A stretch of 37,418 nt of DNA, from NCBI GenBank assembly GCA_026982475.1, contig JALSHB010000220.1, positions 1-37,418 on the forward strand. The letters are read 5' to 3'. Below, in pieces: positions 1 through 37,418 of this stretch. A program made the translations under genes and the position numbers. The stretch comes from Chromatiales bacterium. GTDB taxonomy: Bacteria; Pseudomonadota; Gammaproteobacteria; SZUA-152. How positions within the stretch are numbered: position 1 is the first letter of the stretch; every line of letters begins with the position of its first letter. A model generated the notes under the pieces. It saw nothing but the letters and a program-made list of their open reading frames with translations. It had not been told where the DNA came from and did not search any database.

Positions 1-177
1 ATCACCGAACTGGCGCAGTCGGACGACGAGCGCGCACAGCTGCGCCTGGCCCAGCAGGTGCGCACCCTGACCCTGCCGGGCGACATGGGGGAGCTATTCA
101 AGGTGATGGCGCTGGGGCGCGGTTACCCTGCGCCGCTGCGAGGCTTCATGCTGCAGGATCTGCGCGGCAAGCTTTGA
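1..177 (+). CDS. C-terminal end of a MidA-like SAM-dependent methyltransferase (partial)
   Basis: The frame is open from base 1 and ends in TGA at 175-177, leaving the last 58 residues of a protein that starts outside the window. The tail contains a 'PGDMGELFKVMALGRG' stretch followed by 'PLRGF', which I associate with the C-terminus of the COG1565/MidA (NDUFAF7-like) class I methyltransferases. The mitochondrial homologue methylates an arginine of a complex I subunit; the bacterial role is less certain. No SAM-binding motif lies in the visible part, so the call rests on the C-terminal signature only. A REP-like palindrome follows 25 bp after the stop. Confidence 0.6.
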   Translation: MTELAQSDDERAQLRLAQQVRTLTLPGDMGELFKVMALGRGYPAPLRGFMLQDLRGKL

Positions 178-202
178 TTGCGCCATGGCAAAAAGAGCCT
201 CC

Positions 203-265
203 TGTGGGAGTGGCTTCAGCCGCGATTAAAGGTGAGATTCATTCGCGGCTGAATCCGCTCCCACA
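203..265. repeat. REP-like inverted pair (REPIN-type palindrome)
   Basis: Two inverted arms, TGTGGGAGTGGCTTCAGCC and GGCTGAATCCGCTCCCACA, are separated by a short AT-richer spacer. Each arm contains its own small hairpin (GGCTTCAGCC type) and a GCGA/TCGC edge. This is the layout of gammaproteobacterial REP sequences of the GTRGGAGYG...CGCGA family arranged head to head. Related pairs lie at 27855-27921 and 32561-32630. It occupies the gap between the partial methyltransferase and the next gene. Confidence 0.75.
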
Positions 266-306
266 CTATTCATAACAATAAGAAAACTTGAGAAAGAGGA
301 AGCAAC

Positions 307-996
307 ATGAACGACAGACTGAAACAGACCCAGGACATGCTGGCCAAACACCACCGCGACGGCGCGGCCTTCGCGCAGATGATGAAGGACACCTTCGACG
401 GCCGCTTCAACGACGACTTCTGGGCCATGTGGGCGCGGGACATCGAGCCGGCGCTGTCCGACGAGCCGGTGATTCTCGACCTCGGCACCGGCCCCGGCAT
501 GCTGCTCAGGGCCCTGGCGGCGCGCTACCCGAGGCTGCGCGCCATCGGCGTGGAGTGCGCCGACTACATGCTGGCTGCCGCCGACGAGCTGCCCGCGGGC
601 TGCGAGATCATCACCGCCGACCTGCATGATCCCCACTTGCCGTTGGACGACGGCAGCGTCGACGCGGCGGTGGCCTCGGTGGTGCTGCACGAGATGCACC
701 AGCCGGTGCGCGCCCTGCAGGAGGTCGCCCGCTGCCTGAAGTCGGGCGGCCGCCTGTACGTGCTGGACTGGGTGCGCGCGCCGCTGAAGCAATACCTCGA
801 AGAGGCGGAACTGGACGTGTTTGCGCCCGGCACGCCACTGGATGCCCTGGAAGACCTGTTCATCCACTTCATCGAACACAACCGCTTTTCCGCCGACGAC
901 CTGGTGTTCCTGCTCGAAAATACCGGCTTCCGCGCGCTGCAGACCACCCTGCTGAAGGATGGCCGGCAGGCGCGCCTCATTGCCGAAAAGCGGTAG
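307..996 (+). CDS. Class I SAM-dependent methyltransferase
   Basis: A 229-residue Rossmann-fold methyltransferase. Motif I is visible as 'VILDLGTGPGMLL' near residues 55-67, followed by the ribose-binding acidic region 'AIGVECADYM' and an 'IITADLHD' motif near residues 98-106. 'SGGRLYVLDWVR' near residues 147-158 fits the strand-5 region of Methyltransf_11/25 proteins. The first 50 residues form a charged helical cap. The substrate cannot be told. The ATG at 307 has a purine-rich GAGAAAGAGGA box just upstream. It stands alone between two palindromic repeats, so it is probably its own transcription unit. Confidence 0.8.
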   Translation: MNDRLKQTQDMLAKHHRDGAAFAQMMKDTFDGRFNDDFWAMWARDIEPALSDEPVILDLGTGPGMLLRALAARYPRLRAIGVECADYMLAAADELPAGCEIITADLHDPHLPLDDGSVDAAVASVVLHEMHQPVRALQEVARCLKSGGRLYVLDWVRAPLKQYLEEAELDVFAPGTPLDALEDLFIHFIEHNRFSADDLVFLLENTGFRALQTTLLKDGRQARLIAEKR

Positions 997-999
997 CCG

Positions 1000-1145
1000 T
1001 TCACCACAAAGGCACGGAGACACAGAGGGAAAGGCCGAAAAGTTGTCCGCAAATGAACGCCAATGGGCGCAAATAAATCCCAAAAGATTTGCGCACATTG
1101 GCGTTCATTTGCGGATATAAAAACCCTTCTTGCCTCTGTGGTGAA
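1000..1145. repeat. Nested double palindrome (outer CACCACA arms, inner GCAAATGAACGCC arms)
   Basis: Outer arms TTCACCACAAAGG (1000-1012) and CCTCTGTGGTGAA (1133-1145) pair with one mismatch. They enclose a second inverted repeat, about 30 bp per arm, at 1045-1074 and 1087-1116, built on GTCCGCAAATGAACGCCAAT. It fills most of the 200-bp gap before uppP. The same outer arms recur at 5421-5628 around a different inner palindrome. Confidence 0.8.
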
Positions 1146-1200
1146 TAAAACCTGAATCCGTGGGTTCGGGGGAAACAAAGACGAAAGGACCGACGACTCC

Positions 1201-1998
1201 ATGGACCACCTTCACGCCATTGCCCTGGCCCTGCTGCAGGGCTTTACCGAGTTTCTGCCCATTTCCAGTTCGGCGCACCTGATCCTGCTGCCGCGCCTGC
1301 TCGGCTGGGAGGACCAGGGCCTGGCCTTCGATGTCGCCGTGCACGTCGGCACCCTCAGCGCGGTGGTGCTGTATTTCCGCCGCGAGCTGGTGCCCATGGC
1401 GCGCGACTGGGGACGCTCGCTGGTCACCCGCCAGCAGACCAGGGACAGCCGCCTGGCCTGGGCGGTGCTGTGGGGCACCATTCCGGTGGGTCTCGCCGGG
1501 CTGGCCTTCAAGGGCTATATCGAGGTCGAGTTGCGCTCGGAGCTGGTGATCGCCGCCGCCACCATCGGCTTCGGCCTGCTGCTGTGGTGGGCGGATGCCA
1601 GGGGCCGGGGCGAGCGCGATGAGTACCACCTCGGCTGGAAGGACATCCTGATCATCGGCATCGCCCAGGCCGTGGCGCTGATCCCCGGCACCTCGCGCTC
1701 CGGCGCCACCATGACCGCCGGGCTGATGCTGGGGCTGTCGCGCGAGGGCGCGGCGCGCTTTTCCTTTCTGCTGTCGATCCCGGTGATCGTGCTGGCCGGC
1801 GGCCTCAAGGGGCTGGACCTGATCGAGGAGGCGGTGCCGGTGGACTGGGGGGCGATGATCATCGGCGTGGTGACCTCGGCCATCACCGCCTATGTCTGCA
1901 TTCACTTCTTCCTCAAGCTGCTGGAGCGCATCGGCATGCTGCCCTTCGTCATCTATCGCCTGGTGCTGGGCGGGGTGCTGCTGGCGCTGTTCCTGTAG
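1201..1998 (+). CDS. uppP: Undecaprenyl-diphosphatase (bacitracin resistance protein BacA family)
   Basis: An integral inner-membrane enzyme of 265 residues that dephosphorylates undecaprenyl pyrophosphate to recycle the lipid carrier for peptidoglycan and other surface polymers. The N-terminal signature 'LLQGFTEFLPISSSAHL' (about residues 11-27) carries the conserved glutamate and serine-rich patch. The second signature 'PGTSRSGATMTAGLMLG' lies near residues 162-178 and contains the catalytic Ser/Arg cluster. Hydrophobic helices fill the rest, and the length is normal for the family. An AAAGGA box lies about 12 bases before the ATG. The gene converges with the YkgJ-like gene 21 bp downstream. 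Confidence 0.95.
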   Translation: MDHLHAIALALLQGFTEFLPISSSAHLILLPRLLGWEDQGLAFDVAVHVGTLSAVVLYFRRELVPMARDWGRSLVTRQQTRDSRLAWAVLWGTIPVGLAGLAFKGYIEVELRSELVIAAATIGFGLLLWWADARGRGERDEYHLGWKDILIIGIAQAVALIPGTSRSGATMTAGLMLGLSREGAARFSFLLSIPVIVLAGGLKGLDLIEEAVPVDWGAMIIGVVTSAITAYVCIHFFLKLLERIGMLPFVIYRLVLGGVLLALFL

Positions 1999-2019
1999 GC
2001 GCTTTCGCCACGGCCCGGC

Positions 2020-2430
2020 TCAGTCGCCGTCACGCCGCCCCATGCGCTTGTCCCAGGTCTTGAAGCGCCGACGGCAGTATTTCAGCAGGGCCTCGTAGCC
2101 ATCGAAGTAGAGTTCGAAGCCGTCCTCGGCGGGGGCGTCGTATTCGCAGTAGTCGTTGCTGTGCTCGCGGCACACCGTGGGCCGGGTTGCGTAGATGCCG
2201 CAGCGGCCGTCGGCCTGAAGGTGCAGGCAGGGCGCCTCCACCAGCAGGTACCAGCCGTCGTCGTCCTTGTAGATGCGCACGTCGCGGTGCGAGATCTGCC
2301 ACAGCAGGTGGTCGAAGTCGTGCATGCTGCGCGGCGTTTCCAGTTGTTCGGTGAAGTAGGTGCAGCATTTTGCGCCCTTGCAGAAGCTGCATTTGTTCTC
2401 GGCGGTGATGGTGATTTTCTTTCGGGGCAT
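2020..2430 (-). CDS. YkgJ-family cysteine cluster protein
   Basis: A 136-residue cytosolic protein of the YkgJ/CxxCxxCC family, a probable zinc or iron-sulfur binder of unknown function. An N-terminal cluster 'CSFCKGAKCC' (residues 14-23) is followed by single cysteines in 'APCLHL', 'GRCGIY', 'TVCREH' and 'DYCEY', the usual family pattern. The frame extends upstream to 2547, but I place the start at ATG 2428-2430 (MPRKK), because the upstream 39 residues look unlike the family and run into the promoter region of the divergent operon. The biochemical role is unknown. Confidence 0.8.
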   Translation of the reverse strand: MPRKKITITAENKCSFCKGAKCCTYFTEQLETPRSMHDFDHLLWQISHRDVRIYKDDDGWYLLVEAPCLHLQADGRCGIYATRPTVCREHSNDYCEYDAPAEDGFELYFDGYEALLKYCRRRFKTWDKRMGRRDGD

Positions 2431-2504
2431 GGCATTCTGGACGGGACGGTTGAAAGCCCCGAATCTTAGCAGTTTTGCGCCCACAGGCGACGGCCCGGGC
2501 CGTG

Positions 2505-2523
2505 GCGGGGTATAATTCCCCGC
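2505..2523 (+). promoter_or_regulatory. Perfect -10 box inside a palindrome, promoter of the fmdB-DUF502-aspS operon
   Basis: TATAAT at 2511-2516 matches the sigma-70 -10 consensus and sits in the 158-bp divergent gap. It lies between GCGGGG and CCCCGC, so the -10 hexamer is the loop of a 6-bp GC inverted repeat. No convincing -35 box is seen 16-18 bp upstream. The expected transcript would have a leader of about 65 nt before the ATG at 2589. Confidence 0.55.
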
Positions 2524-2588
2524 TTGATTTTTTTGTCTTGATCCCAATCTTTGGCAGTCGGGATTTACTGCTTATAGAGGATGTAGCA

Positions 2589-2867
2589 ATGCCGATTTAC
2601 GAATACGCCTGCAAGGCCTGCGGCCATCACCACGAGGCGCTGCAGAAGATGAGTGACGACGCCCTCACCGAATGCCCCGCGTGCGGCAAGCCCGAGCTGG
2701 AAAAGCTGATCTCCGCGGCCGGCTTCCGCCTCAAGGGCAGCGGCTGGTACGAGACCGATTTCAAGGGCGGCGGCAAGAAGGGCGCCGAGAAGGGTGGCGC
2801 CGCCGACAGCGCGCCGAAAAAGGCCGCCGCGGGCGGTTGCGGTTCCGGCGGCTGTGGCTGCCACTGA
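2589..2867 (+). CDS. FmdB-family zinc-ribbon protein
   Basis: A 92-residue putative regulatory protein of the FmdB/CxxC_CxxC_SSSS family. It starts MPIYEYACKACGH, with the paired cysteines of a zinc ribbon at 'CKAC' and 'CPAC' (about residues 8-11 and 35-38), then the conserved 'GFRLKGSGWYETDF'. The C-terminus is a low-complexity Lys/Gly/Ala tail ending in a cysteine-glycine cluster, 'GGCGSGGCGCH', which may add metal binding. AGAGG at 2576-2580 is well placed for ATG 2589, so I trim the longer open frame. It is the first gene of the set that leads to aspS, an arrangement common in gammaproteobacteria. Its function is not established. Confidence 0.85.
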   Translation: MPIYEYACKACGHHHEALQKMSDDALTECPACGKPELEKLISAAGFRLKGSGWYETDFKGGGKKGAEKGGAADSAPKKAAAGGCGSGGCGCH

Positions 2868-2904
2868 TGTGCGGCGCTGAGCCCCGCCCCGCGCGGCGCA
2901 TCGC

Positions 2905-3558
2905 ATGAAGCGCTATCTCATCGCCGGCCTGCTGGTGTGGGTGCCGCTGGGGGTGACCGTGATGGTCATCAAGCTGCTGGTGGGCATGATGGACCGCAGC
3001 CTGCTGCTGCTGCCCGAGCCCTACCGCCCGGACAACCTGCTGGGCTTTCACGTCCCCGGCCTCGGCGTGGTGCTGACCACCATCATCGTGCTGGTCACGG
3101 GCATGGTGGTGGCCAACCTGTTCGGCCGCAAGCTGGTCAAGCTGTGGGAGACACTGCTGGCGCAGATCCCGCTGGTGCGCACCATCTACACCGGCGTCAA
3201 GCAGATCCTGGAGACGGTGTTCGCCTCCGGCGACCAGAGCTTCCGCAAGGTGCTGCTGGTGGAGTACCCGCGCAAGGGCCTGTGGACCCTGGCCTTCCAG
3301 TCCAGCACCGCGGTCGGCGAGGCGCAGGTCAAGACCGGGCGGGAAGTGGTCAACGTGTTCATCCCCACCACCCCCAACCCCACCTCGGGCTTTTTCATCA
3401 TGGTGCCCAGCGACGACGTCATCGAGCTGGACATGAGTGTGGACGATGGCCTGAAGATGATCATTTCCGCCGGCGTGGTGGTGCCGGAATGGTCGCCGGA
3501 CACCTTGCCGGATGGCGGCAAGCCGGGCACCAGAAACGATGCGGAAAGCGCCGCCTGA
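2905..3558 (+). CDS. DUF502-family membrane protein
   Basis: A 217-residue protein with two N-terminal hydrophobic segments: '[20 protein letters not shown]' at about residues 3-22 and a second at about 50-75. A soluble domain follows with the family motif '[13 protein letters not shown]' near residues 87-99 and '[14 protein letters not shown]' near 150-163. This matches the DUF502 inner-membrane family of unknown function. The gene starts 37 bp after fmdB and ends 61 bp before aspS, so the three are probably co-transcribed. No strong Shine-Dalgarno sequence precedes the ATG. The acidic/serine C-terminal tail is not conserved in the family. Confidence 0.85.
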
Positions 3559-3619
3559 GTTGCATCGGCGACGGCCAATCCGTACCATTCCCGTCTTTTT
3601 TCCCGAAGGACCAAGACCC

Positions 3620-5419
3620 ATGCGAAGCCACTACTGCGGGCATCTCAACGAATCCCACATCGACGAAGAGGTCACCCTCTGCGGCTGGGCGCATCGCCGC
3701 CGCGATCACGGCGGGGTGATCTTCATCGATCTGCGTGATCGCGAGGGTATCACCCAGGTGGTGTTCGACCCCGATGCCGAGGCGTCCTTCGCCCTCGCCG
3801 AGACCGTGCGCAGCGAGTTCGTGCTGCAGGTGAAGGGGCGCGTGCGGCGTCGCCCCGAGGGCACCGAGAACCCCGACATGGCCACCGGCCAGATCGAGAT
3901 CCTGGGCAAGGAACTGGTGATCTTCAATCGCGCCGAGACGCCGCCCTTCCAGCTCGATATCGCCGACGACGAGGTGGCCGAAGAACATCGCCTGCGCTAT
4001 CGCTACATCGACCTGCGCCGCCCGGCCATGCTGCAACGCCTGCGTCTGCGTTCGGAGATCACCCGCGCGCTGCGCGAATACCTCGACAATCGCGGCTTCC
4101 TCGACATGGAGACCCCCATGCTCACCAAGGCCACGCCGGAGGGCGCGCGTGACTACCTGGTGCCCAGCCGCACCCATCAGGGCCACTTCTTCGCCCTGCC
4201 GCAGTCGCCGCAGTTGTTCAAGCAGCTGCTGATGATGTCCGGCATGGACCGTTATTACCAGATCGTGCGCTGCTTCCGCGACGAAGACCTGCGCGCCGAC
4301 CGTCAGCCCGAATTCACCCAGCTCGACATCGAGGCCTCGTTCATGGACGAGGAGGAGCTGATGGGCCTGATGGAAGACATGATGCGCGAGTTGTTCGCCA
4401 AGACCCTGGAGGTGGCGCTGCCCAAGCCCTTCCCGCGCATGAGCCATGCCGAGGCCATGCGGCGCTATGGCTCCGACAAGCCCGACCTGCGCATCCCGCT
4501 GGAGCTGGTGGACGTGGACGACCTCATGGCCGGGGTGGAATTCAAGGTCTTCGCCGGCCCCGCCAACGACCCCGAGGGCCGCGTCGCCGCCCTGCGCCTG
4601 CCCAAGGGCTGCGAGCTGACGCGCAAGGAGATCGACGACTACACCAAGTACGTCGGCATCTACGGTGCCCGCGGCCTGGCCTACATCAAGGTCAACGAGA
4701 TCGCCAAGGGCCGCGACGGCCTGCAGTCGCCGATCCTCAAGTTCCTGCCCGACGAGGCCATCGACGGCATCCTCTCGCGCACCGGCGCCGAGGACGGCGA
4801 CCTGATCTTCTTCGGCGCCGACAAGGCCAGCGTGGTCAACGAGGCCCTCGGCGCCCTGCGCGTCAAGCTGGGCCACGACCGCGAGCTGGTGGAGCGCGGC
4901 TGGCGGCCGCTGTGGGTGGTGGACTTCCCGATGTTCGAACACGAGCCCAAGGCCGGCCGCTGGACCGCCCTGCATCACCCCTTCACCGCGCCGCGCGAGG
5001 AAGACCTCGACAAGCTGGAGAGCAACCCCGGCGAATGCCTGTCGCGTGCCTACGACATGGTGCTCAACGGCACCGAGGTGGGCGGCGGTTCGCAGCGTAT
5101 CTACCGCGAGGAGGTGCAGGAACAGGTGTTCCGCCTGCTCGGCATCAGTGACGAGGAGGCGCGCGACAAGTTCGGCTTCCTGCTCGACGCCCTCAAGTAC
5201 GGCTGCCCACCCCACGGCGGCATCGCCTTCGGCCTCGACCGCCTGGTGATGCTGATGACCGGCGCCGGCTCGATCCGCGAAGTGATGGCCTTCCCCAAGA
5301 CCCAGACCGCCGCCTGCCTGCTGACCCAGGCGCCGTCCACGGTCAACGCCGAACAGCTGCGCGAGCTGGGCATCCGCCTGCGCCAGCCGAAGGCGGAAGA
5401 GGGTGACAAGGGAGAATGA
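3620..5419 (+). CDS. aspS: Aspartyl-tRNA synthetase
   Basis: A 599-residue class II synthetase that charges tRNA-Asp, and possibly tRNA-Asn. An N-terminal OB-fold anticodon-binding domain contains '[20 protein letters not shown]' (residues 21-40). Class II motif 2 is visible as '[18 protein letters not shown]'. The bacterial GAD insertion occupies the middle (about residues 285-420), and motif 3 appears as '[15 protein letters not shown]' near residue 535. GAAGGA at 3604-3609 supports the ATG at 3620. His30 in the OB fold matches the residue linked to relaxed tRNA specificity in the Pseudomonas aeruginosa enzyme, so this may be a non-discriminating AspRS. It closes the fmdB-DUF502-aspS unit. 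Confidence 0.97.
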
Positions 5420-5420
5420 T

Positions 5421-5628
5421 TTTCACCACAGAGGCGCGGAGACACAGAGTTAACTTGCGGCTGCAGCCGCGAATAATGTGAGTTTAGCCTTCGCGGCTGA
5501 AGCCGCAAGTCTCTAAACAATCACCCTCGTGGGCATGGTCCGCCCCTACGGACAGACTTCCCGTTATACCGCTCCGCGGTGTCACGCAATTGATTCTTTC
5601 CCTGTGTCTCCGTGTCTCTGTGGTGAAA
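5421..5628. repeat. Nested double palindrome around a REP-like core
   Basis: Outer arms at 5421-5449 (TTTCACCACAGAGGCGCGG start) and 5602-5628 (ending TGTCTCTGTGGTGAAA) are inverted copies. Inside lies a tight hairpin pair, CTTGCGGCTGCAGCCGCGAA (5454-5473) and TTCGCGGCTGAAGCCGCAAG (5490-5509). The remaining inner sequence (5529-5590) is GC-rich and holds no gene I can support. The outer arms match those at 1000-1145 while the inner part differs. Confidence 0.8.
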
Positions 5629-5690
5629 CGGATCAGCCAGAATCCACACACCACCTGCCGGCACGGACATCCGGCAACTTTCCGGCTCGT

Positions 5691-5718
5691 TTGAGCTCTA
5701 AGTCGAAAGTGATACCAT
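5691..5718 (+). promoter_or_regulatory. Possible sigma-70 promoter of nadA
   Basis: TTGAGC (5691-5696) and TACCAT (5713-5718) are separated by 16 bp and lie 32 bp before the nadA start. Both boxes are imperfect. A GGGAG element at 5736-5740 could serve as ribosome binding site for the ATG at 5750. Confidence 0.35.
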
Positions 5719-5749
5719 CGCCTGACGTTGGTATCCGGGAGTTGTAACC

Positions 5750-6850
5750 ATGTCTGCCAATCCCCTCGAAATGCAAAGCTTCACCGGCCTCGGTGAAGAG
5801 GAAATCCAGCAGCGCATCGTCGCCGCCAAGCAGGCCCTCGGCGAGCGCCTGATCATCCTCGGCCATCACTATCAGCGCGAGGAGGTGTTCCGCCACGCCG
5901 ATGTCAGCGGCGATTCGCTGAAGTTGTCGCGCCGCGCCGCGGATTCCGATGCCGAGTACATCGTCTTCTGCGGCGTGCACTTCATGGCCGAGGTGGCGGA
6001 CATCGTCTCCCGCCCCGAGCAGATCGCCCTGCTGCCGGACCTCGCCGCCGGCTGCTCCATGGCCGACATGGCCAACCTGGCCAAGGTCGAGCGCGCCTGG
6101 CGCGAGCTGGCCGAGGTGCTGGACCCCGACGAGCACATCACTCCCGTCACCTATATCAATTCCGCCGCCGACCTGAAGGCCTTCTGCGGCCGTCACGGCG
6201 GCATCGTCTGCACCTCCACCAACGCCCGCCACGTGCTGGACTGGTCCTTCAAACAGCGCGAAAAGGTGCTGTTCTTCCCCGACCAGCACCTGGGCCGCAA
6301 CACCGCCTTCGGCATGGGCATCCCGCTGGAGGACATGGTGGTGTGGGATTACGACCAGCCCAGGGGCGGCCTGACGCGGGAGCAGATCAAGGCGGCGAAG
6401 ATGATCCTGTGGAAGGGCTTCTGCTCCGTGCACCAGATGTTCAAGCCCGAGTTCATCGACCAGTTCAAGGCCCGCCACCCGGAGACCAAGGTCATCTCCC
6501 ACCCGGAAAGTTCCTTCGAGGTGTGCCAGAAGTCCGACTACGTGGGCTCCACCGAGTACATCATCAACACCATCCGCGACAGCGAACCCGGCACCCGCTG
6601 GCTGGTGGGCACCGAACTGAACCTGGTCAACCGCCTGCACGAACAGTTCAAGCACGAAGGCAAGTTCGTGCACTTCATGTCCGGCACCGTGTGCATGTGC
6701 TCGACCATGTTCCGCATCGGCCCCGAGGCCCTGCTGTGGAGCCTGGAAAACCTCGTCGAGGGCAATGTCGTGAACCAGATCAAGGTGCCGGCGGCCGAGG
6801 CCGAGCAGGCCCTGCTGGCGCTCGATCGCATGCTGGAAGTTTCACCCTGA
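5750..6850 (+). CDS. nadA: Quinolinate synthase A
   Basis: A 366-residue [4Fe-4S] enzyme of de novo NAD synthesis that condenses iminoaspartate with dihydroxyacetone phosphate to quinolinate. Family landmarks in order: 'ILGHHYQREEV' (about residue 35), 'FCGVHFMAEVADI' (about 73), 'GCSMADMA' (about 103), 'TYINSAADLKAFCGRHGG' (about 134), 'CTSTNA', 'FFPDQHLGRNTA' (about 176), 'SHPESSFEVCQKSDYVGST' (about 248) and 'CMCSTMF' (about 314). These give the three cluster cysteines. The length and architecture are those of the longer NadA subtype. No nadB or nadC lies next to it. Confidence 0.96.
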   Translation: MSANPLEMQSFTGLGEEEIQQRIVAAKQALGERLIILGHHYQREEVFRHADVSGDSLKLSRRAADSDAEYIVFCGVHFMAEVADIVSRPEQIALLPDLAAGCSMADMANLAKVERAWRELAEVLDPDEHITPVTYINSAADLKAFCGRHGGIVCTSTNARHVLDWSFKQREKVLFFPDQHLGRNTAFGMGIPLEDMVVWDYDQPRGGLTREQIKAAKMILWKGFCSVHQMFKPEFIDQFKARHPETKVISHPESSFEVCQKSDYVGSTEYIINTIRDSEPGTRWLVGTELNLVNRLHEQFKHEGKFVHFMSGTVCMCSTMFRIGPEALLWSLENLVEGNVVNQIKVPAAEAEQALLALDRMLEVSP

Positions 6851-6893
6851 TTTTGTCTGCAAGGCAGTGCTTTGCTAGTCCCTCCTCAAACCG

Positions 6894-6910
6894 TGTCGAA
6901 AAATGTTACA
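6894..6910 (+). promoter_or_regulatory. Candidate upstream activator site for the PEP-CTERM gene
   Basis: TGTCGAAAAATGTTACA is an imperfect dyad (TGT...ACA) about 245 bp upstream of the sigma-54 promoter at 7155. That is a plausible distance for an enhancer-binding protein. A related half, TGTAATTTCTTTGGGTA, follows at 6945-6961. PEP-CTERM genes are often controlled by the PrsK/PrsR sensor and sigma-54 activator pair. Assigning this motif to PrsR is inference from position and dyad form. Confidence 0.35.
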
Positions 6911-7011
6911 CCATTCTCCATGACGGGCTCCATGGCGGGATCGTGTAATTTCTTTGGGTAACCCCGTCTTTTTGTTCTATTTTTTCTTAATCAATCAATG
7001 CCTTTCGGGAG

Positions 7012-7033
7012 GTTTGCTGCACGTTTGCTGCAC
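7012..7033. repeat. Perfect 11-bp tandem duplication
   Basis: GTTTGCTGCAC occurs twice with no spacer in the leader region between nadA and the sigma-54 promoter. The rest of the 388-bp gap between nadA and the PEP-CTERM gene is AT-rich and contains no supported gene. Confidence 0.7.
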
Positions 7034-7154
7034 TAAGTAAGGGTGTTTTGCGCGTCGGGAAAGTTTACAGAATTTGTTGTTAAGTGCTTTGGGTTTGGTT
7101 GTTGTGTTTGTGTAAGTTGTTTGAATACAAGCGGCTGCATTGATTTCATAGTGC

Positions 7155-7170
7155 TGGCACGATCTTTGCA
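7155..7170 (+). promoter_or_regulatory. Sigma-54 (RpoN) -24/-12 promoter
   Basis: TGGCACGATCTTTGCA matches the RpoN consensus TGGCAC-N5-TTGCA in full. The invariant GG (7156-7157) and GC (7168-7169) are 10 bp apart. Transcription would start near 7181, giving a leader of about 58 nt before the ATG at 7239. Such promoters need an enhancer-binding activator, and PEP-CTERM genes are known to use them. Confidence 0.8.
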
Positions 7171-7238
7171 TGCAATTCTGGTGTGGATAAATTCTATTCG
7201 CTGGAAAATAAGCGGTAAACATGCAAGGGAGAGGGCAG

Positions 7239-8147
7239 ATGAAGGTCTTAAATCAATTTGTAGCTGCTTCGGCATTCGGGTTGTTCGCTGTGACTGGGGC
7301 TCAAGCAGTTCCCATCGCCGCCGACGTGATTTTTGTGGTTGATGAGTCGGGTTCCATGGCTGGGGAGCATGCGTGGCTTAGCAACATGATTGTTGATTTG
7401 GAAAACGGTTTGACTGCTGCTGGTGTTGGTACTGGCGCAGCGCAAAACAACTATGCGCTGGTTGGGTATGGTGCTTATAGTGGTCATGGCGTCGCTGGCC
7501 ATAAACATACGGTTGGTGGAGGTGATTGGGGTAATGCTACCGAATTTGGTACCGCGACGGGTGGCTTGATTGTCTCGGGTGGCACGGAAGATGGCTGGGA
7601 GGCCATCGATTTTGCCCTAAACAACTATAGCTTCCGCAACAGTGGTGGCGCCGATTACGCTCTCAACATTATTCTTATCACCGATGAGGATCGCGATAAC
7701 ATTGATGCCTCTTTGAATTATGCTGGCATGTTAAATTCTCTCTCTGCGGCTGGGGGGGTGTTGAACTCGGTAGTTAACTGTTCCTTGTACAGTGGAAGTG
7801 GTATCGGGGCTGTGGGTGTTGATTCGAATGCCAATGCTTATACCGCAGACGGCGCGGGAGGCTTCAATAAGTCGAGTGGCGGTTACTACAATGCCGGTAG
7901 TTGTTTTGGGACTACCGAGAGTGACTATGTTGATCTTGCCTGGGACACGGGTGGCGCTGCTTGGGACTTGAACCAACTGCGTGCCGGCGGCCTCACTGCT
8001 ACCTCATTCACCAACGCCTTTGTGGATGTTAAGGTCGAGGAGATCATCATCAAAACCCCGGAGCCTGGCAGTTTGGCTCTGATAGGTCTTGGTCTGTTGG
8101 GCATGGGTTTTGCTAGGAAGCGCAGTGCTCGCAAAATAGCGGCTTAA
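7239..8147 (+). CDS. Secreted VWA-domain protein with PEP-CTERM sorting signal
   Basis: A 302-residue exported protein. Residues 1-24 form a signal peptide ending near 'GAQAVPIA'. A von Willebrand factor A domain follows, with the metal-ion-dependent adhesion motif 'VVDESGSM' (DxSxS, about residues 31-38) and a later 'IILITDEDRDN' strand near 147-157. The C-terminus 'PEPGSLALIGLGLLGMGFARKR' has the PEP box, a hydrophobic helix and basic residues of a PEP-CTERM signal, cleaved by an exosortase and linked to exopolysaccharide-producing bacteria. No exosortase gene is in the window. I chose ATG 7239 over 7221 because GAGAGGG lies just before it. The gene is markedly less GC-rich than its neighbours, suggesting transfer or relaxed codon use. 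Confidence 0.9.
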   Translation: MKVLNQFVAASAFGLFAVTGAQAVPIAADVIFVVDESGSMAGEHAWLSNMIVDLENGLTAAGVGTGAAQNNYALVGYGAYSGHGVAGHKHTVGGGDWGNATEFGTATGGLIVSGGTEDGWEAIDFALNNYSFRNSGGADYALNIILITDEDRDNIDASLNYAGMLNSLSAAGGVLNSVVNCSLYSGSGIGAVGVDSNANAYTADGAGGFNKSSGGYYNAGSCFGTTESDYVDLAWDTGGAAWDLNQLRAGGLTATSFTNAFVDVKVEEIIIKTPEPGSLALIGLGLLGMGFARKRSARKIAA

Positions 8148-8168
8148 TTTTTAGCGGCTAAGCTGTTT

Positions 8169-8200
8169 AAAAAAGCGGTGGCTTTATGCCACCGTTTTTT
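8169..8200 (+). terminator. Rho-independent terminator of the PEP-CTERM gene
   Basis: A 7-bp stem CGGTGGC/GCCACCG with a TTTAT loop is followed by six T residues, 22 bp after the stop codon. An upstream A tract makes it potentially bidirectional. Six bp later lies a perfect 18-bp palindrome, CGCGCCATGCATGGCGCG (8206-8223). Confidence 0.85.
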
Positions 8201-8289
8201 GTGGGCGCGCCATGCATGGCGCGTAGCGCCGTGACTGGCGCTGTTCTGGCGTAAGCGTCCATTCCAGACCGCCATTGCCCCTGACCTGA

Positions 8290-8472
8290 TTATCTGAGCC
8301 GCTTTTTGTTCTTGCCGGTCGGCTGCTGCGGCTGGTTGGCGCTGGCGTCCTTCACCATCGACAGCAGGTGAGGCGGAATATTCCACCGCTGGCCGTTATC
8401 GGTCACCACGGTGACGGTCTTGCGGTTGTATTTGACCAGGGTGCCTGTCAGGCGGCCACCACCTCCCGATTC
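8290..8472 (-). pseudogene. Decayed C-terminal fragment, SprT-like protein tail
   Basis: On the minus strand an open stretch of about 60 codons ends at TAA (8290-8292) and is closed upstream by an in-frame TGA (8473-8475). It has no plausible start or ribosome binding site. It reads 'GTLVKYNRKTVTVVTDNGQR' then 'WNIPPHLLS', a segment I associate with the C-terminal tail of SprT-like or similar metalloprotease-type proteins, then a Gln/Lys-rich end. The zinc-binding part is absent. I read it as the surviving 3' end of a gene cut off by the insertion or rearrangement that left the AT-rich DNA at 8475-8630. The family assignment is tentative; the truncation is clear. Confidence 0.5.
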
Positions 8473-8632
8473 TCATGGATTTTGTTGCCAATATTATTGA
8501 TTTGGAGAGCGATTCTGGGCGCTAAGATGTTCTATTTTTGGCGTGATGGTGTGTGTAGTCGCTGTTTGTAGAGGGTGGGGCTGTTTTTGCGGATTTCTCT
8601 GAGAGCAATTATCTCTGGGGGGCTTTGGATTT

Positions 8633-9313
8633 GTGCACGTCATGGGTGTGGTGAACTGTCCCGAATCGGTTATTCTCATCCACGGCCTGTGGCTGACGGG
8701 GCTGGAGATGTCCCTGCTGCGCCGGCGTCTGCGCCGCTGCGGCTTCAATCCGGTGCAGTTCACCTGGCCCACCGTGCGCTGCAGCCTGGCCGACAACGCC
8801 AGGCGCCTGCAGCGTTTCGTCGGCCGGCTCGATGCCGATGTCGTCCACTTCGTCGCCCACAGCCTGGGCGGTCTGCTGCTGCGGCAGTTCTTTCACGATT
8901 TTCCCGACCAGCGCCCGGGGCGCGTGGTGACCCTGGGCACGCCGCATGCGGGCAGCGCGGCCGCCCTGCGCCTGGCGCAGCAGCGCATTGGCCGGCTGTT
9001 GCTGGGCAAGAGCCTCGACCACGGCCTGCGCGGCGATGTGCCAGCGTGGACGGGGGAGCGGGAGATCGGCGTGATCGCCGGCGATCTGGGGCTGGGTCTG
9101 GGGCGGCTGCTGGGCCTCTCGGGACCCAACGATGGCGCGGTGCTGCTCAGCGAGACGCGCCTGCCGGGGATGACGGATTACCGGGTGTTTCACACCAGCC
9201 ATACCGGCCTGCTGTTTTCCGCCGAGGTGGCGCAGGCCTCATGCGCCTTCCTGCGTGAGGGCCGTTTCCCGCCCCAGGGACGCTTTCGGCCGCGCACGCG
9301 GCAGCGGATCTAA
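8633..9313 (+). CDS. Alpha/beta hydrolase (esterase/lipase-like)
   Basis: A 226-residue alpha/beta-hydrolase. It shows the oxyanion motif 'ILIHGLW' near residues 15-21, the nucleophile elbow 'AHSLGG' near residues 75-80, 'VVTLGTPHAGSAAA' as in PGAP1/triacylglycerol-lipase-like proteins, a likely catalytic Asp in 'GPNDGAV' (about 165) and a His in 'HTSHTGLLFS' (about 185-194). No signal peptide is evident. I start at GTG 8633 because GGGGGC at 8617-8622 is about 10 bp upstream; ATG 8642 is the alternative. The last 75 bases overlap the convergent acyltransferase gene, so the two 3' ends are mutually antisense. The substrate is unknown. Confidence 0.8.
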   Translation: MHVMGVVNCPESVILIHGLWLTGLEMSLLRRRLRRCGFNPVQFTWPTVRCSLADNARRLQRFVGRLDADVVHFVAHSLGGLLLRQFFHDFPDQRPGRVVTLGTPHAGSAAALRLAQQRIGRLLLGKSLDHGLRGDVPAWTGEREIGVIAGDLGLGLGRLLGLSGPNDGAVLLSETRLPGMTDYRVFHTSHTGLLFSAEVAQASCAFLREGRFPPQGRFRPRTRQRI

Positions 9314-10069
9314 TACCGGCATTGCCTTCCTGTCCAGTTCCGTGACGATCAGCGCGCGGCATTCCGCAGCCAGTTCGCGGCGATGGGCGCGGCTGGAGAG
9401 GGGCGGCAGGAAGCGCAGCTCCACGTGGGTCTCGGGCCGGGCGAGGATGCGCCACAGGTGGGTGATGAACAGGTCGTCGCCGGTGTAGGGGGCGATGTCG
9501 TCGTGTGCGCCATCCCGGCGGTAGCGGATGGCCAGCGGCTGGATCGGGCAATAGGCCCGGCGCGCGGCCTCGAACAGGGCCGGGTGAAAGGCGTCCACGC
9601 GGCGGCCATCGCTGGTGGTGCCTTCGGGGAAGATGACCACGTGCTGGCGCAGACGCAGGGCGTGGCACAGGTGCTGATTGCTTTCGAACAGGGCGCTGGC
9701 GCGGTTGCGCTGAATGAAGCGGGTGCCGCTGCGCGCCGCCAGGGGGCCGATCAGCGGCCAGCGTCGCACCTCCTCCTTGGCCAGAAACTGCGCCGGGCGC
9801 ACGCTGGCGATGGCGATCACGTCCAGCCACGAGATGTGATTGGCGGCGATCATCGCCGGCACCGGCAACGCCTCCAGCGGTACCTCGACGCGCAGGGCGA
9901 GGATGCGCGTGAGCCCTTGCATCCACTGCTGGATGGTGGCCTGCCCCTCGGGGCTTTGGTGCCAGTGTTCACCGTGCCGCCGGCGCAGTCGGGCGCTCTT
10001 CAGCAGGCCCCGGCCGAGGTGGCCGGCGAGGCGGATCAGCCGCAGGCTGGCGCGTAGTAGATTCAGCAT
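9239..10069 (-). CDS. 1-acyl-glycerol-3-phosphate acyltransferase family protein (PlsC/OlsA-like)
   Basis: A 276-residue lysophospholipid acyltransferase. The catalytic motif is 'NHISWLD' (HX4D, about residues 77-83), the second motif is 'TRFIQRNRAS' (about 116) and the third is 'FPEGTTSDG' (about 146-154). The N-terminus is basic with a short hydrophobic stretch, as expected for membrane attachment. It begins 3 bp after the stop of an OlsB-like gene on the same strand, the classic olsB-olsA pairing for ornithine lipids, where OlsA O-acylates lyso-ornithine lipid. A general PlsC role is the alternative. The 3' end overlaps the convergent hydrolase gene by 75 bp. Confidence 0.85.
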   Translation of the reverse strand: MLNLLRASLRLIRLAGHLGRGLLKSARLRRRHGEHWHQSPEGQATIQQWMQGLTRILALRVEVPLEALPVPAMIAANHISWLDVIAIASVRPAQFLAKEEVRRWPLIGPLAARSGTRFIQRNRASALFESNQHLCHALRLRQHVVIFPEGTTSDGRRVDAFHPALFEAARRAYCPIQPLAIRYRRDGAHDDIAPYTGDDLFITHLWRILARPETHVELRFLPPLSSRAHRRELAAECRALIVTELDRKAMPVLDPLPRARPKASLGRETALTQEGA

Positions 10070-10072
10070 GGC

Positions 10073-10867
10073 TCAGTCCTGTTTCTGCACGAAGTGGCGG
10101 GCGTAGCGGCGGTCGATGCGGTCGCGGTCCATGAGCACGAACACGTCGGCGACGTTGAACTGGGCGTCCCAGTACGGTTCGCCGCAGATCACCGCGCCGA
10201 GGCGCAGGTAGGCCTTCAGCAGGCTGGGGATGCGCGCCGGGCCGACGGCATCGGTAACCGGCGCGGGGGGCTCGCGCTGCGGATACACGCGCAGGTGCGG
10301 GGCGGCGTAATACCTCTCGCGCAGGCGCTCCATGACCGCGGCGGCATTGGCGCCGCCATCGTCCAGCGGGATGCTGGCGCAGCCGATCAGGTAGTCCACG
10401 TCGTGCAGCACCATCATGCGGGCGATGCCCTGCCAGAGCACGGCGATGGTGCTCCCGGTGCGGTAGTCGGGGTGGATGCAGGTGCGTCCCACCTCCATCA
10501 GGCGGCCCGGCAGATCCAGGATGTTTTGCAGGTCGAACTCGGTTTCCGAGTAATAGCGGGCGCCGTAGTCCGGATTGCTGTCGATGAGCAGGCGTGTGGT
10601 GCCGACGATCTCGCCGCTGCGGCCATCGCGCACCAGCAGGTGCCGGCTGAGGGGGTCGAAGTCGTCCTGGTCGACGCCGGGGATGGGGGTGTCGAGGGTG
10701 GCGCCCATTTCATCGGCGAAGATGCGGTAGCGCAGGCGCTGGCACTGGCGCACCTCCGCCTGGGTGCCGGCCAGGGCCACGCTGAGCGCCGGGGCTGCGC
10801 CGGCGGGCGGGGCGGGGGTGGCGGGTTTTTCGGGTGGGAACTGCAGTGCTTCGCACGGGGTAGCCAT
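10073..10867 (-). CDS. OlsB-like GNAT acyltransferase (ornithine N-acyltransferase family)
   Basis: A 264-residue protein of the hemolysin-like/OlsB acyltransferase family, which transfers an acyl chain from acyl-ACP to the amino group of ornithine. Landmarks are 'CQRLRYRIFADEMGA' (about residue 45-59), 'DFDPLSRHLLVRD' (about 70), 'EVGRTCIHPDYR' (about 128-139), 'LWQGIARMM' and 'LIGCASIPLDD' (about 165). Two ATGs are close together. I chose 10865-10867 because AGGAG on this strand ends 7 nt before it, whereas ATG 10871-10873 is too close to that box. It is followed at once by a PlsC/OlsA-like gene. PEP-CTERM-associated acyltransferases are a related alternative. Confidence 0.75.
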   Translation of the reverse strand: MATPCEALQFPPEKPATPAPPAGAAPALSVALAGTQAEVRQCQRLRYRIFADEMGATLDTPIPGVDQDDFDPLSRHLLVRDGRSGEIVGTTRLLIDSNPDYGARYYSETEFDLQNILDLPGRLMEVGRTCIHPDYRTGSTIAVLWQGIARMMVLHDVDYLIGCASIPLDDGGANAAAVMERLRERYYAAPHLRVYPQREPPAPVTDAVGPARIPSLLKAYLRLGAVICGEPYWDAQFNVADVFVLMDRDRIDRRYARHFVQKQD

Positions 10868-10973
10868 ATCCATTCTCCTGCGACGGGTTTCGACGCGAGG
10901 AGAATAGGGCGCTTTCGTGACCGTGAAATGAAGAAATTCTGATGGTTTTGTGACAGCGGGAGCGAATCGCAGA

Positions 10974-11001
10974 CAAAAAAACACCGCCACGAGGGCGGTG
11001 T
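10974..11001 (-). terminator. Rho-independent terminator (leftward)
   Basis: Read on the minus strand, an 8-bp stem ACACCGCC/GGCGGTGT with a 5-nt loop is followed by seven T residues. It lies about 130 bp beyond the DUF2892 gene and before the OlsB-like gene, so it ends the DUF3175/DUF2892 transcript. The rest of 11002-11129 holds no gene; a small hairpin, CCGGTCGGGACGACCGG, sits at 11012-11028. Confidence 0.85.
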
Positions 11002-11129
11002 TCGGGGGTTCCGGTCGGGACGACCGGTAGGGGGTTCTGCGGGGCGGGTGTTTCCACCTCATCCCCATGCTTCCTGAGACGCCCCCGACGCCAGGAAGTT
11101 CAAACGTTCTGAAATCTTTTTTTCGCCTC

Positions 11130-11333
11130 TCAGCCGAAGGCCTGCCCCGGCTTGGCGCCCACGGCCTTGAGCATGCTGGCCAGGGGGCAGAAACCGGTGA
11201 AGGAGGACTGGAAGAGATTGGCGCCGACGAAGGCCGTCAGCCACAGCCAGTTTTCCGAATGGACTTGCGACAGGCCCAGGCTGGCCAGGATGACGACGCC
11301 GGCGAAGGCGAGAACGATGCGGTCGATGCTCAT
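11130..11333 (-). CDS. DUF2892 (YgaP-like) small membrane protein
   Basis: A 67-residue protein with two hydrophobic helices (about residues 5-22 and 30-48) and the family motif '[15 protein letters not shown]' at the C-terminus. It matches DUF2892, the transmembrane part of YgaP, which is often found beside rhodanese or sulfur-oxidation genes and ArsR-type regulators. Here it stands without a rhodanese domain. AGAGGA precedes the ATG by about 9 bases. A palindrome at 11379-11394 lies 46 bp upstream of the start and could be its operator. Its function is unknown. Confidence 0.85.
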
Positions 11334-11378
11334 GGTGTGTTCCTCTGAAAACGGGGTTGTCGATAAACTTTTGCGAAT

Positions 11379-11394
11379 ATTAGCAAATGCTAAT
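11379..11394. promoter_or_regulatory. Palindromic operator candidate upstream of the DUF2892 gene
   Basis: ATTAGCAAATGCTAAT is a perfect 7-bp dyad with a 2-bp centre. It overlaps the stop codon of the DUF3175 gene and lies where a -35 region for the DUF2892 gene would be expected (minus-strand TTGCTA inside it). DUF2892 genes are often controlled by ArsR/BigR-type repressors that bind AT-rich dyads of about this size. No such regulator is encoded nearby, so this is a site without a visible partner. Confidence 0.45.
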
Positions 11395-11701
11395 CTTGCT
11401 TGTCCAGTCTGTTGTAGAGCCGGCGCAATTCCTGCTTGGCCTGTTCCAGGATTGCCCGTTGCCGCGGGTCGAGATGCCTGCCGGCGCGGTTGATGTAGAA
11501 CACCAGCATGGACATGGCGGAGCGGAAGGGCGTGGTCTTGCGGCGCGTGCTGGCCTCGGCGGAACGCCGCAGGGATTCCGCGATGCGCCGTGGGTCCTTC
11601 CAGGTGAACACCCCCGGCTCCAGATCCAGGGCGTTGCTGGTCTGCGTGACCTGGGCCGACCAGTTGGCGGATTTTGGCCTGGGTGGCGTGGGCTTGCTCA
11701 T
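11390..11701 (-). CDS. DUF3175 domain protein
   Basis: A 103-residue basic protein that matches DUF3175 along its whole length: '[20 protein letters not shown]', then '[16 protein letters not shown]', '[20 protein letters not shown]' and a C-terminal helix rich in Arg, Leu and Lys. The family is cytosolic and of unknown function. The start codon is 50 bp from the divergent oxidoreductase start, so both promoters share this short gap. The stop codon falls inside the palindrome that may control the next leftward gene. Confidence 0.85.
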
Positions 11702-11751
11702 TTCTGCATCATTGCCGATCGTTGGATGACTCGCGTGGAGAGAAAAAAGCC

Positions 11752-12633
11752 GTGAACAAACCCAGTGTAGCCCTGTTTGGCACCGGATTGATGGGGGCGC
11801 CCCTGGCCCGGCGCCTGCTCGATGCCGGCTATCGCGTGGTGGTGTGGAACCGCACCGCGGAAAAGGCCGCGCCGCTGGTGGCGAAGGGCGCCCTGCTGGC
11901 CGACTCGCCGGCGCAGGCGGTGGCCTCGGCGCAGGTATTGATCACCTGGCTGTCGGATCAGGCGGCAATCCAGGAGGTGCTGTTCCCGGCCGAGCGGGCC
12001 AGCCTGCTGGAGGGCAGGACCCTGCTGCAGATGGCCACCATCGGCCCCGAGCACAGCCGCTGCCTGCTGGATGCGGCGCACGCCCACGGCGCCGATTACC
12101 TGGAGGCCCCGGTGCTGGGCAGCATCCCCGAGGCCGAGGCCGGCCGGCTGCTGCTGATGGTGGGCGCGACGGATGAACAGTTTGCCCGGTATCGCCCGCT
12201 GCTGGCGGTGTTCGGACAGAACATCGTGCACGTCGGCCCGGTGGGTCAGGCGGCGGCCATGAAACTGGCCTTCAACCAGCTGATCGCCGGGCTTACCGCC
12301 AGCTTCAGCCTCAGCCTTGGCCTGGTGCAGGAGGAGGGCGTGCGCGTGGAGCTGTTCATGGACATGCTGCGTGAGTCGGCACTCTATGCGCCCACCTTCG
12401 ACAAGAAGCTGATGCGCATGCTGGAGCGCGACTACGCCAACCCCAACTTTCCCACCCGGCACCTGCTCAAGGACATCGATCTGTGCATCGACGCCGCCGC
12501 CGACAAAGGGCTCACCACCGCCGCCCTCGAGGGGGTGCGCGACATCGCCTCGCTGGCCCTGGCCAAGGGACTGGCGGACGGTGACTACTCGGCCATCAAC
12601 GAGGTGATCCACCCGCCGCGTGAGGACAAATAG
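11752..12633 (+). CDS. 3-hydroxyisobutyrate dehydrogenase-family NAD(P)-dependent oxidoreductase
   Basis: A 293-residue two-domain beta-hydroxyacid dehydrogenase. The N-terminal Rossmann motif '[16 protein letters not shown]' (residues 6-21) binds the dinucleotide. The substrate-binding region '[15 protein letters not shown]' lies near residue 120, and the catalytic Lys sits in '[16 protein letters not shown]' near residues 166-181. The C-terminal all-helical domain ends with '[11 protein letters not shown]'. The start is GTG 11752, with GGAG at 11737-11740; upstream in-frame codons lack homology. It could act on small hydroxyacids such as tartronate semialdehyde, succinic semialdehyde or glyoxylate; the substrate is not determined by the sequence. 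Confidence 0.85.
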
Positions 12634-12707
12634 CCCCATCACGCGGCGCCGGTGTTAAAATCGCCCGATTCCGTATTTCCGATCGAAGCAGACACACCGA
12701 GGTAGCC

Positions 12708-13457
12708 ATGGCAGGACACAGTAAATGGGCCAACATCCGCCACCGCAAGGGCGCCCAGGACGCCAAGCGCGGCAAGCTGTTCACCAAGCTGATCCGCGAG
12801 ATCACCGTCGCGGCGAAGATGGGCGGCCCCGATCCCAGCGCCAACCCGCGCCTGCGTTCGGCCATCGACGCGGCCCTCTCCAGCAACATGCCCAAGGACA
12901 CCATCGAGCGCGCGGTGAAGCGCGGCTCGGGCGCCGACAATGCCGAGCACTATGACGAGATCCGCTACGAGGGTTACGGCCCGGCGGGCGTCGCGGTGAT
13001 GGTGGAGTGTCTCACCGACAACCGCAACCGCACCGTCTCCGAGGTTCGCCACGCCTTCACCAAGAGCGGCGGCAACCTCGGCACCGACGGCTCGGTGTCC
13101 TATCTGTTCACCAAGCTGGGGGTGCTCAGCTATCCGCCCGGCAGCGACGAGGACGCCATCATGGAGGCCGCCCTGGAGGCCGGCGCCGACGACGTGGTGG
13201 TCAACGACGACGGCTCCATCGACGTGCTCACCGCCTGGGAGGAGCTGGTCAACGTCAAGGAGGCGATGATCGCCGCGGGCTTCGAGCCGGAAAACGCCGA
13301 GGTCACCATGCAGGCCTCCACCTCGGTGGCGTTGGGCGTGGAAGACGCCGAGAAGGTGATGCGCCTGGTGGACATGCTGGAAGATCTCGACGACGTGCAG
13401 AAGGTCTACAGCAACGCCGAGTTCTCCGACGAGGTGATGGAGAAACTGGCGGGGTGA
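12708..13457 (+). CDS. yebC: YebC/PmpR-family DNA-binding or translation-associated regulator
   Basis: A 249-residue YebC protein with the hallmark start '[20 protein letters not shown]', the '[20 protein letters not shown]' segment (about residues 87-106), '[16 protein letters not shown]' and a C-terminal '[20 protein letters not shown]'. Family members bind DNA as regulators, and recent work on homologues links them to relief of ribosome stalling; which role applies here is not visible. A possible -10 box TAAAAT lies at 12656-12661. It sits just upstream of ruvC, the standard gammaproteobacterial neighbourhood. Confidence 0.96.
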
Positions 13458-13474
13458 CGGCCGATCCGGCAACC

Positions 13475-13535
13475 AGGGTGGGCGCCGCCCACCAACAGGG
13501 TTGGAATATGCACAACGGTGGGCAATGCCCACCCT
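13475..13535. repeat. GGTGGGC palindromic repeat in the ruvC leader
   Basis: AGGGTGGGCGCCGCCCACC and GGTGGGCAATGCCCACCCT are inverted copies about 23 bp apart. Each is itself a hairpin (GGTGGGC/GCCCACC). The element fills the yebC-ruvC gap and ends 16 bp before the chosen ruvC GTG, so it must be transcribed with the ruvC message. Confidence 0.75.
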
Positions 13536-13551
13536 GCCGTCAAGCCCCGTC

Positions 13552-14061
13552 GTGATCCGCATCCTCGGCATCGATCCTGGCTCGCGCTTCACCGGCTTCG
13601 GTATCATCGAGAGCGACGGCCGCAGCGCCCGCTATATCACCAGCGGCTGCGTGCGCGTCACCGGCGAGACCTGGGCCGAGCGCCTCGGCGTCATTTTCAA
13701 TGCCATCAGCGAACTGGTGGACACCCATCAGCCGCAGGAAATGGCCATCGAGCGGGTGTTCATGCACCGCAATGCCGACTCTGCCCTCAAGCTGGGCCAG
13801 GCGCGCGGCGCCGCCATCTGCGCCGTCATCACCCGCGACGTGCCGGTGCACGAATACAGCCCCACGCAGATCAAGCAGTCGGTGGTGGGCAAGGGCCGCG
13901 CCGCCAAGGAACAGGTGCAGCACATGGTGCGCATCCTGCTCCAGCTGCCCGGCAACCCGCAGGCCGATGCCGCCGACGCCCTCGCCGTGGCGCTGTGTCA
14001 CGGCAATACCCGCAGCACCCTGATTCAGGTACCCAACATGCACAAAGGACGACGCCGGTGA
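13552..14061 (+). CDS. ruvC: Holliday junction resolvase RuvC
   Basis: A 169-residue endonuclease that cuts Holliday junctions together with RuvAB. The retroviral-integrase-like fold carries acidic catalytic residues in 'RILGIDPGS' (Asp7 position), 'MAIERVF' (Glu near 67) and '[13 protein letters not shown]' (Asp pair near 140). I chose GTG 13552, which gives the standard N-terminus right before 'RILGIDPG'. ATG 13525 is possible, but its extra residues come from the palindromic repeat. No strong Shine-Dalgarno sequence is seen. The stop overlaps the ruvA GTG by 4 bp, implying coupling. Confidence 0.95.
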
Positions 14062-14660
14062 TCGGACGATTGAAAGGCACCCTGCTGGAAAAGCAGGCCC
14101 CCCGTTTATTGTTGGACGTCAATGGCGTCTGCTACGAGATCGACGCCCCCATGACCACCTTCTACGAACTGCCCGCGGTGGGCAGCGCGGTGATCCTGCA
14201 CACCCACTTCGTGGTGCGCGAGGACGCCCAGCTGCTGTACGGCTTTCTGCGTGAGTCCGACCGCAGCCTGTTCCGCACCCTGATCAAGATCTCCGGCGTC
14301 GGCCCCAAGCTGGCGCTGGCGATCCTCTCCGGCATGTCTGCCGACGAGTTCGTCGGCTGCGTGCAGGGCGGCGACAGCGCGGCGCTGACGCGCGTCCCCG
14401 GCGTCGGCAAGAAGACCGCGGAACGGCTGGTGGTGGAAATGCGCGACCGGGTCAAGGACTGGCAGGGCGTGAGCCTGTCGCCGGATGCCGTGAGCACGGC
14501 CGGGGAGCCCGCCGCCGACGCGCTGAAGGACGCCATCAGCGCCCTGGTGGCGCTGGGTTACAAGCCGCAGGAGGCGAGCCGCATGGTGAATGCGGTGGAG
14601 AGCGAGGGGTTGGCGAGTGAAGACGTCATTCGCCTGGCGCTGCGGGCGGTGGTGAAGTAG
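14058..14660 (+). CDS. ruvA: Holliday junction DNA helicase subunit RuvA
   Basis: A 200-residue junction-binding protein that forms tetramers and loads RuvB. It starts at GTG ([12 protein letters not shown]) with a 4-bp overlap with ruvC. The N-terminal OB fold spans about residues 1-62. Two helix-hairpin-helix motifs follow, '[13 protein letters not shown]' (about 77-89) and '[16 protein letters not shown]' (about 112-127), then an acidic linker and the C-terminal RuvB-contacting domain '[20 protein letters not shown]'. The frame is also open upstream through the out-of-phase part of ruvC, which is not coding. Confidence 0.96.
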
Positions 14661-14724
14661 CAACCGCGTGGGCGAAAACAATGCGCCCATCCTGCCAGGC
14701 GGCGGCTTGTAGTACACTTCGCGG

Positions 14725-15783
<1,059 letters not shown>

Positions 15784-15928
15784 TCGCGCATAATGCGCGC
15801 TTTGCTGGTGGTCAGATACAGGCCCGGTGGTGAATTATTTCATTCGGCCGTGGTTTTTGCTGGCTGACCGACAGTTTCTTCAACCTGAATCCCGGGATTC
15901 GGGTGCCAATACGGATCGTATCAATCTC

Positions 15929-16351
15929 ATGGATGACTTTCGCTGGCCGGTGCGGATCTATTACGAAGACACCGACAATGGCGGCGTGGTGTACCACGCC
16001 AATTACCTCAAGTTCATGGAACGGGCGCGCACCGAGTGGTTGCGGGACAGGGGCGTCGAACAGGATGCGCTGATCGAGAGCCACGGGGTGATCTTTGCCG
16101 TGGCCTCGGCGCAGATGGACTTCCTCCGGCCCGGGCGTTTCAACCAGCGACTGCTGGTGAGCGTCAGGCCGACGCTCACCCGGCGGGCCAGCGTGGTGAT
16201 CGAGCAAGAGGTTTGCCGGGTGCTGGAAAATGGCGAAGAGGGCGACGTCCTGTGCCGGGGCAGTGTCAAGATCGTGTGTGTTGATGCCGTGAGCCTGCGG
16301 CCACGGCCCTTTCCCGAAAATGTGCGGAGGGAGATTCTCAGTGACCGCTGA
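15929..16351 (+). CDS. ybgC: YbgC-type acyl-CoA thioesterase of the Tol-Pal cluster
   Basis: A 140-residue hotdog-fold thioesterase. 'RIYYEDTDNGGVVYHANYL' (about residues 8-26) carries the catalytic Asp, and 'FMERARTEWLRDRG' follows. YbgC hydrolyses acyl-CoA or acyl-ACP thioesters and is almost always the first gene of the tol-pal operon. The frame is open from GTG 15827, but the extra 34 residues do not resemble YbgC, so I use ATG 15929 although no clear ribosome binding site precedes it. The 3' end overlaps the tolQ start by 11 bp. A palindrome, GAATCCCGGGATTC, lies at 15887-15900 in the leader. Confidence 0.9.
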   Translation: MDDFRWPVRIYYEDTDNGGVVYHANYLKFMERARTEWLRDRGVEQDALIESHGVIFAVASAQMDFLRPGRFNQRLLVSVRPTLTRRASVVIEQEVCRVLENGEEGDVLCRGSVKIVCVDAVSLRPRPFPENVRREILSDR

Positions 16352-17018
16352 TATGTCGATTCTTTCATTGATCACCGGCGCCAGCGTGCTGGTGCAGCTG
16401 GTGATGCTGGTGCTGCTGCTCGCCTCGCTGTTCTCCTGGAACGTGATCTTCCAGAAACGCAAGGTGATGGCGCGCGCGCGCGCGGCCGCCGACGAGTTCG
16501 AGGAGAAGTTCTGGTCCGGAGGCGACCTTGCCGCTCTCTACTCGCAGGTGACCTCCGGGCACTACGGGCACGACGGTGGCATGGCGGCCATCTTCGAGGC
16601 CGGCTTCAAGGAATATGCGCGCCTGCACAAACAGCCCAACATCGACCCGGCCTTCGTCCTGGAGGGCGCGCAGCGCGCCATGCGCATCGCCCTGGCGCGC
16701 GAGACGGACCGCCTGGAGGTGCATTTGCCGTTTCTCGCCACTGTCGGCTCCACCAGCCCCTACGTGGGCCTGTTTGGCACCGTGTGGGGCATCATGAATT
16801 CCTTCCGTGCGCTGGGCAACGTCAAGCAGGCCACCATCGCCATGGTGGCGCCGGGTATCGCCGAGGCGTTGGTGGCCACCGCCATGGGCCTGTTCGCGGC
16901 CATCCCGGCGGTGATCGGCTACAACCGCTTCAACACCGAGCTGGAGCGCATCATCGGCCGCTACGAGGTGTTCCTCGAAGAATTCTCCAACATCCTGCAG
17001 CGGCAGTCGCACAAGTGA
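16341..17018 (+). CDS. tolQ: Tol-Pal proton-channel subunit TolQ
   Basis: A 225-residue inner-membrane protein of the MotA/TolQ/ExbB family, the stator part of the proton-driven Tol motor. Three hydrophobic helices are visible, near residues 12-35, 130-155 and 165-190, with the conserved 'GLFGTVWGIMNSFRALG' at the second and 'EALVATAMGLFAAIPAV' at the third. I choose GTG 16341 (VTADMSILSL) because GGAGGG at 16326-16331 lies 9 bp upstream and the result matches the usual TolQ N-terminus; ATG 16353 is 21 bp from that box. It overlaps ybgC by 11 bp. Confidence 0.95.
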   Translation: MTADMSILSLITGASVLVQLVMLVLLLASLFSWNVIFQKRKVMARARAAADEFEEKFWSGGDLAALYSQVTSGHYGHDGGMAAIFEAGFKEYARLHKQPNIDPAFVLEGAQRAMRIALARETDRLEVHLPFLATVGSTSPYVGLFGTVWGIMNSFRALGNVKQATIAMVAPGIAEALVATAMGLFAAIPAVIGYNRFNTELERIIGRYEVFLEEFSNILQRQSHK

Positions 17019-17040
17019 ACGCCCGGGTGGAGTCCTGCTG

Positions 17041-17484
17041 ATGGCCTGCATGCCGCAACGCAAGAAGCGCCGGCCCATGTCCGAGATCAACGTGGTGCCG
17101 TACATCGACGTGATGCTGGTGCTGCTGGTGATCTTCATGATTACCGCGCCGTTGCTGACCCAGGGCGTGAACGTGGAGCTGCCGCAGGCCGAATCGAAGG
17201 TGATGACCGAGGAGACGGATGAGCCGCTGGTGGTGACGGTGACGGCCAACGGCGACTATTACCTCAACGTCGGCGAGGACGTCGACAAGCCCGTCGACCG
17301 CCAGATGCTGGTGACGCGCGTCGCCGCGGTGCTGCGTCACAAGCCGAAGACGCCGGTGATGGTGCGCGGCGACACGCATGTGGAATACGGCAAGGTGGTG
17401 GTGGCCATGTCCCTGTTGCAGAAGGCGGGCGCGCCCAGCGTGGGCCTGATCACCGACGCCCCCGAAGACACAGGAAAGAAATAG
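17041..17484 (+). CDS. tolR: Tol-Pal motor subunit TolR
   Basis: A 147-residue ExbD/TolR protein. A short basic cytoplasmic N-terminus 'QRKKRRPMSEINVVPYIDV' leads into the single transmembrane helix 'MLVLLVIFMI', whose Asp (in 'YIDVML') is the proton-relay residue of the family. The periplasmic domain contains 'GVNVELPQAES' and ends near 'KAGAPSVGLITDAPED'. It lies 22 bp after tolQ and 4 bp before tolA. Intact and of standard length. Confidence 0.95.
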   Translation: MACMPQRKKRRPMSEINVVPYIDVMLVLLVIFMITAPLLTQGVNVELPQAESKVMTEETDEPLVVTVTANGDYYLNVGEDVDKPVDRQMLVTRVAAVLRHKPKTPVMVRGDTHVEYGKVVVAMSLLQKAGAPSVGLITDAPEDTGKK

Positions 17485-17488
17485 CCCG

Positions 17489-18421
17489 GTGAGAGACTTG
17501 CTGAAGGAAGTAGCCCAGGATCCGCTGTCCATGTTTTACGCCGTGCTGGTGCACGTGGTGCTGGGCGCGGTGCTGTTTGTCAGCCTGGAGTGGCATGAAT
17601 TGCCGCAGCCCGCCTCGTCGCAGGTGAACATCGTGCAGGCCGTGGCGGTCAATGAGGAGCAGGTTCAGGCCGAGCTGGAAAAACTGAAAAAGGCCGAGTT
17701 ACTGGAACAAAAGAGGGCCGAGGCCGAGCGCAAGAAGGAGGAGGCCCGCAAGCGCAAGCTGGAGCGCGAGATCCGCGAGGCGGAGGAAAAGCGCAAGGCC
17801 GAGGAACGGCGGCTGGCACAGCTGAAAAAAGAACAAGAAGCGGAGAAGCGCCGCAAGCAGGAGCTGGAGAAGAAGCGCAAGGCCGAGGAAAAACGTCTCG
17901 CTGAGAAAAAGGCGGAAGAACAGGAAAAACTGGCACGCATGAAGGCCGAGCAGGCGGCGCTGGAGAAAAAACGCCTGGCCGAGGAAAAACGTTTGGCCGA
18001 AATGGCGGTCAAACGCCAGCAGGAGCTGGAAGCGGCCCGCAAACGGGCCGAGGAAGAGCGCAAGCGGCGTGAGCAGGAGGCCGCCAGGCGCGCCGAGATC
18101 GCCGCCGAGCAGGCGCGCCTGGATGCCGCCAGACAGCGTCGGCTGGATTCCCTGCGTGTCCAGTACATCGCCGCCATTGCCGCCAAGGTGGAGCGTCATT
18201 GGCTGAAGCCGCCGAGTGCACGGGCGGGTCTGTCGTGCAAGGTACTGGTGAAACAGATCCCGGGCGGTGAGGTCGTCGACGTGCAGGTTACGCAGTGTAC
18301 CGGCGACGACGCCTTTCGCCGTTCGGTTGAAAAGGCAGTGAAAAAGTCATCACCGCTGCCGACGCCGAAGGACCCGCGCCTGTTCGAGCGGGAAATCATT
18401 TTCAACTTCAAGCCACAGTAG
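17489..18421 (+). CDS. tolA: Tol-Pal envelope-spanning protein TolA
   Basis: A 310-residue protein in three parts. An N-terminal membrane anchor lies at about residues 13-34 ('MFYAVLVHVVLGAVLFVSL'). A long Lys/Glu/Ala/Arg-rich coiled coil covers about residues 55-215 and should span the periplasm. The C-terminal TolA III domain has 'VQYIAAIAAKVERHWLKPP', the disulfide-type cysteines in 'GLSCKV' and 'VTQCTG', and the final 'FKPQ'. It links TolQR to TolB/Pal. The start is GTG 17489, 4 bp after tolR. The repetitive coil accounts for the open frames on the opposite strand. Confidence 0.95.
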   Translation: MRDLLKEVAQDPLSMFYAVLVHVVLGAVLFVSLEWHELPQPASSQVNIVQAVAVNEEQVQAELEKLKKAELLEQKRAEAERKKEEARKRKLEREIREAEEKRKAEERRLAQLKKEQEAEKRRKQELEKKRKAEEKRLAEKKAEEQEKLARMKAEQAALEKKRLAEEKRLAEMAVKRQQELEAARKRAEEERKRREQEAARRAEIAAEQARLDAARQRRLDSLRVQYIAAIAAKVERHWLKPPSARAGLSCKVLVKQIPGGEVVDVQVTQCTGDDAFRRSVEKAVKKSSPLPTPKDPRLFEREIIFNFKPQ

Positions 18422-18439
18422 TCAACCGTCACCCCGGGT

Positions 18440-19750
18440 ATGCCCACATTGAAAAAGACCCTTTTGTCCGTCACCGTCCTCTTATCGTCGCTGCTGACCG
18501 GTGCCGTCCACGCCGCGCTCAATATCGAGATCACCCAGGGCATCGAGGGCGCGGTTCCCGTCGCCGTCGTGCCCTTCAAGTGGACCGGGCCGGAGCCGCG
18601 GCCGCCGCAGGACATCGCCGAGATCATCAGCAGCAACCTGGCCCGCTCGGGGCGCTTCGAGCCTCTGTCGGCAAGGGACATGCTGGCGCGTCCCGACAGT
18701 GATTCCGAGATCAATTTCAAGAACTGGCGGCTGATCGACAGTGACTACCTGGTGGTCGGCAACATCGACTACCAGGGCGGTGACCGCTACAAGATCCGCT
18801 TCCGCATCTACGACGTGTACAAGGGCAAGCAGCTCGATGGCTACATGATGTCGGTCAGCGGCACCCGCCTGCGCCGTGCCGCGCACCACGCCAGCGACAT
18901 CATCTACGAGGCCCTGACCGGTGAGCGGGGCGCGTTCGACACGGAAGTGGCCTATGTGACCGCCAGCGGCGTGGGCAAGCAGCGACGCTACACCCTGTGG
19001 GTGGCCGATTCCGATGGTTACAACGCCCAGGCGCTGATGAATTCCAGCGAGCCCATCCTCAGCCCGGCCTGGTCGCCGGACGGCAAGAAGCTGGCCTATT
19101 CCTCGCTGGAGGATGGCGGCCATCAGGTGGTGTTCGTGCAGGAGGTGGCCAGCGGTCGGCGCCAGCTGGTGTCGTCCAACATTGGCCTCAACGGCGCGCC
19201 GTCCTGGTCACCGGATGGCAAGTCGTTGGCGCTGAGCATGTCAAAGGATGGCAACCCCGAGATATATGTCATAGACTTGAGCAGCAAAAAAATACGGCGC
19301 TTGACGCGTCATTGGGCCATCGATACCGAGCCGACGTGGATGCCTGACGGCAAGAGCATCATCTTCACCTCGGATCGCGGGGGACGGCCCCAGCTTTATC
19401 GCGTACCGGTCTCGGGGGGCAAGGCCAGGCGGCTGACCTTCGAGGGCAGTTTCAACGCCCGCGCGGCGGTATCGCCGGACGGCAAGAAAGTGGCGATGAT
19501 TCATCGCGTCAATGGCGCCTATCGCGTCGCCGTGCTGGAACTGGAAACGGGCTATCTGCGGGTCATGACCGATGGGTCGCTGGATGAGTCGCCCAGCTTC
19601 GCGCCCAACGGCAGCATGATTCTTTATGCAACGAATTCTGGCATGCGAGGTGTGCTGGCAGCGGTCTCCGTCGATGGACGGGTCCGCCAGCGTCTGACTG
19701 TGCAAGAGGGTGATGTGCGGGAACCAGCATGGTCCCCATTCAATAAATAA
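18440..19750 (+). CDS. tolB: Tol-Pal periplasmic beta-propeller protein TolB
   Basis: A 436-residue periplasmic protein with a signal peptide (about residues 1-28, cleavage near 'VHAALNIE'), a TolB_N domain ('VAVVPFKWTG' to about residue 165) and a propeller of repeats recognisable by their 'SPDGK' cores: 'AWSPDGKKLAYSS', 'SWSPDGKSLALSM', 'TWMPDGKSIIFTSDRGG', 'AVSPDGKKVAMIH', 'SFAPNGSMILYAT' and the closing 'AWSPF'. It binds Pal and TolA during outer-membrane constriction. It is 18 bp from tolA and 21 bp from pal in one operon. Confidence 0.96.
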   Translation: MPTLKKTLLSVTVLLSSLLTGAVHAALNIEITQGIEGAVPVAVVPFKWTGPEPRPPQDIAEIISSNLARSGRFEPLSARDMLARPDSDSEINFKNWRLIDSDYLVVGNIDYQGGDRYKIRFRIYDVYKGKQLDGYMMSVSGTRLRRAAHHASDIIYEALTGERGAFDTEVAYVTASGVGKQRRYTLWVADSDGYNAQALMNSSEPILSPAWSPDGKKLAYSSLEDGGHQVVFVQEVASGRRQLVSSNIGLNGAPSWSPDGKSLALSMSKDGNPEIYVIDLSSKKIRRLTRHWAIDTEPTWMPDGKSIIFTSDRGGRPQLYRVPVSGGKARRLTFEGSFNARAAVSPDGKKVAMIHRVNGAYRVAVLELETGYLRVMTDGSLDESPSFAPNGSMILYATNSGMRGVLAAVSVDGRVRQRLTVQEGDVREPAWSPFNK

Positions 19751-19771
19751 ATAATGATGAAGGAGTTCGAC

Positions 19772-20359
19772 ATGAAATTTTGGGCCAAGGCTGCGCTTGC
19801 CATTTTGCCTGCGCTACTGTTGCTGGGTTGTGGTACCTCGGGTGAGGTCAAGGACGAGGCCGCGGCGGAAGGCGGCCAGGCAAGTGAGCAGGTGAGCGGC
19901 GCGGAGTCGGCTGCCTCCACCCGGGGCGCGGGCACGGACAGTGAGCTGCAGGGCGAACGCATGGGCGGCGGCGCCGAAGAGATGAGCACCACGGCCGTCG
20001 ATCCGTTGAACGACCCCAACAGCCTGCTCAGCAAGCGGGTGATCTATTTCGACTTCGACAAGAGCGACATCAAGGATGAGTTTCGTGACATCCTCAACGC
20101 CCACGCCGAATACCTGGCCAGCCACCCGAGCGTCAACGTGACCATCGAGGGTCATACCGACGAGCGTGGTACCCGTGAGTACAATATCGCCCTGGGCGAG
20201 CGCCGTGCCAATGCGGTCAAGCGCATGCTGACCCTGCAGGGCGTTTCCGCCAGCCAGATCCGCGTGATCAGCTACGGTGAAGAGCGTCCCGCCGCCCTGG
20301 GTCACGACGAACGCGCCTGGGCGCTGAACCGTCGCGCCATCATCGACTATCTGCGATAA
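19772..20359 (+). CDS. pal: Peptidoglycan-associated lipoprotein Pal
   Basis: A 195-residue outer-membrane lipoprotein. The signal peptide 'MKFWAKAALAILPALLLLGC' ends in lipobox LLGC, and a Glu/Ser/Gly-rich linker of about 65 residues follows. The OmpA-like peptidoglycan-binding domain runs from 'VIYFDFDKSDIKDEF' through 'TIEGHTDERGTREYNIALGE', which holds the diaminopimelate-contacting Asp/Arg residues, to 'LNRRAIIDYLR'. The ATG at 19772 has AAGGAG at 19760-19765. The linker is longer than in E. coli Pal. Confidence 0.96.
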   Translation: MKFWAKAALAILPALLLLGCGTSGEVKDEAAAEGGQASEQVSGAESAASTRGAGTDSELQGERMGGGAEEMSTTAVDPLNDPNSLLSKRVIYFDFDKSDIKDEFRDILNAHAEYLASHPSVNVTIEGHTDERGTREYNIALGERRANAVKRMLTLQGVSASQIRVISYGEERPAALGHDERAWALNRRAIIDYLR

Positions 20360-20377
20360 GTCGTATCGATACACGTC

Positions 20378-21301
20378 GTGTTGAAACGCCATCCTTCCAG
20401 CCTCGTTCTCGCCGCCACGCTGCTGCTGCCGCCCGTGATGGCAGCGGCGGCGCCGGCGCCGGTGATCGAGGCCTCGACCCAGCCGGGCGTGCCCGCCGAG
20501 ACCGTCAAGGCCCTGGAGGCGCGGCTGGCGCGCGTCGAGCGGCTGCTGGAAAACCGCACCCTGGTGGACATGGCGATGGCGCTGGAGAGCCTGCAGCGCG
20601 AAAACCAGCAGTTGCTGGGGCAGGTAGAGGAGCAGGCCCATGAGCTGGAGCGCCTGAAGAAGCGTCAGCGCGAGCTGTATCTGGATCTCGACAGCCGTCT
20701 CGCCAAACTGGAGGAGGCGCGGACACAGGCCGCCGCCGAGGCCGGGGCGGCGGCGCTCGCACCCCCGCCTGCCCCGGCGATGCGGGCGCCGCTGCCGGAT
20801 GGGCTGGCGACGCCGGGGGCGGTGGCGAATCCGGTGGCGCCGGCGGCCTCGCTGGCAACGGCGCCGCCCTTGGCGCCTGTGCCCGCCGCGCCGCCGGCCG
20901 CCGCCGCTGTCGAGGCGGATCCGCACCGCGAGCACGATGACTACGAGCGCGCCTTCAACCTGCTCAAGGAGGGGCGCTACGACCTCGCGGTGGCGGCCTT
21001 CAAGACCTTCGTGCAGACCTATCCGCGGGGGAGCTATACCGACAACGCCCAGTACTGGCTGGGTGAGGCCAATTATGTGCAGCGCAATTTCAAGGCCGCC
21101 CTGGCCGAATTCGCCAAGGTGGTCAACGACTTCCCGGACAGCCCCAAGCGTCCCGACGCGCTGCTGAAGATGGGCTACACCTATCAGGAGCTGGGCGATA
21201 TGGACAAGGCGCGCCTGTCGCTCAACAGCGTGCGCATGAATTACCCCGATACCACGGCGGCGCGCCTGGCGAGCAAGCGTCTGCAGGAACTCGAGCCCTG
21301 A
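20378..21301 (+). CDS. cpoB: CpoB/YbgF periplasmic coordinator of Tol and cell-wall synthesis
   Basis: A 307-residue exported protein starting at GTG. A signal peptide covers about residues 1-23 ('LAATLLLPPVMAAAAP'). A coiled-coil trimerisation region follows, about residues 38-115 ('ALEARLARVERLLEN' onwards), then an Ala/Pro-rich linker of about 65 residues, and TPR-like repeats from 'DDYERAFNLLKEGRYDLAVA' to the end. CpoB links PBP1B with Tol-Pal during septation. The Ala/Pro linker is long and should be fast evolving. It completes the ybgC-tolQRAB-pal-cpoB set. Confidence 0.93.
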   Translation: MLKRHPSSLVLAATLLLPPVMAAAAPAPVIEASTQPGVPAETVKALEARLARVERLLENRTLVDMAMALESLQRENQQLLGQVEEQAHELERLKKRQRELYLDLDSRLAKLEEARTQAAAEAGAAALAPPPAPAMRAPLPDGLATPGAVANPVAPAASLATAPPLAPVPAAPPAAAAVEADPHREHDDYERAFNLLKEGRYDLAVAAFKTFVQTYPRGSYTDNAQYWLGEANYVQRNFKAALAEFAKVVNDFPDSPKRPDALLKMGYTYQELGDMDKARLSLNSVRMNYPDTTAARLASKRLQELEP

Positions 21302-21348
21302 TCCTGCCTTGCGGCCGGGCGGCCCGGGCATGTCCATGAACCGCCTTC

Positions 21349-22047
21349 ATGTCCCCCCGTTCCATGAGTGACCGCACATCGCACACCCCATCGCAGCCGT
21401 CTCCGCCGGGGGCGCTGAGAATCAGCGAGATCTTCCATTCCCTGCAGGGCGAGTCGCGCAGCGTCGGCTGGCCCACCGTATTCGTGCGCCTCACCGGCTG
21501 CCCGCTGCGCTGCGTCTATTGCGACACCAGCTACGCCTTCCAGGGTGGTGAGTGGCGCGAGCCGGCGGATATCCTTGCCGAGGTGGCGCGTTATCAGGCG
21601 CGCTTCGTCTGCGTCACCGGTGGCGAGCCGCTGGCGCAGAAGGGCTGTCCGGCCCTGCTCGAGGCCCTGTGTGATGCCGGTTACGAGGTCTCGCTGGAGA
21701 CTTGCGGGGCGCTGGATATTTCCGCCCTGGACCCGCGCGTGACGCGGGTGATGGACCTGAAGACGCCGGACTCGGGCGAGGCGGCGAAGAATCGCTGGGA
21801 CAATATCAATCACCTCACGGCGCGTGACCAGGTCAAGTTCGTGCTCTGTTCGCGCGCCGATTACGACTGGGCGCGCGAGGTGATCGCGCACCATGCCCTT
21901 GCCGATCGCTGCGAGGTGCTCCTGTCGCCGGCCTTTGGCGTGCTGGAACCCCGCCAGCTGGCCGAGTGGATCCTGCGGGACCGTCTGCCGGTACGCTTTC
22001 AGCTGCAGCTGCACAAGCTTCTCTGGGGCGAGGAACAGGGACGATGA
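21349..22047 (+). CDS. queE: 7-carboxy-7-deazaguanine synthase QueE
   Basis: A 232-residue radical SAM enzyme that converts 6-carboxytetrahydropterin to 7-carboxy-7-deazaguanine for queuosine. The cluster motif 'CPLRCVYC' (CX3CX2C, about residues 46-53), '[10 protein letters not shown]' near residue 27 and '[10 protein letters not shown]' near residue 87 define it. The start could be ATG 21349 or ATG 21364, as the first residues are not conserved. The stop overlaps queC by 4 bp (ATGA). The position after cpoB is a common gammaproteobacterial order. Confidence 0.93.
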
Positions 22048-22763
22048 GCGCGACCGAACAGAAGCCGCGGGCCGTGGTGCTGGTCTCCGGCGGGCTGGAC
22101 TCCGCCACCACCCTGGCCATGGCGCAGGCCGAGGGCTACGACTGCCACGCCCTGAGCTTCGACTATGGCCAGCGCCACCGCGTCGAGCTGGCCGCCGCGC
22201 GGCGTGTTGCCGAAAGCCTGGGGGCGGTGGAGCACCGGGTCATTACCCTGGACCTGCGCGCCATCGGTGGCTCGGCGCTCACCGACAGCGCCATCGCGGT
22301 GCCCAAATCCCCATCCGGCGAAGAGGCCGCCGGGGGCATCCCGGTGACCTATGTGCCGGCGCGCAACACCATCTTCCTCGCCTACGCGCTGGGCTGGGCC
22401 GAGGTGCTGGCGGCGCGCCACATCTTCATCGGCGTCAATGCCGTGGACTACTCCGGCTATCCCGACTGCCGCCCCGAGTTCATCGCCGCCTTCCAGACCC
22501 TGGCCAATCTCGCCACCAAGGCCGGCGTGGAGGGGCAGGGCATGCGCATCCACACGCCCCTGATCCAGCTCAGCAAGGCCGACATCATCCGCGAGGGGCT
22601 GCGCCTGGGGGTGGACTATAGCGCCACCCTTTCCTGCTATGACCCGGACGAGGCCGGCCACGCCTGTGGCCGCTGCGACGCCTGCCACCTGCGCGCGGCG
22701 GGCTTTGCTGCCGCCGGCGTGGCCGATCCCACGCTGTATCGGTCGGGGCCGGCGGAGGGATGA
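22044..22763 (+). CDS. queC: 7-cyano-7-deazaguanine synthase QueC
   Basis: A 239-residue ATP-dependent enzyme that turns 7-carboxy-7-deazaguanine into preQ0. The PP-loop '[17 protein letters not shown]' is at about residues 12-28, '[12 protein letters not shown]' near 40-51, '[18 protein letters not shown]' near 106-123, and a C-terminal zinc site '[20 protein letters not shown]' provides four cysteines. It overlaps queE and the following SAM hydrolase gene by 4 bp each, so the three should be translated together. The later queuosine genes (queD, queF, tgt) are not in the window. Confidence 0.96.
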
Positions 22764-23485
22764 TCGTCCTGTTCACCGACTTTGGCCTGCGCGGACCCTA
22801 TGTCGGGCAGATGAAGGCGGTGCTGCTGCGCGCCGCGCCCGACGTGCCGCTGGTGGACCTGATGCATGACGCGCCGGCCTTCGACGCCCAGTCTTCCGCC
22901 TATCTGCTGGCGGCGCTGGTGGGTGCCTTCCCCGCCGCCACGGTGTTTCTCGCCGTGGTGGACCCGGGGGTGGGCAGCGCCGGGCGCCGGCCGGTGATGC
23001 TGCGCGCCGGCGAGCACTGGTTCGTCGGACCGGACAACGGCCTGTTCGAGATCGTTGCGCGCCGCCAGGCGGCGCCGGCCGAGTGGCATGAAATCCTCTG
23101 GCGGCCGGCGCAGCTGTCGGCCAGCTTTCACGGCCGCGACCTGTTTGCCCCGGTGGCGGCGGCGCTGGCCCGGGGCGAGATGCCGGACAGCGTCCTGCTG
23201 CCGCAGCGCCCGGCGTGCGACTGGCCGCAGGACCTGGCGCAGGTCATTTATATCGACGACTTCGGCAATGCGATGACCGGCCTGCGCGCCAGCCAGCTGC
23301 CCGGCGATGCCCGTCTGCGGGTTGGCGGGCAGACGTTGTCGCGGGCACGCACCTTTTCCGACGTGCCGCCGGGGCAGGGGTTCTGGTACGAGAATGCCAT
23401 TGGCCTGGCCGAGATCGCCGTCAACCAGGGCCATGCCGCGCGGGCGCTGGGGCTGTCGCTGCGACAGGCGGTTGGCGTCACATAA
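22760..23485 (+). CDS. SAM hydrolase / SAM hydroxide adenosyltransferase family protein (DUF62)
   Basis: A 241-residue member of the chlorinase/fluorinase fold family whose common form uses water to split S-adenosylmethionine into adenosine and methionine. Conserved blocks are '[16 protein letters not shown]' (residues 4-19), '[15 protein letters not shown]' (about 69-83), '[12 protein letters not shown]' (about 90-101), '[17 protein letters not shown]' (about 122-138) and '[13 protein letters not shown]' (about 163-175). It lacks the features of true halogenases as far as I can judge. The start overlaps the queC stop by 4 bp, tying it to the queuosine pair, whose QueE enzyme consumes SAM chemistry. 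Confidence 0.88.
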
Positions 23486-23536
23486 TCATTTTCCGCCGGC
23501 GCCATGACCGGCACTACTCAATAAGGGATGGGATAC

Positions 23537-25120
23537 ATGCCGAAAGAACATCATGATTCACGGGCCTTTCTGATCTATCTGCTGGTGACCACCGTCATCA
23601 GCGGCGCGCTGGTCATGGTCATCGAAGTCATGGGCTCGCGGGTGATGGGGCCGTTCTTCGGCGTCAGCCTGTTCGTCTGGACCTCGCTGATCACCGTCGC
23701 GCTGTTGGCCCTGGCGATCGGCTATGCCCTGGGCGGCATGGTGGCGGACCGCACCCGGCGGCCGGCGCTGCTGCTGTTCTCCATCCTTTTCGTGGCCGGT
23801 GTGTTGGCGCTGCTGGTGCCGGTGCTGAAGGGGCCGATCCTCAAGGCCAGCCTGCCCCTGGGGCTGCGCAGCGGCGCCTTTGCCAGCACCCTGGCGTTGT
23901 TTGGCCCGGTGTTGCTGCTGCTGGGTTGTGTGTTTCCCTTCCTGGTTAAGTTGGCGGCGCGTGAATTGCACAACATCGGCCGCGTGGTGGGCGGGTTGTC
24001 CGCCCTGTCGACCATCGGCAGTACCGTGGGCACCGTCGCCACCGGCTTCTTCCTCATCGCCTTTCTGAGCGTGGATCAGATCTTTGCCGTCACCGGCGGC
24101 CTGCTGATCCTGTTGTCGGCAGGCTATTTCGCCTTCTTCCAGCGCCGCTGGTGGGCGCTGGCCTTCCTCGCCCTGCCCGTGTTGCTGTATCAGCCGCCGC
24201 AGGCGGTGTCGCGGGTGATGGATGACGGAACCTCGGTGCAGCTGATCCACAGCGAGGAAAGCCACTACGGCAGCCTCAAGGTGGTGGACTACCGCTTTGG
24301 CGAGATCCACCACCGTGAAATGATCATCGACGGCATGGTGCAAGGGGGCATGGATCTCAACAGCGGTCAGTCCACCTACGAATATATTTATTTCATGCAA
24401 TACCTCAGCCGCGCCCTGGCGCCGCAAGGCGAGCGCTGTCTGATGATCGGTCTGGGCATGGGGATGATCCCGAGCTGGTTCGAACGGCAGGGGGTGCGCT
24501 GCGATGTGGTGGACATCAACCCCTCCGTGGCGACGGTGGCGCGCGACTATTTCGATTTTCACATCAGCGGTGAGGTGGTGGTCGAGGATGCGCGCTACTA
24601 CCTCAATGCCACCGACCGCCGCTATGACTATATCGTGCTGGACGTGTTCAGCGGCGACATCACCCCAGCGCACCTGCTCAGCGTCGAGGCCCTGGGTCTG
24701 ATGCGTGAGCGCCTGCGTCCCGGCGGGGTGCTGGCGGTGAATCTCATCGGCAGCCTCAAGCGCGAGACCTTCATGACCGCCTCGGTGGTGAAGACCCTGG
24801 CGGTGGCCTTCGACCAGGTGGCCGTGTATCCGGCCTTCGATCCGCTGACCTCGGAACACGGCGTCGGCAACCTTATCATCATGGCCTACCAAGGGACTGA
24901 GCGCCGCCTGCGGCTGGATCGTGGTGCCATCACCGGCCACCACAGCCTGTTGCCGTTGCTGCGCACCCAGCTGGGGAAGCGCTTCCAGTTCCCCGCAAAC
25001 ACCCCGGCGATGGTGCTCACGGACGCCTACAACCCCATCGATTTCTTCGACGGCTGGCTGCGGGAATTCGTGCGCCGCAGCATCCTCGAATCCACCGACT
25101 GGGACATTCTGATCAGCTAG
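23537..25120 (+). CDS. Membrane-fused spermidine synthase-like protein
   Basis: A 527-residue fusion. The N-terminal half (about residues 12-215) has six or seven hydrophobic helices, beginning 'FLIYLLVTTVISGALVMVIE', with the family motif 'GSRVMGPFFGVSLFVWTSLI'. The C-terminal half is a spermidine synthase-type Rossmann fold: 'SHYGSLKVVDYRFGEIHHRE', 'CLMIGLGMGMIPSWFERQG', 'VVDINPSVATVARDYF', 'VVEDARYYLN' and 'YDYIVLDVFSGD'. The aminopropyl-transfer activity is unproven for such fusions. ATG 23537 has AAGGG 9 bp upstream; ATG 23528 directly touches that box. It is the last gene of the long rightward block. Confidence 0.85.
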   Translation: MPKEHHDSRAFLIYLLVTTVISGALVMVIEVMGSRVMGPFFGVSLFVWTSLITVALLALAIGYALGGMVADRTRRPALLLFSILFVAGVLALLVPVLKGPILKASLPLGLRSGAFASTLALFGPVLLLLGCVFPFLVKLAARELHNIGRVVGGLSALSTIGSTVGTVATGFFLIAFLSVDQIFAVTGGLLILLSAGYFAFFQRRWWALAFLALPVLLYQPPQAVSRVMDDGTSVQLIHSEESHYGSLKVVDYRFGEIHHREMIIDGMVQGGMDLNSGQSTYEYIYFMQYLSRALAPQGERCLMIGLGMGMIPSWFERQGVRCDVVDINPSVATVARDYFDFHISGEVVVEDARYYLNATDRRYDYIVLDVFSGDITPAHLLSVEALGLMRERLRPGGVLAVNLIGSLKRETFMTASVVKTLAVAFDQVAVYPAFDPLTSEHGVGNLIIMAYQGTERRLRLDRGAITGHHSLLPLLRTQLGKRFQFPANTPAMVLTDAYNPIDFFDGWLREFVRRSILESTDWDILIS

Positions 25121-25132
25121 TACTCTTTCAAG

Positions 25133-25293
25133 CCTGAATCCGTGAGTTCAGGGCGGATGAAGCGTGCAACTGCTTGATGCGTATCGCGTAATGAAAAATC
25201 GAGGGAATAGCGGGGACTATTGCCGAGATTTTTCATATAGCGAGACGGATCAATGAGTTGTGCGATTCGCCGTCATGAACTCACGGATTCAGG
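25133..25293. repeat. 161-bp hairpin element, copy 1
   Basis: Perfect 18-bp terminal inverted repeats (CCTGAATCCGTGAGTTCA and its complement) bound a sequence that is palindromic almost throughout. A middle stem TTGATGCGTATCGC pairs with GCGAGACGGATCAA. A central stem GAAAAATC/GATTTTTC encloses AATAG/CTATT with a CGGGGA loop. Copy 2 at 30601-30761 has identical length, 10 differences, and compensatory changes in the stems. There is no coding potential. It starts 13 bp after the stop of the preceding gene and ends exactly where the next element begins. Confidence 0.85.
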
Positions 25294-25561
25294 TCAAGGT
25301 AATAACACGGATTCAGTTGGTCTGTCAGCGTTCAGGGCAAGGCGCGCCTCGCAGCGAATGGCCTTAGTCCTTTGCAAGAGGCGCACCAACAGTAGGCGCT
25401 TTAGGCGACGCCGCCATGGACGCTGACAGGCCAACCCTTCGGGCGCTCCTGTGGTGTCCCGCAGCTGCGTTGCAGTGCTTGATAAGGGCCGGGCCATTGC
25501 CTGCGCACTGCGCCTTGCCGCGAAACACCACAGGAACGCTGAACCCGTGTTATTACCTTGA
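25294..25561. repeat. 268-bp cloverleaf-like palindromic element with terminal inverted repeats
   Basis: Terminal arms TCAAGGTAATAACACGGATT (25294 on) and AATCCGTGTTATTACCTTGA-like sequence (ending 25561) match at 22 of 23 positions. Inside are two separate inverted repeats. One pairs 25316-25338 with 25413-25435 (about 20 of 23, containing CTGTCAGCG/CGCTGACAG). The other pairs 25443-25457 with 25525-25539 (14 of 15, containing CCTGTGGTGT/ACACCACAGG). A closing stem with two internal arms gives a cloverleaf. No transposase is encoded. It looks like a non-autonomous (MITE-like) element or a structured repeat. Confidence 0.75.
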
Positions 25562-25602
25562 AAGAGCGCTAGGGTGGGGGGGCGAAATCGCCGGCATACT
25601 AA

Positions 25603-25648
25603 TTCATTAAAAGCGATAACTTAATAGTTATATATTGCTTTTAATGAA
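25603..25648. repeat. AT-rich near-perfect palindrome
   Basis: TTCATTAAAAGC (25603-25614) and GCTTTTAATGAA (25637-25648) are perfect 12-bp arms around an inner dyad ATAACTTAATAGTTAT (25616-25631). The sequence is strikingly AT-rich against the GC-rich surroundings. It could be a cruciform, a protein-binding dyad or a small terminator-like hairpin. The rest of 25649-26018 shows no gene. Confidence 0.65.
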
Positions 25649-25706
25649 AAGCGGCCTGCGCTATTGTTTACCCACTCGCAGACAAACCCCCTAATTTGTT
25701 CGAGCC

Positions 25707-25743
25707 AGCCGCGGCTTTTCCCCTGGAGTCGCGGCTTCTTTTT
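25707..25743 (+). terminator. Weak terminator-like hairpin
   Basis: AGCCGCG (25707-25713) pairs with CGCGGCT (25730-25736), followed by TCTTTTT. The loop is long at 16 nt. It is about 590 bp from the upstream gene, so its client transcript is unclear. Confidence 0.3.
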
Positions 25744-26048
25744 GCGCGGGATCTTGTCGCCCCGGGAGGACTGCCTGGCGCGGCTGTCAGGGGTCCTCAC
25801 CGGCAGCCGGACAGGCGATAACCCTGCTTAGTCCAGGCATTAAAAATTCCATTCGCCGCCGCCTTTGTCTGTCCCCACGAGTGCGCTAGTCTAGGCATGG
25901 CCTGAAGCTGTGGATTCAGGATGAACCTGCCGGGGTTTTCCGCCTCTTTCGCCTATCCATCTGGCGCCCCGCTGCAAGCCCTGATCTTCAATGTTGATGA
26001 GCGGCGGCCGCCGCGCCGATGACGTGTTTTCAATCAGAGAAAATGACC

Positions 26049-27794
26049 ATGAAACTCAGACTGGTTTGTTCCGCCTTCATCCTGATGGCGCTGGTGGCCT
26101 GCGGTTCGGAAAACGCCGGCGAGGGCATTGCCGTCGCCGCCCCCGCGCCCGAAGTCATCGATCATCAGGGGCTGACCGCCAGTTGCGACCGCTGCCATGG
26201 CAAGGATGGCGCCACCAGTGTCGATGGCGCCCCCTTCCTCGCCGGCCAACACCCGCCGTACCTGGTGGCGGCGATCCGCGAATATGTGGTCGGCGCGCGA
26301 CAGCACACGGTCATGCGCGATTCGGTGGTAGCGCTGACGGACGCCGAAAGGGAAAGCGTTGCCCGGCATTACGCCAGCCTGGATACACCGTGGAAAGGGG
26401 CGAAGAAGGCCCAGCCGGTTGCCGCCGGGCGCATCGACAAGCGTGCCGCCGCCGGCAAGCGCATTGCGCGCCAGTGCACCTCCTGCCACGGCGGCAAGGG
26501 CGTCAGCACCCGTCCCGGGGTGCCGAACCTCGCCGGGCTGCAGCCGGATTACTTCAAGCGATCCCTGCGCGCCTACCTGACCGGTGAGCGCCAGGGTGCC
26601 GAAATCATGAAGAACTTCAAATATTCCCTGTCGAAGCGGGACATCGACAATCTTGCCGCCTATTTTGCCAGCCTCAAGCCGCGCAAGACCTCGCTGGCCA
26701 CCTCGGGTAGCGTCAAGTGGGGGCGCAAGACGGCGGCCCGCTGCGTGGGTTGTCACGGCGCCAACGGCAACAGCATCAATCCCGACATACCCAGCCTCGC
26801 CGGCCAGAATGGCCGCTACCTGAAGATCGCCCTGCAGCACTACCGTGACGGCGAGCGCAAGAATGCCCTGATGAAAGAGGCCGTGGCCGGCTTCAGCGAC
26901 ACCAAGATCGCCAATCTTGCCGCCTATTATTCACGCCAGAAACCAGCCTCGCCGGCCAGCGGAGAGAGCGGCAAGCCGGGTGTGTTCGACCCCATTGCCG
27001 ACGGCGGCCGGCTGGCGGCCTCCTGCGATGGCTGCCACGGCGAGAATGGCAACGGCGGTCAGCGGGGCATTCCGCGCCTCACCGGCCTCGCCCCGCAATA
27101 CCTGTTTGCCGCCATCCAGGCCTACAGGCAAGGTGAGCGCAGCAACGAGACCATGCGCATGTTCACCCGCACCCTGAACGATGTCGCCATCGAAAAGGTC
27201 AGCCTGTTCTACGCCACCCGCGAGCCTGGCGAGAACCGGCAGCGCGGCAAGGGCGACACGGCGGCGGGAGAAAAGATCAGCGCCGCCTGCGCCAGTTGCC
27301 ATGGCGAGAAGGGCGTCAGCTCGGACCCCAAGGTGCCCAGCCTGGCGGGCCAGGATGCCGCCTACCTGGTCTCCGCCATCGGTGAGTACGCCAGCGGCAG
27401 GCGCGCCGTCGAGGCCATGACCGATGCCGTCAAGGAGCTGGACAGGCAGGCGGTGGAGGATGTCGCCACCTGGTACGCCTCGTTGAGCGCCGTCCGTCCC
27501 AAGGTCCGCGTGCCGGAGTCGCCCGCCAGCTGGGTACTGAAATGCGATCGCTGCCACGGCCCGGGGGGTTACGGCGAGCAGATGGACAAGCCCATCATCG
27601 CCGGGCAGCTGCAGCCCTACCTGGTCAAGTCGCTGATCGCCTACCGTGATGGCACTCGCAAGCACTCGATGATGAACGCCATGCTGAGCGACATCACCCT
27701 GAGCGAGATCGATGCACTGGCCGCCCATTATGCGCGTCAGGGCTGGCCGGAGAAAAAGCCGCCGGCTGCAGGCAAGGATGATAACCACAAATAG
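26049..27794 (+). CDS. Hexahaem c-type cytochrome lipoprotein made of six c4/c553-like domains
   Basis: A 581-residue exported electron carrier. The N-terminus 'MKLRLVCSAFILMALVAC' is a lipoprotein signal peptide with lipobox LVAC, so it is probably membrane anchored. Six CXXCH haem sites follow at roughly residues 46 (CDRCH), 143 (CTSCH), 231 (CVGCH), 327 (CDGCH), 415 (CASCH) and 499 (CDRCH). Each opens a domain of 80-95 residues with a 'P-LAGQ---YL' core, a 'G-R----M' segment carrying a likely axial Met, and an 'ALAAHYA'-like terminal helix. Known c4 cytochromes have two such domains; six is unusual. ATG 26043 (MTMKLR) is an equally possible start. No partner oxidase or reductase gene is adjacent. 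Confidence 0.88.
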   Translation: MKLRLVCSAFILMALVACGSENAGEGIAVAAPAPEVIDHQGLTASCDRCHGKDGATSVDGAPFLAGQHPPYLVAAIREYVVGARQHTVMRDSVVALTDAERESVARHYASLDTPWKGAKKAQPVAAGRIDKRAAAGKRIARQCTSCHGGKGVSTRPGVPNLAGLQPDYFKRSLRAYLTGERQGAEIMKNFKYSLSKRDIDNLAAYFASLKPRKTSLATSGSVKWGRKTAARCVGCHGANGNSINPDIPSLAGQNGRYLKIALQHYRDGERKNALMKEAVAGFSDTKIANLAAYYSRQKPASPASGESGKPGVFDPIADGGRLAASCDGCHGENGNGGQRGIPRLTGLAPQYLFAAIQAYRQGERSNETMRMFTRTLNDVAIEKVSLFYATREPGENRQRGKGDTAAGEKISAACASCHGEKGVSSDPKVPSLAGQDAAYLVSAIGEYASGRRAVEAMTDAVKELDRQAVEDVATWYASLSAVRPKVRVPESPASWVLKCDRCHGPGGYGEQMDKPIIAGQLQPYLVKSLIAYRDGTRKHSMMNAMLSDITLSEIDALAAHYARQGWPEKKPPAAGKDDNHK

Positions 27795-27854
27795 ACCGCA
27801 GGCGCGGGCCATGCCCGCGGTGTTTGATGGCGCAGAGGCGAAGATACCCGGCAT

Positions 27855-27921
27855 TGTAGGAGTGCCTTCAGGCGCGAAAGGCCGGGTTCGGGAAATGTTC
27901 GCGCCTGAAGGCGCTCCTACA
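27855..27921. repeat. REP-like inverted pair
   Basis: TGTAGGAGTGCCTTCAGGCG and CGCCTGAAGGCGCTCCTACA are inverted arms, each with a GCCTTCAGGC hairpin. The GTAGGAG edge is the form recognised by REP-associated transposases in other gammaproteobacteria. It lies between the cytochrome and the small secreted protein, which converge. A further hairpin, GCGGGCCATGCCCGC-like, lies at 27800-27821. Confidence 0.75.
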
Positions 27922-27977
27922 GGTGCCCTTGAGAAAAATCATCGTGGGCAGGTGCCGTTTGCGCCTCGTTTCGCGAG

Positions 27978-28238
27978 CTAACGGGTTTTGGCGACCCCGG
28001 TCCAGCGCGTATTGCCCTGGTGCTGTTCCCGCGCGTGGGCCTCGGCGTCCTTCTCCGCTGCCTCCCGGGTGGTGTGGCAGCCGGGGCCGAACCAGCCTTC
28101 GAGGTTGTGCAGGCTGTGGGTGCAGATGGCGTACCAGGGCCGCTCCGGCGGACAGAAGCCGGCCTCGGCGTAGTTGCCCATGGCGGCGGCCGGGGCGGGC
28201 GCCAGGGCGCAGAGCAGAATGATCGCGTTCAGGCGCAT
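27978..28238 (-). CDS. Small secreted protein of unknown function
   Basis: An 86-residue protein with a clear signal peptide (residues 1-19, 'LNAIILLCALAPAPAAA') and a short mature part with three cysteines ('GFCPP', 'AICTHS', 'PGCHTT'), aromatic 'RPWYAICTHSLHNLEGWFG' and a charged helix. I do not recognise the family. Its ATG overlaps the stop of the upstream GNAT-fusion gene by one base (TGATG), so it is the last gene of a three-gene leftward operon. It is too short and specific to be a shadow of another gene; the larger open frame covering it is not coding upstream of this ATG. Confidence 0.7.
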   Translation of the reverse strand: MRLNAIILLCALAPAPAAAMGNYAEAGFCPPERPWYAICTHSLHNLEGWFGPGCHTTREAAEKDAEAHAREQHQGNTRWTGVAKTR

Positions 28239-29206
28239 CAGATATGCAGCCGTCGCAGCTCGGCCTCGGGCACGCTGCGTTCCCAGGCGTCGTTGAAGGA
28301 CTTCAGCAGCTGCCGGGCCTCGCCGGGGTTGTTGAATTCCGCCGTGCCTTCGAAGCGCGCGCCGTGGGCGCGGCGCAGAATCCCCACCTCGTCGACCACC
28401 ATGAAGCTGTCGATGCGGTCCTGATCCTCTTCCGCGACGCGGTGGATGAACACGTGGCTGCTGATGCGCCGCGCCAGTTCGACGATGCGGTGGCCGCGGG
28501 TGATGGCGGTGGTGGGGTCCTTGAGCAGGATGTAGACCTTGGAGTGGGGGCTCTGGATCGCCAGCTGTTTGACCGCCTCGACGAAGTCCCGGGTGTCGTA
28601 CAGCGCCGGGTCGAGGTCGTGGGTGAACAGGTGCAGGGAGCGGTGCGCCTGTTGCACCAGGCTCAGCGCCACTTCGCGGTTGTCGCTGCGGGTCTGCAGA
28701 TAGAGGATGTCGCGGTTCTCGCCCAGTTTTTGCGCTGACAGGTCCAGCGTCGTCTCGGGCTCGGCGGCCGCGGCCTCGGACAGTACCCGCTGCATGCGCT
28801 GATGCAGGATGCCGGCATCCATGAAGACTTCGCCAATGGCGTGAAAGCCGTGGCGCTGGTAGAAGCCCAGGGCCTGGGTCTGGGCGTCCAGTTCGACGCT
28901 GGGCAGGCGCATTTTGCGGGCAATGGCGATCAGCGCCGTGAGCAGGGCGCTGCCGACGCCCTGTTGCCGCCACGGCGGCAACACCGCCATGCGGCCGATG
29001 TGGCCATCGGCCAGCAGGCGGCCGGTGCCGATGGGGCGGCCCTGTTCGTCGAAGGCCAGCACGTGGGCGCAGTTGTCGTCGAGGCCGTCCCATTCCAGCG
29101 CCGGCGGCACGTGTTGTTCGTTGATGAACACGGCCTCGCGCAGGGCGCGGAGTTCGCTTTGCGCCGACTGCCAGCTGACCCGTTCGATGCGAATCGTCTT
29201 TTTCAT
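28238..29206 (-). CDS. GNAT acetyltransferase fused to a C-terminal domain of unknown function
   Basis: A 322-residue two-part protein. Residues about 1-145 are a GNAT N-acetyltransferase with the acetyl-CoA loop 'VLPPWRQQGVGSALL' (motif A, about 75-89) and 'ALGFYQRHGFHAIGEVFMDA' (motif B, about 111-130), similar to ElaA/YjdJ-type enzymes. Residues about 160-322 form a separate domain with 'HRSLHLFTHDLDPALYDTRD' and 'DSFMVVDEVGILRR', a phospholipase-D-like fold without the HKD catalytic motifs that I can see. I use ATG 29206, with GAAGGA upstream and a 4-bp ATGA overlap with the oxygenase gene. The substrate is unknown. Confidence 0.8.
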   Translation of the reverse strand: MKKTIRIERVSWQSAQSELRALREAVFINEQHVPPALEWDGLDDNCAHVLAFDEQGRPIGTGRLLADGHIGRMAVLPPWRQQGVGSALLTALIAIARKMRLPSVELDAQTQALGFYQRHGFHAIGEVFMDAGILHQRMQRVLSEAAAAEPETTLDLSAQKLGENRDILYLQTRSDNREVALSLVQQAHRSLHLFTHDLDPALYDTRDFVEAVKQLAIQSPHSKVYILLKDPTTAITRGHRIVELARRISSHVFIHRVAEEDQDRIDSFMVVDEVGILRRAHGARFEGTAEFNNPGEARQLLKSFNDAWERSVPEAELRRLHI

Positions 29207-30384
29207 GTGCCGTCCTTCTGTGGCCATTCGATATAGCCGGCATTGTAGAGCCGGCTGAGCAGCTGGATGAAGGCCGCGTCCTGCAGTGCTTCGTCGAAGT
29301 CACCGGGGCCGAGGCGCCGCCGGTCGCAGAGCCGGGCCACGGGCGCCGCGAGGGCGCGCGGCACGGGCCAGGCCTGGCCATCGACGAACAGGGTGATCTC
29401 GTCGCCGCCGTCGTCGATGAAGGAGAAACGGGCATATTCGCTGCGCCAGAGGCCGCCAGTGGCTTGGAGCTGCTGCAGAAACGCGTCGGCGGACAGGGGT
29501 TGTGCCGGCGGCGCGGCGCACTGCCCGGACTTGCTTTCGGTCATGTAGCGGCCGAACCAGTGGTCGATGGCGGCGTCGTCGGCCAGGGCGTCGCGGATGA
29601 TGCGCCGCACGCGCGTGCGCGCGCCGGCGGTGATCTCGCCGGGGTGACTCTGCAGCGGCAGGTCGGGGTCGTGGTAGCGCTGGCGGTCGTCCAGGCCGCT
29701 GGCGACCTCGTCGAGGAAGCCGGTGAGCAGCTCGCTGACCGTCGGCGTGCGAAAGCCCACGGAGAAGGTCATGCAGTCCTCCAGCGCGACGCCGTAGTGG
29801 GCCACGCCGGGCGGCAGATAGAGCATGTCGCCGGGCGCCAGCACCCAGTCGTCGGTGGCCTGGAAGTCGCGCATGATGCGCAGATCGATGCCGGGGATGA
29901 CGTTGTCGTCGGCCACCGGCTCGGTGCTGATCTGCCAGCGGCGGCGACCCAGACCCTGGATCAGGAACACGTCGTACTGGTCCATGTGCGGGCCGACGGA
30001 GCCGTGCTCTGGGGCATAGCTGACCATCACGTCATCGATGCGCCAGTTGGGGATGAAGTTGAACGATTCGAGCAATGCGGCCAGCTCCGGGAGGTATTTG
30101 TTGCACTCCTGCACCAGCAGGGTCCAGTGGGTCTCGGGCAGCTGGGCGAAGCGGTCTTCGTCGAAGGGGCCGGTCTCCAGTGCCCAGGGCTGCGGGCCGT
30201 CGCGCTCCAGCACGATGCGCGACTCCACCTCCTCCTCGCAGGCCAGGCCGGCCAGCTCGTCCGGGCTGATGGGGGTGGTGAAGCCGGGCAGGGCGTTTCT
30301 CACCAGCAGGGGCTTTTTCTGCCAGTGGTCGGCGAGAAATCGGGCGGGGGTGAGTCCGCCGAGGAGGGGGCTGTGTTCGGTCAT
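29203..30384 (-). CDS. JmjC-type ribosomal protein oxygenase (RoxA/YcfD-like)
   Basis: A 393-residue Fe(II)/2-oxoglutarate oxygenase. The metal-binding triad starts in 'VGPHMDQYDVFLIQGLG' (HxD, about residues 128-144) and ends with the His of 'LYLPPGVAHYGVAL' (about 192-205). 'QKKPLLVRNALPGF' at the N-terminus and the C-terminal winged-helix-like region are as in YcfD. In E. coli that enzyme hydroxylates an arginine of ribosomal protein L16. It heads the operon with the GNAT fusion (4-bp overlap). A structured leader with a terminator lies upstream at 30447-30480. Confidence 0.9.
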   Translation of the reverse strand: MTEHSPLLGGLTPARFLADHWQKKPLLVRNALPGFTTPISPDELAGLACEEEVESRIVLERDGPQPWALETGPFDEDRFAQLPETHWTLLVQECNKYLPELAALLESFNFIPNWRIDDVMVSYAPEHGSVGPHMDQYDVFLIQGLGRRRWQISTEPVADDNVIPGIDLRIMRDFQATDDWVLAPGDMLYLPPGVAHYGVALEDCMTFSVGFRTPTVSELLTGFLDEVASGLDDRQRYHDPDLPLQSHPGEITAGARTRVRRIIRDALADDAAIDHWFGRYMTESKSGQCAAPPAQPLSADAFLQQLQATGGLWRSEYARFSFIDDGGDEITLFVDGQAWPVPRALAAPVARLCDRRRLGPGDFDEALQDAAFIQLLSRLYNAGYIEWPQKDGT

Positions 30385-30446
30385 GCGGGCTAGTTTACGC
30401 TATTGGGAGGGGAATATTGACAGCCCCGGCGGTAAAAAATCCAGGC

Positions 30447-30480
30447 AAAAAAAAGGCTGCACGGTGGGGTTGTGCAGCCT
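30447..30480 (-). terminator. Strong leftward intrinsic terminator upstream of the RoxA-like gene
   Basis: On the minus strand, AGGCTGCAC/GTGCAGCCT forms a 9-bp stem followed by eight or more T residues. It lies 63 bp upstream of the RoxA-like start and not downstream of any protein gene, since purB has its own terminator at 30812-30837. It must therefore end a short transcript or act as an attenuator. Confidence 0.85.
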
Positions 30481-30588
30481 AGAGAGGAGGTTGAAGCGCG
30501 GCGACTAATCACAGGGGAGGGGAGGAGTTGCCTCCGCACTTCAGGGACAGATTATCCGGGTCCAAACTGAATATTCAGTGAATCATTT
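30447..30588 (-). ncRNA. Candidate small RNA or attenuator leader
   Basis: A perfect minus-strand TATAAT (complement of ATTATA at 30595-30600) is followed about 115 nt later by the terminator stem at 30480-30454. The enclosed sequence can form GAATATTC and GGAGGCAACTCC hairpins and has no open frame worth calling. No good -35 box is seen, because the upstream sequence is the end of the 161-bp hairpin element. It could be a free sRNA of about 140 nt or the leader of the RoxA operon. Confidence 0.35.
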
Positions 30589-30600
30589 CACTATATTATA

Positions 30601-30761
30601 CCTGAATCCGTAGGTTCAGGGCGGATGAAGCGTGCAACTGCTTGATACATATCGCGTAATGAAAAATCGAGGGAATAGCGGGGATTATTGCCGAGATTTT
30701 TCATATAGCGAGATGTATCAATGAGTTGTGCGATTCGCCGTCTTGAACCTACGGATTCAGG
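30601..30761. repeat. 161-bp hairpin element, copy 2
   Basis: Same length and layout as the copy at 25133-25293, with perfect 18-bp terminal arms CCTGAATCCGTAGGTTCA and complement. Ten positions differ from copy 1. The GA to AG change in the left arm is matched by TC to CT in the right arm. In the middle stem GCG...CGG has become ACA...TGT, which pairs better. It lies between two leftward terminators. Confidence 0.85.
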
Positions 30762-30811
30762 TTATAAATAAATGAATTCTTGTTTGGTGATTAAGGGCGA
30801 AGGAGGGTAGT

Positions 30812-30837
30812 AAAAAAAGGGGGCAGGGTGTGCCCCC
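30812..30837 (-). terminator. Rho-independent terminator of purB
   Basis: On the minus strand, GGGGGCA/TGCCCCC with a 5-nt loop is followed by seven T residues. It lies about 200 bp beyond the purB stop. Between them, GGGGCAAGCCCGG (30869-30881) and CCGGGCTTGCCCC (about 30947-30959) form another inverted repeat; nothing else is seen in 30838-31033. Confidence 0.85.
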
Positions 30838-31033
30838 ATATAAGGGAGAGTAATGTCGTGACCGGTCTCGGGGGCAAGCCCGGTCACGCATCGTCTTTTG
30901 CAGCCTTCGTGCCAATTCCCGGCGGATGGATTATTGCGGCCTTCGGGCCGGGCTTGCCCCATGGGGTTGGTCAAAAAACCGCCGGATCGACGGGTTTTCG
31001 TTGGCGGTTCGACTGGAATTTGACGGCAGACGC

Positions 31034-32470
<1,437 letters not shown>

Positions 32471-32507
32471 TCACCGCCGCCGTTCGCCCGCAGGGGGGTG
32501 GATCGGC

Positions 32508-32513
32508 TATAAT
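32508..32513 (+). promoter_or_regulatory. Consensus -10 box for acnB
   Basis: TATAAT lies 161 bp before the acnB start, in the gap with purB. No good -35 box is seen at the right distance. The resulting leader would contain the REP-like palindrome at 32561-32630. Confidence 0.5.
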
Positions 32514-32560
32514 CGTCCGCCATTTGCCGCCTGACTCCCGCGGCATCGAGAACGACACCA

Positions 32561-32630
32561 TAGGAGCGGGCCCTTGGGCCGCGAAGGTTTTTCGCACCAT
32601 GGTCATCGCGGCCCAAGGGTCCGCTCCCAC
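32561..32630. repeat. REP-like inverted pair in the acnB leader
   Basis: TAGGAGCGGGCCCTTGGGCC-GCGAA and TCGCGGCCCAAGGGTCCGCT-CCC are inverted arms. The inner hairpin is GGGCCCTTGGGCC rather than the GGCTTCAGCC seen at 203-265, but the GGAGCG and GCGA edges are kept. It ends 45 bp before the acnB ATG. Confidence 0.75.
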
Positions 32631-32674
32631 GACGCTTGCGGGCGCCGCCGCCCACATCAGACACAGGAAAACAC

Positions 32675-35245
32675 ATGCTCGAAGCCTATCGCCAACACGT
32701 CGAAGAACGCGCCCAACAGGGCCTGCCCCCTCTGCCACTGAATGCCGAACAGGTAGCGGAACTGGTGGCGCTGCTGAAGAAACCGCCGGCCGGCGAAGGG
32801 CAGACCCTGGTCGATCTGCTGACCCACCGCGTGCCGCCGGGCGTGGACCAGGCCGCCTACGTCAAGGCCGGTTTCCTCGACGCCGTGGCGCGTGGCGACA
32901 TCAGCTCTCCGCTCATCGACCGCAAGCAGGCCACCAAGCTGCTGGGCACCATGCTTGGCGGCTACAACATCGAGCCGCTGGTGAACCTGCTCGACGATGA
33001 GGCCATGGCGCCCATCGCCGCCCATGCCCTGTCGCGCACCCTGCTGGTGTTCGACGCCTATCACGACGTGATCCACAAGGCCAAGACCAACAGCTGGGCC
33101 AAGGAAGTGGTCGACGCCTGGGCCAATGCCGAGTGGTTCACCCGGCGCGACCCCCTGCCCGAGCAGATCACCGTTACCGTGTTCAAGGTGCCGGGCGAAA
33201 CCAATACCGACGATCTCTCACCCGCCTCCGAGGCCTGGAGCCGGCCGGATATCCCGCTGCACGCCAAGGCCATGCTCGCCGCCAAGATGCCTGACGGCCT
33301 GCAAAAGATCGAGGAACTGAAGGCCAAGGGCCACCCGCTGGCCTATGTGGGCGACGTGGTGGGCACCGGCTCGTCGCGCAAGTCGGCCATCAACTCCGTG
33401 TTATGGCACATGGGGCACGACATCCCCTACGTGCCCGGCAAGCGCCAGGGTGGAGTGATACTCGGTGGCGCCATCGCCCCCATCTTCTTCAATACCGCCG
33501 AGGATTCCGGCGCCCTGCCCATCGAGTGCGACGTGAGCCAACTGGAAATGGGCGATGTCATCACCATTCATCCCTACCAGGGCAAGATCACCAACGAGGC
33601 CGGCGAGACCGTCTCCACCTTCGAGCTGCGGCCCACCACACTGGCCGACGAAGTGCGCGCCGGCGGCCGCATCCCGCTGATCATCGGCCGCTCGCTCACC
33701 GACAAGACCCGCGAGGCCCTGGGCCTGGAGCCCTCCGAGGTGTTCACGCGCCCGCAGCCCGCCACAGACACGGGCAAGGGCTACACCCTGGCGCAGAAGA
33801 TGGTGGGCCGCGCCTGCGGCGTCGAGGGCATCCGCCCCGGCACCTACTGTGAGCCGCGCATGACCACCGTCGGCTCCCAGGACACCACCGGCGCCATGAC
33901 CCGCGACGAACTCAAGGAACTGGCCTGCCTCGGCTTCTCCGCCGACCTGGTGATGCAGAGCTTCTGCCACACCGCCGCCTATCCCAAGCCGGTGGACATC
34001 AAATTGCAGCACGAACTGCCCGAGTTCATCCAGAACCGCGGCGGCGTCAGCCTGCGCCCCGGCGACGGCGTCATCCACTCCTGGCTCAACCGCATGATCC
34101 TGCCCGACACCGTCGGCACCGGCGGCGACTCCCACACCCGCTTCCCCATCGGCATCAGCTTCCCCGCCGGCTCCGGCCTGGTGGCCTTCGGCGCCGCCCT
34201 CGGCGTGATGCCGCTGGACATGCCCGAGTCCGTGCTGGTGCGCTTCACCGGTGAGATGCAGCCCGGCATCACCCTGCGCGACCTGGTCAACGCCATCCCC
34301 TATGTGGCCATTCAAAAGGGCCTGCTGACGGTGGAGAAGGAAGGCAAGAAAAACATCTTCTCCGGCCGCGTGCTGGAGATCGAGGGCCTGCCGGACCTCA
34401 AGGTGGAACAGGCCTTCGAACTCTCCGACGCCTCCGCCGAGCGCTCCGCCAACGGCTGCACCGTGCGCCTCAACCGTGAGCCCATCGAGGAATTCCTCGA
34501 ATCCAACATCACCCTGCTGAAGTGGATGATCGCCGAAGGGTATGAAGACCAGCGCACCCTGCAGCGCCGCATCGACGCCATGCAGGCCTGGCTCGACGAC
34601 CCGCAACTGCTGGAGCCCGATGCCGACGCCGAATACGCCGCGATCATCGACATCGACCTGGCCGAGATCACCGAGCCCCTGCTGGCCTGCCCCAACGACC
34701 CCGACGACATCAAACCCCTGTCGGAAGTGGCCGGCGAAAAGATCGACGAAGTCTTCATCGGCTCCTGCATGACCAACATCGGCCACTACCGCGCCGCCGG
34801 CAAGGTGCTGGAAGCTCACGCTGCAAGTACCGGCGCCGTGCCCACCCGCCTGTGGATCGCCCCGCCCACCAAGATGGACGCACACCAGCTCACGGAAGAA
34901 GGCTACTACGCCATCTTCGGCCGCGTCGGCGCGCGCACCGAAATGCCCGGCTGCTCCCTGTGCATGGGCAACCAGGCACGGGTGCGCGACGGCGCCACCG
35001 TCGTCTCCACCTCCACCCGCAATTTCCCCAACCGGCTGGGCAAGGGCGCCAATGTCTATCTGTCATCCGCCGAACTGGCCGCCGTGGTCGCCGCCAAGGG
35101 CGCCCTGCCCAGCGTGGCGGAATACATGGCGGCAGTGGAGCACCTGAAACCCATGGAGGGCGAGATTTATCGTTATCTCAACTTCCACCAGATTGCGGAA
35201 TACAAGGACGTGGCGGACAAGGTGATGCCGGTCACCCTCGCCTGA
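32675..35245 (+). CDS. acnB: Aconitate hydratase B
   Basis: An 856-residue [4Fe-4S] TCA-cycle enzyme that interconverts citrate and isocitrate. It has the AcnB order: an N-terminal HEAT-like helical domain ('[20 protein letters not shown]' onward), the swivel domain ('[20 protein letters not shown]', '[17 protein letters not shown]'), then the catalytic core with '[20 protein letters not shown]', '[19 protein letters not shown]' and '[14 protein letters not shown]', which carry the cluster cysteines. The length matches AcnB. The ATG at 32675 gives the usual N-terminus; the in-frame upstream ATG at 32636 overlaps the end of the repeat region. Confidence 0.97.
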
Positions 35246-35260
35246 CGCGGCCCCGCCAAC

Positions 35261-36238
35261 TCAGCATCCGGCCACATCGAGCGGGCTGCGCACGGCATGC
35301 CCGCCGCGATTCAACACATGGGTGTAGATCTGCGTGGTGCGCACATCCTGGTGCCCGAGCAGCTCCTGCACCGTGCGGATGTCATAGCCATTTTCCAGCA
35401 GATGCGTGGCAAAGGAATGACGCAGGGTATGGCTGGAGGCAGGCTTGCTCAGCCCCGCCGCGCGAACGGCCTGCTTGATCGCCCGCTGAAAGGACTTCTC
35501 GTTCAGGTGATGGCGCCTCACGACTCCGCTGCGTGGGTCCCGGGAAAGCCTGCGCGCCGGAAATAGATACTGCCAGCCCAACTCACGCCCCGCATTGGGA
35601 TACTTGCGCGCCAGTGCATAGGGCAGATAGACTGGCGCTATTTCATCGCGGCGGTCCTGCTCATGGAGGATGCGAACCTTATCCCGTTGTCGCTCCAGCG
35701 GCTCCACCAGCGAGCCCGGCAGCATCGTACGCCTGTCCTTCCCGCCCTTGCCATCGCGCACCGTGACCTCCAGCCGCGCAAAATCCACATCCTTCACCCG
35801 CAGCCGTATCGCCTCCATCAGCCGCAGTCCGGAACCGTAGAGCAACGACGCCACCAAGTGGTGGACCCCATCCAGCTGCACCAGCACCCCGCGCACCTCC
35901 GCCGGGGTCAGCACCACCGGCAGCCGCGGCGGCTTCTTCGCCCGCGTTACGCCGTCGAGCCAGGGGAACTCGATTTCCAGAACCTCCTTGTAGAGAAAAA
36001 GAATCGCCGCCAGCGCCTGATTCTGCGTCGATGGCGCCACATTTCGATTCACCGCCAGATGCGTCAGAAACGCCTCCACCTCCCGCGCCCCCATGCGGGC
36101 AGGGTGGCGCTTGTCGTGAAAGAGAATAAACCGACGGATCCAGTCAACATAACGCTTCTCCGTGCGGATGCTGTAATGCTTCACCCGGCAACGCTCACGC
36201 ACCTGGTCAAGCAGACGGGGTTTGGTGGTCTGATCCAT
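35261..36238 (-). CDS. intI: Integron integrase (IntI-type tyrosine recombinase)
   Basis: A 325-residue tyrosine recombinase that inserts and excises gene cassettes at attI/attC. Catalytic residues are visible: Arg139 in '[16 protein letters not shown]', His270 and Arg273 in '[13 protein letters not shown]', His296 in '[16 protein letters not shown]' and Tyr305. The IntI-specific extra segment is present at about residues 210-246 ('[16 protein letters not shown]', then '[14 protein letters not shown]'), which separates it from XerC/D. It reads away from the cassettes, as in most integrons. I use ATG 36238, with GGAGG upstream, not the longer frame. It ends 15 bp from the acnB stop. It appears intact and is GC-rich like the chromosome. 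Confidence 0.96.
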
Positions 36239-36375
36239 AGACCCGTTTCCTCCATGAAATACCGACCCGTAACCACAGGCCGGCAGATTGAAAATCAACG
36301 AGTTAAAGTCGCAGGAGGATTTTATCGGACAAAAATGAGCTGTTGCAACAACCCACTTTTTAAACAGAATTATAG
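36239..36375. other. attI region of the integron
   Basis: The 137 bp between the integrase start and the first cassette boundary is where attI must lie. The boundary heptamer is GTTAGCG (36375-36381), with the expected cut between G36375 and T36376. A perfect palindrome TGTTGCAACA (36341-36350) and an AT-rich stretch lie just upstream. No LexA box and no convincing cassette promoter could be recognised by eye, though TTGAAA at 36288-36293 is a possible -35. Confidence 0.75.
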
Positions 36376-37307
36376 TTAGCGGTTTGAAGGCGGCAAGGTG
36401 GAGTATGGATATAGATAAAGGAAAGCTTCAATTATGGCTCCACGAAGAATTTTTAAAGACTAAAGGATATGAAGTATCAAATCGGCTTGACTGGTTGGAT
36501 TACTGCCTATTCATTTTTGAAGAAAATTATAAAGTTCTAGATGAATATTCCAATTCAACACAAGGCGTAGATGTTGCGTTTGAAATGTTTAAAGACCATG
36601 ATTATTCGTCCTCGATTCACGGGCATTTTGTAAGGCATCTTCATAATTATTTGGTTTCATCAAAATCACTTGTTGAACATACCAGAATTAGTATGCGCTC
36701 TTGGTATAAGGGCACATCTTTACTAAAGGTATATGAGGACGAGGTTAAACGAATATTTTTAGATGATCCACTCACCTCTTTTATTGAAGCTCTTAGAAAT
36801 TATTGTGTACACAAGAGTCCAATAGGCGTCATAACTCAGCATGATCTCACGGGAAGTGGGCCTTATAACTCAACTTTTATCCATAAAGAGTCATTACTTG
36901 ATTGGGGGCGTCTTCCCAATCAAGCAAAGAAGTATTTGGAGGGCTTCGATAAAGATATCCCAATTATTGCTCCTGTCTCAGAATATACAGATAAAGTTGT
37001 GAGCTTCAGGAAGTGGCTCAGGAAAGAGTTTGAAAAATATCACGCACAAGAAATATACGAAGCTAAGTGGTATATTCAAGCGTTGCGGCTGGCTGAAGAA
37101 GAGAACTATGATCTTTTATTTCGCACTTGCGGGTTGAACATTCCTAGATTAAAGAACAAGAAATGAAGTCTCGGTATTTAGATAGTCAATTGGTAGATTC
37201 ACCGCTAACAAGGCCCATCAACTCGGACATTTTACCGCGTGGTTTGCTTGTGCTAAAAAAGCCTAGCACAAGCAAACCACGCGGTAAAATTCCGGTTATG
37301 GGCGACG
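36376..37307 (+). mobile_element. Integron gene cassette 1 (932 bp)
   Basis: The unit starts at TTAGCG, the part of the R' box that belongs to this cassette, and ends at the G of the attC R' box (37307). It holds a single gene and its attC, with little else, the standard cassette layout. The base composition is much more AT-rich than the chromosome to the left. The 5' box GTTAGCG is the exact reverse complement of the R'' box CGCTAAC at 37203-37209, as expected for a unit that once was a circle with one complete attC. Confidence 0.88.
36405..37166 (+). CDS. Cassette-encoded protein of unknown function with a HEPN-like R-x4-H motif
   Basis: A 253-residue, largely helical, AT-rich gene inside integron cassette 1. 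I do not recognise the family. The segment '[17 protein letters not shown]' at residues 125-141 contains Arg131-Asn-x3-His136, the form of the RNase motif (R-x4-6-H, often RN...H) of HEPN-domain toxins and abortive-infection proteins. It is preceded by helices with '[20 protein letters not shown]'. No signal peptide or membrane helix is seen. ATG 36405 has AAGG 6 bp upstream; the longer frame begins at TTG 36384. There is no antitoxin-like gene in the same cassette. A HEPN role is inference from one motif. Confidence 0.7.
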
Positions 37308-37313
37308 TTATGT
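37203..37313 (+). other. attC recombination site of cassette 1
   Basis: Simple-site boxes lie at both ends: R'' CGCTAAC (37203-37209) and R' GTTATGT (37307-37313). An inner stem GCCCAT (37213-37218) pairs with ATGGGC (37298-37303). The centre is a perfect 27-bp stem (37229-37255 with 37264-37290) and an 8-nt loop AAAAAGCC. The single-stranded fold is the substrate for IntI. The total length of about 111 bp is within the known attC range. Confidence 0.88.
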
Positions 37314-37319
37314 GAAAAA

Positions 37320-37418
37320 ATGAGTATATTTCTTAAAATTAACAACTTAGCAATGTTTTTAGTACTGCTAATTTCATGTAACGTGAATGGAGCTGAAATG
37401 AAGGGGCTATATTTTAAC
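37320..37418 (+). CDS. Start of a putative lipoprotein in cassette 2 (partial)
   Basis: An ATG lies 12 bp after the cassette 1/2 boundary and the frame stays open for 33 codons to the window end. The N-terminus 'MSIFLKINNLAMFLVLLISC' looks like a lipoprotein signal peptide with lipobox LISC, followed by 'NVNGAEMKGLYFN'. It is AT-rich, like cassette 1. Secreted or membrane products are frequent in chromosomal cassette arrays. Nothing more can be said about its function. Confidence 0.6.
   Translation, partial: MSIFLKINNLAMFLVLLISCNVNGAEMKGLYFN

Follow-up and report, generated by a model that had tools for sequence, protein, structure and literature searches.

Results

Integron setting of the gene

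The window, which is the whole of contig C220 (JALSHB010000220.1) of a Chromatiales bacterium and comprises 37,418 nt, ends within an integron (Table 1). The full-length integrase scored 493 bits against TIGR02249, for which the cut-off is 265. The neighboring cassette starts with GTTAGCGG at 36375, its edges carry a 9-nt repeat (GTTAGCGGT/ACCGCTAAC), and it is closed by an attC site with a perfect 27-nt stem. Together, intI, the integrase-proximal site and the attC site confirm the identity of an integron gene cassette, as the sequence-only reading had claimed. Rfam microRNA matches at 37223-37295 correspond to the attC hairpin and were rejected as RNA genes.

Table 1. Positions in the window of the integron elements, the cassette gene and its key codons.
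Feature	Position	Strand	Basis or detail
intI, encoding the integron integrase; divergently oriented to the cassette	35261..36298	-	TIGR02249, E=3e-148; Phage_integrase and SAM_4 domains
Recombination site GTTAGCGGT next to the integrase, at the left boundary of the first cassette	36375..36383	+	9-nt inverted match with 37201-37209
Shine-Dalgarno-like AAGGTGGAG ahead of ATG 36405	36395..36403	+	Read from sequence
CDS of HEPN-like cassette protein, 253 aa	36405..37166	+	phrog_12680 match, E=1e-7; homologues
N41 codon, near-invariant Asn, first long helix	36525..36527	+	18/19 motif-independent sequences
N81 codon, near-invariant Asn, second long helix, R-x2-H-N context	36645..36647	+	18/19 motif-independent sequences
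E91 codon, mostly acidic position, second long helix	36675..36677	+	D/E in 14/19
Candidate RNase motif R-N-Y-C-V-H, codons 131-136	36795..36812	+	End of AlphaFold2 helix 122-136
attC closing the cassette	37203..37312	+	R'' CGCTAAC; perfect 27-nt stem 37229-37255/37264-37290; R' GTTATG 37307-37312
Start of next cassette	37308..37418	+	Ended by contig end

The HEPN-like gene is the sole gene of the first cassette and adjoins intI. An AAGG Shine-Dalgarno-like stretch (36395-36398, read from the sequence) precedes its ATG at 36405; a longer, TTG-initiated open reading frame from 36384 is less likely. Within an array, expression is usually highest for the first cassette (PMC12409362), and since this gene adjoins the integrase and the array promoter, its expression is expected. 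Integron cassettes are, furthermore, proven reservoirs of defence genes (PMC12409362).

Related integron pieces were observed elsewhere. In the same genome, half an attC site with 83% identity occupies the extreme end of another contig (G000:C156:13661-13695, minus strand) and is possibly the far side of the broken cassette array. Additionally, a genome of the same taxonomic family carries a locus (L049, G011:C95:32473-35107) with an ApeA-type HEPN gene at 316-1806 (PF18739, E=2e-11). Directly ahead of that gene is an attC-like element (317-447) whose halves are ~81-82% identical to the attC site of the window, and a further attC-like piece is found at 2420-2486. The ApeA-type gene seems to be an integron cassette as well.

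A rare but widespread family

The candidate motif, R131-N-Y-C-V-H136, is the sole R-x4-H in the 253-residue translation of 36405-37166. Among shuffles with the protein's own composition, 1.9% contained RN-x3-H and 42% contained R-x4-H. At these frequencies the motif in a single sequence is weak evidence, and the real evidence for a putative RNxxxH motif is its conservation in distant homologues. Homologues were drawn from tblastn on plasmids, a profile search of whole genomes, genome_contigs and viral contigs; when the query and two relatives were compared with annotated phages by tblastn, no match was obtained.

The family has no match above cut-off in Pfam, NCBIfam or PADLOC. In PADLOC the query gave no match, and the 19 family members gave one, at E=0.01 only. 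An LpxH-like match in NCBIfam (E=0.004) and a DUF4034 match in Pfam (E=0.14) were far under the cut-off and were rejected. The query does match phrog_12680, whose function is unknown; further members have matches to phrog_30874 and 23007 as well, and the PHROG profile match is significant across the family. PHROG 12680, together with 30874 and 23007, is the same family in phage genomes, although these profiles give no mechanism. The family, which had been proposed as undescribed, is thus unnamed and without a described Pfam, NCBIfam or PADLOC family, yet it had already been seen as phrog_12680.

Members occur in only 5 of 369 genomes of the class and 6 of 398 of the phylum, with the query genome counted in both. 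Their range nonetheless spans Proteobacteria (including Zetaproteobacteria), Bacillota, Actinomycetota, Acidobacteria, Gastranaerophilales and haloarchaea, and this rare but wide occurrence suggests horizontal spread. One branch (L025-L028, L030 and L031; genes at L025:7974-10091, L026:7905-10076 and L027:7977-10082) is fused to ~450 further C-terminal residues, an extension for which no Pfam match was found.

Residue conservation

Conservation was counted over the query and a further 18 homologues collected without use of the motif (19 sequences in total). Matches from genome_contigs were left out of these counts because they had been picked with a pattern containing LRNY. In this set R131 is kept in 17 sequences and H136 in 14, while residue 132 is polar throughout (N in 13, H in 3, and D, S and E in one each). 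N41 and N81 are each retained in 18 of the 19. Position 91 is D/E in 14, with no consistent Ex3[KR], the form that this optional acidic feature typically takes in HEPN domains. Conservation at N41, N81, R131, polar position 132 and H136 is directly supported by the alignment, as are the family itself and the single-gene first cassette of the query by the sequence data.

All three haloarchaeal plasmid members (L005, L045 and L046) read RH(Y/F)xxK, with Lys in place of H136, a consistent alteration at the presumed catalytic positions. Two members from one genus (L019 and L020) have lost both R and H and are still recognisable homologues. The HEPN-like motif predicted from the query alone is therefore conserved in the family, but some true homologues do not have the catalytic His. 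These exceptions, along with a conservation of N41 and N81 that exceeds that of H136, would suit a HEPN-fold or helical RNA-binding protein that does not act as an RNase, such as a sensor or scaffold, in which binding or folding would account for the retention of R131 and the Asn residues. However, every bacterial sequence in the motif-independent set that keeps R also keeps H (14/14), and H136 is placed at a helix end, as a HEPN site would have it; we consider a non-catalytic role unlikely.

Predicted structure

An AlphaFold2 model of the cassette protein, built from 19 sequences (pLDDT 86.3, pTM 0.81), contains helices at 20-51, 67-100, 105-118, 122-136, 188-212 and 214-231 and a hairpin at 141-160. 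The motif forms the C-terminal end of helix 122-136, which stops at H136, so the sequence-only placement of RNYCVH within a predicted helix was correct; the fused homologue L027 has the motif in the same position. Helix 105-118 is inserted between core helices 2 and 3. At the level of prediction, the data directly support a helical bundle in which the motif closes a helix and is followed by a beta-hairpin.

HEPN domains have been described as a four-helix up-down fold with an insertion separating helices 2 and 3 and with Rx4-6H where helix 3 ends, as well as a polar residue (N, D or H) after R and an acidic residue in helix 2 (PMC3710099). The predicted order of elements and the position of the motif fit this description, and the helix order of the model, judged on the order of elements alone, would be compatible with a four-helix up-down bundle of two alpha-hairpins.

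Foldseek against the PDB returned nothing at E<=0.001; its weak matches include the HEPN structures 7ae6 (HepT; TM 0.47 on target) and 3jrt, an integron cassette protein. Pfam gave no HEPN match for the family, hhalign scores against HepT, RiboL-PSP and AbiU2 were not above those of unrelated controls, and a PDB search with the family profile yielded no significant HEPN match, with 3jrt absent at E<=10. A HepT profile alignment that put RN..H in register (P=0.025) was dropped as evidence, since controls score equally well. For the fused ~700-aa homologue, AlphaFold2 confidence was low in the C-terminal part (mean pLDDT 61), and Foldseek of the model found no fold match. Hence the HEPN fold anticipated earlier agrees in helix order and motif position but not in any significant Pfam, profile-profile or Foldseek match.

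The failure of sequence and fold searches to link the family significantly to any HEPN family is what would be expected if the RNxxxH resemblance were convergent and the family were an unrelated helical bundle carried on mobile elements. The strong conservation of N41 in helix 1 and the beta-hairpin after the motif, both non-standard for HEPN, point the same way. Against this, the agreement with the HEPN layout extends over several independent features, namely motif spacing, the polar residue after R, the end of the third core helix, the helix-2/3 insert and the mostly acidic helix-2 position, and Csx1, itself a HEPN protein, also has a beta-hairpin directly after the motif (PMC3710099). We regard convergence as very unlikely.

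Genomic context of homologues

Homologues were found in a Vibrio integron, in prophages and in defence islands, in line with the cassettes and defence islands named beforehand as settings to look for. Neighbors include a type I RM system with an AAA/S8-peptidase pair (L022), HamAB (Hachiman) with an AlbA_2 protein (L028), an RM methylase with an OLD-like ATPase (L033) and AbiE (L044). The Vibrio cassette array (L003) contains putAbiC and HigBA, and the Vibrio homologue, WP_095466730.1, lies beside HigBA. Prophage loci are L011/L026, L014 and L041-L043, of which L043 adjoins a tyrosine integrase; L047 and L048 are B. subtilis phage-plasmid loci, and L004 and L045 are plasmids with integrases. 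About a dozen homologue loci have no recognisable defence neighbor. Taken as a list of loci and not as a statistic, the association of the family with defence genes is suggestive.

At one locus (L008), a relative is flanked by genes at 319-1173 and 2198-3022. One is HEPN_RiboL-PSP-like (E=0.05, under the cut-off) and the other has an FRG domain (E=3.5e-16), so that the locus may represent an uncharacterised cluster of defence genes. At another (L023), PADLOC called 8816-10699 as DpdF (E=9e-252). This protein begins like RecQ and its neighbors resemble glycogen-metabolism genes; the defence context was rejected, and the call is likely a false positive of that library.

No recurring partner gene was found near the focal gene over 16 loci. 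Matches between the neighbors of different loci were limited to a methyltransferase domain in common, to phage genes where the prophages are related, and to a few common domains of housekeeping-type genes. The unit therefore consists of a single gene, and the earlier observation that the cassette has no visible antitoxin is in keeping with this.

This result bears on whether the gene might instead encode a HEPN-like RNase toxin that serves maintenance of the cassette or element, or stress dormancy, and not phage defence, and that is neutralised from outside the gene, be it through low expression, by an RNA or by a cellular factor. HEPN domains of integron cassettes have been proposed as dormancy-inducing RNases (PMC3710099), and the position of the Vibrio homologue beside HigBA would be consistent with such a toxin. 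In contrast, the lack of an antitoxin gene in the cassette and of a recurring partner over the 16 loci argues against it, and the several members beside RM, Hachiman or Abi genes are a better fit to defence. A toxin of this kind is, in our estimation, improbable.

Discussion

Based on these results, we propose that the product of the cassette gene is a HEPN-like endoribonuclease that stands alone, belongs to an undescribed family and, carried as a single-gene defence cassette, acts in abortive phage defence; we put the probability of this reading at about one half. On present evidence the family works like a HEPN RNase while its membership of the superfamily is unproven; we do not file it as a proven HEPN member because the tests for a match by profile and by structure failed.

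The HEPN superfamily (HepT, AbiU2, RiboL-PSP, Csm6/Csx1 and others) has several features in common with the family: an Rx4H motif whose R is followed by a polar residue and which closes the third core helix, the helix-2/3 insert, a mostly acidic position in helix 2, and a mobile and defence context. The family differs in having no significant sequence, profile or Foldseek match, and in its near-invariant Asn residues in helices 1 and 2, its beta-hairpin after the motif and its lack of a consistent Ex3[KR] in helix 2. HepT of the HEPN/MNT toxin-antitoxin HepT-MntA likewise has an Rx4H motif, and 7ae6 is among the weak Foldseek matches, but HepT is ~140 aa and the cassette has no adjacent MNT partner. 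The cassette protein 3jrt (Vpc_cass2), placed in the HEPN superfamily by PMC3710099, shares the integron setting and a weak Foldseek match; it has 166 residues versus 253 and was not retrieved from the PDB with the family profile.

A functional analogy may be Tha, a stand-alone HEPN RNase of Staphylococcus aureus prophages with the motif R265NSIMH270, which is activated by a phage tail protein (PMC11087260). Tha-1 and Tha-2 resemble the cassette gene in being single effector genes on a mobile element with R-N-x3-H, and the proposed logic of a phage-triggered RNase could be the same. This likeness is drawn from the published description, and Tha differs in that it is ~300 aa with a C-terminal HEPN domain (PMC11087260).

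From this evidence we infer that the cassette protein has RNase activity, forms a dimer, responds to a trigger and serves in defence. In the proposed mechanism, two subunits would pair so that their two RNxxxH sites make one metal-independent RNase site. The protein would be silent in uninfected cells and would be switched on by a signal from the phage, for which the beta-hairpin or the C-terminal helices may be the sensor. The active protein would then cut cellular and phage RNA, and this cleavage would stop phage production by abortive infection or dormancy.

More tentatively, and as a proposal that we hold with less confidence than the one for the cassette gene, the family as a whole could be a very broad group of self-controlled, single-gene HEPN-like phage-defence RNases in bacteria and haloarchaea. 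Its active site would be distinct in adding the near-invariant Asn residues of helices 1 and 2, the haloarchaeal members would represent a Lys-for-His variant, and the fused ~700-aa branch would carry an extra regulatory domain. The RHxxxK members allow the HEPN catalytic model to be tested on naturally occurring variants.

For a single gene that needs no antitoxin, silencing and switch-on by phage are directly testable. If the cassette protein is a defence RNase, the family would constitute an uncatalogued single-gene family across bacteria and archaea that current defence finders miss, and it would add another lineage to the case for integrons as stores of anti-phage genes.
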